This document shows, one piece after another, positions 1 through 64,000 of a stretch of DNA of 64,000 nucleotides (within the stretch, counting starts at the first letter, position 1; each line of letters starts with the position of its first letter). This stretch comes from Afipia massiliensis. Its GTDB lineage: Bacteria > Pseudomonadota > Alphaproteobacteria > Rhizobiales > Xanthobacteraceae. Made by a program: the position numbers and the translations under genes. The notes under the pieces were generated by a model. The model was not told the origin of the DNA, searched no databases, and was given only the letters and a program-made list of their open reading frames with translations. The stretch covers positions 434,001 to 498,000 of the forward strand of contig NZ_JACHIJ010000003.1 of NCBI RefSeq assembly GCF_014203115.1. Reading direction: 5' to 3'.

Positions 1-174
1 TCGAACGAAGTCGGCGCGGTTTACGACCAGAACCGTCAGGATGCGATTGAGGCCGGTGTGTTCGGCTCGCCGGCCTGGGTTCTCGATGGCGAGGTTTTCT
101 GGGGGCAGGACCGGATCGAATTGCTTGCGGATGCGTTGAAATCCGGTCGCAAGGCCTACACCTCTAACGTCTGA
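1..174 (+). CDS. 2-hydroxychromene-2-carboxylate isomerase family protein, C-terminal part
   Basis: The frame is open from the first base and ends with TGA at 172-174, giving the last 57 residues; the start lies outside the window. The residues GVFGSPAWVLDGEVFWGQDR are the conserved C-terminal block (cis-Pro loop region and the FWGQDR motif) of the HCCA isomerase/GST-kappa branch of the DsbA-like thioredoxin superfamily. These enzymes isomerise 2-hydroxychromene-2-carboxylate in naphthalene-type degradation, but many genomic copies have unknown substrates. The family is clear; the substrate is inference. Confidence 0.85.
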   Translation, partial: SNEVGAVYDQNRQDAIEAGVFGSPAWVLDGEVFWGQDRIELLADALKSGRKAYTSNV

Positions 175-212
175 GACGAAGACAGGGGCGATTGCGCGGG
201 AGGGCCGAGCCC

Positions 213-755
213 ATGCGTTCAGATAAGATGGCCGGTGAGGCTTTCGTAACGGCGGCGATCCGCCGAACCGGTTTTGCCGCGATGGCGTTGGCGGCGTCGC
301 TGATGCTGGGGCACGGCGCACACGCCCAGACTGCCCCCGACACTGAGAATGGCCGATATGCGCTCTCGCCGGTCACCGATGGTTTTTTGCGGCTCGATAC
401 CCGCAACGGCGTGGTGTCGATCTGCACCAACAAGAACGGCTGGATCTGCCGGCTGGTGCCGGATGAGCGGGCCGCGCTCGACACCGAGATCGGCCGGCTT
501 CAGGCCGACAACAAGAACCTGCGTGACCAACTGGCCCAGCGCGACACCGTGACCGGCAAGACCGATACGCCGCTTGCCAAGGAAGATTCAAAAAAGAGCG
601 CGCAGGCGTCGCCAGACAGCAAGGCGTCGCCCGACAGGAAGGTCGAACTGCAACTACCGCCCGAGCACGAAAAGCTGCTGGCGCTAATCGACCGCGTCTG
701 GGATCGCCTGATCGAGATGGCGGTCCGTCTGCAGAAGCGGTTGTCTGAAATCTGA
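213..755 (+). CDS. Exported protein of unknown function with coiled-coil segment
   Basis: Product of 180 residues, not recognised as a named family. The ATG at 213 is preferred over a TTG at 192 because GGGAGG sits 9 nt before it. A hydrophobic stretch followed by HGAHAQ looks like a Sec signal peptide, so the protein is probably periplasmic. A mature domain with a Cys pair (SICTNKNGWICRLVPDE) leads into a heptad-like helix (IGRLQADNKNLRDQL), then a polar Lys/Ser/Asp-rich linker and a C-terminal helix. It follows the isomerase gene by 38 nt on the same strand and may be co-transcribed. Confidence 0.7.
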   Translation: MRSDKMAGEAFVTAAIRRTGFAAMALAASLMLGHGAHAQTAPDTENGRYALSPVTDGFLRLDTRNGVVSICTNKNGWICRLVPDERAALDTEIGRLQADNKNLRDQLAQRDTVTGKTDTPLAKEDSKKSAQASPDSKASPDRKVELQLPPEHEKLLALIDRVWDRLIEMAVRLQKRLSEI

Positions 756-769
756 GCGAACTGCAACTC

Positions 770-844
770 AAAACAAAAAAACGGCCGCGGAGCGATCCGC
801 GGCCGATGTGTTTGGAAGATCAGGCGGCGTGGGCCGCCTGATCT
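770..844 (-). terminator. Tandem hairpins ending the MFS permease gene
   Basis: Two perfect inverted repeats lie directly downstream of the minus-strand permease stop. The first (817-828 with 833-844) has a 12-bp stem and a 4-nt loop. The second (782-790 with 797-805) has a 9-bp GC-rich stem and is followed on the minus strand by a T-rich run (781 down to 770), the form of an intrinsic terminator. The convergent gene ending at 755 could use the same structure. Confidence 0.75.
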
Positions 845-851
845 TCGATCG

Positions 852-2516
852 TTACTTGGTGATATCGACGTCCTTGGTTTCCGGCAGGAAGAAGAAGCCG
901 ACCACCACGGTGATCAATGCGAAGATCACCGGATACCAGAGGCCTGAGTAAATATCGCCGGTCGATGCCACGATCGCGAATGATGTCGCGGGCAACAGAC
1001 CGCCGAACCAGCCGTTGCCGATATGATAGGGCAGCGACATCGACGTGTACCGGATCTTGGTCGGGAACAATTCGACCAGCATCGCGGCGATCGGCCCGTA
1101 TACCATGGTGACGAACAGCACCAGCACGAACAGCAGACCGATGATGGCGGCAACCTGCGGCCGGAAGATATCGAATGGATGCGACATCTTCACAAGCGTC
1201 GGGTTGGCGCCGCGCTTTGGATAACCGGCCGCCTGGAGGGCAGCGGTCGCGCCGGCATTCGAGTCCGCCGGCTTGGTGTAAGGCACCTCAGTGCCGTTGA
1301 TCGAGATCTTCACCGGCGAACCGGCGGGACCAGCGACGGTGTCATACTTGACCGAGGACTTCGCGAGGAAGTCGCGGGCAAGGTCGCAAGGCGCGGAGAA
1401 CACGCGGGTGCCGACCGGATTGAACAAGTCACCGCAGCCCTTCGGATCGGCAACAACCGACACCTTCACGGTCTCGATGGCCTTTTCCAACTGCGGGTTG
1501 GCGTTGGTCGAGATCATGCGGAAAATCGGGAAGAAGGTGAGAGCCGCGATCAGGCAGCCCGCGAGGATGATAGGCTTGCGGCCGATCTTGTCCGACAGCG
1601 CGCCGAACACGATGAAGAAGCCGGTGCCCAGCAGCAGCGACCACGCGATCAGCAGGTTCGCCGTATAACCGTCGACCTGCAGAATCGATTGCAGGAAGAA
1701 CAGCGCGTAGAACTGGCCGGTGTACCAGACCACGCCCTGGCCCATCACACCGCCGAACAATGCGATCAGCACGATCTTGGCGTTGCTCCAGCGCGCGAAG
1801 GATTCGGTCAGCGGGGCCTTCGAGCCCTTGCCCTCGTCCTTCATCTTCTGGAACACGGGCGATTCGTTCAGCTTCAGCCGGATCACGACCGAGACGCCGA
1901 GCAGCGCGACGGAGAGCAGGAACGGAATGCGCCAGCCCCAATCCGCGAACGCGGCTTCGCCCAAAATCGTGCGAGTGAAGAGGATGACCAGCAGCGACAG
2001 GAACAGGCCGAGTGTGGCGGTGGTCTGAATGAATGACGTGTAGTAGCCGCGCTTGCCGGGAGGCGAGTGCTCCGCGACGTAGGTGGCCGCGCCGCCGTAC
2101 TCACCGCCGAGCGCGAGGCCCTGCAGCAGGCGCAGGATGATCAGGATGATCGGAGCTGCGATGCCGATGGTGGCTGCGTTCGGGAGCAGGCCGACGATAA
2201 AGGTCGACAGGCCCATGATGAGGATGGTGACGAGGAAGGTGTACTTGCGGCCGACGATGTCGCCGATGCGCCCGAACACGATGGCGCCGAACGGGCGAAC
2301 CAGGAAGCCGGCGGCGAATGCGAGCAGCGCGAAGATGTCGCGGGTGGCTGGTGGATAGGCGCTGAAGAACTGCGCGCCGATGATCGCGGCCAGCGAGCCG
2401 TAAAGGTAGAAGTCGTACCATTCAAAGACGGTGCCGAGCGATGACGCGAAGATGACGAAACGTTCGTCCTTCGTCATGCCGCCCGTCCGCGGCGAGGTTG
2501 TAGTGATGGTGGCCAT
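852..2516 (-). CDS. MHS-family MFS transporter (metabolite:H+ symporter)
   Basis: Product of 554 residues with twelve predicted membrane segments. The N-terminal block SLGTVFEWYDFYLYGSLA and the loop FGRIGDIVGRKYTFL are hallmarks of the metabolite:H+ symporter branch of the major facilitator superfamily (ShiA/ProP/KgtP-like), which import organic acids or osmolytes. The ATG at 2516 has GGGGAG about 7 nt upstream; the frame stays open 46 codons further but without a family match. An insert of roughly 100 residues between two late membrane segments, with two Cys residues, makes it longer than typical members (~430-450) and probably forms a periplasmic loop. Substrate unknown. Confidence 0.85.
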   Translation of the reverse strand: MATITTTSPRTGGMTKDERFVIFASSLGTVFEWYDFYLYGSLAAIIGAQFFSAYPPATRDIFALLAFAAGFLVRPFGAIVFGRIGDIVGRKYTFLVTILIMGLSTFIVGLLPNAATIGIAAPIILIILRLLQGLALGGEYGGAATYVAEHSPPGKRGYYTSFIQTTATLGLFLSLLVILFTRTILGEAAFADWGWRIPFLLSVALLGVSVVIRLKLNESPVFQKMKDEGKGSKAPLTESFARWSNAKIVLIALFGGVMGQGVVWYTGQFYALFFLQSILQVDGYTANLLIAWSLLLGTGFFIVFGALSDKIGRKPIILAGCLIAALTFFPIFRMISTNANPQLEKAIETVKVSVVADPKGCGDLFNPVGTRVFSAPCDLARDFLAKSSVKYDTVAGPAGSPVKISINGTEVPYTKPADSNAGATAALQAAGYPKRGANPTLVKMSHPFDIFRPQVAAIIGLLFVLVLFVTMVYGPIAAMLVELFPTKIRYTSMSLPYHIGNGWFGGLLPATSFAIVASTGDIYSGLWYPVIFALITVVVGFFFLPETKDVDITK

Positions 2517-2717
2517 TTCGATGCTCCCCAAAAACGTTGCTGATAAAATCGCCTCTGCGCGCCGTTCTTTGGCCGGCTCATAAGCGCGAGAAGTTCGCAG
2601 CAAGGTAACATCGGCGTGAAACCTAGCCCTATTGGACTTTCGGCTCACGACCAAAGGCGGGTGAAGGGCTTTTCGCGTCGCACAAATGTCATTCCTGCGA
2701 GGCGGGTGGGCTCGGAG

Positions 2718-3086
2718 CTAGAGGCCGAAGACCGAAAAGAGCAGTGCGATCGTCCACATCGCAATGGTGACGAGTGCAGTCCAGCGCGCAAACAGCAAGT
2801 AGGTCTCGCGCATCAAGGCTGCGATCGTCCGCTGCGCGTGGGTAGCTGGCGGACGGTTTTCCTCAGATAAATAGAGCCACATCTCGGTCCGGCGATGGTC
2901 CTTGGTCTGGGCTTCGTACGCCTTCAGGACAAGGACGAGGGTCATCACCATGCTGAGAAATCCACCAGCCTGAAATGCGGATCGCGGCAGGAAAGACAGG
3001 CCGATCATGACGCAGAAAATGGCGAGGGATGCGAAACCGCAGGCGCGCAGCACCGTCTCAAAGGCGATGCGGCGCATTTCCTCCAT
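2718..3086 (-). CDS. Small membrane protein of unknown function
   Basis: Product of 122 residues. The ATG at 3086 is chosen because GGAG lies 8 nt upstream; an in-frame start at 3113 lacks this. There are two hydrophobic segments in the first half (around FASLAIFCVMIGLSFL and the next one) and one at the C-terminus (LVTIAMWTIALLFSVFGL), separated by a charged loop. No family is recognised. It belongs to a same-strand group of small membrane proteins (2718-3837) upstream of the MFS permease. Confidence 0.7.
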   Translation of the reverse strand: MEEMRRIAFETVLRACGFASLAIFCVMIGLSFLPRSAFQAGGFLSMVMTLVLVLKAYEAQTKDHRRTEMWLYLSEENRPPATHAQRTIAALMRETYLLFARWTALVTIAMWTIALLFSVFGL

Positions 3087-3196
3087 TGTCGTTACTCCAT
3101 GAACGACCGGCAACGTCAGTCAACTGGGCACCTGCATCGCGCGTTCAAGCGTATCGTCAAGTCAGATCACGCCCACCTTACTCTGCGCGTTGCTGT

Positions 3197-3520
3197 CTAC
3201 AAGCCGATCTTGACGAAGTTGCCGACGGCCGGCAGCGTCAGCAGCGCGGTTCCGGCGAGCCATATCCAGAGCGACGCATCGTTCGACTCCGAGGCGCGGG
3301 TGACGCGTTCGTAAACCGCCGCCGGAATGCCGCCAAGAATGACGGTGGCGGTCGAGACCATCAGGGATGCGAACATCAGCGTCAGCGGCAGGCTTCCGAA
3401 CAATAGCGGTCCCACGAAGGGCTGCACGTAAAGCAGCGCGAAGATCAGCCAGAGCTGGTTGAAGATGCCGTTGATCATGCCGAAAAAGGCGATGCCTATA
3501 AAATAGAAGTTGCGGCTCAT
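3197..3520 (-). CDS. Small membrane protein of unknown function
   Basis: Product of 107 residues with three hydrophobic stretches (N-terminal FYFIGIAFFGMINGIFNQLW, a central one, and a C-terminal one around IWLAGTALLTLPAVGNF). Its start overlaps the stop of the YggT-like gene upstream by 4 nt (ATGA), so the two are translationally coupled and probably work together. No family is recognised. Confidence 0.7.
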   Translation of the reverse strand: MSRNFYFIGIAFFGMINGIFNQLWLIFALLYVQPFVGPLLFGSLPLTLMFASLMVSTATVILGGIPAAVYERVTRASESNDASLWIWLAGTALLTLPAVGNFVKIGL

Positions 3521-3837
3521 GACGCTGCTCCCGCGGCTCGGGGGGCGAGATTGAGCACCAGCAATGTGTAGTGGAAGCCGACGCGAATCCAGAACAGCCA
3601 GACGAATCCGAACAGCCAGCGGACCACCGGGGCCGTGACCTTAGGCGTCACGATCGCAACCGCCGCAATCACCGGATCGGTGATTCTGCAGAAAAACCGC
3701 CAGATATAATTCGGCGAGTCGGGATCAACCATCAGGCTGAGCAAAACCCGGCCGAGCATCGTGTACATCAATGCCGCCAGAATGAAATTCGGGATGTGAA
3801 AGTACCAGTAGCTGGCAAAGGATGTCGCTATGTCCAC
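3517..3837 (-). CDS. YggT-like integral membrane protein
   Basis: Product of 106 residues from a GTG at 3837, preceded by GGGGA at suitable distance; an ATG at 3885 would add 16 residues. Hydrophobic segments surround a central FCRITDPVIAAVAIVTPKV stretch that resembles the repeat of YggT-family proteins (R-ITEPVL-P-R), small membrane proteins linked to membrane and osmotic homeostasis. The resemblance is by eye and the family call is moderate. The stop overlaps the next gene's start by 4 nt. Confidence 0.6.
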   Translation of the reverse strand: MDIATSFASYWYFHIPNFILAALMYTMLGRVLLSLMVDPDSPNYIWRFFCRITDPVIAAVAIVTPKVTAPVVRWLFGFVWLFWIRVGFHYTLLVLNLAPRAAGAAS

Positions 3838-4000
3838 GGATATGTGTCCCCGAAATGTATCTCTCAACGTGCGGAGATTGCGCACTCAATCGTCGACAAG
3901 AGAAACTTTTGCCTGCGTCGTTTCGGTTTCGGGAGCGACATTGTCACAGGATGACAAGCGCCAGGATTGGCGGCAAGTCCGAAGGCTGTCGTCTCGACAA

Positions 4001-4024
4001 AACGGGGCCCGAAAGGGCCCCGTT
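4001..4024 (-). terminator. Intrinsic terminator of the sodium:solute symporter gene
   Basis: A perfect 10-bp inverted repeat (AACGGGGCCC, 4-nt loop, GGGCCCCGTT) lies 23 nt beyond the minus-strand symporter stop and continues into TTTTG on that strand. Confidence 0.75.
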
Positions 4025-4046
4025 TCCAGAGATCAGGAGTGGTGCG

Positions 4047-6029
4047 TCAGGTGGTTTTTTCCTTGAGCACCGTCTCACCGCGTGGTCTGCGGATTTCATC
4101 GACGAAGGCCTGCATCTCCTTCGACGGTTCCTTGCCCATCAGGCTGACGACGTAGATGACCAGGAAGCCAAGCGGCATTCCCAGCAACCCGCAGGCGATG
4201 TTGTTGAGGTTGAACCAGCCCACCTTGTTGGCCATGGGATGAGCCAGGGTGACCCAGCTGTCCATGGCATTCGGCAGGGCCATGGCCTTGGCGAGATCGA
4301 CCACCGGTGCCCCGGTTACCGGGTTTAGCAGCGAGGTCATACCGAAGTACGCCACGCCGGCACCGGGGAAGTACCTTGTGGTCACAAGATAGAACAGGCA
4401 GAGACCGAAGCCGGCGATAATGCCGCAGACTGCGCCTGTCGATGTCGCGCGTTTCCACCACACTCCCATCACGAGCGCCGGGAAGTTACCGGCCATCGCG
4501 AGCGAGAATGCCCACCCCACCATCGCCAGGATGTCTCCCGGTTTGGTCGCCGCCAGGGCGGCGGAAACAACCGCGACCATGACGAGAAGCACGCGTGCCA
4601 CCGTAAGTCGGCGCATTGTGGGCGCGTTGGGGTCGAGCATCTTGTAGTAGACGTCGTGGCTGAGTGCGTTGGCGATGGCGAGCAGAAGCCCGTCAGCGGT
4701 GGAGAGCGCTGCGGCGAGGCCACCGGCGGCCACAAGGCCCGAGATCACATAGGGAAGTCCCGCGATCTCCGGTGTGGAGAGCACGATCACGTCCGTATTG
4801 ATCACGAAGTCCTGCAACCTGACCACGCCGGGATGACCGGCAATGGCCTTGCACGCGGCCACGATGGCATCGATGTTGGCGGCGTTCTTGCCGCAGATCT
4901 GGATCAGCCCGAGTTCTCCCCACTGGAAGAGCCAAGGCCGGATCGCGGTCAGATCCCGCCCGATGATGTTGGTATAAACTTCCAGCTTCGAGAACGCCGC
5001 ATAAGCCGGCGCCGAGAAGTAGAGCAGGAAGATGAAGAGCAGCGACCAAGCGACCGACTGACGCGCCTCACGCACCGACGGGGTGGTGAAATAGCGCATC
5101 AGGATGTGCGGAAGTGAAGCCGTGCCGACCATCATGCAGAAGATGATCGCGAAGAAATTCAGCGGACTGTAGTTGATGAACGGTTGAATGTGCGGCTTGA
5201 GACTCGCGGCCGTTGCAAGGCCCGTTTGCAGCATCTGGTTTTCACGCGCCGTGATTTCCGCGATTGCCCGACCGTAGGTGAGTTCAGGAATCGGAATCCC
5301 GTACTTCTGGGTGGACAGGATTACGATCGGCGTCAGATACGCGATGATCAACACAACGTATTGCGCGATCTGCGTCCAGGTGACCGCGCGCATTCCGCCG
5401 AGCATCGCGCAAAGCAGGATGCCGACCAGTCCGGCGAACACCGCAACTTCGAACTGCATGCCGAGGAATCGCGATGCGATCAGTCCGGTGCCGTAGATCT
5501 GCGCCGTCACATAAGTGAAGGAGCAGCAGACGAGCACGATGACGCCGAGCGTACGCGCCACATGGCCGCCGAACCGGAACGAGAGGAAGTCAGGCACGGT
5601 ATAGGCGCCGAACTTGCGCAGGTACGGTCCGATCAGGATCGACACCAGCACGAAGCCGCCGGTCCAGCCGAGCACCCAGGCAAGGCCGTCATAGCCGAGC
5701 AGGAAGAGAGTGCCGGCCATGCCGACGAAGGACGCCGCCGACATCCAGTCGGCGCCGGTTGCCATGCCGTTGTAGAAGGCGGGCACACGCCGCCCTGCAA
5801 CGTAGTATTCGGAGACTTCCGCCGTTCGCGTCATTACGCCGATGATGGCGTAAACTGCGAGCGTGAAGAACACGAACAGGTAGCCAAGTATTTTGTTCGG
5901 AACGCCGGCCTGCTCGAGAATTGCGAGGAGGATAATGAATGCGATGAAGCCACCGGTGTAGGTGCCATACATCTTTCCCAGATTCTTGATGAAGTCCGAG
6001 CTACTGCTGGAAGTGGTTTGCGTGGACAT
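4047..6029 (-). CDS. Sodium:solute symporter, VC_2705 / acetate-permease-like
   Basis: Product of 660 residues of the sodium:solute symporter superfamily, about 13 membrane segments. Signature stretches include EYYVAGRRVPAFYNGMATGADWMSAASF, here read as the conserved helix-1/2 region, and the late helix AALSTADGLLLAIANALSHD. Pairing with a DUF4212 subunit 12 nt upstream is typical of the VC_2705 branch, related to the acetate permease ActP. The insert around residues 360-410 is also seen in that branch. It probably imports acetate or another small carboxylate with Na+; the substrate is inference. The divergent exonuclease-CBS-nucleotidyltransferase gene may encode a regulator of this transporter. 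Confidence 0.88.
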   Translation of the reverse strand: MSTQTTSSSSSDFIKNLGKMYGTYTGGFIAFIILLAILEQAGVPNKILGYLFVFFTLAVYAIIGVMTRTAEVSEYYVAGRRVPAFYNGMATGADWMSAASFVGMAGTLFLLGYDGLAWVLGWTGGFVLVSILIGPYLRKFGAYTVPDFLSFRFGGHVARTLGVIVLVCCSFTYVTAQIYGTGLIASRFLGMQFEVAVFAGLVGILLCAMLGGMRAVTWTQIAQYVVLIIAYLTPIVILSTQKYGIPIPELTYGRAIAEITARENQMLQTGLATAASLKPHIQPFINYSPLNFFAIIFCMMVGTASLPHILMRYFTTPSVREARQSVAWSLLFIFLLYFSAPAYAAFSKLEVYTNIIGRDLTAIRPWLFQWGELGLIQICGKNAANIDAIVAACKAIAGHPGVVRLQDFVINTDVIVLSTPEIAGLPYVISGLVAAGGLAAALSTADGLLLAIANALSHDVYYKMLDPNAPTMRRLTVARVLLVMVAVVSAALAATKPGDILAMVGWAFSLAMAGNFPALVMGVWWKRATSTGAVCGIIAGFGLCLFYLVTTRYFPGAGVAYFGMTSLLNPVTGAPVVDLAKAMALPNAMDSWVTLAHPMANKVGWFNLNNIACGLLGMPLGFLVIYVVSLMGKEPSKEMQAFVDEIRRPRGETVLKEKTT

Positions 6030-6041
6030 GTTCGTTTCCCC

Positions 6042-6320
6042 TCAATCGTCTTCGGCAAAGCCGAATTCGCGATCGATCTTGTCCTGCTGCTTTGCGAACA
6101 GGAAAAGCATGACCACGAACACGATCAGCGAGCCCTGCGCGGCCATGTAGAAGCCGAGCGGGAAGTTGAGGATTGGGACCGTGATCTTGTTAAGCGGGAT
6201 CACGAACATGTGGATGATGAATCCAAAGAAGAACCAGACCGCGAGATGCGTGAACATCAGGCGGGAGGTTTTTCTCCAGTGGGCGACTTCTCTTTCCTTG
6301 AGATCTGCGGAGTGAGGCAT
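6042..6320 (-). CDS. DUF4212 small subunit of a sodium:solute symporter
   Basis: Product of 92 residues with two membrane helices (around LAVWFFFGFIIHMFVIPL and GFYMAAQGSLIVFVVMLFLF) and an N-terminal HWRKTSRLM stretch, the standard DUF4212 (TIGR03647-type) arrangement. ATG at 6320 is preferred to a TTG three codons upstream because GGGGAGG precedes it. It is the first gene of a two-gene operon with the large symporter subunit, 12 nt apart, and probably forms a complex with it in the inner membrane. Confidence 0.88.
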   Translation of the reverse strand: MPHSADLKEREVAHWRKTSRLMFTHLAVWFFFGFIIHMFVIPLNKITVPILNFPLGFYMAAQGSLIVFVVMLFLFAKQQDKIDREFGFAEDD

Positions 6321-6628
6321 GGGCTGCAATCCTCCCCAAACCGGGCTCTGCGAGCGCCGGGTTTTGTCGAGGGGAATGCAATCCCATCAAAAGCGGCGCC
6401 CCCCGCTGCCGCGGCCCAACCGATCTTGATGCCGGTCTGGAAGCCGGTAAAAAACTAACAACGGGACAGGAAGAGGCCTTATAGACTTTCGTCTTAGAGC
6501 CCTGTTTTGCCTCCTATTTACCTGCGGTTCTTTGACGCGGGCTTGGTTCGCAGGTGCGAAAAGAATTGAGCGATCGAACCCGCGCAACGCCGTGGTAAGG
6601 CAGGATCTCGCCGTCAGGATTCACACCT
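6321..6628. other. Divergent intergenic region
   Basis: These 308 bases separate the minus-strand symporter operon from the plus-strand genes and must hold promoters for both. I see no convincing sigma-70 pair, operator palindrome or small gene here. Confidence 0.4.
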
Positions 6629-7249
6629 ATGAAGCTGCTCGACCGGTTTTTCCGACGCCAGCCGCCGATCAGCGACAGAGCGGCGCTTGCAGATTTTATC
6701 GACGCGCAATCGGCCTTTCTTGTGCAAAAAGGCATCTACGAGTATTCGCGCGCACGCGCGGGCCACTACGCGAAAGTGCTTTTCGCCGAAGAAGGTTTCG
6801 CAAAATCCGTCGAACATTCCCGATGGCAAGCGTACCCGCTCGGTCTCGCGATGGTCGGCGAAATGGTTGAGGGCGTGCTGCGGCCGCATGCCGGTGATCG
6901 CCGACGCGCCATGCTTGATGAACTGACCGCGATGGTGCTCTCGGTGCTTGATCGTTATCCGGTCCCTCCCTCGATCGGAGAAGACGCGTGGCTTGTTGCG
7001 CGAGACGAACTGGCAAGACGGATCGAGCTCACTGCTGGCCATGCGCCCAAGCGCGTGATGGATATTCCCGAGCCTTTGGCGGAAACCTATTTCGCGTTGA
7101 TGCCGATCCACGAGAAGCTGCGTGGCCGTGACTTCGCGACAACGCGCAATTATCTGCGGGTCAGTCTGTGCAACATCCACGATGAATTGATTTCGCGCAT
7201 CGACCGGCCGGCCCTGGAACGGGCATTTGTCGCAAGGGCCGCAGAGTAA
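6629..7249 (+). CDS. Conserved protein of unknown function next to the CBS-nucleotidyltransferase gene
   Basis: Product of 206 residues, soluble, alpha-helical in appearance, with no signal peptide or membrane segment. No motif is recognised. It reads in the same direction as the exonuclease-CBS-nucleotidyltransferase gene 33 nt downstream and is probably co-transcribed, so a role in the same control system is a reasonable guess. A weak CAGGA precedes the ATG. Confidence 0.75.
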   Translation: MKLLDRFFRRQPPISDRAALADFIDAQSAFLVQKGIYEYSRARAGHYAKVLFAEEGFAKSVEHSRWQAYPLGLAMVGEMVEGVLRPHAGDRRRAMLDELTAMVLSVLDRYPVPPSIGEDAWLVARDELARRIELTAGHAPKRVMDIPEPLAETYFALMPIHEKLRGRDFATTRNYLRVSLCNIHDELISRIDRPALERAFVARAAE

Positions 7250-7282
7250 CATCCGACAGGTTGTGCGCGTCCGGCGTAAGAA

Positions 7283-9427
7283 ATGGGGCGAGCGATGGAC
7301 AGAACGAAGGGTGGCGTTCCGCTGTTGTCGCTCGATGCTGTTGTCATCGACACCGAAACCACCGGGCTGGATCCCCGCAAGGCGCGGGTGGTCGACCTTG
7401 CTGCGGCGCGCCTTTCCGGCGGCAAGCTGCTGATCGACCACTCATTCCGGCAACTGTTGCGGCCAGGCAGTGAGTCAATTCCCGTAACGGCGACGCGAAT
7501 TCACGGTATCGACGATGCCGCGGTCGCTGAATCGCCTCCGTTCGTGGATGTTTGGTCACGGTTCAAAGCATTGCTCGATCAGAAAGTGGTCATTGGGCAC
7601 ACGATCGGCTTTGATCTCGCGGTCCTGAAGCGTGAATGCGATCTGGCGGGATTGCAATGGTCCCGTCCACGAACGCTCGACACCAGGTTGCTGGCGGAGA
7701 TTGTTGCTCCCGAACTGGCCGGATACTCGCTGGAGAAACTCGCGGCGTGGCTCGATATCGATGCGGTGGACCGGCATTCCGCATTGGGCGACGCCGTCGC
7801 CACGGCGCGCATATTCCTGGCGCTGGTCCCAAAGCTGCGTGAGTGCGGCATCCGCACGGTCGCTGAAGCCGAGCGGGCCTGCGGCGCGCTCTCCCGGCAA
7901 CTCGATCATGAGGCGCGGATTGGCTGGATCGAGGCCGTCGAAGCTCCGGCCCGCATCGACGCGGAGCAGGTGAAGCGTGTCGATAGCTATCCTTACCGGC
8001 ACCGCAACCGCGACATCATGCGAACGCCGCCGCTGTTCGTCGCGACAAATGCAACGGTCAGCGACGCCCTGGCCCGGATGATGCGGGAAAACGTATCGTC
8101 TCTCTATGTCAGCGATCCGGAAACAGGCATGGACGGCGTCAAGGCGGCCGAGGCCGGAGTCATCACCGAACGCGATGTGTTGCGCGCGATTGACGGTCTT
8201 GGAGCGGGCGCACTCGAATTGCCGGTAAGCCGCATCATGAGCTGGCCGCTCGTGTCAGTCGCGGCCGACGCATTCGTCTACCGCGCCATCGGGCGAATGA
8301 GTCGCCTCAATACCCGCCATCTTGGTGTTGTCGATGAAACAGGCCGCGTAGTCGGAGCCTTGTCTGCGCGGGATCTGCTGCGCCCGCAGGCCGCGGAGGG
8401 GATCTTGCTCGGCGATGAGATCGATGCCGCGCCGGACGCGCGCGCCCTGTCTGCCGCATGGGGAAAGCTCCCGCCCTTGGCGGAATCGCTGTTGGGGGAG
8501 GGGCTGTCCGGCCGCGACGTTGCCAAGGTGATCTCCAGCGAACTCTGTGCGCTGTCCCGTCAGGCCGCGGTGATCGCCGAGGGTCTTATGCGGGAAGGTG
8601 GCCAGGGTGGCCCGCCATCGCCCTACGCTCTGGTCGTGCTTGGGTCGGCCGGGCGAGGCGAAAGCCTGCTGGCGATGGACCAGGACAATGCCGTGATTTT
8701 CGAGCGAGGCGAGCCGGGGGGCACCGAAGATCGCTGGTTCGCAGCGTTCGGGGCGCATGTCGCGGATCTCCTGCATGAGGCCGGCGTGCCCTATTGCAAG
8801 GGTGGCGTGATGGCAAGAAATGAAGCCTGGCGCGGCTCAATTGCGACATGGCGGAATCGCATCGATCACTGGATCAGTCGTTCAAATCCCAGCGATCTGT
8901 TGTCCGTCGATATTTTTTTCGATTTGCGCGCGGTACACGGCGATGGAGGTCTTGCTCTTGCCGTGCGGCGGGCGGCATTCGATGCCGCCGTGGGGCAGGT
9001 CGCTTTCGCCAAGCTTCTGGTCGAAGGCATTGACACTCCCGCGAGTCTGAAATTCCTGGGCGGAATCCGCACCGAGGCTGGCCGTATCGACCTCAAGAGG
9101 GCCGGGCTGTTTGGTCTTGTGGCCGCTGCGCGCGCCTTGGCCATCCGATACGGTATCGAGGCTCGATCAACGCCAGCGCGGCTGGCGGGCATCAAGGCGT
9201 GCACCAACGCCAGCGAATCCGACATCGATGCACTTGAAGAAGCTCATGGCGTCTTTCTCGACTTGATCCTTGCTCAGCAGATCGATGATGTGCACCACGG
9301 AATGCCCCCCTCCAACGCCGTCGCGATCAAGCAACTGACGGCCCGCGAATATCACCGGCTGCGCGCGGGGCTCGAAGCAGTCACAGCTATAGATGTCCTG
9401 ACCCGGGATCTGCTGTTCAATGACTGA
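7283..9427 (+). CDS. Fusion of DEDDh exonuclease, CBS pair and DUF294 nucleotidyltransferase
   Basis: Product of 714 residues with three parts. Residues ~17-185 are a DnaQ-type 3'-5' exonuclease: DTETTG (D23, E25), GHTIGFDL and RHSALGDA supply the DEDDh residues. Residues ~245-370 are two CBS repeats, usual binders of adenine nucleotides. Residues ~400-710 are DUF294 plus its C-terminal domain, a GlnD-like nucleotidyltransferase with GSAGRGES and the DQDN metal-binding pair near 467. Such proteins are commonly found beside VC_2705-type symporters, and here it is divergent from one. A signalling role in carboxylate uptake is inferred. An alternative ATG lies at 7295. Confidence 0.85.
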   Translation: MGRAMDRTKGGVPLLSLDAVVIDTETTGLDPRKARVVDLAAARLSGGKLLIDHSFRQLLRPGSESIPVTATRIHGIDDAAVAESPPFVDVWSRFKALLDQKVVIGHTIGFDLAVLKRECDLAGLQWSRPRTLDTRLLAEIVAPELAGYSLEKLAAWLDIDAVDRHSALGDAVATARIFLALVPKLRECGIRTVAEAERACGALSRQLDHEARIGWIEAVEAPARIDAEQVKRVDSYPYRHRNRDIMRTPPLFVATNATVSDALARMMRENVSSLYVSDPETGMDGVKAAEAGVITERDVLRAIDGLGAGALELPVSRIMSWPLVSVAADAFVYRAIGRMSRLNTRHLGVVDETGRVVGALSARDLLRPQAAEGILLGDEIDAAPDARALSAAWGKLPPLAESLLGEGLSGRDVAKVISSELCALSRQAAVIAEGLMREGGQGGPPSPYALVVLGSAGRGESLLAMDQDNAVIFERGEPGGTEDRWFAAFGAHVADLLHEAGVPYCKGGVMARNEAWRGSIATWRNRIDHWISRSNPSDLLSVDIFFDLRAVHGDGGLALAVRRAAFDAAVGQVAFAKLLVEGIDTPASLKFLGGIRTEAGRIDLKRAGLFGLVAAARALAIRYGIEARSTPARLAGIKACTNASESDIDALEEAHGVFLDLILAQQIDDVHHGMPPSNAVAIKQLTAREYHRLRAGLEAVTAIDVLTRDLLFND

Positions 9428-9674
9428 TGTGACGTGGGCGTTCCATCCGGAGACCGATCCGCGTATTGCGATTCAGTTGAGAAGGACGCGGTTTCTCTTT
9501 CTGGACAAAGGGATAAAAGGCCGTGAATCTGGATATTGCAATGCACGATCCCGGTGACGTACCATTCGAGACATGCCAATAAGCTGCCTTGCAAGACTCT
9601 CCGGGCCAGTGAACACTTGATCTGCCTCAGCCGTCAGTTCACTCAGACCCATCAGCGACGTTCGTATCGGATAA

Positions 9675-10349
9675 ATGACCTCAGTCTCCAGCACACGTCT
9701 CGTCGTTGCCGACGATCACCCGCTTTTTCGCGACGCCTTGCGACAGGCCATCGCGACCGTCGTCGCGACCGCCCGGATCGATGAGGCCGGATCGTTCGAG
9801 GAACTGACGGCGCTGCTCGATCGCGAACCCGACGTGGACCTGATCCTGCTCGACCTGTCGATGCCGGGGATCAGCGGCTTTTCCGGGCTGATCTACCTGC
9901 GCGCGCAGTTTCCGGCGATTCCGGTGGTGATCGTGTCCGCCAGCGACGACGCCGGGACCATCCGCCGCTCGATGGATTTCGGAGCATCGGGTTTCATCCC
10001 GAAACGGTTCGGCGTCGAGACCCTGCGCGAGGCCATCGGCAAGGTCATGAACGGCGATGTCTGGGTGCCGGCCGACGTCGATCTCTCCGTGGCGGGCGAT
10101 CCCGACATGACCAGACTGCGCGATCGACTGGTGACCCTGACACCGCAGCAGGTCCGGGTGCTGATGATGCTGTCCGAAGGTCTGCTCAACAAACAGATCG
10201 CCTACGAACTCGGGGTCTCCGAAGCCACCATCAAGGCGCATGTTTCCGCCATCCTGCAGAAGCTCGGCGTCGAAAGCCGGACGCAGGCAGTCATCGCCGC
10301 CGCCAAGATCGCAGGCGGAGAATGGAAACAGTCCGACACGGCGAAGTAG
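9675..10349 (+). CDS. LuxR-type (NarL/FixJ) response regulator
   Basis: Product of 224 residues. The N-terminal receiver has DDH near residue 13-15, the phosphorylatable Asp at position 60 (LILLDLSMPG) and a conserved SA turn. The C-terminal LuxR helix-turn-helix spans ~155-210 (LTPQQVRVLMMLSEG, then LNKQIAYELGVSEATIKAHV). The receiver lacks the usual KP pair, having IPKRFG instead, as seen in some NarL-like proteins. It probably partners the NahK-like hybrid kinase convergent to it two genes away. Confidence 0.88.
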   Translation: MTSVSSTRLVVADDHPLFRDALRQAIATVVATARIDEAGSFEELTALLDREPDVDLILLDLSMPGISGFSGLIYLRAQFPAIPVVIVSASDDAGTIRRSMDFGASGFIPKRFGVETLREAIGKVMNGDVWVPADVDLSVAGDPDMTRLRDRLVTLTPQQVRVLMMLSEGLLNKQIAYELGVSEATIKAHVSAILQKLGVESRTQAVIAAAKIAGGEWKQSDTAK

Positions 10350-10411
10350 CGGCGTGGCTAGCCGCTCTGTGTCAGCGACGCGCAAAGCAATTCAATTGAA
10401 GGCAATCGATC

Positions 10412-11059
10412 ATGGTTGAGGCAGTGATTTGGGATTTTGGCGGGGTGCTCACGACCTCGCCGTTCGAGGCCTTCGCGCGGTTTGAGAAGGAGCGCGGCCT
10501 TCCCGCCGATATCATCCGGCGCACCAACGCCGCGAACCACTTCGAGAATGCATGGGCGAAGTTCGAACGCGCCGAAGTGGATCTCGAAACCTTCGACGTG
10601 CTGTTCGCCGCCGAATCGCTGGCGCTCGGCGCCGAGGTGCGGGGACGCGATGTCGTCCCGCTGCTGTCGGGCGATCCGCGTCCGGAGATGGTCGAGGCGC
10701 TCCGGCGTGTGAAGCAGCACTTCAAGACCGGCTGCATCACCAACAATCTTCCCGCCAACGCCATCGGTAGTTCCGGTGGCCGTGCGCTTTACGTCGCGGA
10801 AACGATGGCGCTGTTCGATCATGTCATCGAGTCGGCAAAAATCGGTCTGCGCAAGCCCGATCCGCGGATCTATCGGATGATGGCTGATGCGCTCGGCGTC
10901 GATCCGAAGAACTGCGTCTATCTTGACGATCTCGGCGTCAACCTGAAGCCCGCGCGCGAGATGGGCATGACCACCATCAAGGTGATCGACGGACCTCAGG
11001 CCATCGCAGAACTCGAAGCCGCCACCGGCCTGACGCTGAGCGGCCACGCGCACGCCTGA
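10412..11059 (+). CDS. HAD-family hydrolase (HAD-IA phosphatase)
   Basis: Product of 215 residues. Motif I is WDFGGVLT (D8, with Gly replacing the second Asp of DxD), motif II is ITNN, motif III is the Lys in IGLRKPDPRIY, and motif IV is YLDDLGVN. The start of the cap domain resembles the N-terminal phosphatase domain of soluble epoxide hydrolases. Loss of the second Asp is common in this subgroup. Substrate unknown. It lies 62 nt after the response regulator on the same strand. Confidence 0.85.
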   Translation: MVEAVIWDFGGVLTTSPFEAFARFEKERGLPADIIRRTNAANHFENAWAKFERAEVDLETFDVLFAAESLALGAEVRGRDVVPLLSGDPRPEMVEALRRVKQHFKTGCITNNLPANAIGSSGGRALYVAETMALFDHVIESAKIGLRKPDPRIYRMMADALGVDPKNCVYLDDLGVNLKPAREMGMTTIKVIDGPQAIAELEAATGLTLSGHAHA

Positions 11060-11088
11060 GCACCGCCGGAGCGCGCTCCCAACGGAAA

Positions 11089-14000
11089 CTACTCCGCCGC
11101 CGCCACTATCTGCTGCGCCCGCCACTGCCCGAGCAGTGCGCGCAGCGCCGCCGGCTTGAGCGGCTTGTTGAGCACCACGATTCCATCCTCACGCGCGGCG
11201 TCGCGGACGTGCGGGCTGCGGTCGGCGGTGATCAGGATCGCGGGAATTCCCTCGCCAAATCGCTGCCGGATGTCACGGATCGCCGCGATGCCGTTGCCGC
11301 GATCGAGGTGATAGTCGACCAGGAGGCCGGTCACGCGCTCGTCGGTTGCCGCGATTGCTTCCGCGGCCGCCACCGGATCGACGGCGGCGATGACCTTGGC
11401 ATCCCAGCCGGTCAGCAACGTCTTCATGCCGTCGAGAATGGCGCGGTCGTTCTCGATGCAGACGATGAGGGTGCCGCTCATGGGCGCCTTCGAAGAGATG
11501 TTCGCGCCGGTCAGCGCCCCCGTATGCGTCACGGTCTTGGCGATCGGCATCGTCACAGTGAAATGTGAACCGCCACTAAGGTTCGACCCAACCACGATGC
11601 CGTGGTTCAGCACGCGCGCGAGCCGTTCCACGATCGACAGTCCGAGCCCCAGTCCGCGTGCGATCCGCGCGCCCTGATCGAGCCGGTGGAATTCCTTGAA
11701 AATTTCCGTGCGCTTCGGGACCGGGATTCCGACCCCGGTATCGTAGATTCCGATCTCGAGGGATTTTCCCTTGCGGCGGCAGCCGACCAGGACGCGGCCC
11801 TTCGGCGTGTACTTGATGGCGTTCGAAATCAGGTTTTGCAGCAGACGCCGCAACAGCACGCGATCCGAGGACACCGGCAGCGAGCACGGCACGAACGTCA
11901 GCTGGAGCTTCCGCGCCTTTGCGATCGGCGCGAACTCCACTTCCAGCGAGCGCATCAGGTCGCTCATGCGGAAGCTGGAGATCGATGGCGTCATCGCGCC
12001 GGAATCCAGCCGCGAGATATCGAGCAGCGCGCCGAGAATTTCCTCGATGGCTTCCAGCGAGTCGTCGATGTTGCCGACCAGGCGGGCATCTTCGCCGCCG
12101 TCCTGCCGTTCCACCAGGCTGGTAACATAGAGACGTGCCGCGTTGAGCGGCTGCAGGATGTCGTGGCTCGCCGCCGCGAGGAAGCGGGTCTTGGAAATGT
12201 TGGCTTCTTCGGCGGTGCTCTTGGCCAGCGCAAGCTCGCTGTTGAGCCGGGTGAGCTGTTCGGTGCGCTCACGGACGCGCTTCTCGAGCGTGGCGTTGGC
12301 GCGCTCCAGTGCTTCCGCCGCCTCGAAGCTCGGTGTAATGTCGGAAAACGTGATGACCAGCGCGCCGCCCGGCATGCGGTTGGCGCGAACCTCGACAACC
12401 ATATTGCGATCGGCCAGCCGCTCCAGATAGGGCTCGCCCTCGGTGGTGTAGGCGGCAAGCCGTCGCTGCAGGGCGGCCGGATCGGTGTCCGGATCTGACT
12501 GTCCGTTGCTGCCGATGAATTCGAGAATCTCGACCAGCGGAATGCCGATCTGTGAGTATTGCGCCGGCAGGTCGAGAATCTCGCCGAACTGCTGGTTCGA
12601 GGTAATGAGCTGAAGCTCCGGATTGAACACCGCGATGCCCTGGCGAACGTGATTGAGCGCGGTCTGCAGCATCTCGCGGTTGAAATGCAGCGCGGTGTGC
12701 GCATCGTCGAGTAGTTTCAGCGCCGCCTTGGCGGACACCGCGCGCTTGCGCAGCAACAGCGACAGCACGAGGCGGGAGGAGGCCGCGCCGATCGATGAGG
12801 CGATCAGGTGTTCGGCGTGGCGCAGCAGGCGGAAATCGGCGGGAGCCGCGCGATCGATATTGATGTGATGGGTCGCGGCGAAGGTTTCGAACGACACCTG
12901 CGCGCGCTCGGGGCCGAGATATTGTGCGACGGTGCTGAGCAGATCCTGCACCGTCACTGTCGTGCGCCAGCGCCTGAAATTCGGCGCGATCGGCGCCAGT
13001 TCGCTCGGCACGAACAGGTCGGCTTGAACCCGTTCGATCGATGTCGGCTGGCGCAGCAGCGACAGCACGATGTAGGTCAAGAGGTTGAGTGAAAGGCTCC
13101 AGAATACGCCGTGAATCAGCGGCGCCATTTCGGTGCCGAGCAGCGCGCGGGGCCGCAGTGCGGCGATGCCGAACAGTCCTTCTTTCAGCCAGACCGCGCC
13201 GCGCGGATCGACCTCGGCGAAGCTTGGCAGAAACAGCGTGTAGGCCCACACCGCGAAGCCGATCAGCATGCCGCCCATCGCGCCGCGCGCGGTCGCGCGC
13301 CGCCAGAACAGTCCGCCGAAAAATGCCGGCGCGAGCTGCGCGACGGCGGCGAATGACAGCAGGCCGATGGCGGCGAGCTGCGCATTCCCCAGCGCGTGAT
13401 AATACAAATAGGCCATCGCCATGATGACGAAGATCGCAACGCGCCGGACCTTGAGCAGAAAGCCGCCGAAGTTCGCCTTGCCGTCCTGCGACGACCGCTT
13501 CCGTTTCAGCGCCAGCGGCATAATGATGTCGTTCGACACCATGATGGCGAGCGCCACGCATTCCACGATCACCATGGCGGTGGCGGCGGACAGGCCGCCG
13601 ATAAACACGATCACGCTGAGCGACGTTGCCTTGGCCTGGATCGGCAACGCCAGCACGTACATGTCGCTGTCCGATGCGCCGAACGGGAAGGTGACAAGGC
13701 CGGCGATGGCGATCGGGATCACGAACAGGTTGATCGCAATCAGATAGAGCGGGAACAGCCAGCGCGCGCGGCGCACCTCGGCTTCGGTCGAATTCTCGAC
13801 GACGCTGACGTGGAACTGTCGCGGCAGCAACATGATCGCCAGAAACGACAGCAGCGTCATGGCGAGGAAATTGCCGATCGACGGCGTGGCCTCGATGGCG
13901 CGCACCGCCTCCGGCGTCTTCATGGCGCGTTCGATCAGTTCGGTCGGCCCGAACATGAAAAACGTGACGAACACGCCGGCGGCGATGAACGCTACTAGCT

Positions 14001-14601
14001 TGACCAGCGATTCCGTCGCGACCGCCAGCATCAGGCCGTGCTGGTGTTCGGTGGCGTCGGTCTGACGCGTGCCGAACAGCACCGCGAAGGCGGCGAGGGT
14101 GATGGTGACGATGAAGGCGATGTCGCCGATGTAGGGAATGCTGGAGACGTCCTGATCCTGATTGAGGATGGTTTCCAGCGATGATGCGACGGCCTTCAAT
14201 TGAAGCGCGATGTAGGGCACCGAGCCGATGATGGCGATGGCGGCAGCGGTGGCGGCGACGGCCTGGCTCTTGCCGTAACGCGCGGCGATGAAGTCGGCGA
14301 TCGAGGTGATGTTCTGTGATTTCGCCAGTTGAATGACGCGCATCAACAGCGGCGTGCAGAATGCGATCATCAGGATCGGGCCGACATAGATCGCGAGAAA
14401 CTCGACGCTGGTCCGCGTCGCAAGCCCGACCGAGCCGAAGAACGTCCAGGACGTGCAGTAGATCGCGAGCGACAGCGGATAGATGATAGTGCCGAGGCGG
14501 CCGCGCTGAGCCTGCGTCAGCCGCTCGCCGTAGCTCGCGACGACGAACAGAAGGCCGATGTAGCCGAACGCGGCTGCGATCACGCCCCAGTCATGCAGCA
14601 T
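11089..14601 (-). CDS. NahK-type hybrid histidine kinase with N-terminal transporter domain
   Basis: Product of 1170 residues. Residues ~1-515 form a sodium:solute symporter-like module with about 13 membrane helices. A PAS-like domain follows at ~640-760, then a coiled coil, a HisKA domain with the phospho-acceptor His at ~813 (AASHDILQPLN), a HATPase with N, G1 and G2 boxes (NLISNAIKYT, DTGVGIP, GLGLGLS), and a C-terminal receiver with Asp at ~1096 (LLVDYHLD). CbrA, NahK and ErcS-like sensors share this plan and may sense a solute while binding or moving it. Response regulators sit on both sides (9675 and 14839), so it is the likely partner of at least one. Confidence 0.9.
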   Translation of the reverse strand: MLHDWGVIAAAFGYIGLLFVVASYGERLTQAQRGRLGTIIYPLSLAIYCTSWTFFGSVGLATRTSVEFLAIYVGPILMIAFCTPLLMRVIQLAKSQNITSIADFIAARYGKSQAVAATAAAIAIIGSVPYIALQLKAVASSLETILNQDQDVSSIPYIGDIAFIVTITLAAFAVLFGTRQTDATEHQHGLMLAVATESLVKLVAFIAAGVFVTFFMFGPTELIERAMKTPEAVRAIEATPSIGNFLAMTLLSFLAIMLLPRQFHVSVVENSTEAEVRRARWLFPLYLIAINLFVIPIAIAGLVTFPFGASDSDMYVLALPIQAKATSLSVIVFIGGLSAATAMVIVECVALAIMVSNDIIMPLALKRKRSSQDGKANFGGFLLKVRRVAIFVIMAMAYLYYHALGNAQLAAIGLLSFAAVAQLAPAFFGGLFWRRATARGAMGGMLIGFAVWAYTLFLPSFAEVDPRGAVWLKEGLFGIAALRPRALLGTEMAPLIHGVFWSLSLNLLTYIVLSLLRQPTSIERVQADLFVPSELAPIAPNFRRWRTTVTVQDLLSTVAQYLGPERAQVSFETFAATHHINIDRAAPADFRLLRHAEHLIASSIGAASSRLVLSLLLRKRAVSAKAALKLLDDAHTALHFNREMLQTALNHVRQGIAVFNPELQLITSNQQFGEILDLPAQYSQIGIPLVEILEFIGSNGQSDPDTDPAALQRRLAAYTTEGEPYLERLADRNMVVEVRANRMPGGALVITFSDITPSFEAAEALERANATLEKRVRERTEQLTRLNSELALAKSTAEEANISKTRFLAAASHDILQPLNAARLYVTSLVERQDGGEDARLVGNIDDSLEAIEEILGALLDISRLDSGAMTPSISSFRMSDLMRSLEVEFAPIAKARKLQLTFVPCSLPVSSDRVLLRRLLQNLISNAIKYTPKGRVLVGCRRKGKSLEIGIYDTGVGIPVPKRTEIFKEFHRLDQGARIARGLGLGLSIVERLARVLNHGIVVGSNLSGGSHFTVTMPIAKTVTHTGALTGANISSKAPMSGTLIVCIENDRAILDGMKTLLTGWDAKVIAAVDPVAAAEAIAATDERVTGLLVDYHLDRGNGIAAIRDIRQRFGEGIPAILITADRSPHVRDAAREDGIVVLNKPLKPAALRALLGQWRAQQIVAAAE

Positions 14602-14631
14602 CGATAGGGTCCCCGTCGCCTATGTCGTTTG

Positions 14632-14677
14632 GGCATGATCCTCCCGAAAACCGGTTTCCACCTTTCGGGATCATGCC
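14632..14677. repeat. GCATGATC-type palindromic repeat
   Basis: An imperfect palindrome with arms GGCATGATCC and GGATCATGCC around a CCGAAAACCGG-like core. The same arms recur at 31432-31480 in this window. It looks like a dispersed intergenic palindrome of the genome. It lies in the divergent region between the hybrid kinase and the FixJ-like regulator. Confidence 0.6.
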
Positions 14678-14838
14678 TTCGGTCAACGCCCGGCTGCGAC
14701 CTTAGCCCGGTCCGCCGTCAGACGCATCCGGACATCGATCGCGTTTGCCTGGCGAACAAAAATGTTGGCGAGTCAGCCCGAATCAGCATATACACGTAAA
14801 AGTTGCAATACGCACGTAACGCAACAAGGAGCCGGCCG

Positions 14839-15504
14839 ATGGGTCAGATGCTGCCCTTCGTTATGCAGGATGCCCCGGTCGTCGTTGTGGATGACGACCC
14901 TTCCGTTCGTGATGCCCTGCTGCTGCTGCTGAGAATCGACGGGTTTGAGGCGCGGGCGTTTGCAGATGGCGAGTCGTTCTTTGAATCGCTGCAATCCTCC
15001 ACGCCCTCTTGCGTGATCCTCGATCTGCAGCTCCCGGGCCGTTCCGGGCTGGCGGTGCTGAAGCAACTCGCCGATACGCGGTTTGCACCGCCGGTGTTCG
15101 TCATCTCCGGTCAGTCCGATATCGCGATGGCCGTCGCAGCCATGAAGCTCGGCGCTGTGGATTTTCTTGAGAAGCCGTTTTCGGCGGGAGCCATGATCGA
15201 TCGGGTGCGGGAGGCTGTCCTGATCTATCGCGGATCGATGGTCGGGAGGATCGACGGTCTCGCCGACTTCCCGGGCTTTGCGCTTTTGACACGGCGCGAA
15301 CGGGATGTGCTGGCGCAGATCACGCACGGTGCGTCGAACAAGGAAGCGGGACGGCGGCTCGGCATCAGCCCCCGCACCATCGAGGTTCATCGTGCGCGCA
15401 TCATGGACAAGCTGGGTGCGCGCAATGCTGCCGACCTGATGCGGATCGTGTTGTCGCACACGCCGGCACGGCACGCCAAAGCCGTTAGTGTCGGAAGGCC
15501 ATAG
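14839..15504 (+). CDS. FixJ-like response regulator
   Basis: Product of 221 residues. The ATG at 14839 has AAGGAG 8 nt upstream; the frame is open 12 codons further without such a site. The receiver has VDDDPSVRDAL, the phosphorylation Asp at ~62 (CVILDLQLPG) and LEKPF near 112. The C-terminal LuxR-type HTH covers LTRRERDVLAQITHGASNKE and ISPRTIEVHRARIMDKLGA, the FixJ pattern. It is divergent from the NahK-like kinase, with the promoter region and a palindromic repeat between them. Confidence 0.88.
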   Translation: MGQMLPFVMQDAPVVVVDDDPSVRDALLLLLRIDGFEARAFADGESFFESLQSSTPSCVILDLQLPGRSGLAVLKQLADTRFAPPVFVISGQSDIAMAVAAMKLGAVDFLEKPFSAGAMIDRVREAVLIYRGSMVGRIDGLADFPGFALLTRRERDVLAQITHGASNKEAGRRLGISPRTIEVHRARIMDKLGARNAADLMRIVLSHTPARHAKAVSVGRP

Positions 15505-15521
15505 TTTTATTCAGCTGCCAT

Positions 15522-16748
15522 TTATTCAGCCGCCATGGATTTGGCGTGCAGCGGCAGGCCGAGCTGTTCCCAGACCTGGACCAGCGCCTCGGCGAGGCCG
15601 TCGATCAGTGCGTCCTCGTGATACGGCGACGGGGTAATGCGCAGGCGCTCCGTACCCTTGGGCACCGTCGGATAATTGATCGGCTGGATGTAGATGCCGT
15701 GCTGTTCGAGCAGCAGGTCGCATGCCTTCTTGCAGCGCTCCGGGTCGCCTACGAACAGCGGGACGATGTGCGTATCGCTCGACATCACCGGCAGGCCGGC
15801 AGCGATGAGAATGGCCTTGAGCCGCGCGGCGCGGTCTTGATGACGCTCGCGCTCCCATGACGATGATTTCAGATGCTTGATCGCGGCGGTCGCGGCCGAG
15901 CAGATCGCGGGCGGAAGGGCCGTGGTGAAGATGAAGCCCGGCGCGTAGGAGCGCACCGCGTCAACCATCTTGGTGCTGCCGGCGATGTAGCCGCCGAGGC
16001 AGCCGAACGCCTTGGCCAGCGTGCCTTCGAGAATGTCGATCCGGTGCATCACGCCGTCGCGCTCGGCAATGCCGCCGCCGCGCGGGCCGTACATGCCGAC
16101 CGCATGAACTTCGTCGACATAGGTCATCGCACCGTAACGCTCGGCGAGATCGCAGATCTTCGCCAGCGGCGCGACATCGCCATCCATCGAGTACAGGCTT
16201 TCGCAGACGATCATCGTCGGACGGCCCGGATTGGCGCGCAGCAATTCTTCAAGATGCGCGACGTCGTTGTGGCGGAACACGAGGTACTGAGTGCCGGACT
16301 GACGGATGCCCTCGATCATCGAGTTGTGGTTCAGCGCGTCCGACAGGATCAGGCAGTTCGGAATCAGCTTCGCCAGCGTCGCGATGCCGGTCTGGTTGGA
16401 CACATAGCCCGACGTGAAAACCAGCGCCGCTTCCTTGCCGTGCAGATCGGCGAGTTCGCGCTCAAGCTGGATCAGGGAATGGTTGTTTCCGGCGATGTTG
16501 CGGGTGCCGCCGGCGCCAGTGCCGGTGCGGGTCGCGGTTTCGACCATTGCGCCCACGACTTTTGGATGCTGCCCCATGCCGAGATAGTCATTGGAGCACC
16601 ACATCACGATGTTGCGCTGGCCCTTCGGGGAGTGCCAGATCGCGTGCGGAAACCGCCCGGCGATCCGCTCCAGATCCGCGAAAACGCGGTAGCGCCGCTC
16701 GTCATGAAGCCGCCCGAGGGCATCGCCGAAGAACTTGTTGTAATCCAT
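15522..16748 (-). CDS. hemA: 5-aminolevulinate synthase
   Basis: Product of 408 residues that condenses glycine and succinyl-CoA to 5-aminolevulinate with PLP, the first step of heme synthesis in alphaproteobacteria. Recognisable elements are [38 protein letters not shown] and the PLP-binding Lys of [12 protein letters not shown] (~246). The length fits the family (about 400-410). ATG at 16748 is used, since the codon before it is GTG and AGGG lies 8 nt upstream. An FNR/FixK-like box upstream suggests oxygen control. Confidence 0.96.
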
Positions 16749-16881
16749 CACAAAAACCCTGGATGGGGACCCGAATTACGGCAGCCGGGCCAAGGGCCTT
16801 CTGCCGTGCACGAGGTCTTTTTAGAGCTTTTCCAGCTTTGATGTCGAGGCCGTTTTCGCCGGGCTCATATGCGGCAAAAAC

Positions 16882-16895
16882 TTGATCCAGATCAT
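16882..16895. promoter_or_regulatory. FNR/FixK-type box upstream of hemA
   Basis: The top strand reads TTGATCCAGATCAT, matching the palindrome TTGAT-N4-ATCAA at nine of ten conserved positions. It lies about 134-147 nt before the hemA start, a distance that fits an activator site with a moderate leader. Oxygen control of hemA is known in Bradyrhizobium; the site itself is read from sequence. A Crp/Fnr family gene lies at 49608-50294, but nothing here shows that it acts on this site. Confidence 0.55.
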
Positions 16896-16935
16896 CTCGG
16901 GATCAATTCCGCTCAATCAGCGTATTCGGGTTCAG

Positions 16936-17997
16936 TCAGGCGGTGAAGCGCAGCACGCCATCGGCGCCAAGACCGGACGTCAGCCGGCCTCCGGCCAGCA
17001 TGTGATTGACGTGCGCGATCAGCTCTCCGGCGGCGAAGCCGGTCTGATGGGCGTCGAGGACGTGCTTGTGGAACACCACCGGCACCAGCTCCGCGGAGGT
17101 CTTCGGCGATGTGCGGCACGCAGCTGCGATCAGCTGGCACCGTTCTTCGTGATGATCCGCGAGTTGCGTGATGCGCGTCTTCACGCCGTAGAACGGCACG
17201 CCGTGACCGGGCAGCACCAGAACGTCGTCCGGCAGCAGGCCTGCAAGCTCCTTGAGCGAGGTCAGGTATTCGCCCAGCGAATTGGCATCGGGTTCCACCG
17301 CCCACACGCTGACATTCGGCGAAATCTTGCTCAGCACCTGATCCGCCGACAGGAAGATGTTGTCGGCCTCGCAATAGAGCATGACCTGATCGAGTGCGTG
17401 ACCGCCGCCGGTGAGGACCTTGAACGTCCGCGTGCCGATCGTGATCTCGTCGCCCTTGGACAGGCGATAATAGGAGGCGGGCAGAATCGAAACGCGCGTG
17501 AGATAGTCCTGGCCCTTGCCGAGCAGGGCTTCGGTGATCTCTTCGTCCATGCCGTGACGGCGGAAGAACAGCCGCTGCGCCAGTTTGCGTTCCGGCGAGC
17601 CGCGATGCTGGTGATACGCGGCCTGCAGATATTCGACCTGAGACATCAGAAGCGGGCAACCGAAGCGTTCGACGATCCAGCCCGCAAGCCCGACGTGGTC
17701 CGGGTGCGAGTGCGTCACGATCAGCCGGGTGATGTGAAAGCCCTTGAGCGGGCCTTCGAACAATGTCGTCCAAGCCGCAATGGTGGCGTCGTTGCCGATG
17801 CCGGTATCGACCATGGCCCAGCCGTCGCCGTCAGCGATCAGGTAGATGTTCACATGGTTGAGACGGAACGGCAGAGTCATGCGCACCCATATCAGACCGG
17901 GCGCGACCTCGATCGCTTCGTCCGGCTTGGGCGGCGTCTCGATTGGATAGCGCAGGCCATCAGAGGCTGCGGGCAATGGGGCGGTCTTGGTGTGCAT
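16936..17997 (-). CDS. Metallo-beta-lactamase-fold hydrolase
   Basis: Product of 353 residues. The metal-binding motif THSHPDHVG is present, with further ligands in GGHALDQ, SADQ and LPGHG, arranged as in glyoxalase II-like MBL proteins. The C-terminal 90 residues (HHEERCQLIAAAC... to the end) form the helical tail seen in LACTB2-like and related members. There is no signal peptide, so it is probably cytosolic and may act on thioesters or similar. The substrate is unknown. Confidence 0.85.
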   Translation of the reverse strand: MHTKTAPLPAASDGLRYPIETPPKPDEAIEVAPGLIWVRMTLPFRLNHVNIYLIADGDGWAMVDTGIGNDATIAAWTTLFEGPLKGFHITRLIVTHSHPDHVGLAGWIVERFGCPLLMSQVEYLQAAYHQHRGSPERKLAQRLFFRRHGMDEEITEALLGKGQDYLTRVSILPASYYRLSKGDEITIGTRTFKVLTGGGHALDQVMLYCEADNIFLSADQVLSKISPNVSVWAVEPDANSLGEYLTSLKELAGLLPDDVLVLPGHGVPFYGVKTRITQLADHHEERCQLIAAACRTSPKTSAELVPVVFHKHVLDAHQTGFAAGELIAHVNHMLAGGRLTSGLGADGVLRFTA

Positions 17998-18092
17998 CGT
18001 CTCGCAATCGCAGTTTTCAGGCCCGGCTTAACGCGGCAAACCTCGCGGCGCTAGTGTCCGGTCGGCCGAAAAGCCGCGTTTTACGGGCTGCG

Positions 18093-18124
18093 TCAGCATG
18101 GTTGCCATGCGGCAGCCATGCTGA
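18093..18124. terminator. Hairpin downstream of bioB
   Basis: A stem of about 14 bp with one wobble pair (arms TCAGCATGG and CCATGCTGA, loop ATGC) lies 19 nt beyond the bioB stop. No T-run follows on the minus strand, so it may be an mRNA 3'-end hairpin or a weak terminator. Confidence 0.4.
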
Positions 18125-18143
18125 TCGGCCGTTTGAAACAGCC

Positions 18144-19235
18144 TCAGGACGCCGCTGCGCCGCTGATCGGCACTGTGGCGGCTGCCGGCTGCGCATTACC
18201 ATGCGTATGGCAAGCGTGCTTGCCGTCGTCGAGCTTCGACTTGATGCCGAGGCGGTCCAGCAGGTTGGCGTCGCGTTCGGTCTGCGGATTTTTGGTGGTC
18301 AGCAGCACGTCGCCGATGAAGATCGAATTCGCGCCAGCGACAAAGCACAGCGCCTGCAACTCATCGGTCATGTACTGGCGGCCGGCGGAAAGGCGAACCA
18401 CGCTTCGCGGCATCATGATGCGCGCGACAGCGATCATCCGCACCAGCGCGATCGGGTCGGGCCGCTCGGCGGTGTCGTTGACCGGCACGCCCTTGACCTC
18501 GTTCCACATGTTGATCGGAACGCTCTCGGGATGTTCGGGCAGGTTCGCCAGCAGCGCCAGCATGCCGAGACGGTCATCGACCTGCTCGCCCATGCCGATG
18601 ATGCCGCCGCAGCAGACCTTCAATCCGGCTTCGCGCGCATGCGCCAGCGTGTCGATGCGATCCTGCATGGTGCGCGTGGTGATGATCTTGTCGTAGAATT
18701 CCGGCGAGGTGTCGACGTTATGATTGTAGAAGTCGAGGCCGGCATCGTGCAGCCGCTGCGCCTGCTTGTCGGTCAGCATGCCGAGCGTGACGCAGGTCTC
18801 CATGCCGAGACCTTTCACCGCGCTGACCATCTCGCAAACCTTGTCGAGATCCTTGTCCTTCGGATTGCGCCAGGCGGCGGCCATGCAGAAACGTTCCGCG
18901 CCGGCTTCCTTGGCGCGTTTTGCGGTGGCGACGACGTCGTCGTGATCCATCAGCTTGGAGGCCTTGAGGCCGGTGTCGTACTTGGCGCTCTGCGAGCAGT
19001 AGCCGCAATCCTCGGGGCAGCCGCCGGTCTTGATGCTGAGCAGGCTCGCGGTCTCGACGTGGTTGGGATCGAAGTTGCGGCGATGAATGCTTTGCGCCTG
19101 AAAGATCAGATCCGCGAACGGAAGATCGTAAAGCGCCTGCGCCTCCGCACGGGTCCAGTCGTTGCGCGGTTCGATCAGCACATCCCGGCCGACCGACACT
19201 CCGCCATTCACATCCGAACCCGGCACTATGCTCAT
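18144..19235 (-). CDS. bioB: Biotin synthase
   Basis: Product of 363 residues, a radical SAM enzyme that inserts sulfur into dethiobiotin. The SAM-cluster motif is [13 protein letters not shown] (CxxxCxxC). Other family blocks are [31 protein letters not shown] and SAGRQYM. A 35-residue N-terminal region precedes the barrel. The ATG at 19235 has AAAGGA upstream. It stands alone here, without bioF, bioD or bioA, so other biotin genes must lie elsewhere. Confidence 0.96.
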
Positions 19236-19562
19236 GCGCTGTCCTTTGCTTATTGATGACGTCGCCTGAAGACGCCGCTATCTCAATTGATCGGGCAGAA
19301 GGCGATGTCTTGACGGCACGCGCGATTTCCCCGCATCGAAACTAGCAAGGATCATGGGGACCCAGAAGAGTCAATCTGATGTGTGGTTCGGCCCGCGGAC
19401 GTGACTGCTGAAAGCGCATTGGAATCATAATGTTCCAGTGTGCGTTGGATCTCGATTTCATTCAGGAAAGCGCCACAACAAAGGCATTACGGGTTCGGGA
19501 CATGAAGTCCCGAACCCGTAATAGAACGCTGCCATGCCCGATGGCATAGCGTGTAGACGCAA
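19236..19562. other. Intergenic region with a perfect 14-bp hairpin
   Basis: These 327 bases lie between bioB and the chemoreceptor gene. The only clear element is an inverted repeat, TTACGGGTTCGGGA at 19487-19500 and its complement at 19508-19521, with a 7-nt loop. It sits 42 nt past the chemoreceptor stop on the minus strand and probably marks that transcript's 3' end, although only a broken T-run follows. The bioB promoter must lie in 19236-19480; no clear BioR-type operator is seen. Confidence 0.5.
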
Positions 19563-21710
19563 TTATGCCGCGCGGATGTTCAGCAGGAAGGCATCGACCT
19601 CTGCGCGAAGCGTGTCGGCCTCGCGGCGAAGTTCGTTCGATGCGTTCAGCACATCGCCCGCTGCAACTCCGGCCTCGCTCGAGGCGCGGCTCACGCCGAC
19701 GATGTTGCTCGAGACTTCCGAGGTGCCGCTGGCGGCGTGCTGGATGTTGCGGGCAATCTCGCGTGTCGCAGCGCCTTGCTCTTCGACCGCGGCGGCGATG
19801 GCGGTGGTCACTTCACTGATCTCGCCGATGGTAGCGCCGATGTTGCGGATTGCGCCGACCGCCGACGTGGTGACGGTCTGCATACTGGCAATCTGCGAGC
19901 GGATTTCATCGGTCGCCTTTGCCGTCTGCTCGGCGAGGCTTTTGACTTCCGATGCGACGACGGCGAAGCCACGGCCGGCTTCGCCAGCACGCGCGGCTTC
20001 GATAGTGGCGTTGAGCGCCAGCAGGTTGGTCTGCGATGCGATTTCCTGAATCAGATCGACCACGCTGCTGATGCGGTTGGCGTTGTCGGCGAGGCCCTGC
20101 ATGGTGGCGTCGGTCTTGCCGGCTTCGCTGACCGCGTTGGCGGCGATCTGCGTCGAGTTCGTGACCTGGCGGCTGATTTCCTGAATCGACGAGGTCAGTT
20201 CCTCGGTGCCGGCCGAAACCGTCTGTACGTTGACCGAGGTTTCCTCGGCGGCGGACGCGACAGTGCTCACCAGAGCGCTCGAATGCTCTGCGGATGTCGA
20301 CATGCTCTCCGCCGTCGATTGCATGACATTGGCCGAGGTCATCAGGCCATCAAGCGCGGCCCGCACCTTGTCCTCGAAATGTACGATCTGGGTTTCGATG
20401 CGCGACGCGCGCTCGGCCTTGGCGACGCGGTCCTGGTCCTGTTCGCTGCTCAGCGCACGCGAGCGGATCATGCTCTCGCGGAACACCTCAAGCGAGCCGG
20501 CCATGACGGCGATTTCGTCCTGCTGGCGGCTGCGTTTCACCTCGGCGTCGAGGTCGCCCTCGGACAGCCGCCGCATCACGTTCTGCAGGTTGCTGATGCG
20601 GCCCAGGATGTTGCGGCCGACATAGAGCCAGACGAACAGCGCGGATCCGATCAGTGTGAGCGCGCCGAGTGCGAGCATGGTTGTCGTTCCCAGCGTAATC
20701 GTGCTGCGCGCCTTGGTCGCTGCAGTGTCCGTCGCCGTCTGCACGTCATCGACCAGCCGCTTGATGCTCATCTCGAGACCGCGGTTGAGCTTGCCGGTCT
20801 CTTCCAGAATAAGCCGGCCGTAATCGGCGGAATCCAGTTCCTTTTGGCGGAGCTTGAAGACGCCGGTCTTCTTGTTGCCGAACGCCATCAACTGCGCGAC
20901 GGCTTCCTTCATCTTGTCGCCATCGCCGCGGCGGCCAAGCGAAGCAAGAGAAGTGTCGATGCTGTCGGACGTCACCGAGAACGCATATTCCTGATCGCTG
21001 AGCGTCTCGGCGTTGCTGGCGCTGGCAGCGGCGCTGATGTTGCTTGCGGCAAAGTTGACGTCTGCCAGCAGGCTGGCCAGCATATCGACGCCCTGCATGG
21101 CTTTCAGGGCGTCGCGGCCATCGCCGCTCAGGCCTGTCAGCGCGGTGTTGACCACGATTTTCGCCTGATCGGTGCTGGAATTGATCATATTGACGACGGC
21201 GGCGTGGGCCTTGCGGGCGGCCTCGAATTGCTTGGTATGCTGTCCGGCGAGATCGAGCCGTTCCTTTGCCGCCGACTGCAGGCTGGTGATGGTGTCGTCG
21301 ATCATTCTGACGTTTTCTTCCAGCGCCGTCACGACGGACGGGTCGGCGTTGAGATTCTTGATCTCTTTCAGCTTGTCGATGGCGGCGGTCTGAGCGTCCT
21401 TCAGGTCCTTGACGCGCGTTTGAAGGACGCTTTCATCGTCCGATGCGAGCACGGCTGGTCCGCGCGAGGCGAGGCTCTGGCTCAGAGCGGATAGCTGCAA
21501 GCTCGCCGTCAGGCGGGGAATGTCGCGGTTGCTGAGTTCGGTCATCATGCCGCCGAGCTGGCCAAGCAGCAGGCTTGCACCTGCGCTGATCGCGATCGCC
21601 ATGCCGGCGATGACTGCAAATGCCAGGAAGAGACTTCCCCGAACGCCGAGCTTCAGGCTCGGCAATTTGAAGCGAAACAGATTTTTTCCGACCTTGAACC
21701 GCAAAGCCAT
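19563..21710 (-). CDS. Methyl-accepting chemotaxis protein
   Basis: Product of 715 residues. TM1 is at ~27-50, a mostly helical periplasmic sensor of about 290 residues follows, TM2 is at ~341-363, HAMP at ~364-416, and a cytoplasmic signalling domain runs to the end. The conserved hairpin tip (SQTNLLALNATIEAARAGEA, then GRGFAVVASEV) lies at ~559-590. The sensor length and all-helical look suggest a helical-bundle ligand domain; the ligand is unknown. No che genes lie nearby. Confidence 0.93.
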   Translation of the reverse strand: MALRFKVGKNLFRFKLPSLKLGVRGSLFLAFAVIAGMAIAISAGASLLLGQLGGMMTELSNRDIPRLTASLQLSALSQSLASRGPAVLASDDESVLQTRVKDLKDAQTAAIDKLKEIKNLNADPSVVTALEENVRMIDDTITSLQSAAKERLDLAGQHTKQFEAARKAHAAVVNMINSSTDQAKIVVNTALTGLSGDGRDALKAMQGVDMLASLLADVNFAASNISAAASASNAETLSDQEYAFSVTSDSIDTSLASLGRRGDGDKMKEAVAQLMAFGNKKTGVFKLRQKELDSADYGRLILEETGKLNRGLEMSIKRLVDDVQTATDTAATKARSTITLGTTTMLALGALTLIGSALFVWLYVGRNILGRISNLQNVMRRLSEGDLDAEVKRSRQQDEIAVMAGSLEVFRESMIRSRALSSEQDQDRVAKAERASRIETQIVHFEDKVRAALDGLMTSANVMQSTAESMSTSAEHSSALVSTVASAAEETSVNVQTVSAGTEELTSSIQEISRQVTNSTQIAANAVSEAGKTDATMQGLADNANRISSVVDLIQEIASQTNLLALNATIEAARAGEAGRGFAVVASEVKSLAEQTAKATDEIRSQIASMQTVTTSAVGAIRNIGATIGEISEVTTAIAAAVEEQGAATREIARNIQHAASGTSEVSSNIVGVSRASSEAGVAAGDVLNASNELRREADTLRAEVDAFLLNIRAA

Positions 21711-21907
21711 AATTCCAAATCCCCCCGGATTCCGTAATTTTACGTGCGGGCGCAGTATCCGGATGGCTGGTTAAAATTTTCGCGAAAAATCAGCGATTTT
21801 GGCGAAATTCTGGCATGGGCTCTTGTCATTGAAATCAAAGAGATTTTCGCGTCTTGCGAAACAGCAAGGACGTCGCAGCCTGTCCGGAATCTTGAAGGAA
21901 GGTAGGC

Positions 21908-21982
21908 TGGTGCTGCCAGACAGGATTGAACTGTCGACCTCTCCATTACCAATGGAGTGCTCTACCACTGAGCTACGGCAGC
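21908..21982 (-). tRNA. tRNA-Thr (anticodon GGT)
   Basis: A 75-nt cloverleaf on the minus strand including encoded CCA. The acceptor stem is GCTGCCG with TGGCAGC (one G-T pair), the D arm is GCTC/GAGC, the anticodon stem CTCCA/TGGAG holds the loop TTGGTAA (anticodon GGT), and the T arm is GACAG/CTGTC with loop TTCAATC. Confidence 0.95.
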
Positions 21983-22123
21983 GAACGCCAGACGAGAAAA
22001 AGCCAGAACCGTACCGTGTACGTGAATCAGCTGAAAAGCCTCTAAAGGCGCGCGTTCCTTTGCCATAAGGCCACCGATGGTGCAAGCGCCGAACGGCTCA
22101 TTCTTCGACTCCTGGACCGGAAC

Positions 22124-22567
22124 TCAGGCCGGCGCGGCCGTTTTGTATTTCGCAAGCTGGGGACCGATCCGGGCGTTCATTCGGGTGCTCAGGGCCTCAA
22201 GGGCCTTGAAAGGCCGGATCATCACCTCGAATTCGATGATCTTGCCCGCGGAATCGAACTTCACCAGATCGATCCCCTTCAGTTTCAGCTCACCGATATT
22301 GGCGCTGAATTCCAGCGCCACATCGTGGGTTCCGGAGACGAATGTCCGGTGGTAGCGGAAATTCTCGAAAATCTGCACGACCGCGCCGAGGATCAGCACG
22401 CTGGCGGGACGGCCGGGGATTGGCAGGTGGACAAACGGCGAGCGGAACAAGGTGGTTTCCGCGAACAATGGCCGCAGCACGTCTTCGCTCTTGGTTTCGA
22501 CGAAGCGGTGCCAGTCACGGAGCGTATTCTGCACCGCCGGTGCGAGCGCTTCTGTGTGCTCTGTCAT
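22124..22567 (-). CDS. NTF2-like (SnoaL-type) family protein
   Basis: Product of 147 residues. The ATG at 22567 has AGAGGA 8 nt upstream. The pattern, an N-terminal helix with W and F residues (LRDWHRFVETKSEDVLRPLF), then ETTLFRSPF, a middle helix, and strands ending in VKFDSAGKIIEFEVMIRPFKAL, fits the nuclear transport factor 2-like fold used by small enzymes and binding proteins. No catalytic function can be assigned. Confidence 0.75.
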   Translation of the reverse strand: MTEHTEALAPAVQNTLRDWHRFVETKSEDVLRPLFAETTLFRSPFVHLPIPGRPASVLILGAVVQIFENFRYHRTFVSGTHDVALEFSANIGELKLKGIDLVKFDSAGKIIEFEVMIRPFKALEALSTRMNARIGPQLAKYKTAAPA

Positions 22568-22662
22568 GGCATTTCCTCTGTCATACGGCGCGGCGTATCC
22601 GATATTATTGCAACTGACCGTCATCGGCGATGGTGGTCAAGGCAAGATGCGAGCAGAGTTGA

Positions 22663-22863
22663 ATGGTGAACGACCCCGACCGGAACGATGCCAAATCCGC
22701 GCGCGAGGCGCGGCTGAAATCGGCGTTGCGCGACAATCTGAAACGGCGCAAGTCGCAGGCACGCGGCCGCGCAGGAATGGCGATTGTCACGCCGGATGAC
22801 GATGCGCGGGCGCGGGACGAGGCATCAGGCATGGACGCGCATCGGCGTGACGACGACCGTTGA
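22663..22863 (+). CDS. Small basic protein of unknown function
   Basis: Product of 66 residues, highly charged and without hydrophobic core. The central stretch AREARLKSALRDNLKRRKSQARGR is strongly basic and helical, and the C-terminus is acidic. This kind of short protein is common in Bradyrhizobiaceae. GAGCAGAG precedes the ATG as a weak ribosome site. Confidence 0.6.
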   Translation: MVNDPDRNDAKSAREARLKSALRDNLKRRKSQARGRAGMAIVTPDDDARARDEASGMDAHRRDDDR

Positions 22864-22982
22864 CCTTGCAGCCTTGGTCCATCGCTTGATTGTTTGGCGT
22901 GCAGACACGATCTAGCTTTACGAATGCGATCTCCAACGAGGGAGTTCGCGAATCTTCTGTGCGAATGTAAGGAAAGTATCTG

Positions 22983-24683
22983 ATGGCGACGGACCAGGCC
23001 GCAGCGATTGGGGCGGGCGCCCCGCAATCGGACGCTTCACGAGCGGCATTTCCCCGGTTCGAGCAGACATTCCCGACGTTGACGGATGCGGAGATCGACC
23101 GCATGCGCCGGTTCGGCGATGTGCATCATCATAAAGACCGCGAGTTGCTGTTCGAGAGTGGCAAGGTCGGCCCCGGCATGTTCGTCATTCTCTCCGGGCA
23201 CGTCGCCATCACCCAGCGCGACGGCATGGGCCACGTCACGCCGGTGATCGAGCAGGGGCCGGGACAGTTTCTTGCTGAGATCGGGCAACTGTCGGGCCGC
23301 AACGCACTGGTCGATGGCACAGCCGAGGGCGACGGCGAGACGCTCCTGATCCCGCCAGCCAGTTTGCGTGCGCTGCTCGTCGCGGAAGCCGATCTCGGCG
23401 AGCGGATCATGCGCGCGCTGATTTTGCGGCGTGTTGCGCTGATCCAGGCCGGTGTCGGCGGTCCGGTGCTGATTGGTTCGCCGACGCTGGGCGGCGTGGT
23501 GCGGCTGCAAGGCTTTCTGGCGCGCAACGGCGTTCCACACCATGTGCTCGATCCTGCCAGCGACACGGACGCAACGGATCTGGTGGCGCGCTATTCGCCG
23601 TCGCCTTCCGATCTTCCTCTTGTGGTGGCTCCGGATGGCACGGTGCTGCGCAATCCCAGCGAAGTCGATCTTGCCTATGCGATGGGAATGATCGGCGGCC
23701 CGATACGGGACAAGCTCTACGACGTCGCTGTTGTCGGCGGTGGTCCCGCCGGTCTCGCGACCGCGGTGTATGCCGCATCGGAAGGATTGTCGGTGGCGGT
23801 GCTCGATGCACGGCATTTCGGTGGCCAAGCCGGCGCCAGTGCGCGGATCGAGAACTATCTCGGATTTCCGACCGGCATCTCGGGACAGGCGCTGGCCGGG
23901 CGCGCCTACAATCAGGCGCAGAAGTTCGGTGCGGATCTGATGATTCCGGTCGAAGCCAGATCGCTCGACTGTTCGAAAAGCGATGGTGCCTTCGGGCTTA
24001 CCACCGAATGCGGTCATTTCCTGAAAGCGAAATCCATCGTCGTTGCCAGCGGTGCACGCTACCGGCGTCCAACGATCGAGAACCTCGACAGGTTCGAGGG
24101 GCGCGGCATCTGGTACTGGGCGTCGCCGATCGAGGGGCGGCTCTGTGCCCAGCAGGAAGTCATTCTGGTTGGTGGCGGCAATTCCGCCGGTCAGGCCGCG
24201 GTGTTTCTGTCGGGCCACGCCAGCAAGGTGCGGATGATGATCCGCAGCGGTGGTCTCGCCGACAGCATGTCGCGCTATTTGATCGATCGGATCATGGCGA
24301 CGCCGAACATCGAATTGATGATCCACACCGAGATCGTCGGCCTGGAAGGCCCTGACGATGGCGGGCTCGAGCGGGTGCGCTGGCGCAACCGGAAGTCAGG
24401 GCTCGAAGCTGCCGGCGATATCCGCAACGTGTTTCTGTTCGTCGGGGCCGATCCCGCCACCGCATGGCTCGCGGATTGCGGCGTGACCCTCGATCGCACC
24501 GGCTTTGTCCTGACCGGGGCGCAATGCGGGCGGCCGGTGTCGGCGCTGGAGACCTCGGTGCCGGGCGTGTTCGCCGTCGGCGACGTGCGCGCCGGTTCGG
24601 TCAAGCGCGTCGGCGGCGCAATCGGCGAAGGAGCGCAGGTCGTGGCTGCGCTGCACGGTTTTCTTGGCGACAAACCGGCATAG
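22983..24683 (+). CDS. cNMP-binding / thioredoxin-reductase-like FAD oxidoreductase
   Basis: Product of 566 residues. A cyclic-nucleotide-binding-like domain occupies ~25-145, a glutaredoxin-like segment ~160-235 (GGPVLIGSPTLGG...LPLVVAPDG) and a thioredoxin-reductase-type flavoprotein ~245-560. The flavoprotein has FAD motif GGGPAGLATA at ~252, GGQAGASARIENYLGFP and NAD(P) motif VGGGNSAGQAA at ~396. The catalytic CxxC of true thioredoxin reductases is missing: the equivalent place reads YWASPIEGRLC, with one Cys. AAGGAAAG precedes the start. It is followed by a UBP zinc-finger gene, possibly a partner. Confidence 0.88.
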   Translation: MATDQAAAIGAGAPQSDASRAAFPRFEQTFPTLTDAEIDRMRRFGDVHHHKDRELLFESGKVGPGMFVILSGHVAITQRDGMGHVTPVIEQGPGQFLAEIGQLSGRNALVDGTAEGDGETLLIPPASLRALLVAEADLGERIMRALILRRVALIQAGVGGPVLIGSPTLGGVVRLQGFLARNGVPHHVLDPASDTDATDLVARYSPSPSDLPLVVAPDGTVLRNPSEVDLAYAMGMIGGPIRDKLYDVAVVGGGPAGLATAVYAASEGLSVAVLDARHFGGQAGASARIENYLGFPTGISGQALAGRAYNQAQKFGADLMIPVEARSLDCSKSDGAFGLTTECGHFLKAKSIVVASGARYRRPTIENLDRFEGRGIWYWASPIEGRLCAQQEVILVGGGNSAGQAAVFLSGHASKVRMMIRSGGLADSMSRYLIDRIMATPNIELMIHTEIVGLEGPDDGGLERVRWRNRKSGLEAAGDIRNVFLFVGADPATAWLADCGVTLDRTGFVLTGAQCGRPVSALETSVPGVFAVGDVRAGSVKRVGGAIGEGAQVVAALHGFLGDKPA

Positions 24684-24736
24684 CCTCTCTAGCTTGCGAA
24701 GTGCCGGACGACGCTCTCATCGAGAGACCCTGACCA

Positions 24737-25039
24737 ATGCCTTGCAAGCACATCGCGGAAATCAAGGACGTCACCCCGAGCGCGCTCGGCTGCGAAGAAT
24801 GCCTGAAGACCGGCAGCGTCTGGCTGCATCTGCGGATCTGCCGGACCTGCGGTCATGTCGGCTGCTGCGACGATTCGCCCAACAAACACGCCACCAAACA
24901 TTTCCACGCTACGCAGCATCCCGTTATCGAGGGATATGATCCGCCGGAAGGGTGGGGCTGGTGTTTCATCGACCAGGTCATGTTCGACCTGTCCAAACGC
25001 AAGACCCCGCATAACGGTCCGATCCCGCGTTATTATTGA
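24737..25039 (+). CDS. UBP-type zinc finger protein
   Basis: Product of 100 residues with the ZnF-UBP cysteine/histidine array: CKH, CEECLKTG, WLHLRICRTCGHVGCCD, HATKHFHATQHPVIEG. In eukaryotes this domain binds the C-terminus of ubiquitin. Bacterial copies are often next to, or fused with, flavoproteins like the one 54 nt upstream, so an operon is likely. The bacterial role is not known to me. Confidence 0.88.
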   Translation: MPCKHIAEIKDVTPSALGCEECLKTGSVWLHLRICRTCGHVGCCDDSPNKHATKHFHATQHPVIEGYDPPEGWGWCFIDQVMFDLSKRKTPHNGPIPRYY

Positions 25040-25117
25040 ACTGCGCCTGCCGATTGTCTGAGCTTGCCAAGCCCCTTTCATTTTCGGGATCGTACCGATC
25101 TCAAAAGGAATTTCAGC

Positions 25118-26047
25118 ATGCGGTATTTTCGACAGGTCATTCGCGGTGCGATCTGTGCCGGTATGATGGTGACGTCCGTCCTGATCGTGTCATCCGGCGT
25201 TGCGGTGGCGCAATCGATGCCGCAAAGCCGGTCCGCCGTCGTCAACGGCGTGAAGCTGAATTATCTGATCGCCGGCGAAGGCGATCCCGTCGTGCTGCTG
25301 CACGGTTATGCGGAGACCAGCCACATGTGGCGGCCGCTGTTTCCCGGACTTGCGAACAACCACACCGTGATCGCGCCGGACCTGCGCGGCTTCGGCAAGT
25401 CCGATGCGCCCGAGGGCGGCTACACCAAGAAGGAAATGGCGCAGGACATCCACGCGCTGGTGAAAAGTCTCGGATACACGAAGGTCAAGATTGTCGGTCA
25501 CGACATCGGTCTGATGGTCGCCTATGCCTACGCGGCGCAGTATCCGGCCGAGGTCGACCGCATCGTGCTGATGGATGCCTTTCTGCCCGGCGTCGGAGAC
25601 TGGAAGAACGTCTGGCTGCTGCGCGACCTGTGGCACTTCCATTTCTACGGCAAGACGCCGCTGGCTTTGGTCACTGGCCGCGAGCGGATTTATCTCGAAC
25701 ACTTCTGGAATGATTTCGCCGCCAACCCGGCAAAGTCCATCTCTCAGAAGGATCGGAAGTTCTACGCCAAGGCTTATGCGCAGCCGGGTCGCATGAAGGC
25801 AGGGTTCGAGGTGTTTCGCGCCTTTGAAAAGGACGCCGATGATTTCGCAGGCTTCGCAAAAACCAAGCTGCCGATACCGATGCTCATTCTCTCCGGCGAA
25901 AAGGCGGGCGGCAATTTTCTGATCGAACAGGGCAAGCTGGTCGCCACCAACGTCGAAGGTGTCATCATCAAGGGCTCGGGACACTGGCTGATCGAGGAAG
26001 CGCCCGGTCAGGTGATTCCGAAGCTGGTGGATTTTCTCAATCGCTGA
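25118..26047 (+). CDS. Exported alpha/beta hydrolase, epoxide hydrolase/dehalogenase-like
   Basis: Product of 309 residues. The ATG at 25118 has AAGGAA upstream; the frame is open 18 codons earlier. A hydrophobic N-terminus ending near VAVAQS suggests a Sec signal peptide. The alpha/beta hydrolase core shows the oxyanion motif LLHGYAETSHMW, PDLRGFGKS, the nucleophile elbow GHDIG with Asp129, and a late GSGHWLIEE His. An Asp nucleophile is typical of epoxide hydrolases and haloalkane or haloacetate dehalogenases rather than esterases. The substrate is unknown. Confidence 0.85.
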   Translation: MRYFRQVIRGAICAGMMVTSVLIVSSGVAVAQSMPQSRSAVVNGVKLNYLIAGEGDPVVLLHGYAETSHMWRPLFPGLANNHTVIAPDLRGFGKSDAPEGGYTKKEMAQDIHALVKSLGYTKVKIVGHDIGLMVAYAYAAQYPAEVDRIVLMDAFLPGVGDWKNVWLLRDLWHFHFYGKTPLALVTGRERIYLEHFWNDFAANPAKSISQKDRKFYAKAYAQPGRMKAGFEVFRAFEKDADDFAGFAKTKLPIPMLILSGEKAGGNFLIEQGKLVATNVEGVIIKGSGHWLIEEAPGQVIPKLVDFLNR

Positions 26048-26165
26048 TCGCGCGGACGTATTGCCCGAAAATTTTGCAGGCGTGCAGCGTGCGGAAACGG
26101 AACTTCTGTTGCATAGCCATGCGTATGATGTAGCCTTGGATCAATTCTAAAGTGGGGCGAGCATC

Positions 26166-26651
26166 ATGATTCTAGGCATGTCGTTGGCGGCGTTTACCGT
26201 TCTTCATCTCATCATCAGCATGATCGCGATCGGTTTGGGCTTCATCGTCGCGGGCGGACTGCTCGCATCGAACAGGATGCCCGGCTGGACGCTCTGGTTT
26301 CTCGTTCTGACGATCCTCACCAGCGCGACAGGCTTTCTGTTTCCCTTCACCAAGATCCTTCCTTCGCATGTCGTCGCCATCATCTCGCTGGTGTTGCTGG
26401 CGGTCGCGGTTTACGCGCTGTACGGCAAGGGCCTCTCCGGCGTCTGGCGCGCGGTCTATGTCGTCACCGCGATGCTCGCGCTCTGGTTCAACGTTTTTGT
26501 CCTGATCGCGCAGTCGTTCCAGAAGGTGGCGCTGCTGAACGTCTATGCGCCGACCGGTGCCGAGCCGCCGTTTGCGATCAGCCAGGGGATCGTGCTGGTC
26601 TTTTTCATCGGCTTGATCGTCGTTGGTATCAGGCGATTCAAGACGGCGTGA
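26166..26651 (+). CDS. Integral membrane protein of unknown function
   Basis: Product of 161 residues with about five hydrophobic helices and few charges. Notable are short conserved-looking motifs (MPGWTLWFLVLTILTSATGF, FPF). No family is recognised. The gene is followed at once by a two-palindrome repeat module. Confidence 0.7.
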   Translation: MILGMSLAAFTVLHLIISMIAIGLGFIVAGGLLASNRMPGWTLWFLVLTILTSATGFLFPFTKILPSHVVAIISLVLLAVAVYALYGKGLSGVWRAVYVVTAMLALWFNVFVLIAQSFQKVALLNVYAPTGAEPPFAISQGIVLVFFIGLIVVGIRRFKTA

Positions 26652-26657
26652 TGCGCG

Positions 26658-26733
26658 CTAGTGGTCCGATTCTAACATTCGCATCCCGTTTCAGCAGGTA
26701 TTCTTGCGAATGTTAGAATCAAAGGACCACTAG
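26658..26733. repeat. CTAG-ended palindrome, module 1 hairpin A1
   Basis: A 76-bp palindrome starts CTAGTGGTCC and ends GGACCACTAG. The inner arms GATTCTAACATTCGCA and their complement match perfectly, apart from a 3-nt AAA asymmetry in one arm. It is nearly identical, in inverse orientation, to 54278-54353 and related to 48462-48538. With 26747-26824 it makes a two-hairpin module. Confidence 0.85.
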
Positions 26734-26746
26734 CAAATATAGGTTT

Positions 26747-26824
26747 CTAGTGGAGTTTGGATTTGACATTCGCTTTGCGGGCTCGCAGCCGATTGGGTCG
26801 CGAATGTCAAATCCACTCCACTAG
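26747..26824. repeat. CTAG-ended palindrome, module 1 hairpin A2
   Basis: A 78-bp palindrome starts CTAGTGGAGT and ends ACTCCACTAG, with inner arms GGATTTGACATTCGC. A 2-nt TT asymmetry sits in the left arm at the same relative place as in its sister hairpins. It is separated from A1 by 13 nt and is nearly identical in inverse orientation to 54187-54262. Confidence 0.85.
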
Positions 26825-26840
26825 AGCAACGGGAGCGTCG

Positions 26841-27506
26841 ATGAAAGTCATTGTCTTCGGCGCGACCGGCATGGTCGGACAGGGCGTCCTGCGCGAATGT
26901 TTGCGCGATGGCGATGTGACGCAGGTGCTGACGGTTGGCCGCGCGGCCACCGGTCAACCGCATCCGAAGCTGCGCGAACTCGTGCACAAGGACTTTCTCG
27001 ATTTCTCGGCCATCGAAAACGACATCACGGGTTATGACGCCTGCTTCTTCTGTCTCGGCGTGACATCATTGGGGTTGGATGAAGAGCGCTACCGCCATCT
27101 GACCTACGACATCACGCTGGCGGCGGCGCGTCCGCTGGCGCGGCTCAATCCCGGCATGACCTTTGTCTATGTCACGGGCGCGAGCACCGACAGCACCGAG
27201 CAGGGCCGTGTGATGTGGGCGCGGGTCAAGGGCAAGACCGAGAACGATCTGCTCAAGCTGCCGTTCAAGGCCGCCTACATGTTCCGCCCCGGTGCGATCC
27301 AGCCGCTGCACGGCGTGCGGTCGAAAACGGCGTGGGTTCAGGCGATCTATGTCGCGACCGCGCCGCTGCTGACACTCCTGCATCGGGTCGCGCCGAAATA
27401 TGTCACCACCAGTGAAAAGGTCGGCCGCGCCATGCTCGCGGTGGCCAAGCGCGGCTATCCGAAGCCGATCCTGGAGATGGACGATATCAACAAGGCCGGG
27501 GTCTGA
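26841..27506 (+). CDS. NAD(P)-binding epimerase/dehydrogenase-like protein
   Basis: Product of 221 residues with N-terminal Rossmann motif VIVFGATGMVGQGVL, typical of atypical short-chain dehydrogenases and the NAD-dependent epimerase/NmrA group. The stretch FVYVTGAST and the K of RVKGKTENDLL take the places of the catalytic region. ATG at 26841 is used because GGGAG precedes it; the longer frame from 26757 would read through the palindromic repeat. Homologues are often annotated as HTATIP2/oxidoreductase-like. The substrate is unknown. Confidence 0.85.
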   Translation: MKVIVFGATGMVGQGVLRECLRDGDVTQVLTVGRAATGQPHPKLRELVHKDFLDFSAIENDITGYDACFFCLGVTSLGLDEERYRHLTYDITLAAARPLARLNPGMTFVYVTGASTDSTEQGRVMWARVKGKTENDLLKLPFKAAYMFRPGAIQPLHGVRSKTAWVQAIYVATAPLLTLLHRVAPKYVTTSEKVGRAMLAVAKRGYPKPILEMDDINKAGV

Positions 27507-27675
27507 TCGCATCAGGCCCGGAGGCCGTCAGCGCCATCCCTCGTCCGGCCGACACAATTCGAGCGATTTTTCAGGTATTAACCTGACATGCCGGGTTTTG
27601 GGCGTCCCGGCGCGCAGTTTCCACCTCCGATGAAACACGCTAAAAGCCGGTTATCCGCAACAGGGCAGGTTTGGC

Positions 27676-28965
27676 ATGGATCGCATTCGCATTGTCGGCG
27701 GCAACAAGCTCAATGGCACTATCCCGATTTCCGGCGCGAAGAACGCGGCTTTGCCGCTGATGATCGCCAGCTTGCTGACCGATGAGACCCTGATTCTCGA
27801 CAACGTGCCGCGTCTGGCCGACGTCGCGCAGTTGCAGCGGATTCTCGGCAATCATGGGCTCGACATCATGTCGAAGGGCAAGCGCCCCGGCGATCATGAG
27901 TATCAGGGCCAGACGCTGCACATCTCCGCGGCGAACATCATCGACACCACGGCGCCCTATGAGTTGGTCTCGAAGATGCGCGCCAGCTTCTGGGTGATCG
28001 CGCCGCTGCTGGCGCGGATGCATGTGGCCAAGGTCTCGCTGCCCGGCGGCTGTGCCATCGGCACCCGTCCCGTGGACCTGCTGATCATGGCGCTGGAGAA
28101 ACTCGGCGCGGAATTGCAGATCGACGGCGGCTACGTGATCGCGAAAGCGCCCGGCGGCCTGACCGGGGCTGAGATCGATTTCCCCAAGGTTACGGTCAGC
28201 GGCACCCATGTGGCGCTGATGGCCGCGACGCTGGCCAAGGGCACGACCGTCATCACCAACGCGGCGTGCGAGCCCGAGATTGTCGATGTCGCCGACTGCC
28301 TTAACAAGATGGGTGCGAAGATTTCCGGCGCGGGGACGCCCCGCATCGAGATCGAGGGCGTTAAGAAGCTGCATGGCGCGCGGCACACGGTGTTGCCGGA
28401 CCGGATCGAGGCCGGCACCTATGCCATGGCGGTGGCGATGACCGGCGGCGACGTTCAGCTTGCCGGCGCGCGTCCCGAACTGTTGCAGTCGGCACTCGAC
28501 GTGCTGACGGAAGCCGGCGCCACCATCACGCCGAACAACGAAGGCATCCGCGTCACGCGCAACGGTGCGGGCATCAGTCCGGTCAAGGTCACGACCGCGC
28601 CGTTCCCCGGCTTCCCGACCGACCTGCAGGCGCAGCTCATGGCGCTGATGGCCTGCGCGAAGGGCTCGTCGCATATCACTGAAACGATCTTCGAGAACCG
28701 CTTTATGCATGTGCAGGAGCTGGCGCGTTTTGGCGCCAGAATCTCCCTCGACGGCGAAACCGCGATCATCGAGGGCATCGCCAAGCTGCGCGGCGCGCCG
28801 GTGATGGCGACCGATCTGCGTGCGTCCGTATCGCTGGTGATCGCCGCGTTGGCGGCCGAAGGCGAGACCACCGTCAATCGTGTGTATCATCTCGACCGCG
28901 GCTTCGAACGGCTTGAGGAAAAGCTGTCGGCCTGCGGCGCGACCATCGAGCGTATCAGCGGGTAG
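27676..28965 (+). CDS. murA: UDP-N-acetylglucosamine 1-carboxyvinyltransferase
   Basis: Product of 429 residues catalysing the first committed step of peptidoglycan synthesis, transfer of enolpyruvate from PEP to UDP-GlcNAc. Motifs are the N-terminal [19 protein letters not shown] and the catalytic Cys at ~126 in [15 protein letters not shown] (the fosfomycin target). Length matches the family. It is followed by the DUF2948 gene with a 16-nt gap, suggesting an operon. Confidence 0.97.
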
Positions 28966-28981
28966 CTTTTGGGCGGGGGCC

Positions 28982-29464
28982 ATGTCTCAGAACAAAGCGT
29001 CTCAGAACACAACGGCTCAGCAGAAGTTTTCTCAACGCAAGCTCGCCGCGCTGGATGGCGACGATCTGGCGGTGATCTCCGCGCATATTCAGGACGCGGC
29101 GGTGGTCGCGGGCGACATCCTGTGGCGGCAAGCCGAGAAGCGTCTCGTGGTCGCGATGCGGCGGCTCGACTGCGAGGATATCATTGCAGGCGATTGCGTC
29201 CCGCGGCGGCTGATCTCGGCGCTGCGGTTCGACCGCGTGCTGTCGTGCCAGTCGCGCGAGATCGACATGGATGCCCCGGGACTTCCGTTGACCCTGCTCG
29301 GGCTGGAATTCCATCCGGGCAAGAAACCGGGCGGTCAGGTGATGCTGCTGTTCGCCAGCGGCGGGGTGTTGCGGCTCGAGGTCGAATGTCTCGAATGCGA
29401 GCTGGCCGATCTCGGCCCGGACAGTCTGGACGCTGATCTGGTGGACGGCGCTGCTGCCACCTAA
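28982..29464 (+). CDS. DUF2948 family protein
   Basis: Product of 160 residues, soluble. The family pattern is seen in KLAALDGDDLAVISAHIQDA, RRLDCEDI, RVLSCQSREID and LLFASGGVLRLEVECLECEL. ATG at 28982 is preceded by GGGGG. The gene is conserved between murA and hisD in related alphaproteobacteria, but its function is unknown. Confidence 0.85.
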   Translation: MSQNKASQNTTAQQKFSQRKLAALDGDDLAVISAHIQDAAVVAGDILWRQAEKRLVVAMRRLDCEDIIAGDCVPRRLISALRFDRVLSCQSREIDMDAPGLPLTLLGLEFHPGKKPGGQVMLLFASGGVLRLEVECLECELADLGPDSLDADLVDGAAAT

Positions 29465-29637
29465 TCTGCCTGCGGTCACAGACATTTAGCAACCAATCCG
29501 GGCGGTCCCGCTCGCGGTTTCATTCCGGGAATGTTATGGGTTGGCGGTGATCTGGCGTCACCGCCCAGGGTCACATCGTTAAATGATTGAATGAGCGCAT
29601 GATTTCACAGTCATGCGCGAGCCTGCCGGACCCTGGA

Positions 29638-30933
29638 ATGCCGATCCGCCTCAACAGCCACAGCGCCGACTTCAGCGAGCGCTTCAACGCCTTTCTCGAT
29701 ATGAAGCGGGAGGTCTCCGCCGATATCGACGCGGCGGCCCGCGCCATCGTTGACGATGTGGCGAAGCATGGCGACGCGGCGCTGATCGCGGCGACGAAGA
29801 AGTTCGACCGGCTGGATGTGGCCGCGAGCGGATTGCGGATTACGGCGGCGGAAACCGAAGCGGCGGTGAAAGCTTGCGATGCCGCGACGCTCGACGCCCT
29901 GAAGTTCGCGCGCGACCGCATCGAGGTGTTTCACCAGCGGCAGATGCCGAAGGATGAACGCTTCACCGACGCTGCCGGCGTTGAACTCGGCTGGCGCTGG
30001 AGCGCCATCGAGGCGGTCGGGCTTTATGTGCCGGGCGGCACCGCAGCCTATCCCTCGTCAGTTCTGATGAACGCGGTGCCTGCGAAGGTCGCGGGCGTCG
30101 GGCGCGTGGTGATGGTGGTGCCGTCGCCCGACGGCAAGCTCAATCCGCTGGTGCTGGCGGCGGCGCAACTCGGCGGCGTATCGGAAATCTACCGCGTCGG
30201 CGGCGCGCAGGCGGTTGCGGCGCTGGCCTATGGCACCGCCACCATCAAGCCGGTGGCGAAAATCGTCGGCCCGGGCAACGCCTATGTCGCGGCAGCCAAG
30301 CGGCTGGTGTTCGGCAAGGTCGGTATCGACATGATCGCCGGGCCGTCCGAGGTGCTGGTGATCGCGGATCGCACCGCGAATCCGGACTGGATCGCAGCCG
30401 ATCTGCTGGCGCAGGCCGAGCACGACGCCAATGCGCAGTCGATCCTAATCACCGATGACGAAACTCTCGCGAACGACGTCGAACGTGCGGTCGAAGCGCA
30501 GCTGACGACGCTGCCGCGCGCGGCGATCGCGCGCGCCTCGTGGAACGAGTTCGGTGCGGTCATTCTGGTCAAGTCGCTCGATGAATCGGTCGCACTGGCC
30601 GACGCCATCGCCGCCGAACATCTGGAAATCATCACCGCCGATCCCGAAGGCCTGAGCGCGCGTATCCGCAATGCCGGCGCGATCTTCCTCGGCGCGCATA
30701 CGCCGGAAGCGATCGGCGACTATGTCGGCGGTTCGAACCACGTGCTGCCGACGGCGCGCTCGGCGCGGTTTTCGTCGGGCCTCGGCGTGCTCGATTTCAT
30801 GAAGCGGACCTCGATCCTGAAATGCGGACCTGAGCAGCTCCGCGCTTTGGGACCGGCGGCGATGACGCTCGGCAAGGCCGAAGGGCTCGACGCTCACGCG
30901 CGCTCGGTCGGGTTGCGGCTCAATCTGTCATGA
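29638..30933 (+). CDS. hisD: Histidinol dehydrogenase
   Basis: Product of 431 residues from ATG 29638 ([13 protein letters not shown]), which matches the usual family start; ATG 29599 and TTG 29587 in frame give longer forms. It oxidises L-histidinol to L-histidine with two NAD+ and zinc. Family blocks include [50 protein letters not shown] and the zinc-binding region [18 protein letters not shown] and GGSNHVLPT. Its stop overlaps the next start by 4 nt. Confidence 0.95.
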
Positions 30934-31439
30934 GCACGCCCCCGCCAGATGAGAATGCCAACAACCGCGTCGTCGCGGTGACGCTCGATGAGGAATCGAT
31001 CGGGCGATCGGGGCCGGACATCGAGCACGAACGCGCGATCGCGATCTATGACCTCGTCGAGAAGAACCTGTTCGTGCCGGAGGGGGGCCATGGCGGGCCG
31101 TTCACCTTGCATATCGGCATCACCGGCAACCGCCTGATGTTCGACATCAAGCGCGAGGACGGCACGCCCTGCGTGGTGCATCTGCTGTCGCTGACGCCGT
31201 TCCGCAGAATCGTGAAGGACTACTTCATGATCTGCGACAGCTACTATCAGGCGATCCGCACCGCGACCCCGGACAAGATCGAAGCCATCGATATGGGCCG
31301 CCGTGGCGTGCATGACGAAGGCTCGCGCACGCTGATGGAGCGCCTCGAGGGCAAGGTGCGGATCGACTTCGAGACCTCGCGCCGGCTGTTCACCCTGATC
31401 TCGGTGCTGCACTGGAAGGGTGACGGTGGCAGCGCATGA
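30930..31439 (+). CDS. UPF0262 family protein
   Basis: Product of 169 residues, soluble, matching the Rhizobiales UPF0262 family ([60 protein letters not shown]). Function unknown. The start overlaps hisD by 4 nt, so translation is coupled. The stop codon lies inside a dispersed GCATGATC palindrome (31432-31480). Confidence 0.9.
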
Positions 31440-31480
31440 TCCCGAAAAGCGGAAACCGATTTTCGGATCGGATCATGCGC
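31432..31480. repeat. GCATGATC-type palindrome overlapping a gene end
   Basis: Arms GCGCATGATCC (31432-31442) and GGATCATGCGC (31470-31480) enclose a CCGAAAAGC / TTTTCGG core. The element shares its arms with 14632-14677. It overlaps the last codons and the TGA of the UPF0262 gene. Confidence 0.65.
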
Positions 31481-31540
31481 AAGCAGCAATGCATGATCGC
31501 AAAAAATCTCATGCCTATCACTGACGGGCGAGCCTGACGC

Positions 31541-31993
31541 ATGGCGCGTTCTCCGCAAGCTGTCCTGTTCATGTGCGGACAGAACAGCGTCCGCTCGCCG
31601 ACGGCGGCGTGCCTGTTGCGCCATCTGGTTCCGCGCGGGCTCTATGTGCAGTCGGCCGGTGTCAGCAAGGCCGATCTCGATCCCTTTGCCGTCGCCGTGA
31701 TGAAAGAAATCGGCCTCGATATTTCAAATCACAAACCGTGGACGGTGGCCGATCTGGAAGACTGGGAAGGTCTGAACTTCGATCTGATCGTAACGCTGTC
31801 GCCGGAGGCGCATCACAAGGCGCTGCAGTTGACCACGACCTCGGCGACAGAGGTCGAATACTGGCCGACGCCCGACCCTGTCGGCGTCGAGGGCCGCCGC
31901 GAGCTGCAGCTCGATGCCTACCGGCACGTCCGGGACAGTTTGCGCCAGCGGATCCGTGAGCGTTTTGCGCCGGCCGCCATCAAGAACGAGTAG
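31541..31993 (+). CDS. Low-molecular-weight phosphatase / arsenate-reductase-like protein
   Basis: Product of 150 residues. The phosphate-binding loop CGQNSVR (C12 to R18, CX5R) near the N-terminus and the DPVG Asp near position 110 are the catalytic residues of low-molecular-weight protein tyrosine phosphatases. The loop departs from the common CxGNxCR. It lies between UPF0262 and maf in the conserved Rhizobiales cluster. The substrate is unknown. Confidence 0.87.
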   Translation: MARSPQAVLFMCGQNSVRSPTAACLLRHLVPRGLYVQSAGVSKADLDPFAVAVMKEIGLDISNHKPWTVADLEDWEGLNFDLIVTLSPEAHHKALQLTTTSATEVEYWPTPDPVGVEGRRELQLDAYRHVRDSLRQRIRERFAPAAIKNE

Positions 31994-32102
31994 GCAAATC
32001 CTCCAGAATCGACCTTTGGCGCGCCGCCATGCTGTTGTCGCCGCCGCGCCCTTCGGATAGTTTCCGCGCCCATTGACCCCGAGCGAAATCGATAAATCCC
32101 GC

Positions 32103-32726
32103 ATGCTAGGCAGTCCCAAATTCGTTCTCGCCTCCGGCTCGCCGCGGCGTCTCAGCCTGCTGAATCAGGCCGGTATCGAGCCCGACGCGCTGCGCCCGGC
32201 CGATGTCGACGAGACCCCGAAACGCGGTGAGCTGCCCCGCGCCTGCGCCAATCGCCTCGCGCGCGCCAAGGCCGACGCTGCGCTCAAGTCGGTGCAGCTC
32301 GATGACGAACTGCGCGGATCCTACATTCTTGCCGCCGATACTGTGGTCGCGGTCGGCCGCCGGATTCTGCCGAAGGCGGAACTGGTGGACGAGGCGTCGC
32401 AGTGCCTGCGGCTGTTGTCGGGCCGCAACCATCGCGTCTACACCGCGATCTGCCTGGTGACCCCAAAGGAGAGCTTCCGCCAGCGGCTGGTCGAAACCCG
32501 GGTGCGCTTCAAGCGGCTGAGCGAGGACGACATTCAAGCCTATATCGGCTCCGGCGAATGGCGCAGCAAGGCAGGCGGCTATGCCGTGCAAGGCATCGCC
32601 GGCTCGTTCGTGGTCAAGCTGGTCGGCTCCTACTCCAACGTCGTTGGATTGCCCCTGTATGAAACCACGGCGCTGCTTGGCGGCGAGGGTTTCCCGATCC
32701 GGTTTGGCTGGTTGAATGCCAGCTGA
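32103..32726 (+). CDS. maf: Maf-like nucleotide pyrophosphatase
   Basis: Product of 207 residues. [19 protein letters not shown] is the N-terminal Maf signature and [13 protein letters not shown] holds the catalytic Asp; [16 protein letters not shown] and [11 protein letters not shown] complete the family pattern. Maf proteins hydrolyse non-canonical or house-keeping nucleoside triphosphates. ATG at 32103 fits homologues better than a TTG 30 nt earlier. Its 3' end overlaps yacG by 11 nt. Confidence 0.92.
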
Positions 32727-32910
32727 CGGCACGAAATCCGCGCGTGCCGCGAGGCCCTGCCCGATCTGCGGCAAGCCGCCGGTCGAGGCCTCCAAACCGT
32801 TCTGCTCGGAGCGCTGCCGCGATGTCGACCTGAATCGCTGGCTGTCGGGCTCCTACGCCATTCCGGCGCGGGAGAGCGACAACGAGGACGAGCCGGACGA
32901 GCCGAAATAG
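32716..32910 (+). CDS. yacG: DNA gyrase inhibitor YacG
   Basis: Product of 64 residues with the zinc motif CPICGKP and [19 protein letters not shown], the YacG signature. YacG binds GyrB and lowers gyrase activity in E. coli. It overlaps the end of maf by 11 nt, the usual maf-yacG arrangement in alphaproteobacteria. The tail is acidic. Confidence 0.92.
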
Positions 32911-33073
32911 GCTGTCCGGCGCTTTCTGGCCGCTCCGGAAGCCCAGAATCCGATGGAATTTTACGAGGCGTTGCCGCCGTTCACAGCCCACCGGGAAATT
33001 CTGCCAATGGCTGGACAGCGCGGCCCTGTCTCACTATAAACCGGCGCTCTCCCCGGGCAGCGTTCGGGGCGAC

Positions 33074-33149
33074 GCCCAGGTAGCTCAGTTGGTAGAGCAT
33101 GCGACTGAAAATCGCAGTGTCGGTGGTTCGATCCCGCCCCTGGGCACCA
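33074..33149 (+). tRNA. tRNA-Phe (anticodon GAA)
   Basis: A 76-nt cloverleaf with encoded CCA. Acceptor stem GCCCAGG pairs with CCTGGGC; D arm GCTC/GAGC; anticodon loop CTGAAAA (anticodon GAA); T arm GGTGG(TTCGATC)CCGCC with minor mismatch. It lies downstream of yacG with its own spacing of 163 nt. Confidence 0.96.
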
Positions 33150-33359
33150 TCGCTTTTCCAAGCGATTGTTTCCACAGAACTAATGCAAAATCAGAAAGAG
33201 ACATGCAGCGAGCTCTTCGAGAGCCCGGCAGGCGCACTGTTGTCCAGAGAGTTGCGTGAGACCGTAGGGACCATGCCGTCCGGCCCAAAGACCCGCTTTG
33301 TTTCCTCAAAGCGACATCGGAGCGCGACGACGAAGACATCATCGCGCTCCAATGCAGAC

Positions 33360-34634
33360 TTACGCCATGCTCAGTTCGTGGCGGCCAACGACCATCCAGT
33401 GCACTTCATCGGGGCCGTCGGCGAAGCGCAGATGCCGGACGTCAGCGTACATGTCGGCGAGCGGCGTCCATTCGGAAATGCCGGTCGCGCCGTGCATTTG
33501 AATCGCCTGGTCGATGATCTTGCAGGTCCGCTCGGGCACCATGGCCTTGACCATGCTGACCCAGACGCGAGCTTCCTTGTTGCCCAGCACATCCATGGCT
33601 TTGGCAGCCTTCAGCACCATCAGTCGCATCGCCTCGATCTCACAGCGTGCCTGCGCGATGATCTGGAGGTTGCCGCCGAGATGCGCGATCTGCTTGCCAA
33701 AGGCTTCCCGCGTCAGGCCGCGTGACACCATCAGGTCGAGCGCCTTTTCCGCTTTTCCGATCGTGCGCATGCAGTGATGGATGCGGCCCGGTCCAAGGCG
33801 GACTTGCGAGATTTCGAAGCCGCGGCCTTCACCGAGCAGGATATTTTCCTTCGGCACACGGACATTGTTGAAGCGCATATGCATGTGCCCACGAGGCGCG
33901 TGATCCGCCCCGAACACATGCATCGGGCCGATGATTTCAACGCCGGGCGTGTCAACCGGCACGAGAATCTGAGACTGCTGCTTGCCGCGCGGCGCGTCGG
34001 GATTGGTCTGCACCATGACGATCATGATCTTGCAGCGGGGATCGCCAAGACCGGAGATGTAGTACTTCTCGCCGTTGATTACCCATTCGTCGCCGACGAG
34101 TTTCGCGGTGGTCGAAATGTTCTTGGCATCCGAGGACGCAACATTCGGTTCGGTCATGGCGTAGGCCGAGCGGATTTCACCGTTCAGCAGCGGCTTCAGC
34201 CATTTTTCCTTTTGCTCTTTCGTGCCGACGCGCTCCAGCACTTCCATGTTGCCGGTGTCCGGCGCAGAGCAGTTCATGGTTTCAGATGCCAGCGGATTTT
34301 TCGCCAGCTCCACCGCGATGTAGGCGTAGTCGAGGTTCTTGAGGCCTTCGCCGGTTTCGCTGTCGGGCAGGAAGAAGTTCCACAGGCCTTCTTCCTTGGC
34401 CTTTGCCTTGGCTTTCCCCAGGACATCGAGCTGGCCCTGCGTGAAGCTCCAGCGATCCTTTTTGCCCTCACCATGCCGAACGTATTCGAGCTGCATGGGA
34501 TCGACGGTTTCCCGGATGAATTTTTTGACGTGCTCAAAAAGCGGCCGGACCTGATCCGACATGCGCAGATCGTTCAGTTCATCGCCCGGATTGAGTCCGT
34601 AACTGGTCGTTCGCGGTACGTAAGCTTGTTTCAT
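33360..34634 (-). CDS. Acyl-CoA dehydrogenase family protein (ACAD10/11-like)
   Basis: Product of 424 residues, an FAD enzyme that oxidises acyl-CoA at C2-C3. Recognisable stretches are YAMTEPNVASSDAKNI (FAD/substrate loop), WVINGEKYYISGLGDPRC, FNNVRVPKENILLGEGRGF, and the C-terminal QMHGATGISEWTPLADMYADVRHLRFADGPDEVH. The D/E pattern fits the ACAD10/11 group, which in other organisms handles longer or 4-hydroxy acyl-CoAs. GGAG precedes the start. It stands alone. Confidence 0.93.
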   Translation of the reverse strand: MKQAYVPRTTSYGLNPGDELNDLRMSDQVRPLFEHVKKFIRETVDPMQLEYVRHGEGKKDRWSFTQGQLDVLGKAKAKAKEEGLWNFFLPDSETGEGLKNLDYAYIAVELAKNPLASETMNCSAPDTGNMEVLERVGTKEQKEKWLKPLLNGEIRSAYAMTEPNVASSDAKNISTTAKLVGDEWVINGEKYYISGLGDPRCKIMIVMVQTNPDAPRGKQQSQILVPVDTPGVEIIGPMHVFGADHAPRGHMHMRFNNVRVPKENILLGEGRGFEISQVRLGPGRIHHCMRTIGKAEKALDLMVSRGLTREAFGKQIAHLGGNLQIIAQARCEIEAMRLMVLKAAKAMDVLGNKEARVWVSMVKAMVPERTCKIIDQAIQMHGATGISEWTPLADMYADVRHLRFADGPDEVHWMVVGRHELSMA

Positions 34635-34798
34635 ACAAAGTTTCTCCGATGGGTGTTTCCTCGATGAAACTCTTAAAGCACGAATGCGCCCCTTGATAGG
34701 GATGAGCAGAGTTGCGCGATCGAAGGGGCATCAAACCGCGTCCGGCATTTGCTCACTGTCCTTAGCCTGCTGAACTGCCCATTGCGTGCGCTCCCGAC

Positions 34799-35119
34799 TC
34801 ACGCCGATGTCGAGAGCTTCATCATGACGAGACCGGAAACAATCAGGGCCGCAGCCGCGAGGCGCATGACCGTCACCGCTTCGCCTAGGACGATGATCCC
34901 GACAAGGAATGCGCCGACGGCCCCGATCCCTGTCCAGATGGTATAGGCGGTCCCGAGGGGAAGCGTCCTCATGGCGACGGACAGCAGCGCGAAGCTGCCA
35001 ATCATCATGACGATGGTGATGGTGCTCGGAACGAGCTTTGTGAAGCCTTCCGACTGCTTCATCGAATAGGCCCAGACGATTTCAAGAATGCCGGCCGCCG
35101 CGAGATAGATCCATGCCAT
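34799..35119 (-). CDS. sugE: SMR-family guanidinium exporter SugE/Gdx
   Basis: Product of 106 residues with four membrane helices. MAWIYLAAAGILEIVWAYSMK has the conserved Glu in helix 1 followed by W, and GTAYTIWTGIGAVGAFL is the SugE/Gdx form of helix 3, as opposed to EmrE. Gdx exports guanidinium in exchange for protons. ATG at 35119 has GGAGAG 6 nt upstream. The leader carries two ACGR-loop hairpins that look like a guanidine-II riboswitch, which supports the Gdx assignment. Confidence 0.9.
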   Translation of the reverse strand: MAWIYLAAAGILEIVWAYSMKQSEGFTKLVPSTITIVMMIGSFALLSVAMRTLPLGTAYTIWTGIGAVGAFLVGIIVLGEAVTVMRLAAAALIVSGLVMMKLSTSA

Positions 35120-35125
35120 TTTCAA

Positions 35126-35183
35126 CTCTCCATTGGGCCGGGCCGTCCCGGTCATTGCGCCCAAAATGGGGAGGTCGTTCCTC
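35126..35183 (-). promoter_or_regulatory. Candidate guanidine-II (mini-ykkC) riboswitch of sugE
   Basis: On the minus strand the leader has P1 at 35171-35183 (GAGG, loop AACGA, CCTC), a 19-nt linker, then P2 at 35138-35151 (CCGGG-ACGG-CCCGG). The Shine-Dalgarno GGAGAG follows 6 nt later (35126-35131) and lies 6 nt before the sugE ATG. The CTCC within ACCTCCCC at the 3' side of P1 could pair with the SD when P1 is open. Tandem hairpins with ACGR loops before sugE are the known guanidine-II design. The 5-nt P1 loop and its short stem depart from consensus. Confidence 0.65.
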
Positions 35184-35213
35184 TGGATTTTACGGTGCGC
35201 GCTTGCAGTCCGC

Positions 35214-35963
35214 CTAGTGTCCCGGATGGAGCGCGTCGTTGAGGTACATGCAGGTCAGCATGGTGAACACGTAGGCCTGAATGACGGACATCAGGAGTTC
35301 CAGCGCGGTCAGGGCCAGGACCATCAGAAACGGCATCGCCGCTCCGAGTATACCCAGTGTCCCGAGACCGCCGAGACCGACGACGAAACTCGCGAACACC
35401 TTCAGCGTGATATGCCCCGCGAGCATCACCGCGAACAGGCGCACGGAGTGCGACACCGGCCGCGACAGATAGGAAATCACTTCAATCGGGACGATGAACA
35501 CCGCGATGTACGGCGGAACGCCCGACGGCAGGAACAGCCGCAGGAAGCCGAAACCGTTGCGCATCACGCCGTAGATGGTGACCGTTAGAAACACCATCAT
35601 CGCCAACGCAAAGGTCACACTGAGGTGGCTGGTGACGGTGAATGCGTAGGGCAGCATGCCGAGCAGGTTCGCCACCAGAATGAAGGTGAACAGTGAAAAG
35701 ACCAGCGGGAAAAACCGCATTCCCTCGTCGCCGGCGTTTTCGCGCACTGTTTTTGCGACGAACTCGAACAGCAGCTCCGAAGCCGACTGCCATCGTCCCG
35801 GCACGAGCGCGCTTCGCCGCGTCGAAAGCAGCATGAAGAGGCCGATGATGCCGACCGTCACGAACATATAAACGGTCGAGTTGGTGATGCTGATCTGCTG
35901 TCCGGCGATCTCGCCGAGTTGCAGGATCGGCTTGATTTCGAACTGTTCAATCGGCCCGGCCAT
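35214..35963 (-). CDS. atpB: F0 ATP synthase subunit a, lone paralogue
   Basis: Product of 249 residues matching F0 subunit a throughout: [59 protein letters not shown], and the C-terminal [21 protein letters not shown]. The essential Arg (E. coli R210) is present at ~175. The Asn four residues later (E. coli N214) is replaced by Val (RLFAVML). No atpI, atpE or atpF gene is adjacent, so this is not the standard F0 operon. ATG at 35963 has AGGGG upstream. An ACGR two-hairpin leader lies 107 nt upstream; sugE follows 94 nt downstream. Confidence 0.88.
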
Positions 35964-36069
35964 GATGCCCCTGTCGCATGCAAAAGCAATCGCATCCGAT
36001 GGCACGGAGCGATCCTGAACGGAGCATGATGAGGGGAAGGCTTCCTACCCGGAGCGGCCGTCCCGACAT

Positions 36070-36130
36070 CTCTCCAAGAGATGTGGGGCCGTCCCCGACG
36101 AAAGCTGAAGCAGTACGAGTCGTCCCGTAC
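36070..36130 (-). promoter_or_regulatory. Candidate guanidine-II (mini-ykkC) riboswitch upstream of atpB
   Basis: On the minus strand P1 at 36113-36130 is GTACGGG-ACGA-CTCGTAC (7 bp, one G-U pair, ACGA tetraloop). A 16-nt linker leads to P2 at 36085-36096, GGGG-ACGG-CCCC. A GGAGAG hexamer (36070-36075) follows 9 nt after P2, as in the sugE leader, but sits in a small hairpin and has no start codon at a good distance. Both loops are canonical ACGR. The next gene is the orphan atpB, 107 nt further on, so the true target is uncertain; the original gene may have been lost. Confidence 0.7.
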
Positions 36131-36139
36131 GCAGGTTTG

Positions 36140-36168
36140 TACTTAAACGTCTATGATGGGATTTTCAA
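36140..36168 (-). promoter_or_regulatory. Possible sigma-70 promoter of the atpB leader
   Basis: On the minus strand TTGAAA (36163-36168) and TAAGTA (36140-36145) are 17 nt apart. Initiation about 7 nt downstream would start the transcript just before hairpin P1 of the riboswitch candidate. The -10 match is weak. Confidence 0.35.
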
Positions 36169-36265
36169 GCCGTGCGATCGCGCAGGCGCCTCCCGCGCCG
36201 GGCACGCCATGAGCGGTTCCGGATGCGGGCGGGTTGCCCCGCAGGAGAGAACGATAAATTCTCAG

Positions 36266-36739
36266 TCATGCATCATGCGAACTGAAACGCCCATGAAGTG
36301 CGTTGGCCGTCAGGCGCGCAAACTGTGCACCACTGAGATGAAGCAGCGTCTCGTGATCGCCGGCTTTCATATAGATCTCCGGCTGCGCCTCGATGCTGTC
36401 GTCGACGATCAGATCCAGTCCGTAGCATTTGCCGACGGCCGGAACTGCACCGTGCGCGCAGTCGCGGAACAACTGACCGATCTCGGTTTCATCGGCCATG
36501 GCGACATCTTCACCGAGTTTTTTTCTCAGTTCCAGGAGGTGGAGATGATGCGATGCGGGCATGACAGCCAGCATATAGCCGCCGTCGCGCCGCAACACGA
36601 TGCCCTTGGCGAGGCGATCACCCGAGACGTGGCATGCCTCGGCCGTGCGCGTGGACGACATGGTGAGTTCGTGCGGAATCTCGTCGTATTGGATGTTTTC
36701 AGCAATCAGATATTGCCGGAGTGTGGGAGCAATGGACAT
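36266..36739 (-). CDS. YbaK/ProX-type aminoacyl-tRNA deacylase
   Basis: Product of 157 residues of the YbaK/prolyl-tRNA-synthetase-associated fold, which hydrolyses mischarged aminoacyl-tRNA. Seen are RDGGYMLAVMPASHHLHL, the conserved Lys of RLAKGIVL, GAVPAVGKCYGLDLIVDDSI and the final AQFARL. ATG at 36739 has GGGAGG upstream. The sequence is nearer to the free-standing YeaK/ProX-like group than to E. coli YbaK. It stands in the atpB-sugE neighbourhood. Confidence 0.85.
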   Translation of the reverse strand: MSIAPTLRQYLIAENIQYDEIPHELTMSSTRTAEACHVSGDRLAKGIVLRRDGGYMLAVMPASHHLHLLELRKKLGEDVAMADETEIGQLFRDCAHGAVPAVGKCYGLDLIVDDSIEAQPEIYMKAGDHETLLHLSGAQFARLTANALHGRFSSHDA

Positions 36740-37010
36740 GACGGGACCTCCCGATATGCAACCATCCACCGTTTAGGGCTTCCTGTAAGCCTTGCCGCAC
36801 GATGGGCGGCCGCGTGGTTACAACGCCGACATAGGTCTTCAGTTCGCGCGCTGCAATTCGTGCACAGCCGATTTAATCGCGTGATAGCCACAACCCTGCT
36901 CGCGCTCCAAACATGATGGGCCTGGAGAGACACCGCATACTGTCGAGGCACACGGTATCCCTCGCCGTCAACGGCGCTGACAAGGCCGGTTTACGACCCT
37001 CGCCACCAGG

Positions 37011-37373
37011 TCAGGTGACCGGATGATGCCATCGATCGTGCCACCAGGTGGTGAAATCGCGATCGGTCATCAGTTCCCAGATCGCAAACAGGATCACCAA
37101 CAGACCCGACGCGATGCTGCTGACCGTGGCCGGCGCTGACTCATAACCGACTGTCCAAGGGGCAGCCAGCAGCGCCAGACCGAGGAGAATCTCTCCCCAT
37201 TCCTCCAGATAGGACGGAATGACGAGCCCTTCGACAGCAAACAGAATGACGAAGAACCCAAGCACGATGGTTATCCATGTCGCCGCCCCGGAGAAGCCCA
37301 GGACGAACGGCGACACAACCAACCACACGCCCAGCAACAGGCTCGCGATATCTTGCCAATGACGAATACGCAT
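37011..37373 (-). CDS. SPW-repeat membrane protein
   Basis: Product of 120 residues with four membrane helices in two repeats: SLLLGVWLVVSPFVLGF and EILLGLALLAAPWTVGYES. This is the SPW repeat family, here with SPF and APW in place of SPW. ATG at 37373 has GAGGAGG upstream. The C-terminus is rich in Trp and His (TTWWHDRWHHPVT). Function unknown. Confidence 0.85.
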   Translation of the reverse strand: MRIRHWQDIASLLLGVWLVVSPFVLGFSGAATWITIVLGFFVILFAVEGLVIPSYLEEWGEILLGLALLAAPWTVGYESAPATVSSIASGLLVILFAIWELMTDRDFTTWWHDRWHHPVT

Positions 37374-37753
37374 GATGCTCACCTCCTCTCGCTGCGCAAA
37401 CTCCTTTCCATCATTCAAAGATAGTCATCACTTCCGGCGCCCCTAGCGCCGGCCCTCAGGCATCTATGTCGCAGTCCGTGTCGCTGTGTCGCAGGAGAAC
37501 GCTCGCGTGCGAGCCGTCCTCGAATGCATCTGCGCCAAGGTGTTCCTCAACATTGTGGAGCGGCGATTCTCGTACTCAAGAATTTTCCTGAAATTTCAAT
37601 AATATACGCGTTTTCTGACCTTGTCCGGAATGACGCGCCCCCGCCTCAGGCGCCGGCGCGTTGGTCATTGCCGCCACGGCCATGCCCTGAGACAATCGGT
37701 GCGGAGCCGGCGGTCAGCGGATACGCCGCCGTGTCATTTTGCGGGAGCTTTCG
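37374..37753. other. Intergenic region with no recognised element
   Basis: These 380 bases separate the SPW gene from a divergent metallo-hydrolase gene and must contain their promoters. I find no convincing small gene, terminator or repeat here. Confidence 0.4.
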
Positions 37754-38581
37754 ATGCATCGATTGCGCCTTGTCATCCAGCTGGGTACGGCGCTTGCCGG
37801 CGTCATGCTGTCGGCCGGTTTCGGCGCGGCGCAGGACAAGCCGCCGCCGAGCGAGTGTCTCGCGATCGCGCAATCGATCCCGCGCGTCATGTTCGCCAGC
37901 TTTTCAAGGGCGGCGGCGGAAAAGAGCGAGGTGACGATCACCTATGCCGGCCACTCGACCTACATTCTCGAGACGCCCCGCAACGTCACCATCGCCACCG
38001 ACTTCAGCGGCGCCTACACCGCCGGCAAGTCGCCCAGCGTCGTAACCATGAACCGGGCTCATTCCACGCACTACACGCTCAATCCCGATCCGCGCATCGC
38101 CCACGTGTTGCACGGCTGGGGCGAGGGCGGTCAGCCGGCACGGCACGCAAGGATGATCGGCGATGTGCTGATCCGCAACGTCACCACCGACATCCGCGCA
38201 TACCGTTTCGACTCCGAAGCTCTGCAGAAGGACGGCAATTCGATCTTCATTTTTGAAGTCGCGGGTCTTTGCATCGGCCATCTTGGCCACCTGCATCATC
38301 CGCTGGATGAGACGCATTACGCCGCGATCGGCCGCCTCGATATCGTCATGGTGCCGATCGACGGCACGTTCACGCTGTCGCTCGACGGCATGTCGGAGAT
38401 CACGCGGCGGCTGCGCTCCTCCATTGTACTGCCGATGCACCGGTTTGCAACGCCGCTGAGCGACTTTCTCGCGCGCATGAACGGACAGTTCGAGATGGAC
38501 ATTCGTCCCGAACGATCTTTCACGGTCTCCCGCGACACGCTGCCGAAGAAGCCGACTGTCATTGTTTTGGATGGGGTTTAG
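37754..38581 (+). CDS. Exported UlaG-like metallo-beta-lactamase-fold hydrolase
   Basis: Product of 275 residues. ATG 37754 has GGGAG 6 nt upstream; a TTG five codons earlier is less likely. The signal peptide ends near GFGAAQD. The YAGHSTYILETP start and GHLGHLHHPLD and PMHRFATP stretches are those of UlaG-like metal-dependent hydrolases, with an altered metal-ligand set (NRAHSTHY in place of HxHxDH). The activity may be changed or lost. Location is probably periplasmic. Confidence 0.78.
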   Translation: MHRLRLVIQLGTALAGVMLSAGFGAAQDKPPPSECLAIAQSIPRVMFASFSRAAAEKSEVTITYAGHSTYILETPRNVTIATDFSGAYTAGKSPSVVTMNRAHSTHYTLNPDPRIAHVLHGWGEGGQPARHARMIGDVLIRNVTTDIRAYRFDSEALQKDGNSIFIFEVAGLCIGHLGHLHHPLDETHYAAIGRLDIVMVPIDGTFTLSLDGMSEITRRLRSSIVLPMHRFATPLSDFLARMNGQFEMDIRPERSFTVSRDTLPKKPTVIVLDGV

Positions 38582-38590
38582 ACGCGATAT

Positions 38591-39736
38591 TCAGAACGCC
38601 GCAGCCAGCTCCTTCGCGCCCTGAAGATTGATCTGGTTGTCCATCCGGGCATCTGTCGCCGCCAGCAGCTTCGCGACGGTGTTGTTGCGGATCGCCACCG
38701 GATTGCGCTCATAGCCGTTGCGCTGGAAGAAGTTCGATGTCGGGACTATGGCGCGCATCGCCTGCGGCATCGACACCATGTCGAACCCGTTGCCGTCGCC
38801 GGTCAGGTTCATCATCTCAAGCTCGGCGGCGGTGAGCAGTGCATTGTAGCCCTTGCGTTTGGCGAAGTTCACCGAGTCCGTCAGCTTCAGCGTCTGCAGC
38901 AGCGGCCCGACATCGATATCGAGATTCAGCGCGTGAACCGCGATGCCGCGCGGCGTGACGCCGAGCTTTTCATGCGCGCTCCATTGATTGGGCACGGTCT
39001 TGCAGAACGTAACCATCTGCTGGACGACGGCGGCCTTGCGTTGCAGCTCGGCCTTCTGCGCGCCGCTGGCCTGATGGGCCTTCTCGTGCAGCGCCTTGAG
39101 GATGAGGCCGCCATGTTCGGTGAGAAGACCGATGGTGTTGGTGGTCAGGAGCTGGTTGTAGCCGAGCGCGGTGGAGATCGCGCGAGCGCCGGGCCGGTTG
39201 CCTTCCAGCCCGGCCTGCACGTCGTACTTGCCGTTGCCGCCGGATTCGAAGCTGTAGATCCGCACCGCCTGATCCCTGGTCAGCCCGTAGCTCGATGCAA
39301 CGCGCGCATAGGCGCGCTTGTAGTCGATCTCGGTCGCGGGCTTGCGCGGCGTGAAGTGAAAATGCTCCTGCGCCTGGCTGAGGAAATCCGCCACCACCGG
39401 CAACGGCGCGCGGGGCTTTGTCGGCTTCTCCGGCGGCGAAGGATCGACCGGCTTCGGCGGGCCGGTATAGACCGGCGGCTGGGTCAGGACATAGTCCTCG
39501 GCGACGATAGTCTCGCCGTTGCGGCGCTTGGCGTTGCGCGCGCGCCGCTTGTCGCCGATCGCGGTCCAGTAGCTTGAGGCGGCCTCATCGAACGGCTGGC
39601 GGACGGCGGTGTATTCGGCAAGTTTGCGGCGATAGTCCGCGATCTGCTGCGGCGTCTGGGCGAGGACAGCGGACGACAGCGTTGCCGCGATTGCAGCGGC
39701 CGCCATGCACGACATCGTCCAGCGCAGACATCTCAC
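38591..39736 (-). CDS. Exported protein with lytic-transglycosylase-like segment
   Basis: Product of 381 residues with a Sec signal peptide (to about SSAVLAQ). A Pro-rich linker (PVYTGPPKPVDPSPPEKPTK) precedes a domain with IYSFESGGNGKYDVQAG and RAISTALGYNQLLTTN, reminiscent of the catalytic Glu and GYNQ blocks of SLT-type lytic transglycosylases. The rest has no recognised motif. The family assignment is by resemblance only. Its start overlaps the stop of the thioesterase gene by 4 nt (ATGA). Confidence 0.65.
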   Translation of the reverse strand: MRCLRWTMSCMAAAAIAATLSSAVLAQTPQQIADYRRKLAEYTAVRQPFDEAASSYWTAIGDKRRARNAKRRNGETIVAEDYVLTQPPVYTGPPKPVDPSPPEKPTKPRAPLPVVADFLSQAQEHFHFTPRKPATEIDYKRAYARVASSYGLTRDQAVRIYSFESGGNGKYDVQAGLEGNRPGARAISTALGYNQLLTTNTIGLLTEHGGLILKALHEKAHQASGAQKAELQRKAAVVQQMVTFCKTVPNQWSAHEKLGVTPRGIAVHALNLDIDVGPLLQTLKLTDSVNFAKRKGYNALLTAAELEMMNLTGDGNGFDMVSMPQAMRAIVPTSNFFQRNGYERNPVAIRNNTVAKLLAATDARMDNQINLQGAKELAAAF

Positions 39737-40521
39737 ATGAACACCGCCACGTTTTGCCGGCTGACCAGCACCGGCTGTCTATCGGCATTCCACAGGGTCG
39801 TCGCCTGACTGGAATAGCCGCCCACGACGTTCTCGGCCTTGGTCTGCAGGAGCCACCAGCCCTCGTTGGTTTCCAGCCGGTCGGTCAGGAGGTCGACCGC
39901 CCAGGTCATGGTGCTGATCGGCCCCGGCCGCTCGAACAGCACCAGCGCCGCGGGTGGCGGCGCATCGGTGAGCGCCACCAGTGCGGCGGTCGATGCCGGT
40001 TTGGCGGGATCCTGATGGCGCAGCCAGATCGAAAAATTCGGATGCTGACCCTGGCTGAAAGGCGGATTGCCGCCGGCGAATCGGCCTTCGAAATGCTGGA
40101 TGAAGTTCAGTCCGGGAATTTTGCGGAAGAACGGCGGACAGGTCTCGGGTTCCGGCACCGCCGGCGCGGACAGACTGCCGTATCCGACAGCGGAGGCGCG
40201 GGCGGTGCCGTAGCAAAGCGTGGCCCGTGTCGCCAGACCGGCTTCGCCAAACAGGTCGACGCCGACGAACACCGTGGATTTGCCTCTGCGCAGCACGGTC
40301 GGGCGGATCATGACCGTGCCGGCGGCCGGTCCGACGAAGCTGAATTGTGCAGAGCGCAATGGTGGAAGGTCGCCGTAGTGCTGCGCCACGCTTTCGAGGC
40401 AGAAGGCGGCCGAGAGACCACCGTAGATGGTGCGGCCCTGAAGCCAATCTTCCGTCGCCGTGACGGAGCTGGTCTCGCCGTCGGCGCTCATGCTTGCCAT
40501 CAGTGCAGTGAAATCGATCAT
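39733..40521 (-). CDS. Hotdog-fold acyl-CoA thioesterase
   Basis: Product of 262 residues with two hotdog halves. The N-terminal half has WLQGRTIYGGLSAAFCLESVAQHY, the start typical of TesB-like thioesterases, and the second half ends TTLWNADRQPVLVSRQNVAVFM. ATG at 40521 follows GGGAACGGG. It hydrolyses acyl-CoA of unknown chain length. The downstream exported protein gene overlaps by 4 nt, so they are co-translated. Confidence 0.82.
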   Translation of the reverse strand: MIDFTALMASMSADGETSSVTATEDWLQGRTIYGGLSAAFCLESVAQHYGDLPPLRSAQFSFVGPAAGTVMIRPTVLRRGKSTVFVGVDLFGEAGLATRATLCYGTARASAVGYGSLSAPAVPEPETCPPFFRKIPGLNFIQHFEGRFAGGNPPFSQGQHPNFSIWLRHQDPAKPASTAALVALTDAPPPAALVLFERPGPISTMTWAVDLLTDRLETNEGWWLLQTKAENVVGGYSSQATTLWNADRQPVLVSRQNVAVFM

Positions 40522-40807
40522 CGTATTGGACCCGTTCCCGAAATTTGCTGACGAGGTATACCCGCGCAAGTCACTGGCGTCCTAGTCATGGCTCCCATGA
40601 TGCCAGACTCGCGGGCGCATCACACTGCGGACCGTGCGCAAACTTTGCTTTGACTCACCGCGGACTCAATCCGTCAGTAAAGCTGACCGAATCGAGTTAT
40701 CAACAGGCGTTTGATCGGCACTTTCGAATCATTCTCGCTTCACGCTACGAGATCGTTTCAAATGTGAAGCTTGCGTGACTGTGGCGTTCGCGTGCGGGGC
40801 GACGATC

Positions 40808-41029
40808 ATGAACAAAATTGTTTCGCCGAAAGGTATCGTTTCGAGTGAGTTGTCGAAGTTGTTCGGCGATGTTCCGAAGCCGGACCGCGCCGAATGGGAA
40901 AAGACACTCAAGGCGCTGAAGCCGTGGTTGAGCCCGGAGAAGTTCGCGGAAACCGAGGCGATCCACTGGCGCATGTTCGAGCGCGCGAACCGCTGGCACG
41001 AAAGCCAGTCGTCTTCGTCGAACGACTGA
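40808..41029 (+). CDS. Small protein of unknown function
   Basis: Product of 73 residues, soluble, with a helical, Trp-rich middle (DRAEWEKTLKALKPWLSPEKF, AIHWRMFERANRWHE). ATG at 40808 is preferred to a GTG 33 nt earlier. The stop TGA is contained in the first unit of a 17-bp tandem repeat. No family is recognised. Confidence 0.55.
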   Translation: MNKIVSPKGIVSSELSKLFGDVPKPDRAEWEKTLKALKPWLSPEKFAETEAIHWRMFERANRWHESQSSSSND

Positions 41030-41068
41030 CGCTCTCGAACGACTGACGCTCTCGAACGACTGACGTTT
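41018..41068. repeat. Three tandem copies of a 17-bp unit
   Basis: TCGAACGACTGACGCTC is present at 41018-41034 and 41035-41051, and as a near-copy ending GTTT at 41052-41068. The stop codon of the small gene at 40808 lies in copy 1; each unit repeats the same in-frame-looking TGA. Confidence 0.85.
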
Positions 41069-41111
41069 TCCGAACAACCGGGTTGCAACGGCTGAGCCGC
41101 TTCTCGCGCCC

Positions 41112-42812
41112 TCACACGCCGCTGCTGGCCGGCGTCTCGATGGGCACGTCGCTCGTCTTGGTGCGGTCCGGCGTCTCGTCCTTCCAGCGCACCGATCCCA
41201 GCGGCCGCTCCAGCATGCGGTGAACCTTGATCGGTTCCGGCCCCAGATGAAACCCGATGGCCTTGAGCTGCACCTCGCGCTCGGACTGGGTCGAGCGGTT
41301 GCGCTGGCGCAGATAGTCCAGCCAGGTCGGGCAGTGATAGCGCTCGATCCACAGTTCGGGGTCGGCGATGTCGCGTGCGATCGACCAGTCATAGGCGCCA
41401 TTGCGCTGACGGATGGCCTGGAGCTGCAGCATCGTCGTGTAGAACGCGCGGGCTTTCTGCTGGCTCACACGGTATTCGATTTCGACAACGATCGGCCCGC
41501 TTCGCTGCGAGATGGAAAGGTTCACCTCGGGCTCTTCAAGCGCATCGACCGCGTCGTTGTTGGCGCCTTCGGTTGACGGCATACGCAGCCAGATCGCCAG
41601 CACCGGCGAAACGAACATGACCGCGCCGGCGATCAGCAGCGCGTTGCCGATGCCGACGCCGTTGGCGACATATCCCCACAGCCAGCTTCCGATCGCGACG
41701 CCGCCGGCAATCGCGGCCTGATACGCCGCCAGCGCGCGTCCCGCGACCCAGCGTGGCGTCGAGAGCTGCACGCCGATGTTGAACAGCGTCACCGCGATCA
41801 TCCACGACGCGCCGGCCACGACCAGCGCCGCGCCGGTCAGCGCCGGCCAGCGGCTGAGCGCAAGCACGGCAATCGCCAGACCCATGGTCAGCGCGCACAG
41901 CCGGACGGCATATTCGCCGCTCAGGTGAGCGCGAATGCTGGAGATATTAAGTGCGCCGAGCACGCCGCCCATGCCGAAGCAGCCGAGCATGATGCCGTAG
42001 GTCTGGGCGCCGCCGTGCAGGATGTCGCGCGCCACCAGCGGCAACAACGCCAGCACAGAGCCGCCGGCGATGCCGGTCACCAATGTTCGGTACAACACGA
42101 TGCGGATCGGCGGGGAGTGGACGATGTAGCGCACGCCGGACACGACAGCGCGGCGCAATCGCTCCGGCGGCAGCCGCGAGGGCTCCAGCGTCCGCTGCCA
42201 AAGATAAAGCACGACGATCAGCGGAATATACAGCAGCACGTTGCAGACGAACGCGGCCACCGCGCCCGCCGCCGCCACGATGATGCCGCCCAGCGCCGGG
42301 CCGAAGCTGCGCGCGATGTTGTAGCTGATGCCGTTGAGCGCGACCGCCGAGGGCAGCGTCTCGGCGGGCACCTGCTCGCTGACCGAGGCCTGCCATGCCG
42401 GGCCGAACAGCGCCATGCCGCTGCCGATCATGAAACAGAACAGCAGCAGGCTGTTGGGCGTGATGGCGTTGAAATAGGCGAGGACGGCCAGCGTCACGCC
42501 GCCGACGAGCCCGAGCAACAGCGCGATCAGGCCGACGACGCGCCGGTCGTACATATCCGCGATGGCGCCCGCGGCCAGCGACAACAGCATGATCGGCAGC
42601 ATCAGGGCGGTCTGGACCAGCGCCACCATGCTGGCCGACGACGTCATCTGGGTCATCGCCCAAGCCGCACCCACACCATTGATCATCAGGCCGAGATTGG
42701 TGAGCAGACTTGCCAGCCAGATTCGCCGGAACACCGCATGCCGCAGCGGCGCGGTGATCCCGTCGGCCGACAGCAGCGATCGCTTGGCGGGTTTGTCGGT
42801 CGTCGTGCTCAC
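41112..42812 (-). CDS. DHA3-type MFS exporter with C-terminal cytoplasmic domain
   Basis: Product of 566 residues. GTG at 42812 has AAAGGA upstream; the frame continues to 42884. About 12 membrane helices make up ~20-430, with ADMYDRRVVGL as the MFS loop and the LPSAVALNGISYNIARSFGPALGG helix of the EntS-like DHA3/transmembrane secretion effector family. A ~130-residue C-terminal domain (IEYRVSQQKARAFYTTMLQLQ, WIERYHCPTWLDYLRQ) resembles antibiotic-monooxygenase/dimeric ferredoxin-like folds. A siderophore or drug exporter role is inferred. Confidence 0.87.
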   Translation of the reverse strand: MSTTTDKPAKRSLLSADGITAPLRHAVFRRIWLASLLTNLGLMINGVGAAWAMTQMTSSASMVALVQTALMLPIMLLSLAAGAIADMYDRRVVGLIALLLGLVGGVTLAVLAYFNAITPNSLLLFCFMIGSGMALFGPAWQASVSEQVPAETLPSAVALNGISYNIARSFGPALGGIIVAAAGAVAAFVCNVLLYIPLIVVLYLWQRTLEPSRLPPERLRRAVVSGVRYIVHSPPIRIVLYRTLVTGIAGGSVLALLPLVARDILHGGAQTYGIMLGCFGMGGVLGALNISSIRAHLSGEYAVRLCALTMGLAIAVLALSRWPALTGAALVVAGASWMIAVTLFNIGVQLSTPRWVAGRALAAYQAAIAGGVAIGSWLWGYVANGVGIGNALLIAGAVMFVSPVLAIWLRMPSTEGANNDAVDALEEPEVNLSISQRSGPIVVEIEYRVSQQKARAFYTTMLQLQAIRQRNGAYDWSIARDIADPELWIERYHCPTWLDYLRQRNRSTQSEREVQLKAIGFHLGPEPIKVHRMLERPLGSVRWKDETPDRTKTSDVPIETPASSGV

Positions 42813-42909
42813 AGGGGTCCTTTGATTGGCATCATCTGAAAACGGGCTGGCTGAATCGCGATATGAAACACGAATGTGTTCCAATCGGAGCGTGTTGGAA
42901 AGAGATTTG

Positions 42910-43344
42910 CTACCAGCGCCATTGTCCGTCGTCGGCCCAGCGGGAGCGGTAACCGATCAGGCGCATCCACACCGTGACGATCTGGTCGAAGCCGGTAACG
43001 TAGTCGCACGCCGTGTCGCGCGACCATTTCTTGTCGGCCTTGACGTCGGCGATGGTTTTCTCGCTGGCGTAGGAAAAGAGCTGAAGCGGTTTCGACGGAT
43101 CGCTGATCTCGGTGCGGTTGGCGATCACTTCGCGGTCCAGCTTGTTGAACAGCACGCACGGTGTGCTTGCATAGGTCAGCCGCTGCTCGTCGGCGATGAC
43201 GCGCGCATGGTCGGGCGGCGATTCGATTTTATAGGACATCAGGATCGCCGCCGCCGCGATCAGCGCGACAAGAACAACGCTGCTCAGAACCGGCCAGATG
43301 AGCCGGGATCGCCTGACATCGTCCGCTGGAATCGGTGGAGCCAT
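42910..43344 (-). CDS. Membrane-anchored protein of unknown function
   Basis: Product of 144 residues: a short cytoplasmic N-terminus, one membrane helix (~19-40, LIWPVLSSVVLVALIAAAAILMSY), and a soluble C-terminal part, probably periplasmic, with two Cys residues (TPCVLF, TACDYV). The ORF reads GTG-ATG at its start; ATG at 43344 is used. No family is recognised. Confidence 0.65.
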   Translation of the reverse strand: MAPPIPADDVRRSRLIWPVLSSVVLVALIAAAAILMSYKIESPPDHARVIADEQRLTYASTPCVLFNKLDREVIANRTEISDPSKPLQLFSYASEKTIADVKADKKWSRDTACDYVTGFDQIVTVWMRLIGYRSRWADDGQWRW

Positions 43345-43425
43345 CACCCCGACAATAGCATGGCCGGCAAGAATGTTCCGGATGCCGCAGCGGACAATGC
43401 CCGCCGCGGCGCCCGGAACCGGGTG

Positions 43426-44448
43426 TTACTGAGGTTCGATCTTCGCGAACTGCGCGACCTTGCCCCACTTTTCCATTTCAGAGATGACAAATGCCTGCAT
43501 TTCCTCGGGCGTGTTGCCGATCGGCTCGCCGCCGAGCTTGCGGATGCGTTCGATCCCCTCGGGCGACTTGATGTACTTGATGATGCTCGCGTTGAGCTTC
43601 ATCACGATGTCCTTCGACACCTTGGCCGGCGCCGCGACGGTGAACCATGAGGAGGCGTCATAGCCCTTCACGGTTTCGCCGATGGCGGGAATGTTCGGCA
43701 GCAACGGCCAGCGCTCGGCGGTGCTGATCGCCAGCGGGCGCACGTTGTTGGCCTCGGCGAACGGAAGCACCGCCGGCAGGTTGTCGATCATGACATGCAC
43801 GCGGCCTGCCACGAGATCGGTGAGCGCCGGCGCACTGCCCTTGTAGGGAACGTGCACGATGTCGATGCCGGTCATCGACTTGAACAGCTCGGTCGACAGA
43901 TGCGCGGTGCTGCCGAGCCCCGGCGTGCCGTAGAACAGCTGGCCGGGTTTCGATTTCGCCAGCGCGATGAATTCGGCGACCGATTTCGCCGGGACTTCGG
44001 GATTGACCGACATCAGGTTCGGGACACGCGCGATGATGGTGACCGGCTGAATGTCCTTGAGCTGATCGTAAGGCATGTTCTTCTGAACAAACTTGTTGAT
44101 CGAATGAGTGCCGGGCGTGCCCACGATGAAGGTGTATCCGTCGGGTTCGGACTTTGCGACGAAGTCGGCGGCGATGTTGCCGCCCGCGCCGGTCTTGTTC
44201 TCGATGATGAACTGCTGGCCGTACTCCTCCGACAGCTTCTGCGCCACAAGCCGTCCGAGAATATCGGTGGTGCCGCCGGCGGCGAAAGGCACGACGAATT
44301 TCACCGGGCGTTCCGGCCACGCGGCAGCCTTTGACGTGCTGCTCAGAAAGGGCGTCGCGGCGAGTGCTGCGGCACCGCCTGCGAGAACGGAGCGGCGGGT
44401 GATACGCGATGCTGAATGAGATTGTACGGAAGTCGGTCGCTTGATCAT
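43426..44448 (-). CDS. TctC/Bug-family substrate-binding protein with Tat-type signal
   Basis: Product of 340 residues. A twin-arginine signal (RITRRSVLAGGAAALAATPF) is followed by WPERPVKFVVPFAAGGTTDI, the beginning of tripartite tricarboxylate transporter substrate receptors, with IENKTGAGGNIAADFVAKSEPDGYT and VPYKGSAPALTDLVAGRVHVM also matching. It binds an unknown carboxylate or aromatic acid in the periplasm. No tctA or tctB gene is adjacent, as is usual for the many orphan Bug receptors. Confidence 0.92.
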   Translation of the reverse strand: MIKRPTSVQSHSASRITRRSVLAGGAAALAATPFLSSTSKAAAWPERPVKFVVPFAAGGTTDILGRLVAQKLSEEYGQQFIIENKTGAGGNIAADFVAKSEPDGYTFIVGTPGTHSINKFVQKNMPYDQLKDIQPVTIIARVPNLMSVNPEVPAKSVAEFIALAKSKPGQLFYGTPGLGSTAHLSTELFKSMTGIDIVHVPYKGSAPALTDLVAGRVHVMIDNLPAVLPFAEANNVRPLAISTAERWPLLPNIPAIGETVKGYDASSWFTVAAPAKVSKDIVMKLNASIIKYIKSPEGIERIRKLGGEPIGNTPEEMQAFVISEMEKWGKVAQFAKIEPQ

Positions 44449-44869
44449 ATCTTCAAAGTCTCCATCCCGCCCGCCTGTGCGGGCCTTGTTCGTTGCGCCG
44501 TATGTGTCGACGCTATCAGCGTTCTAGAGCAAGCCGGTGACCTTGACCATGTGAGCGATCATGACAAATGGGCTGCAACCCTGATGGCAACTGGGCCTCT
44601 GAATGCTGGTCTTGCAGTTCCATATTGCAGCGCAGCAGAGCATCCACCGAACGGTTTCATCGCTCGTTCTTTCGCGTGTCGCTGGTTGACCGCACTGCCT
44701 CGTCCGTCCAATTTCCCGCAGAATTCTAGAAAGAAACGCGAATGCACGCTGATGTTGCAGAACATCGACCTGATGCGGCCAAACGCGGCTTCCATGACGT
44801 CTCGATCTGGCGATGGCGCAAGAACCGGCCCCTTTCGGTGGCTGCTTGAAGGACTTCTGAGGTGATGAT
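44449..44869. other. Intergenic region, no gene recognised
   Basis: These 421 bases lie between the divergent Bug receptor and DUF1850-TPR genes. Open frames run through it on both strands, but their translations match no family I know and lack good starts. Codon use seems irregular. It may contain a decayed gene. Confidence 0.4.
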
Positions 44870-45562
44870 GTGAGCCTGTGTCTCGCCACCGCGGGCGTCG
44901 TCAAATCGCTGGCGATGGCGTCGTTCATGCTGACATGGACCCATTCGGTCGAGAAGATCGAATGGCAGGAGGACTGGCGCGTCACGCCGCAGGGGCTCGA
45001 AATCGTCGAGGTGCGCGTCAACGGGGCAGGCGCGGGCATGGAGCCGCCGCCCGACGCGCGGCTGGTTGACGGCTGGTTTCGCTGGAAGCCGCAATTGCCG
45101 ATGTCGCCGGAGGTCGCGCTGGGAAAATCCGGGCTCGCAGGCGAGCGGCGGCTTTGTATCGATGGCACGTGCCAGGAACTGTCTGCGATTCTCGGACGGC
45201 CTGTCGGCGTGAGCGTCGCGATGATGAGCGTGTGCAAGCCGGACCAGACCGCGAAGGCGGTGGACGCGAAAACGCTGCTGGCGCGCGGCGACGATTTCAA
45301 CGTCAAGGGCGAATTCGACCGCGCCATCGCCGATTACGATGCGGCGTTGAAGGTCGAGCCGGCATTGGTGGAGGCGCTGAACGGCCGCGGCATGGCCTGG
45401 CGCGCCAAGGGCGATCGCCGCCGGGCGCTGGCGGATTTCGACGCCGCGCTCAAGCTGAAGCCGGACTATGAGGTCGCGCGCGCCAATCGCAAGAGCCTTT
45501 TCAGCGAGATCGAACGCGCCGGTGCACAGATGCCGCTGAAGGGAAAAGACGCCGCCAAATAG
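44870..45562 (+). CDS. DUF1850 domain protein with C-terminal TPR repeats
   Basis: Product of 230 residues from a GTG that follows GAGGTG. Residues ~1-105 show the DUF1850 pattern: FMLTWTHSVEKIEWQEDWRV, GAGAGMEPPPDARLVDGWF, and PEVALGKSG. DUF1850 proteins usually accompany TRAP-TAXI or similar transporters. Residues ~125-210 are TPR repeats (LLARGDDFNVKGEFDRAIADYDAALKVEPALVEALNGRG and a second unit), a protein-binding scaffold. The fusion is unusual and its role is unknown. Confidence 0.78.
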   Translation: MSLCLATAGVVKSLAMASFMLTWTHSVEKIEWQEDWRVTPQGLEIVEVRVNGAGAGMEPPPDARLVDGWFRWKPQLPMSPEVALGKSGLAGERRLCIDGTCQELSAILGRPVGVSVAMMSVCKPDQTAKAVDAKTLLARGDDFNVKGEFDRAIADYDAALKVEPALVEALNGRGMAWRAKGDRRRALADFDAALKLKPDYEVARANRKSLFSEIERAGAQMPLKGKDAAK

Positions 45563-45591
45563 GTGCGGCGAACGAACGATCAAAGTTCGTC

Positions 45592-45614
45592 ATGCCCGGA
45601 CTTGTTCCGGGCAT
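45592..45614. repeat. REP-type hairpin (ATGCCCGGA family)
   Basis: Arms ATGCCCGGA and TCCGGGCAT with a 5-nt loop. The following bases to ~45665 contain a related half-element (GATGGCCGGGAC). The motif recurs near 48029-48051 and 48091-48157. Dispersed intergenic palindrome. Confidence 0.7.
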
Positions 45615-45732
45615 CCACGTCTTCTACCGTTGACGGAAGACGACGATGGCCGGGACAGCAGACGAGTTTACGCAGTCTGCGACTGCTATGGTCCGCCATG
45701 ACAAACAACTGAAGATTCGCTGGGACAATGCC

Positions 45733-47643
45733 ATGACCACCATTTCCAATAGCCGTTACGCCGAAGCCCATGCGCGTTCGCTGCGCGATCCGGAAGGATT
45801 TTGGGCTGAAGCGGCGCGCGAGATCGACTGGATCGAGCCGGCGAAGAAGGTTTTTGATCCATCGCAAGGCCTCTATGGCCGCTGGTTTGCGGGCGCGGTG
45901 GTGAACACTTGCTACAATGCGCTGGACCGTCACGTCGCGGGCGGGCGGGCCAACCAGACCGCGCTGATTCATGATTCTCCGCTTGCAAATACCGTTACCA
46001 AGTTCACCTACGCTGAACTGTTGCATGAGGTGCAGACGCTCGCCGCCGTGATGCAGGATTTCGGCGTGGTGAAGGGCGATCGCGTCATCCTCTATATGCC
46101 GATGGTGCCGCAGGCGATGGTGGCAATGCTGGCCTGCGCGCGGATCGGCGCGATTCACTCCGTGGTGTTTGGTGGGTTCGCGGCGAAAGAACTAGCAACG
46201 CGCATCGAGGACGCCGAACCTAAACTCATTATGTCCGCAAGCTGCGGCCTGGAGCCCGGCCGCATCGTCAAGTACAAGCCGCTGCTTGATGAGGCGATCA
46301 ATCTGTCCAGCGTGAAGCCGCAGGCCTGCATCATCCTGCAACGTCCCCAAGAGACCTGCGATCTGGTCAAGGGCCGCGATCACGACTGGAACGAGCTGCG
46401 CGATGCCGCCGTCAAGGCGAAGAAAACCGCTCCTTGCGTGCCGGTGCTGGCGACCGATCCGCTCTACATTCTCTATACGTCCGGCACGACCGGAAAGCCG
46501 AAGGGCGTGGTGCGCGACAACGGCGGACATCTGGTCGCGCTGAAATGGTCGATGTTCAATCTCTACGGCGTCAAGCCCGGCGAGGTGTGGTGGTGCGGCT
46601 CCGACATCGGCTGGGTGGTCGGCCACAGCTACATCATCTACGGCCCGCTGTTTCATGGCGCGACCTCGATCATGTACGAGGGCAAGCCGATCGGCACGCC
46701 GGACGCCGGCGCGTTCTGGCGGGTGATCTCGCAGCACAACGCCGTCGCGTTCTTCACGGCGCCGACCGCGTTCCGCGCTATCAAGAAGGAAGATCCGAAC
46801 GGCGAGTTCATCCGCAAATACGATCTGTCGAAATTCCGCACGCTGTTTCTCGCCGGCGAGCGTGCCGATCCGCCGACGGTGGACTGGGCCGAGCAGCAGT
46901 TGAAGGTGCCGGTGATCGATCACTGGTGGCAGACGGAAACCGGCTGGTGCATCGCCGGCAATCCTGTCGGCCTCGGCGCGTTGCCGGTGAAACACGGCTC
47001 GCCGACGGTGCCGATGCCGGGCTATCAGGTCGATGTTGTCGATGAAGCGGCGAAGCCGCTGCCACCGAACACCATGGGCTCGATCGTCATCAAGCTGCCG
47101 CTGCCGCCCGGCAACCTGCCGACGCTGTGGCAGCAGGACGAGCGCTGCAAGGAAGCCTATTTCAACGAATTCCCCGGCTACTACAAAACCTCCGATGCCG
47201 GATACAAGGACGAGGACGGCTACATCTTCGTGATGGGCCGCACCGACGACATCATCAATGTCGCGGGGCATCGGCTTTCCACCGGCGGGATGGAGGAGGT
47301 GCTGGCGTCGCATCCGGATGTCGCCGAATGCGCCGTGCTCGGAATCAAAGACGCCGTGAAGGGCGAAGTGCCGTGCGGCCTGCTCGTGCTGAAGGCCGGC
47401 GTGACGCGCCCGGTGGCGGAGATCGAGAAGGAGATCGTCGCACTGGTGCGCGAGAAGATCGGCCCGGTGGCGGCGTTCAAGCTTGCGATCACCGTGGCGC
47501 GGCTGCCGAAGACGCGGTCGGGCAAGATCCTGCGCGGGACGATCAAGAAGATCGTCGACGGTGACGCCTGGACCATGCCTGCGACCATCGAAGACCCAGC
47601 CGTGCTGGACGAAATCAGGACGGCGCTCAGTGGCCGGACCTAG
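45733..47643 (+). CDS. prpE: Propionyl-CoA synthetase
   Basis: Product of 636 residues of the acetyl-CoA synthetase-like AMP-forming family. Motifs include YILYTSGTTGKPKGVVRD, EVWWCGSDIGWVVGHSYIIYGPL, HWWQTETGW, YIFVMGRTDDIINVAGHRLSTGGMEE and the catalytic Lys region LPKTRSGKILRGTIKKI. The N-terminal YAEAHARSLRDPEGFWAEAA and the overall pattern fit PrpE more than Acs. ATG at 45733 is chosen because the longer frame would read into a REP element. It activates propionate and possibly other short acids. Confidence 0.92.
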   Translation: MTTISNSRYAEAHARSLRDPEGFWAEAAREIDWIEPAKKVFDPSQGLYGRWFAGAVVNTCYNALDRHVAGGRANQTALIHDSPLANTVTKFTYAELLHEVQTLAAVMQDFGVVKGDRVILYMPMVPQAMVAMLACARIGAIHSVVFGGFAAKELATRIEDAEPKLIMSASCGLEPGRIVKYKPLLDEAINLSSVKPQACIILQRPQETCDLVKGRDHDWNELRDAAVKAKKTAPCVPVLATDPLYILYTSGTTGKPKGVVRDNGGHLVALKWSMFNLYGVKPGEVWWCGSDIGWVVGHSYIIYGPLFHGATSIMYEGKPIGTPDAGAFWRVISQHNAVAFFTAPTAFRAIKKEDPNGEFIRKYDLSKFRTLFLAGERADPPTVDWAEQQLKVPVIDHWWQTETGWCIAGNPVGLGALPVKHGSPTVPMPGYQVDVVDEAAKPLPPNTMGSIVIKLPLPPGNLPTLWQQDERCKEAYFNEFPGYYKTSDAGYKDEDGYIFVMGRTDDIINVAGHRLSTGGMEEVLASHPDVAECAVLGIKDAVKGEVPCGLLVLKAGVTRPVAEIEKEIVALVREKIGPVAAFKLAITVARLPKTRSGKILRGTIKKIVDGDAWTMPATIEDPAVLDEIRTALSGRT

Positions 47644-47672
47644 CAATCAGGTTCACTTGCTCTCTCCGCTCA

Positions 47673-47716
47673 TTCCCGCGAAAGCGGGAATCTAGCTTGG
47701 GTCCCCGCTTTCGCGA
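47673..47716. repeat. Pair of CCCGC-GAAA-type REP hairpins
   Basis: The first unit, TTCCCGC-GAAA-GCGGGAA at 47673-47690, is a perfect 7-bp stem with a tetraloop. The second (TCCCCGCTTTCGCGA, ~47702-47716) is a truncated inverted copy. Both belong to the family at 51705, 51894, 55853, 55932 and 58299. Confidence 0.75.
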
Positions 47717-47743
47717 GATGAACCACACCAGGAGGAGGTCACC

Positions 47744-47950
47744 ATGAACGAGGATGTCTTCAACACCAGCGTGCGCAAGTTTCTCAAGCAGGTCGGCGTC
47801 ACCTCGCAGCGCGAGATCGAAAAGGCGGTCCGCGATGCGGTCGCTTCCGGCCGTCTGAAAGGAAGCGAAAAGCTGCCTGCGAGGATGGTGCTCACGGTCG
47901 GCGGCGTCGATCTCACGTTCACTGTCGACGGTGACCTCGAGCTTGGATAG
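47744..47950 (+). CDS. DUF6494 family small protein
   Basis: Product of 68 residues. MNEDVFNTSVRKFLKQVGVTSQREIEKAVRDAV and the following LPARMVLTVGGVDLTFTVDGDLEL match a small conserved alphaproteobacterial family (DUF6494). GGAGGAGG lies just before the ATG. Function unknown. Confidence 0.82.
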   Translation: MNEDVFNTSVRKFLKQVGVTSQREIEKAVRDAVASGRLKGSEKLPARMVLTVGGVDLTFTVDGDLELG

Positions 47951-48028
47951 GCTCAGGACGCAATTTCTTCGGAATTTTGGACGATTGTTGTGAGGTGGAC
48001 CTCAGAGCGTGAGGCAATCACAATCGTC

Positions 48029-48157
48029 ATCACCGGGCTTGACCCGGTGATCCACGCCTTGCTTTTGCCGGTTGTGGCGGTCAAAGACGTGGATGGCCGG
48101 GACATAGGCGAGCGGAAGCGACGCCGTTCTTCGAACGACTATGCCCGGCCATGACGA
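48029..48157. repeat. REP-type palindrome mosaic
   Basis: A perfect hairpin, ATCACCGGG-CTTGA-CCCGGTGAT (48029-48051), is followed by a longer imperfect palindrome with arms GGCCGGGACAT and ATGCCCGGCCATGACG (48091-48157). These resemble the unit near 45592. Confidence 0.65.
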
Positions 48158-48185
48158 AACCTGAAAACCTGTTCGTGGTCGCCTG

Positions 48186-48455
48186 ATGCAGACAAAATTC
48201 CGTATGATGATGGCTTTCGCCACCGTGGCCCTGCTGCTCTCGGCCTGCGCACAATTTGAACGAAACACGTCGCCACAGGCAACCGTGGATGACGATGCGT
48301 ATTGCCGCGCCAACAGCGGCGAGCCGGGATCGTCGGCCTATGCGGCTTGCCGGAAAGACCGCGATGTCCAGAGCAGCCGGGCGTCCGGAGGCGGTTCGCG
48401 GATCGAGCGCGCTCACCGCAATCTCGCGGAAGACATGCTCAACAATCCGCGATAA
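48186..48455 (+). CDS. Small lipoprotein of unknown function
   Basis: Product of 89 residues with a lipobox, LLSAC (Cys21), after an N-terminal hydrophobic run; it should be lipidated at the membrane. The mature part has DDDAYCRANSGEPGSSAYAACRKDRD, in which two Cys residues could form a disulfide. No family is named. Confidence 0.78.
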   Translation: MQTKFRMMMAFATVALLLSACAQFERNTSPQATVDDDAYCRANSGEPGSSAYAACRKDRDVQSSRASGGGSRIERAHRNLAEDMLNNPR

Positions 48456-48461
48456 GGCTGA

Positions 48462-48538
48462 CTAGTGATCCGGTTCTGACATTCGTATTGTATTTTTCGC
48501 AGGCACTTTTACGAATGTCAGAACCAAAGGATCACTAG
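48462..48538. repeat. CTAG-ended palindrome, module 2 hairpin B1
   Basis: A 77-bp palindrome, CTAGTGATCC to GGATCACTAG, with inner arms GGTTCTGACATTCGT and the AAA asymmetry. It is a diverged copy of 26658-26733 and 54278-54353. Confidence 0.82.
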
Positions 48539-48550
48539 AGTTATGGTTTG

Positions 48551-48625
48551 CTAGTGTCCTTTCGTATCCGACGTTCGCTCGGAAGGCGCTGCGGAGGCAA
48601 GCGAACGTCGGATACCGGACACTAG
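48551..48625. repeat. CTAG-ended palindrome, module 2 hairpin B2
   Basis: A 75-bp palindrome, CTAGTGTCC to GGACACTAG, with inner arms GTATCCGACGTTCGCT. Left-arm TTT asymmetry is again present. The inner arm sequence differs from the A2/C1 type, so this is a separate subfamily sharing the same ends and geometry. It is 12 nt from B1. Confidence 0.82.
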
Positions 48626-48661
48626 CGCCGCACTGATGCCGCGCCTATCAAGGGACACATC

Positions 48662-48874
48662 ATGGCGGTCAGGGACAGCAACGGCACCGAACTGAAAGAG
48701 GGTGACACGGTCACGGTCATCAAGGATCTGAAGGTGAAGGGCTCATCCAGCGGTCTCAAGCGCGGCACGGTGGTGAAGAACATTCACCTCACCGACAATG
48801 AAGACGAGATCGAGGGCCGTACCGACAAGATCAAGGGCCTCGTGTTGCGCACGGAATTTCTCAAGAAGGCGTAA
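48662..48874 (+). CDS. PhnA/YjdM C-terminal-domain protein
   Basis: Product of 70 residues. The pattern RDSNGTELKEGDTVTVIKDLKVKGSSSGLKRGTVVKNI and FLKKA matches the C-terminal domain of PhnA/YjdM proteins (alkylphosphonate uptake operon protein). The N-terminal zinc ribbon of the full-length family is absent, as is common for this stand-alone form. Function unknown. Confidence 0.87.
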   Translation: MAVRDSNGTELKEGDTVTVIKDLKVKGSSSGLKRGTVVKNIHLTDNEDEIEGRTDKIKGLVLRTEFLKKA

Positions 48875-48908
48875 CGTCCCGCGCTTTGAACTTTGAAAGC
48901 TGATCCTG

Positions 48909-49577
48909 ATGAAACTTGTCGCACGATATGCTCTTAGTCTCGCTGTCATGGCGCTTGCGGTGATGCTGCTGGCTTTCGAGTCCGCGCAAACCGCGCCGGC
49001 GCAGGAGCAGGGCGCTGCCTCCGATGTGCTGAGCAAGGACGCGGTGCTGCGCGACCCGGAGAATCCGGTGCTGGGCAATCCGCAGGGCGACATCACCATT
49101 ATCGAGTATTTCGATTACCAGTGTCCGTACTGCAAGAAGATCTCGCCGGTGCTCGATCAGGTGGTGAACGAGGACAAGAAGATCAGGCTGATATTCAAGG
49201 ACTGGCCGATCCTCGGCGAACCGTCGGGATATGCTGCGCGGCTGGTGCTGGCCGCGAAATATCAAAACAAATATGAGGCCGCCCACCGTGCGCTGATGGC
49301 CAAGGTCGGCCGCCTGACCGAAGGTGTCATCGATGAAGCTTTGACCAAGGCCGGTGTCGACCTTGCCAAGGCCAAGGCCGATCTTGCGGCCAACAAGCCC
49401 GCGATCGACGGTCTGCTTAAGCGCAACAACGCGCAGGCGGAAGAGTTCGGCTTTCGCGGCACGCCCGCGTTCGTGGTCGGCACCTTCCGTGTCCCCGGCG
49501 GCCTGACCGCGGAGCAGTTCAAGCTGGCGATTGCGGACGCGCGCAAGGCGGCGAAGAACGGGGCGAAGGGGAAGTAG
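48909..49577 (+). CDS. DsbA-family thiol-disulfide oxidoreductase
   Basis: Product of 222 residues with N-terminal membrane/signal segment (to about SAQTAPAQ). The thioredoxin-like domain has the catalytic CPYC at ~72-75 in EYFDYQCPYCKKISP and the cis-Pro region FRGTPAFVVG. It is exported and probably oxidises or isomerises envelope disulfides, in the BdbD/ScsC-like group. It follows the PhnA-like gene by 34 nt on the same strand. Confidence 0.9.
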   Translation: MKLVARYALSLAVMALAVMLLAFESAQTAPAQEQGAASDVLSKDAVLRDPENPVLGNPQGDITIIEYFDYQCPYCKKISPVLDQVVNEDKKIRLIFKDWPILGEPSGYAARLVLAAKYQNKYEAAHRALMAKVGRLTEGVIDEALTKAGVDLAKAKADLAANKPAIDGLLKRNNAQAEEFGFRGTPAFVVGTFRVPGGLTAEQFKLAIADARKAAKNGAKGK

Positions 49578-49607
49578 GCTGGCGGTGTAGCGTCAACGGC
49601 GTGGAGT

Positions 49608-50294
49608 TCACTCTTCGGCTTTCAAGTGCGGCTTTTCATGCAGCACCGCATGCAGCAGCGAATGGTGGACTTCAATCTTCCCGTTGTAGCTGATGAAGCC
49701 GAGCTTGCGGAATTTGTTCATGAAGAAACTCACGCGTGAGCGCGTCGTGCCGATCATGTCGGCCAGGATTTCCTGGCTGATGTTGGTGTCGATAGGCTGC
49801 GGGCGGCCTTCGTTGCCGAAATTTGCCAGCAGCAACAGCAGGCGCGCGAGCCGCCGTTCGCTCGAGTTGAAAAGCTGATCGATCAGGTCTTCCTCGATCC
49901 GGTTGTTGCGGGTCAGCAGGTAGCCCATGAACAACTCTGAAAACTTTGGCTCGCTCGCGATAGCCGCGATCATCGCCGTCTTTGTGATGGCGACGATGTG
50001 GGAATCCTCCATTGTCTTGGTGGTCGCAATGCGTAGCCTCTGTCCGTTGAGGCACCCCTCGCCGAAAAATTGTCCCGCTTCCAGAATGGCAACGACGGCT
50101 TCCTTGCCTTCCTTGGAAACGACGATCAGCTTGACCTTGCCTTCCTGGATATAAAAGACCGACTCCGCCAGGTCGCCCTGGGCGTAGACAGTCTGGCCGG
50201 TGCGGAAATTGAGACTGGTTTTACCGGGCCCCAGATTGGCGAGGAAACTCGTGGGGTCGAATGCTTTGAAGGATTTCTTGGCAGGTTTGCTCAC
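49608..50294 (-). CDS. Crp/Fnr-family transcriptional regulator
   Basis: Product of 228 residues, GTG start with GAGGA upstream. A cyclic-nucleotide-binding-type sensor (~30-145, GQTVYAQGDLAESVFYIQEGKVKL, AGQFFGEGCLNG) is followed by the dimerisation helix and a Crp-type HTH (NISQEILADMIGTTRSRVSFFMNKFRKLGF). No N-terminal Cys cluster of Fnr is present, so it is not an oxygen-sensing Fnr by that criterion. The recognition helix TTRSRVSFFMNK differs from FixK's E-xx-SR pattern. Confidence 0.9.
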   Translation of the reverse strand: MSKPAKKSFKAFDPTSFLANLGPGKTSLNFRTGQTVYAQGDLAESVFYIQEGKVKLIVVSKEGKEAVVAILEAGQFFGEGCLNGQRLRIATTKTMEDSHIVAITKTAMIAAIASEPKFSELFMGYLLTRNNRIEEDLIDQLFNSSERRLARLLLLLANFGNEGRPQPIDTNISQEILADMIGTTRSRVSFFMNKFRKLGFISYNGKIEVHHSLLHAVLHEKPHLKAEE

Positions 50295-50589
50295 GTGTCG
50301 TCCTCAAACACATCGCGCCGTGAGGATGGCTATGTCAAAAATGCACCATAAGCCGTCCCGATTTCGCTCCGGTTCTGCCGTGATGCGAGGCGAGCAGAAT
50401 GGTTCATCGGAGCAGCGCAGCCTGTGCGCAGGATTTTAGCATCCGCCAAAACGGAATCAACGGCGGTGAATGGCTTGCCGTTGCCCGGCAATCTGTTGAT
50501 CTTTCCGTTGCGGGGCAAGCGGGCAACACGAGATGCACCCGCAAGAAAATCTCGGGTATCATGCGGTGCAGCAAATGGTCTGTTGCTTG

Positions 50590-50814
50590 CTATTTTCCCG
50601 TCGGCGCCCTGAGTCCCGGCGATGAAAGCCATTCGTTGATATGTGAAGCGGTGTCCAGTTGACGGGCCTTCTTGAGCAACGCATCCCGGTCTTTCCCGGG
50701 GGGAAGTTTTCCCGCCTCGTCTCTTGCGATGTCCGCAATGGCCTTCCACTTTTTGGCGATAGGGTCTCGGTTGGTGCGGTCTCGGTTGATGGGGTCCTGG
50801 TTAGAGAGGGACAT
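50590..50814 (-). CDS. Small hydrophilic protein of unknown function
   Basis: Product of 74 residues, polar and helical (WKAIADIARDEAGKLPPGKDRDALLKKARQLDTASHINEWL). The GGGAGC ribosome site is 8 nt before the ATG and is complementary to GCTCCC in a conserved leader (50842-50847), so translation may be regulated by RNA structure. No family is recognised. Confidence 0.65.
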   Translation of the reverse strand: MSLSNQDPINRDRTNRDPIAKKWKAIADIARDEAGKLPPGKDRDALLKKARQLDTASHINEWLSSPGLRAPTGK

Positions 50815-50821
50815 AACTCAC

Positions 50822-50908
50822 GCTCCCAGTACACATTAGGCGGGAGCACAACACTCTCAGTCACCGATGATAGCCAAAAAACCGTGCGGTGATGAGCCAT
50901 TATGCCGC
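50822..50908 (-). promoter_or_regulatory. Conserved leader sequestering the ribosome site, copy 1
   Basis: A 71-nt block (50838-50908) is nearly repeated at 51201-51269, ahead of the next small gene. On the minus strand it has an outer hairpin (TCACCG ... CGGTGA), a GAGTG-TTG-TGCTC hairpin, and GCTCCC that can pair with the SD GGGAGC at 50822-50827 (6 bp, 14-nt loop). An RNA thermometer, riboswitch or shared regulatory leader is possible. Confidence 0.5.
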
Positions 50909-50988
50909 TCCCGGCGGCGCGCGCTGTGCTGTTTTGACCACACCACGTAATCTTTGTTGCAGCGGTGTCGCGCGAGTTCTTTGATCCG

Positions 50989-51180
50989 CTACTTCAAAAG
51001 TTCAGCCTTTTCGGTACCGCAACTGCTGCACTTGTAGACGATCACGTCATGCCCCCGGAACACCGCGGGGCGAATGGATTTGATGCTCATCGCCGTTGGC
51101 TTTTCGCAGTTGGGGCACAGAAAAAGAGACGCAATGCAGTAGTCGTCGGTCGAATTCGGCAAGGGTACCCGCCGGTGCAT
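50989..51180 (-). CDS. Small zinc-ribbon protein
   Basis: Product of 63 residues with two CxxC knuckles (FLCPNCEKPTAM and VYKCSSCGTEK), forming a small zinc ribbon of unknown partner. ATG at 51180 has AAGGAG 8 nt upstream; a longer frame reads back through the leader and is less likely. The leader resembles that of the neighbouring gene at 50590. Confidence 0.75.
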   Translation of the reverse strand: MHRRVPLPNSTDDYCIASLFLCPNCEKPTAMSIKSIRPAVFRGHDVIVYKCSSCGTEKAELLK

Positions 51181-51188
51181 GACCGATT

Positions 51189-51269
51189 CTCCTTCGGTGG
51201 AGGCGGGAGCGCAACACTCTCGGTCACCGCTAAACGCCAGGAACGTGCGGTGATGAACCATCTTGCCGC
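51189..51269 (-). promoter_or_regulatory. Conserved leader sequestering the ribosome site, copy 2
   Basis: The block 51201-51269 shares with copy 1 the ends AGGCGGGAGC and TGCCGC and the core CGGTGATGA (top strand), with a variable centre of 15-16 nt. On the minus strand TCACCGC ... GCGGTGA forms a hairpin, GAGTG-TTG-CGCTC a second, and CTCC can pair with the SD AAGGAG at 51189-51194. It lies 20 nt before the zinc-ribbon start. Confidence 0.5.
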
Positions 51270-51947
51270 CTTTGGCTTCATGCCGCTGTCCAATATTGCT
51301 CAGCCGCACGAAATGCGGCGTCAGAGCATCAGGGCCAGATGCGGTTGACATGAAGATGGGTCTAGGAATATAATCATATGATCTTGTTGGGGTGATTGAT
51401 CAGCACCCGAACGGGAAAGCGAAGTGACGACGGTGGAGCGCCGGGAGGCGCAGCGCCAAAGTCATTTGGCGCGCGCGGCCCTCGCTGCTTGTTTGCGCAG
51501 ACTGCGTAAACTTGTCTGCGGGCTGCGCAGGCGGACCGATCGCAAGGTTCGCCTTACGGGTGTCTCGCCAACACCCCGGCGCCTCCCGAGGCTCCATCGC
51601 CTTCGCGCATCGGCGCGGAGATCATCACACCTCGGACGCGTTCGTTCGCGCCGCGAGAGCGTGTTGGCATGTTGGGAATACTGCCTGATGCAAATTCAGT
51701 GTCGTCCCCGCGAAAGCGGGGACCCATTGATCTTTGCGAAATGTAACGATGTCGCGTCATCCTGAAGTGCGAGCCGCGCTTGCGGCGAGCTTCGAAGGGT
51801 GTGCGGCTCCATGTCATCGCAGCCATCCTTCGAGGCTCGCAAGTGCTCGCACGTCAGGACGACGGCGATCTATGCTCCACGAGAAGTTATGGGTCCCCGC
51901 TTTCGCGGGGACGACGAAGTTATTCGCGGGGAATTTGAAAGAGCCGG
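51270..51947. repeat. Intergenic repeat mosaic without a convincing gene
   Basis: No protein gene is convincing here. From ~51424 to 51650 a GC-rich stretch has self-complementary parts (GCGCCGGGAGGCGC, and GGGAGGCGC against GCGCCTCCC). TCCCCGC-GAAA-GCGGGGA at 51705-51722 and its inverse at 51894-51911 flank a larger imperfect palindrome (51755-51873, arms around CGTCATCCTGA and TCAGGACGACG with TTCGAAGG / CCTTCGAGG inside). These are dispersed genomic palindromes. Confidence 0.6.
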
Positions 51948-52193
51948 CTACGGCTTGTCGAAACACGCCGCCACATACTGCGCCATGTCGCGCTTCTGAA
52001 TCTTTGCAACCTTCGCGGCGTTGTTGCATTCGTTGAGCTTGATCTGTTCGGCCTGGCGCTTCTCGGCGGCCTCGCGAAATTCGGGCGCGACCGTCTTGGG
52101 GTCCACGATTTTTTGCGTGCGCGCCGGGACAGTCGCAGCCGCAAGGCCGGTCAGGGTCGCCGCAACAAAAAGGAGCGTGACGCGGTAGCGCAT
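51948..52193 (-). CDS. Small exported protein, PsiF-repeat-like
   Basis: Product of 81 residues. An N-terminal signal peptide (to about ATVPARTQ) is followed by a charged helix and LNECNNAAKVAKIQKRDMAQYVAACF, which resembles a PsiF repeat (C-N-x-A ... F/Y-x-x-x-C). PsiF is phosphate-starvation induced in E. coli. ATG at 52193 has AGGAG upstream. The family call is tentative. Confidence 0.65.
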   Translation of the reverse strand: MRYRVTLLFVAATLTGLAAATVPARTQKIVDPKTVAPEFREAAEKRQAEQIKLNECNNAAKVAKIQKRDMAQYVAACFDKP

Positions 52194-52249
52194 CACACTC
52201 CTGTACCACTCGTTGGGCGGTTACGTCATACCCCGTTTGGGGCGAAAGC

Positions 52250-52951
52250 TTATTCGTCTTCGGCCTTCTTGCCGCCGATGGTCTTCAGCTTGGCGAACAC
52301 GGCATCGACATTCATGTCGTCGCGCTGCTTCTCGGTGGTCGTGGCGATTTCGTGCTCGGCTTCCTTGCGGGTGGTTTCCGAGGCCGGCAGCAGGGTCGCG
52401 CCGCCGTATTGGGTGGCTGCAGGCTTTTCCTTGGCCGCGCGCTGCACTTCGAAATCGAGTTCGATCTGCGAGCACAGGCCGAGCGTCACCGGGTCCATCG
52501 GCGTCAGGGTCGAGGCGTTCCAGTGGGTGCGGTCGCGCACGCTTGCGATCGTCGTCTTGGTGGTGCCGACGAGGCGCATGATCTGGCTGTCTTTTAGTTC
52601 GGGATGGCTGCGCACCAGCCAGAGGATCGCGCTCGGCCGCTCGTGGCGGCGCGACACCGGGGTATAGCGCGGGCCCTTCTTCTTTGCTGCGGGCGGCAGG
52701 ATCACCTTGGATTCGCCGAGTTTCAGGCGATAGTCCGGATCGGCTTCGCCCTTTTCGATTTCTTCGCGGGAGAGCTGGCCGGTCGAGATCGGGTCCATGC
52801 CCTTGATGCCCTGCGCCGCGTCGCCGTCGGCAATGGCGCGGATTTCCAGCGGGTGCATCTTGGTGAACTCGGCGACCTGGTCGAAGGTCAGCGCGGTGTT
52901 ATCAACCAGCCATACGGCAGTCGCCTTCGGCATCAGCGGTGCGTTGCTCAT
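52250..52951 (-). CDS. trcR: Cell-cycle transcriptional regulator TrcR (DUF1013)
   Basis: Product of 233 residues, matching DUF1013 throughout: PLMPKATAVWLVDNTALTFDQVAEFTKMHPLEIRAIADG and ERPSAILWLVRSHPELKDSQIMRLVGTTKTTIASVRDRTHWN. The latter reads as a helix-turn-helix. TrcR is conserved across alphaproteobacteria and linked to cell-cycle gene control. The C-terminus is charged and probably disordered. Confidence 0.9.
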   Translation of the reverse strand: MSNAPLMPKATAVWLVDNTALTFDQVAEFTKMHPLEIRAIADGDAAQGIKGMDPISTGQLSREEIEKGEADPDYRLKLGESKVILPPAAKKKGPRYTPVSRRHERPSAILWLVRSHPELKDSQIMRLVGTTKTTIASVRDRTHWNASTLTPMDPVTLGLCSQIELDFEVQRAAKEKPAATQYGGATLLPASETTRKEAEHEIATTTEKQRDDMNVDAVFAKLKTIGGKKAEDE

Positions 52952-53127
52952 GGCAAATCTCCTTTACGCTTCGCCCGCCAGATTTTTTGGGGGGTAAAGC
53001 CGTCTGGTCATCGGTGATGACGGGAATTCGTCCCTATATAGTCTGCGGAGGGCAGACCGTTCAATGGTTTTGATCGCCCTTGACAGAACGGGGACCGCGG
53101 CCCCAAGTCCCATCCATAGCTCCCAAA

Positions 53128-54120
53128 ATGCTTGATTCCGGCTCAAAAATGACCCCTGACGCTCAAAAACCCCTGCTTTCAGTCGTGCTTTGTTCCCCCC
53201 GGGGGTTCTGTGCCGGCGTCGTGAGGGCCATCGACACCGTGGAACGCGCCCTGAAGCTCTACGGCGCGCCGGTCTATGTCCGTCACGAAATCGTGCATAA
53301 CCGCTATGTGGTGGAGAGCCTGCGCGAAAAAGGGGCCATTTTCGTCGCGGAACTGAACGAAATTCCCGAGACCGACGCTCCGGTGGTGTTTTCCGCCCAT
53401 GGCGTGCCGAAGGCGATCCCCAACGAGGCCGTCAAGCGCAATTTCTTCACGCTGGACGCGACCTGCCCGCTGGTCACCAAGGTCCACCGCGAAGCGGCGA
53501 TCCATTTCAAGCGCGGGCGCGAAATCATCCTGATCGGCCACGCCGGTCATCCGGAAGTGGTCGGCACCCTGGGCCAGTTGCCGAAGGGCGCAGTCGTCCT
53601 GATCGAGACCATGGACGCGGCGCGGACCTTCGAGCCGAAGGATGCGTCGAAGCTGGCGTTCGTGACGCAGACCACCCTGTCGATCGACGACACCGCGGAA
53701 ATCGTCGCGGTGCTGAAGGAGCGTTTCCCGGACATCGACGGACCGCACAAGGAAGACATCTGCTACGCCACCACCAATCGCCAGCTTGCGGTGAAGAAGG
53801 TTGCGCCGCAGGTCGAAGCCATGATCGTCGTTGGTTCGCCGAACTCGTCGAATTCGCAGCGCCTGCGCGAGGTCGCCGAGCGTGAGGGCTGCAAGGTCTC
53901 CGTGCTGGTGCAGCGTGCGTCCGAACTCGACTGGTCGAAATTCGAAGGCATCAAGACACTCGGCATCACGGCGGGGGCTTCCGCGCCGGAAGTCATCGTC
54001 GAGGAAATCATGGATGCGTTCGCTGCTCACTACAAGCTGAGCGTCGAAACCGTATCCGCCGCGCAGGAAAACGAATTCTTCCCGCTGCCGCGCCCGCTGC
54101 GGCACGACGCAGCGGAGTAA
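53128..54120 (+). CDS. ispH: 4-hydroxy-3-methylbut-2-enyl diphosphate reductase
   Basis: Product of 330 residues, the last enzyme of the MEP isoprenoid pathway, a 4Fe-4S reductase giving IPP and DMAPP. Cluster Cys residues are in [20 protein letters not shown] and [30 protein letters not shown] and [11 protein letters not shown] are also family blocks. Start choice between 53128 and 53149 is uncertain. It is placed between trcR (divergent) and thrB. Confidence 0.95.
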
Positions 54121-54186
54121 GCCGCGTCGGACCTGAAGCCCTGTCGCTTCGTCGCGAATTCGTCTAGTAATTCCAAATCCTGACCC

Positions 54187-54262
54187 GAGTGGAGTGGATT
54201 TGACATTCGCTATCCAGTTCGCTGCGAATGCGCGAAGCGAATGTCAAATCCAAACTCCACTC
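54187..54262. repeat. CTAG-type palindrome, module 3 hairpin C1
   Basis: A 76-bp palindrome beginning GAGTGGAGT and ending ACTCCACTC, with inner arms GGATTTGACATTCGCT. It is an inverse-orientation near-copy of 26747-26824. Its ends have decayed from CTAGTGG to CGAGTGG. Confidence 0.83.
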
Positions 54263-54277
54263 AAAACTTAACAATTG

Positions 54278-54353
54278 CTAGTGGTCCTTTGATTCTAACA
54301 TTCGCAAGGATGCCTGCTGAGGTAGGATGCGAATGTTAGAATCGGACCACTAG
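54278..54353. repeat. CTAG-ended palindrome, module 3 hairpin C2
   Basis: A 76-bp palindrome, CTAGTGGTCC to GGACCACTAG, whose arms are identical to those of 26658-26733 in inverse orientation. Only the loop bases differ. It is 15 nt from C1, so the whole two-hairpin module is an inverted copy of module 1. Confidence 0.85.
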
Positions 54354-54370
54354 CGGAATCGAGACGCCAG

Positions 54371-55351
54371 ATGGCGGTTTACACCGACGTCACCGCCGAA
54401 GAACTGACTGAATTTCTCGCCCCTTACGGGATCGGCGATCTGTTGTCCTACAAGGGCATCGCCGAAGGCGTGGAGAATTCCAACTATCTTCTGCATACGA
54501 CCAAGGGTTATTTCTTCCTGACGCTGTACGAGAAGCGCGTCGCGGTAAACGATCTACCGTTCTTTCTTGGATTGATGGCGCATCTGGCGACGCACGGGAT
54601 CACGTGTCCGCAGCCGGTCGTTACAAGGAGCGGCGAAGCGCTGGGCACGCTCGCGGGGCGGCCCGCAGCGATCATCGATTTTCTCGAAGGTGTGTGGCCG
54701 CGCAGGCCGAACGTGACTCACTGTGCCGCTGTCGGTCAGGCGCTCGCAAAGATGCATCTGGCCGGCGCGGATTTTAAAATGTCGCGCGCCAACGCGCTGT
54801 CGGTGAAAGGCTGGCGCCCGTTGTTCGATCAGGCTTCGTCCCGTGCGAACGATGTGCAGCATGGGTTGCGCGCGCTACTCGATGCCGAACTCGATCATCT
54901 CGAACAGCATTGGCCAGGCGATCTGCCGAAAGGCGTGATCCATGCCGATCTGTTTCCGGACAATGTGTTGTTTCTGGGCGACAAGCTGTCGGGGCTGATC
55001 GACTTCTATTTCGCCTGCAACGACATGCTCGCCTACGACGTCGCGATCTGTCTCAACGCCTGGTGTTTCGAGATCGATCATTCCTTCAATGTCACCAAGG
55101 CGCGCGCTTTCCTCAATGCCTATACGCGCGAGCGCAGGCTGTCCGCGGCCGAGCAGGACGCGCTGCCGCTGCTGGCGCGCGGGGCCTCGATGCGCTTCCT
55201 GCTGACGCGGCTGGTGGACTGGCTCAACGTGCCGCCCGGCGCGATGGTCAAGCCGAAGGACCCGCTCGAATATGTCCGCAAGCTGCGCTTCCATCAGGGC
55301 GTGAAGAGTATGAGCGACTACGGCGTCGAACAATCCGGGTTCGTGGCGTGA
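54371..55351 (+). CDS. thrB: Homoserine kinase (ThrB2, choline-kinase fold)
   Basis: Product of 326 residues of the aminoglycoside phosphotransferase-like homoserine kinase type found in alphaproteobacteria. Seen are [22 protein letters not shown], the catalytic [11 protein letters not shown], and [19 protein letters not shown] (the DFG-like metal site). It phosphorylates L-homoserine for threonine synthesis. It overlaps the start of rnhA by 4 nt, the common ispH-thrB-rnhA order. A palindrome pair lies immediately upstream. Confidence 0.93.
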
Positions 55352-55812
55352 GCGACGCAAAGCCTTCGCATAAAGACCTGCCGCATGTGACGATCTTCAC
55401 CGACGGCGCGTGCTCCGGAAATCCGGGGCCGGGCGGGTGGGGCGCGATCCTTCGTTTCGGCGATGTCGAGAAGGAACTGAAGGGCGGTGAAAATCCGTCG
55501 ACCAACAACCGCATGGAGTTGATGGCGGCGATTTCGGCGCTGGAAGCTTTGAAGAAGCCGGCGTCGGTCGATCTGACCACCGACAGCCAGTACGTCCGTC
55601 AGGGTATCACAAGCTGGATACACAACTGGAAGCGCAACGGCTGGCGCACCGCCGACAAGAAGCCGGTGAAGAACGCTGACTTGTGGCAGCGGCTCGATGC
55701 AGCGCTGAAGCCGCACGCTGTGCGCTGGCACTGGATCAAGGGTCACGCCGGGCATGTGGAGAACGAGCGAGCCGATCAGTTGGCGCGCGACGGGCTGGCG
55801 GAGAATCGATAA
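55348..55812 (+). CDS. rnhA: Ribonuclease HI
   Basis: Product of 154 residues from a GTG that overlaps the thrB stop. It cleaves the RNA strand of RNA-DNA hybrids. Catalytic residues are in [17 protein letters not shown] (Asp), [10 protein letters not shown] (Glu), TTDSQYV (Asp) and [12 protein letters not shown] (His, Asp). Length is standard. Translational coupling with thrB is likely. Confidence 0.95.
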
Positions 55813-55852
55813 GGCCTCCTGCTCAGGCGACGCCGTTGCTTTCTCTGCGTCG

Positions 55853-55949
55853 TCCCCGCGAAAGCGGGGATCCATAACCACCGAAGGTTATTGAAGCCAG
55901 GACGCTAACAGCTTGCTCAGGGAAGTACGGGTCCCCGCTTTCGCGGGGA
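55853..55949. repeat. Inverted pair of CCCGC-GAAA REP hairpins
   Basis: TCCCCGC-GAAA-GCGGGGA at 55853-55870 and the reverse form TCCCCGC-TTTC-GCGGGGA at 55932-55949 face each other across 61 nt. The pair lies between convergent genes rnhA and the peroxiredoxin gene and may serve as a two-way terminator. The same units recur at 47673, 51705 and 58299. Confidence 0.8.
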
Positions 55950-55972
55950 CGACATCTCGTGTGGTTCAGCTC

Positions 55973-56458
55973 TTAAAGCTGCGACAGCAGCGTGTCGCCG
56001 CCCGAAACTTCGACCTTGCCGGGATTCGGCTCGAGGTTGAAGATCTTCACCACGCCGTCTTCCACCAGCATCGAATAACGCTTGGAGCGGATACCGAGGC
56101 CGTTGCCGGACGCGTCGAGTTCCATGCCGATCGCCTTGGCGAAGTCGGCATTGCCATCGGCGAGGAAGACCGCTTCGTCGCGCTGGTCGGTGTCGCGCTT
56201 CCAGGCATTCATGACGAACGCATCGTTGACCGACACGACGGCGATGCTGTCGACGCCCTTGCCCTTGAGGGCATAGGCGTTCAGGAAAATGCTCGGCATG
56301 TGCATCTTGTGGCAGGTGCCGGTGTAGGCGCCGGGCACGGCGAACAGCGCGACCTTCTTGCCCTTGAAAATATCATCGGTGGTTTTGACCTGCGGGCCTT
56401 CCGCGGTCATGACGCGAAACTTGGACTCGGGCAGCTTGTCGCCAACTTTGATGGTCAT
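55973..56458 (-). CDS. Prx5-type peroxiredoxin
   Basis: Product of 161 residues. The peroxidatic Cys at ~49 lies in VPGAYTGTCHKMHMP (PxxxTxxC); the typical family residue after T is P and here it is G. SVNDAFVMNAW and FLADGNADFAKAIGMELD also match the Prx5/AhpE-type glutathione- or thioredoxin-dependent peroxiredoxins. No second Cys is seen, so it is a 1-Cys type. ATG at 56458 has GGAGA upstream. Confidence 0.93.
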   Translation of the reverse strand: MTIKVGDKLPESKFRVMTAEGPQVKTTDDIFKGKKVALFAVPGAYTGTCHKMHMPSIFLNAYALKGKGVDSIAVVSVNDAFVMNAWKRDTDQRDEAVFLADGNADFAKAIGMELDASGNGLGIRSKRYSMLVEDGVVKIFNLEPNPGKVEVSGGDTLLSQL

Positions 56459-56589
56459 CGGTATTCTCCGTGGGATCGATGCAGTGTCATAGCGCGGTTT
56501 CCACAAGGGTGGGAACACGTTCTGCGAATGGAAGATGCGTAATTCGCCGGCCGTCAGCCGCATGCTGCGGTGCGATCTCAGGCCGTTTG

Positions 56590-57447
56590 CTATGGCAGGG
56601 TGGCGTTGACCTCGTAGGCACCGCCCGGTCCGGCGAGCGTCAGTTTCAGCGTGGCGCGCTCGGCGCTTGCGCCCGAGGGAAGTCCGTCGAGTTCGAATTC
56701 GAAGCGCTGAACGCCGGCGGCCTCACGCTTGACAAGCTTGGGGACGGGCAGCGCCCAATCCGGTGTCGGGCCTTCGGCAAAGAGCCGGACGTCCTTGCCC
56801 TTGCCGTTCGCGGTCTTGTCGTCCTGCACGGCGACATCGACCAGCACCAGCTTGCCCTCGCGCCGGACATCGCGAATGGCGAGCGGGCCTGTGTCGCCGA
56901 CCTTGGCCGGCTTCGGCACGGTTTCGAGAGCCGCGGCGATGGCGCTGTCCTCGGTGCTGGCGACGCTGACAAAGGCAAGCTCCGCCTGCGCTTCGACCGG
57001 AATGCAGAGCTTTTCGCACACTGCGTAGTTGATCTCGGCGCGCAGCGTCACCGGCTTGTCAGGACTCTTTGCAATGATCCGTAACGGCAGCAGCACCTGG
57101 TTCTGGTAGCCGAACGAGATGCCGCCTGCGCCATCGGGGAACTGCATCGGCACCGGCCAGAGGATTTTGACGGATTCGACATTGTCGGATTTCGAGAAAT
57201 CGATCCGCGGCGGCACGCCGGAATCTCCCGGCGTGCGCCAGTAGGTTTTCCAGCCCGGCTGCAACTGGAAACCGATGCCGCCGAGCAGCACGCCGCCGCT
57301 GCGCGAACCGGCGATCAGCCGCACCGAGGAGTGCGTGTCCTTGATCCACGGCGAGACGTCCTGCGCGCTCGCGCACAGGGGAGCGAGGCAAGCGAGTGCG
57401 GCCAGAGCGATGCTGGAAGCTGCGCGAAAGGGAACCGTAAGCGTCAT
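56590..57447 (-). CDS. DsbD N-terminal-domain-like exported protein
   Basis: Product of 285 residues. A signal peptide (to about CASAQD) is followed by a domain with GIGFQLQPGWKTYWRTPGDSG and AEINYAVCEKLCIPVEAQAEL, the pattern of the periplasmic alpha domain of DsbD/ScsB, with its two Cys (VCEKLC). It lacks the membrane and thioredoxin domains. It may accept electrons from an envelope disulfide carrier. ATG at 57447 has AAGGAAG upstream. Confidence 0.85.
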   Translation of the reverse strand: MTLTVPFRAASSIALAALACLAPLCASAQDVSPWIKDTHSSVRLIAGSRSGGVLLGGIGFQLQPGWKTYWRTPGDSGVPPRIDFSKSDNVESVKILWPVPMQFPDGAGGISFGYQNQVLLPLRIIAKSPDKPVTLRAEINYAVCEKLCIPVEAQAELAFVSVASTEDSAIAAALETVPKPAKVGDTGPLAIRDVRREGKLVLVDVAVQDDKTANGKGKDVRLFAEGPTPDWALPVPKLVKREAAGVQRFEFELDGLPSGASAERATLKLTLAGPGGAYEVNATLP

Positions 57448-57606
57448 CACACTTCCTTACAGGGTGGTATCCCCGTGAACCATTGAATTGCCTGTGATCC
57501 GGTCTTTTTCGCGACCAAACGTCGCTCACCGCGCCGCGCCGGCGCTTGATTGACAGAACAAACACCCGATATCAGGATGGTAGAACAGCGTGAGAGTCGT
57601 TTGCGA

Positions 57607-58257
57607 ATGAAGGCCATGCGCAAGAAGACCGAAAAGCCTGCTGGTGGTCAGATCGTGGCTGAAGGCGAGACATCCGGCGTTGGTTATCTCGACGGTCAGT
57701 TGCTGATTGCCATGCCCGTGATGGACGATGAGCGCTTCGCTCGCTCGGTGATCTATCTGTGTGCCCATTCGTCCGAAGGCGCGATGGGCATCATCGTCAA
57801 CCGTCCTGCCGGCAGCATCGACTTCCCGCAACTGCTGGTGCAACTCGACATCATCAACAAGGCCGATCAGATCAAGCTGCGCGGCAGCGCCGAGGACATG
57901 AAAGTCCTGAAAGGCGGACCGGTCGATACCAGCCGCGGCTTCGTGCTTCATTCGAGCGATTTCTTCATCAAGGACGCGACGCTGCCGATCGATGACGGCA
58001 TCTGCCTGACCGCGACGCTCGACATTCTCAAGGCCATCGCCGCGGGATCAGGCCCCAAGCACGCCATCCTGGCGCTGGGATACGCCGGCTGGGCGCCGGG
58101 CCAGCTTGAGAACGAGATCCAGCACAATGGCTGGCTGCATTGCCCCGCCGATGCGGATCTGATTTTCGGATTGGATGCCGAGGACAAGTATCAGCGCGCG
58201 CTGGAGAAGATCGGCATCGATCTGGCGATGCTGTCGAACGAAGCCGGCCACGCGTAG
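57607..58257 (+). CDS. YqgE/AlgH family protein
   Basis: Product of 216 residues. [39 protein letters not shown] is the hallmark of the YqgE/AlgH (UPF0301) family, with [15 protein letters not shown] and [21 protein letters not shown]. The function is unknown; in Pseudomonas AlgH affects alginate regulation. The start is uncertain: 57607 has GAGAG upstream, with 57577 (ATG) and 57550 (TTG) as alternatives. Confidence 0.9.
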
Positions 58258-58298
58258 AATCGAACCGCACGCATCGACGCAGACTTCATTTCCGCTCG

Positions 58299-58357
58299 TC
58301 CCCGCGAAAGCGGGGACCCAGGCTTTCGAAGTGCTGGATTCCCGCGTTCGCGGGAAT
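58299..58357. repeat. Two REP hairpins downstream of yqgE
   Basis: TCCCCGC-GAAA-GCGGGGA (58299-58316) is followed by ATTCCCGCG-TT-CGCGGGAAT (58338-58357). They lie between convergent genes and may end both transcripts. Confidence 0.75.
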
Positions 58358-58386
58358 GAGCGGAGAAGGTCTAAGTTTGCTGAAGC

Positions 58387-61300
58387 CTAAGCCGTTCCAG
58401 GCCCGGGCATGGCAGCGGGAGCTGTCGGCGCCGTTGCCGCAGGCGTCGTGATATTGCGGATGCTTTGACGGCGGTTGCGCGGCTGCGGAACCTTCTCGCC
58501 CGTGAGCAGCCGGACCGTGGCGTCGGCGTCGATCGGCTCGCCGAAGGCGAAGCCCTGCGCATATTCGCAACCGAGCTGGAACAGCTCGACCGCATCGGAG
58601 TCCGTCTCCGCGCCCTCGGCGACCACTTCCATGTTGAGGTCGTGCGCTAGCGCGACAATCGATTTCAGCAGCACGGGCCGCGCGCCGCGGCTGGAGGTGC
58701 GCACGAACGACTGGTCGATCTTGATGGTATCGAACGGGAAGCGCTGCAGGTATGCAAGCGACGAGTGACCGGTGCCGAAGTCGTCCAGCGAAAGACCGAC
58801 ACCAAGCTCCTTGATCCGGTGCAGCATCTGGGAGGCGTGTTCGGGGTTTTCCATCACCAGCGACTCGGTCAACTCGAGCTTAAGCGATCCGCGCGCCACG
58901 GCGGAACGCGACAGCACGCCGCGCACATCGTGGATGAGATCGTGGCGCAGCAATTGCCGCGAAGAGACATTGACGCTGGCGAAAATCGGCTCGCGCGACC
59001 GCACGGTGCGTTGCCAGATCGCAAGCTGCTTGGCGGTGGTGTCCATCACGAACAGGCCGAGTTCGACGATCAGGCCGATTTCTTCCGCGATCGAAATGAA
59101 TTCCGACGGCGACATGCGGCCGAGCTTGGGGTGATCCCAGCGCGCCAGTGCCTCGAAGCCCGCGATGGTGCGATCTTCCAGCCGCACGATGGGCTGGTAG
59201 AGAATCGTGATTTCTTCGCGCTCGATGGCGCGGCGCAGTTCGGCTTCCAGCGCGAGGCGGTCGGTCTTGCGCGCGCGCATCGCGGGCTTGTAGACGTCGA
59301 TGCGGTCGCCGCCGATGCGCTTGGAGTGATACATCGCCAATTCGGCGTCCTTGATGATCTCCTCGGTCAGCGGGATCTGCGGATCGCTCAGGGCAAGGCC
59401 GATCGATGCGGTCAGGAAAATCTCGCGCCCGTCGAAGGCGATCGGCGCGCGGATGGTCTTGCGGATGGTTTCGGCGAAGGCTGTGATCCGCGCGGGCTCG
59501 TGTTCCGAAGTCAGGATCAGGCCGAACTGGTCGCCGGCCAGACGCGCCAGCGTATCCTGCGGCTTAAGGATACGCGCGAGGCGGCGCGCCAGCGTCAGCA
59601 GGATCGAGTCGCCGACCGCGATGCCGACGGAATCGTTGACCTGCTTGAAGCGGTCGAGATCGATCACCATCACGGTGGGGCGCAGGTTCGGCGTGGTCTT
59701 GGCGAACATCGCGACCGAGCCGAGGCGATCGATGAACAACTGACGGTTCGGCAGGCCGGTGAGATTGTCGTGCACCGAATCATGCAGCAGACGTTCTTCG
59801 GAATTCTTGGCTTCGGTGACGTCGGTCAGCGTGCCGACCACGCGAGACACTTCGCCATCGGAGCCGACCACCGGGCGCGCCTTGAGCGCGAACCACATGA
59901 AATGACCGTCGGGCGTCCGTAGCCGGAAGTCCTGAACCAGACGTCCGCGGCGCTGATCGAGCACGCTGTCCAGCGCCGCACGGAAGCGATCCTGATCGAG
60001 CGGGTGCAACACCTCGAGCCATTTCGCGGCAGGCCCTTCGAGCGTGCCGCGCTTCAGCCCGAGCAGAACTTCGGTTTCGGGACTGGTGAACACCTTGTCC
60101 GCCGAGACGTCCCAGTCCCAGATCAGATCGCCCGAGCCGGTCAGCGCCAGAGCGCGGCGCTCGACGTCGGAGACGACGCCGTTGGTGGCGCCGCCGCCTG
60201 CGAAGGCGTGCTGCATCACCGTGAACCCGATCAGCATCACGATCAGCACAAGACCGCCGAGCAGCGCCGGTCCGACGATGTCGTTGGTGACGCCGCCTGC
60301 GATGGTCATGCCGGCTGCGATGACCCACACGACCAGCAGGAACCATGTCGGGATCAGCAGCACGGCGCGATCGAATCCGTGGGTCGACAGGTAAACGATC
60401 AGCGCGAAGCCAAACACCGCGATCAGCGCCAGCGAGATGCGCGCGATGCCGGATGCGACGGCGGGATCGAACAAAGCGAGCGCGACCAGCGCGCCGAGGA
60501 ACAGCAGCCAGCCCATGGTGATGTGCGAGTAACGCACATGCCATCGCGACAGGTTGAGATAGGCGAACAGAAACACCAGCAGCGTCGCCGCCAGCATGGC
60601 CTCGCCGGATGCGCGCCACACGCGCTCCGCGCCGGCCGACATGTCGAACACCTTGCCCCAGAATCCGAAGTCGACGCCGATGTAGACCAGAACCGCCCAT
60701 GCCAGCGCAGCCGCGGCCGGGAACATGATGCTGCCCTTGACCACGAACAGGATGGTCAGCACCAGCGCGAGCAATCCGGAGATGCCGATGACAATGCCCT
60801 GGTAGAGCGTGAACGAGTTGACCTTGTCCTTGTAGGCTTCCGGCTCCCACAGATAGAGCTGCGGAATCTTGTCGGTGCGCAACTCGGCGACGAAGGTGAT
60901 CACGGCGCCGGGGTCGAGCGTGATGCGGAACACGTCGGCGGTGGCGTTGTCCTGCCGCTCGGGGCGGTCGCCGGTCGAGGGCGTGATCGAGGCGATGCGC
61001 GACAGGCCGAGATCGGGCCACAGCAATCCTGATGACACGATGCGGTAATGCGGTACGACGATCAGGCGGTCGAGCTGGTCGTCGGTGTTGTTGGTCAGCG
61101 CGAACACGATCCAGTTCTGGCCGCCTTCACGCGCACGCACTTCGATGCGGCGGACGATGCCGTCGGTGCCGGGCGCTGTGGAAACCTGGATACGGTCAGT
61201 GTCGCTGCGCTGGAACTCGAGCACGCCGGTGAGATCGATCGCGGGCGCGTCGCTGCGGACGCTGATCGCGTCGAGCGCATGCGCCGGCTGCGCGGCGGCG

Positions 61301-61395
61301 AAGAGCGTCAAGCTCAGCAGAAAAGAAAGCGCTGCGACACGAAGCGAACTTCGGATGTGGAACACTTGCAGCGCGAAGCCTCTGATCGAGCGCAA
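58387..61395 (-). CDS. Membrane PAS-GGDEF-EAL c-di-GMP protein
   Basis: Product of 1002 residues. A signal peptide precedes a periplasmic beta-rich sensor (~45-195), then seven or eight membrane helices (~200-395), a PAS domain (~415-530), GGDEF (~535-700) and EAL (~715-970). This is a 7TM-DISM-like layout. The GGDEF active-site loop reads AGDQF (620-624), so cyclase activity is unlikely. The EAL domain keeps FEALARW (748-750), NVS, ELTES, DDFGTG (871-876) and EGAE, so it is probably an active phosphodiesterase, perhaps tuned by the degenerate GGDEF. Confidence 0.92.
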   Translation of the reverse strand: MRSIRGFALQVFHIRSSLRVAALSFLLSLTLFAAAQPAHALDAISVRSDAPAIDLTGVLEFQRSDTDRIQVSTAPGTDGIVRRIEVRAREGGQNWIVFALTNNTDDQLDRLIVVPHYRIVSSGLLWPDLGLSRIASITPSTGDRPERQDNATADVFRITLDPGAVITFVAELRTDKIPQLYLWEPEAYKDKVNSFTLYQGIVIGISGLLALVLTILFVVKGSIMFPAAAALAWAVLVYIGVDFGFWGKVFDMSAGAERVWRASGEAMLAATLLVFLFAYLNLSRWHVRYSHITMGWLLFLGALVALALFDPAVASGIARISLALIAVFGFALIVYLSTHGFDRAVLLIPTWFLLVVWVIAAGMTIAGGVTNDIVGPALLGGLVLIVMLIGFTVMQHAFAGGGATNGVVSDVERRALALTGSGDLIWDWDVSADKVFTSPETEVLLGLKRGTLEGPAAKWLEVLHPLDQDRFRAALDSVLDQRRGRLVQDFRLRTPDGHFMWFALKARPVVGSDGEVSRVVGTLTDVTEAKNSEERLLHDSVHDNLTGLPNRQLFIDRLGSVAMFAKTTPNLRPTVMVIDLDRFKQVNDSVGIAVGDSILLTLARRLARILKPQDTLARLAGDQFGLILTSEHEPARITAFAETIRKTIRAPIAFDGREIFLTASIGLALSDPQIPLTEEIIKDAELAMYHSKRIGGDRIDVYKPAMRARKTDRLALEAELRRAIEREEITILYQPIVRLEDRTIAGFEALARWDHPKLGRMSPSEFISIAEEIGLIVELGLFVMDTTAKQLAIWQRTVRSREPIFASVNVSSRQLLRHDLIHDVRGVLSRSAVARGSLKLELTESLVMENPEHASQMLHRIKELGVGLSLDDFGTGHSSLAYLQRFPFDTIKIDQSFVRTSSRGARPVLLKSIVALAHDLNMEVVAEGAETDSDAVELFQLGCEYAQGFAFGEPIDADATVRLLTGEKVPQPRNRRQSIRNITTPAATAPTAPAAMPGPGTA

Positions 61396-61505
61396 AGTCA
61401 GCTCTCCGCGTTAGACACAGCTGGCCGCGAACGGCCAACTGGTGGAAACGCGATAAATGCCACGAATATGAAGCAAATCAAAGGGTTTCGATGGGTTCCC
61501 CGGCT

Positions 61506-62504
61506 CTAAAGCGTCAGCACAATTTTGCCAATATGTTGGCTGGTTTCCATCCGCGCATGGGCTTTTGAGGCATCTTTCAGCGGGAACGAGCTGTCCATCA
61601 GGGGTTTGACGCGGCCATCGGCAAACCAGGGCATGGCCTTGGCCTCAATTGCGCTGACCATGGCCGCCTTGTCGGCGACCGAGCGCGGGCGCAGCGTTGA
61701 GCCGGTATGGTGTAGCCGCTTCATCATCAGCTTGGCGAAATTCGGCGTCGCCTTCGAGCCGCCGAGGAACGCGATCTGTACAATGCGGCCCTCGACCGCG
61801 GCGGCCTCGTAGTTGCGATCGATGTAATCGCCGCCGACCATGTCGAGGATGACGTTGACGCCTGCGCCATCGGTGAGGGCCTTGATCCTTTCGACGAAGT
61901 CCTCGGTCTTGTAGTTGATCGCCGCATCCGCGCCGAGCTTGAGACACGCATCGACCTTGTCCTGCCCGCCGACAGTAACGAACACCTTGGCGCCATGTGC
62001 CTTCGCCATCTGAATGGCCATGGTGCCGATGCCGGACGAGCCGCCGTGAATCAGCAGCGTCTCATTCGGTTTCAATCCGCCGCGCTCGAACACGTTGTGC
62101 CAGACGGTCATCAGCGTTTCGGCGATCGCGCCGGCTTCCGTCATCGAAAGCCCTTTCGGCACCGACATCGCGTGAGTTTCGTGGGTGATGCAGTATTCGG
62201 CGTAGCCACCGCCTGCGACCAGCGACATCACCTTGTCGCCGATCTTGCGCTTGGTGACGCCGTCGCCGAGCGCGACCACTTCGCCCGAGATTTCGAGACC
62301 GGGAAGATCGCTCGCGCCGGGAGGCACCGGATAGAGTCCCAAGCGCTGCAACACGTCGGGACGGTTCACGCCGGCGGCGGCAACCTTGATGAGGATTTCA
62401 TTCGGTCCGGGCTTGGGCACCGGACGCTGTTCGGGCACCAGCACCTCAGGGCCGCCGGGCTTCGAAATCGCGATCGCGGTCATTTGTGCGGGCAGCTTGT
62501 CCAT
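61506..62504 (-). CDS. NAD(P)H quinone oxidoreductase, PIG3/zeta-crystallin type
   Basis: Product of 332 residues of the medium-chain dehydrogenase family. N-terminal AAAGVNRPDVLQRLGLYP and LPGLEISGEVVALG and the Rossmann motif HGGSSGIGTMAIQMAKAHGA match the TP53I3/PIG3-type quinone oxidoreductases. Structural and catalytic zinc ligands of alcohol dehydrogenases are absent. It reduces quinones using NADPH. Confidence 0.93.
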   Translation of the reverse strand: MDKLPAQMTAIAISKPGGPEVLVPEQRPVPKPGPNEILIKVAAAGVNRPDVLQRLGLYPVPPGASDLPGLEISGEVVALGDGVTKRKIGDKVMSLVAGGGYAEYCITHETHAMSVPKGLSMTEAGAIAETLMTVWHNVFERGGLKPNETLLIHGGSSGIGTMAIQMAKAHGAKVFVTVGGQDKVDACLKLGADAAINYKTEDFVERIKALTDGAGVNVILDMVGGDYIDRNYEAAAVEGRIVQIAFLGGSKATPNFAKLMMKRLHHTGSTLRPRSVADKAAMVSAIEAKAMPWFADGRVKPLMDSSFPLKDASKAHARMETSQHIGKIVLTL

Positions 62505-62587
62505 GAGGTGTCCTTGCGGCGGTGGGGCGGGAAATGAAATATCATCAGGGCCAGCAGCTATAATCGGGCGAGCGACGGGAGGGAAGC

Positions 62588-62779
62588 ATGGCCGGCGATG
62601 ACGACGACAAGCCGAGGAAGAAAATCACTCACGAACTGGGGCAGGACCTGTCGTTGCTGTCGTTCGAGGATATCGAAGACCGCATTGCAGCACTGGCGGC
62701 TGAGATCGAACGGCTGAAAGCCGACGCCGCAAAGAAGCGCGCCAGCCGCGATGCTGCGAACGCGTTCTTCAAATCGTGA
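62588..62779 (+). CDS. DUF1192 family small protein
   Basis: Product of 63 residues. HELGQDLSLLSFEDIEDRIAALAAEIERLKADAAKKRA is the DUF1192 pattern: a short conserved motif and an amphipathic helix that may be a coiled coil. GGGAGGGAAGC precedes the ATG. It is conserved near quinone oxidoreductase and RcdA genes in Rhizobiales, function unknown. Confidence 0.88.
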   Translation: MAGDDDDKPRKKITHELGQDLSLLSFEDIEDRIAALAAEIERLKADAAKKRASRDAANAFFKS

Positions 62780-63138
62780 ACGCAGGAAACCGGGAAACGC
62801 AGGTTCCGAGCAATTGCAAAGGAACCGTAAAGGGAATCGTTCATTTACGGCGTATTAAGCTTTCGGGTTTATGACTTTGATTGTCCTTGTTTGGACACCG
62901 AGTGGCTCCTGTCCACTCTGTTTGACGCCTCCCTGTTATCAACTTTCAAAAGCCGCCGGAAACGGCGGCTCTTTTTTGTCCGCTGCGTTAATCTTTGCGG
63001 GCCCGTTTTGCCGCGTGCGGCATCCCGTTGGAAACCATATCTCCTCATTGTTATCGCAAGTGGCTGGACTCCCGGCTGCGGGCGCGCAATCATTTGTTCA
63101 TCATAAAAAAATCAGCGTAACCGCGTGAGGCGTTAACC
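62780..63138. other. Intergenic region between DUF1192 and rcdA
   Basis: These 359 bases hold the sRNA/terminator structure at 62882-62977 and the rcdA promoter region downstream of it. GCGTTAACC stands near the rcdA start but no full CtrA site (TTAA-N7-TTAAC) is seen. No convincing protein gene. Confidence 0.5.
62882..62977 (+). ncRNA. Candidate small RNA ending in a strong terminator
   Basis: Three hairpins follow each other: TGTCC/GGACA (62882-62897), GAGTGG/CCACTC (62900-62918), then AGCCGCCG-GAAA-CGGCGGCT (62951-62970, 8 bp with a GNRA loop) and TTTTTT. The last is a clear intrinsic terminator. It may simply end the DUF1192 transcript, but the two upstream hairpins and 100-nt distance from the stop suggest an independent or processed small RNA. 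No firm promoter is seen. Confidence 0.45.
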
Positions 63139-63645
63139 ATGTCCGACCAGGGCGCAGCCGATCTCGTTCTTCTCAGTGAACGGATCACCAATTCACCCGC
63201 CTTCGGGACCTTGTTCCGGGAAGGCATGGATCTCGTGGAGGAGACCGCGGCCTATCTCGACGGGCCGGGCCGTACCGAGGCCAAGGCGCTCGAGCGCTCT
63301 GTCAGCCTGAGCTATGCGACCGAAAGCATGCGGTTGACGACGCGGCTGATGCAACTGGCGTCGTGGCTGCTGCTGCATCGCGCGGTCAAGGAAGGCGAGA
63401 TGACGCTGCACCAGGCCAATCGCGAAAAGACCAAGGTCAAGCTGACGGCGGCCGATCCCTGCCCGGATGACATGCTCGCAAAGTTGCCGGAGCGATTGCA
63501 GGAACTCGTGTCGCGCTCGATGGCGCTGCAATCCAAGGTGCGCCGGCTCGATATGACGATCCACACGTCGGCCTCCGAGCATCTTTCGATCGGCAATCCG
63601 CTGGTGCCGCAGATGAACATGCTGAAGGCTGCGTTCGAGCGGTAG
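63139..63645 (+). CDS. rcdA: RcdA-like protease adaptor (DUF1465)
   Basis: Product of 168 residues, helical. It matches DUF1465: FGTLFREGMDLVEETAAYLDGPGR, SLSYATESMRLTTRLMQLASWLLLHRAV and LPERLQELVSRSMALQSKVRRLD. In Caulobacter RcdA helps ClpXP degrade the cell-cycle regulator CtrA. In other groups the family name is assigned by similarity and the partners may differ. Confidence 0.87.
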   Translation: MSDQGAADLVLLSERITNSPAFGTLFREGMDLVEETAAYLDGPGRTEAKALERSVSLSYATESMRLTTRLMQLASWLLLHRAVKEGEMTLHQANREKTKVKLTAADPCPDDMLAKLPERLQELVSRSMALQSKVRRLDMTIHTSASEHLSIGNPLVPQMNMLKAAFER

Positions 63646-63662
63646 GCAGACGCAATGCGTCG

Positions 63663-63680
63663 TCCCTGCGAATGCGGGGA
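63663..63680. repeat. Degenerate REP hairpin
   Basis: TCCCTGCGAATGCGGGGA is a mutated copy of the TCCCCGC-GAAA-GCGGGGA unit. It lies 18 nt past the rcdA stop. Confidence 0.55.
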
Positions 63681-63854
63681 CCCATACTCCCCAAGCCATC
63701 GATCTTGTGGCGATGGCGATGCAGCTCTTCCTGCAATCACCAGAGCCTTCGGTGGCTATGGGTCCCGGCCGGAGCCTGTCATCGGACCGGCGAAGCCGGA
63801 CCCGTTGGCCGGGACGACCCTGAGACGCCGCTCACATCGCTTCCCAAAACGAAA

Positions 63855-63882
63855 AACGCCCCAGCAGATGCCGGGGCGTTTG
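63855..63882 (-). terminator. Intrinsic terminator of rpmE
   Basis: AAACGCCCC (63855-63863) pairs with GGGGCGTTT (63874-63882) over a 10-nt loop, and the minus strand continues into TTTTT. It is 31 nt beyond the rpmE stop. Confidence 0.85.
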
Positions 63883-63913
63883 TATTTGTGCGCAATCCGA
63901 ACCCTGAGAAGGA

Positions 63914-64000
63914 TCAGTCCTTCTTGAGGAAGCCCGAAAACTTCTTCTGGAAGCGCGAAACGCGGCCGCCGCGGTCGAGCAGCTGCTGGGTACCGCCGGT
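63914..64000 (-). CDS. rpmE: 50S ribosomal protein L31, C-terminal part
   Basis: The minus strand reads 28 residues and a TGA stop at 63914-63916: TGGTQQLLDRGGRVSRFQKK then FSGFLKKD. This is the C-terminus of alphaproteobacterial L31, which continues from a HP-(F/A)-(Y/W)-TG turn. The N-terminal half lies beyond the window. It is followed by its own terminator. Confidence 0.85.
   Translation of the reverse strand, partial: TGGTQQLLDRGGRVSRFQKKFSGFLKKD

Follow-up and report, generated by a model that had tools for sequence, protein, structure and literature searches.

A Guanidine-II riboswitch leader upstream of a variant ATP synthase subunit a gene in Afipia massiliensis and related Rhizobiales

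The leader, the orphan atpB gene and the gene that follows

Within a stretch of 64,000 nucleotides from Afipia massiliensis (hereafter the window), we examined an atpB variant lying outside any F0 operon, with a gdx-type gene and a gene encoding a tRNA-editing domain as its neighbours. Read along the minus strand, the locus presents a promoter-like pair, an aptamer, a hairpin, the atpB variant, a second Guanidine-II-like leader and gdx, with the following features:

36168-36141, minus strand: promoter-like pair, TTGAAA (36168-36163) and TTTAAG (36147-36142), found by eye
36131-36084, minus strand: Guanidine-II (mini-ykkC) aptamer, from a 33.2-bit match to RF01068 and covariation in 69 leaders, made up of P1 (36131-36112), a linker and P2 (about 36097-36084)
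36130-36113, minus strand: P1 as drawn from the sequence, GTACGGG-ACGA-CTCGTAC
36112-36097, minus strand: 16-nt linker between the stems as drawn
36096-36085, minus strand: P2 as drawn from the sequence, GGGG-ACGG-CCCC
36084-36066, minus strand: hairpin ACATCTCT-TGG-AGAGATGT, directly after P2 and containing GGAGAG
35963-35214, minus strand: atpB paralogue encoding a variant F0 subunit a of 249 amino acids from an ATG start, PF00119 at 218.3 bits
35187-35138, minus strand: second Guanidine-II-like leader, before gdx, RF01068 at 23.8 bits
35119-34799, minus strand: gdx/sugE-type SMR gene of 106 amino acids, PF00893 at 99.8 bits

A scan of the 64-kb window with all 4227 Rfam families placed RF01068 at 36131-36084 on the minus strand with 33.2 bits and an E-value of 0.0072, or 0.00015 when the first leader was searched in 1301 bases. 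Given that this score lies above the gathering threshold of 32, the match exceeds chance expectation, and it bears out an earlier sequence-only reading that had described a canonical guanidine-II-like two-hairpin leader here; the letters and coordinates which that reading gave for stems, loops, linker and GGAGAG are exact. Both tetraloops, ACGA in P1 and ACGG in P2, are of the ACGR type and closed by G-C pairs, in keeping with the pair of ACGR-loop stem-loops by which the class is defined (PMC5486947), and the 16-nt linker falls within the range of the class (mostly at least 13 nt). By its sequence, the minus-strand leader is a Guanidine-II riboswitch. The weak sigma-70-like promoter reported just before P1 was also recognized by eye and is largely preserved across five aligned leaders of the genus; as a weak match, it represents a putative promoter.

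The next gene had been identified as an orphan copy of F0 subunit a, and the profile scores agree: its product, read from an in-frame GTG at 36005 upstream of the ATG, reached 218.3 bits with PF00119 (cut-off 33.9) and 363.5 bits with NF004482 (cut-off 225). It had also been stated that this next gene is not a guanidine gene, which is correct and leaves unmentioned the Gdx-type gene and the second Guanidine-II-like leader behind it. That second leader scores below gathering owing to a P1 with a five-base loop (AACGA), its P2 being canonical. The translation of the gdx-type gene contains all of the residues E13, W16, S42, Y59 and W62 named for Gdx (PMC7695847), and its best match among 22 models was the NCBIfam equivalog SugE, at 116.7 bits against a cut-off of 126; by resemblance its product is a guanidinium exporter.

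The genome possesses two atpB loci, the main copy (C3:432061-432693) being located 37 kb from the window copy and encoding a protein 63% identical to it. A complete second F0 was considered and rejected, as the single c-subunit gene found in the genome (C3:431761-431949) lies beside the main atpB. Elsewhere in the genome, another SMR/gdx gene (L056, C2:399811-400116) has a weak Guanidine-II-like leader of 24.9 bits, and the plus strand of the window carries a BjrC1505 alphaproteobacterial sRNA at 62837-62978 (141.5 bits).

Conservation, covariation and form of the leader

Of the 29 genomes in the genus, to which A. birgiae (G020), the Afipia metagenome-assembled genome G018 and Afipia sp. OHSU_II-C1 (G015) belong, five show the order aptamer, atpB, leader, gdx. 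The leader of G013 scores 31.6 bits, slightly under gathering. Across the five genomes with this order the roughly 50 bases of the second leader are identical save for one inserted base, with atpB dS values reaching about 0.7; it scores 22 to 24 bits in four of them and in G015 is unlisted by score yet present in the alignment. The same four-part order also occurs in four genomes of a second genus, g26 (G236, G259, G275 and the Tardiphaga metagenome-assembled genome G320, locus L177), where both leaders exceed gathering (35.1 to 46.9 bits, with 35-42 bits for the leader before gdx), and a genome of a third genus (G072) possesses the aptamer and atpB with no adjoining gdx. Overall, the distribution of variant copies is patchy, such copies standing out in at least 10 of 391 genomes sampled across the family and at least 6 of 397 across the order. 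A class-wide sample of 337 genomes searched at E 1e-112, a strict limit that would miss divergent variants, returned the genome of the window only.

For a broader survey, ten proteins were aligned and two short peptides were used to search 84,980 species genomes, and the best 80 of 100 relatives, nearly all from Rhizobiales, were retained. Since these loci were found through protein peptides, they were not chosen for having a riboswitch. Among them are one Reyranella locus and one on a contig titled Bacillus subtilis SK6B4 (L157), which groups with Pseudochrobactrum and is probably from a mislabelled or mixed assembly. A Guanidine-II aptamer was identified within 310 nt upstream of the atpB variant in 76 of these best 80. 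Rfam alone detected 71 at gathering (19, 17, 15 and 20 of 20 each), and a model built from 69 of the leaders (R1), which is clade-tuned and may miss divergent Guanidine-II elements, recovered five of the remaining nine at 35.6 to 56.4 bits. The four loci without an aptamer are L141 of Shinella daejeonensis, the two Pseudochrobactrum loci L160 and L169, and the oddly titled L157.

Ordinary atpB loci provided a counterpart to these results: R1 matched none of 63 (60 distinct proteins), with a best score of 9.7 bits. One of these, L054 (G028:C1:5357949-5358692), is an extra atpB of a different kind, at 57% identity, which keeps the ordinary residues and is not matched by R1. All five variants picked order-wide by profile score, two of which correspond to L170 and L175 and three of which are new, matched R1 at 39.4 to 55.7 bits. 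Furthermore, each of 18 variant-bearing genomes checked contains exactly two atpB genes, and 30 of the resulting 36 copies could be read at position 179 of the protein: R1 matched upstream of 16 of the 17 with valine and of none of the 13 with asparagine. The valine copies had already been counted, and many were used in building R1; the asparagine copies are new information.

Covariation was computed on 69 aligned leaders and compared with 500 shuffled and a series of slid alignments. The stem covariation score of 0.277 lies above that of all slid controls and was reached by none of the 500 shuffles (0.136 +/- 0.009); 91.9% of stem cells are paired, and 7 of the 13 base pairs show changes on both sides, a number reached by 16 of the 500 shuffles. 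Non-compensatory change in the stems of relatives, which would have counted against the riboswitch assignment, is thus not the pattern observed, although the outermost P1 pair is open in 44 of 53 sequences; the outermost P2 pair is open in 11 of 40. The ACG of both loops and the flanking G and C are invariant in the 69 leaders, which were chosen by their Rfam match.

These leaders occur in two forms, short, with the end of P2 16 to 25 nt before the start codon, and long, with a distance of 97 to 266 nt; the window leader belongs to the long form. In 22 of 27 short leaders, the minimum-energy fold pairs the 3' arm of P2 with the ribosome-binding region or the start, compared with 33% after shuffling of the bases downstream, a predicted arrangement resembling the on-switch suggested for the Guanidine-II class (PMC5486947). 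Most long leaders possess a hairpin right after P2 that is similar to the one in the window and stronger than in shuffles, with a stem of at least 5 bp in 49 of 57 against 37% of shuffles (one of these, L183, is actually short). In the window, GGAGAG (36075-36070, minus strand) is located nine bases past P2, as the sequence-only reading had it; because its bases belong to this hairpin's loop and 3' arm and the atpB ATG at 35963 is about 120 nt downstream of P2, the motif is unlikely to be the ribosome site of atpB.

Forced-aptamer folding, used to look for the expression platform, did not raise Shine-Dalgarno accessibility on average in either form: the mean moved from 0.37 to 0.41 in short leaders (up in 6 of 27, down in 3) and stayed at 0.37 in long ones (up in 10 of 57, down in 11), and folding of the window's long leader predicted no clear switch. 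Two candidate features were discarded. Downstream of P2 the window has a third GGGACGGCC motif, which decays in relatives (to GGGATAGTC in A. birgiae, G020), and a conserved leader peptide is not general to long leaders, given that the open reading frame varies from 3 to 48 codons across the five genomes of the genus. At L129, L170 (identical to L193), L172, L185, L187 and L194, a leader reading frame starting with ATG ends in a one-base overlap with the start of atpB, a hint that translation of the two may be coupled in some genera. Control of translation at a distance is described for a SAM-II riboswitch of Sinorhizobium (PMC9373788).

The genomic context of the 80 loci informs which gene the riboswitch serves. 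A gdx gene follows atpB on the same strand in 29 of these best 80 of 100 relatives, in some cases only about 25 nt on, and in 17 of the 29 it has its own second aptamer at gathering. In the other 51, the 3 kb downstream contain no gdx, and 47 of them retain the first aptamer. The gene that follows atpB at Ensifer loci encodes an ABC-3 permease and is convergent, and in Shinella and Aminobacter the next long reading frame, with no Pfam assignment or a weak one, is on the opposite strand. In addition, a scan of ten genomes with the clade-tuned R1 at E 0.001 returned a single site in five, each before atpB. Given the absence of nearby gdx in 51 loci and these sole sites, atpB is, on the comparative evidence, itself a target. 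The sequence-only reading had offered two possibilities. A relic riboswitch that has lost its original gene is contradicted by the conservation and by the 47 aptamer-bearing relatives lacking nearby gdx, whereas a guanidine-responsive RNA controlling an F0-like protein gains comparative support from the 76 pairings, the covariation and those same 47 loci, with the gene context as then described being incomplete.

Further Guanidine-II elements were observed among Agrobacterium/Rhizobium-type relatives. Ten such loci also carry an element at gathering before a Na_Ca_ex-type antiporter gene, and five (L178, L179, L180, L184 and L189) have additional elements that precede both an extra mrpF in divergent orientation and the gene for a conserved small protein of 57 aa; at L180:763-2755 this cluster of mrpF, antiporter and 57-aa genes with its Guanidine-II elements lies beside the atpB variant. 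R1 matched before 5 of 5 extra mrpF genes and before none of 14 others found in these genomes or in two relatives, and the extra MrpF proteins have proline in 5 of 5 where all 14 others read have glutamate or aspartate. The idea that a key ion-path residue is lost here is weakened, as the D35-type aspartate is kept and the missing acid may, at a guess, be the equivalent of D59f, which is not universally conserved (PMC7419157). The extra mrpF may be a second case of a spare subunit under guanidine control in a proton-coupled machine, the importance of the substituted site being less certain.

Sequence features of the variant subunit a

Residue equivalences were mapped on E. coli AtpB for 95 variant entries, comprising the 80 loci and 15 entries found by overall similarity, of which seven coincide with the 80, giving 88 distinct loci. 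All 95 retain Arg175 (E. coli aR210) and Gln229 (aQ252), and the variants also keep His184 and Glu222, the a219/a245 pair, which is swapped likewise in the ordinary copies compared. Two positions separate the groups completely: position 179 (aN214), four residues after the essential Arg175, is valine in 95 of 95 variants and asparagine in 63 of 63 ordinary copies, and position 225 (a248) is methionine in 95 of 95 variants and valine or isoleucine in 63 of 63 ordinary copies. Nearly invariant differences are also found at positions 228 and 235. Valine 179 forms part of the search peptide FAVML[AG]GH, present in all 80 of the best 80 of 100 loci, so that at those loci it was selected by the search; methionine 225 was not. 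From their spacing, positions 222, 225 and 229 would lie on one helix face.

In E. coli, aN214 sits next to aR210 and aQ252, where the periplasmic inlet has its inner end (PMC9447477, PMC8754430). The position is reported to vary naturally in other organisms (PMC9447477), and loss of asparagine here consequently marks a subtype and does not exclude the protein from the family. Exchange of this residue for valine in E. coli is described, with reference to older work, as lowering ATP-coupled proton conductance while preserving growth on succinate (PMC11121307).

A tree built by a quick method from 68 variants and 60 ordinary copies, after removal of ten differing columns, places the variants on one side of a single branch (SH-aLRT 96). 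dN/dS values of 0.05-0.135 among six atpB copies, five from the genus and one from g26, correspond to purifying selection, and the variant is therefore maintained.

A probable regulated alternative stator subunit and competing explanations

The best explanation, which we consider probable, is that the locus encodes a guanidine-induced alternative F0 stator subunit of the ATP synthase and is not a relic. That the subunit is a regulated alternative one is the firmest part of this reading and very likely correct; a specific benefit in tolerating guanidinium is held tentatively, at somewhat less than even confidence. The sequence-based parts are the aptamer, its conservation, the one-branch grouping, the substitutions and the purifying selection, while guanidine induction, incorporation into F0 and the benefit are what we infer. 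Guanidinium bound by the aptamer would cause the P1 and P2 loops to kiss, which would turn on translation of the paralogous subunit a and, at this locus, of Gdx also. The variant would then replace or compete with the housekeeping subunit a on the ordinary c-ring, which it must use given that the housekeeping c-subunit gene is the only one found. As a result, the inlet half-channel would be altered at two invariant points (valine at aN214 and methionine at a248), one helical turn from the essential Arg210 and from Gln252. Guanidinium shares its chemical group with the side chain of Arg210, and the likeliest benefit would be a proton inlet which free guanidinium cannot occupy or jam. Counted against the explanation as a whole are the four of the best 80 of 100 relatives without an aptamer near atpB and the patchy spread. 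Biguanides inhibit mitochondrial ATP synthase (PMC4148174), which speaks for the explanation; this effect was partly on F1, however, and biguanides are not guanidinium.

The placement of aN214 and the literature on its valine mutant also allow a second reading of the benefit, in which the variant has a lower proton conductance and the slower inlet would spare proton-motive force for Gdx under guanidine. The conductance loss in the growth-competent E. coli mutant fits this at least as well as it fits a tolerant inlet; moreover, Gdx is reported to exchange two protons inward for each guanidinium outward (PMC9574504, PMC7695847), valine at 179 gives a less polar inlet, and methionine 225 is bulkier than valine. 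However, the variant occurs without linked gdx in 51 of the best 80 of 100 loci, a simpler route would be to express the main operon less, and a whole subunit differing by about 37% goes beyond what throttling needs. We regard the slower inlet as unlikely, if a serious contender, and weakly prefer the tolerant one.

A true riboswitch might instead control a paralogue whose role is unrelated to guanidine chemistry, for example in cation or pH stress, with guanidine serving as a proxy signal. The Guanidine-II elements before the Na_Ca_ex-type antiporter in ten Agrobacterium/Rhizobium-type loci, with extra MrpF in five, would accord with such a role, but the invariance of ACG in both loops of the 69 leaders, chosen as they were by Rfam match, suggests that guanidine sensing itself is selected, and we judge this explanation improbable. 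Least tenable, and very improbable, is that the riboswitch serves gdx, with atpB a hitchhiker between the two or the upstream copy a relic: gdx does follow atpB here and in 29 of the best 80 of 100 relatives, and emrE-type SMR genes are the commonest family reported with mini-ykkC (PMC2864571), but against this stand the 47 aptamer-bearing relatives without nearby gdx, the convergent neighbour in Ensifer, the second aptamers of gdx itself, the purifying selection on atpB and the five genomes whose only R1 site precedes it.

Comparison with described systems places the guanidine-induced subunit among several partial parallels. Like Guanidine-II elements before gdx/sugE, the locus has a G+C-rich pair of ACGR hairpins with covarying stems, a linker and a gdx-type gene downstream, but its first gene is a paralogue of F0 subunit a and not an exporter or guanidine-degrading enzyme. 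Na+-I riboswitches, which are reported to act occasionally on the genes of ATP synthases driven by a Na+ gradient (PMC9971707), likewise tie ion sensing to such genes; they differ in that the ligand here would be guanidinium and the gene encodes just one stator subunit, a spare that exists alongside an ordinary ATP synthase. Other duplicate atpB genes share the extra copy, and the genome of the window has no second c-subunit gene that we found; the one such duplicate looked at in this group, L054 in genome G028, differs from the window copy in its ordinary residues and lack of an R1 match. The E. coli mutants aN214V and aN214L (PMC11121307, PMC8754430) show the same polar-to-hydrophobic change as laboratory alterations of the only copy, whereas here it is natural, invariant and paired with methionine at a248. 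An association between a guanidine riboswitch and ATP synthase was not found in the open-licence literature, where it could stand as an unremarked entry in a supplementary gene list, and the available text of PMC12186494, PMC7266159, PMC3766115, PMC2864571 and PMC7736828 holds no association of a guanidine riboswitch with atpB.

In its boldest form, the proposal would be that the proton inlet of ATP synthase is the main target of guanidine in these bacteria, with guanidinium entering the periplasmic half-channel and competing at the a/c interface, and that Rhizobiales have responded by evolving a guanidinium-proof replacement stator subunit under riboswitch control, joined in some Agrobacterium/Rhizobium by a spare MrpF subunit of the Mrp cation/proton antiporter, forming a guanidine-inducible replacement-part regulon for proton-translocating machines; we offer this as a speculative possibility, which is more doubtful than otherwise. 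Taken together, the findings suggest that Afipia massiliensis and related bacteria refit their ATP synthase when guanidine is present. If true, a riboswitch would swap a single stator subunit of the enzyme in response to a small cation, widening the guanidine regulon beyond export and degradation to take in bioenergetics. The natural role and toxicity of guanidine are poorly understood, and the F0 proton inlet would become a possible physiological target, an idea made directly testable by the conserved natural substitution pair next to Arg210.
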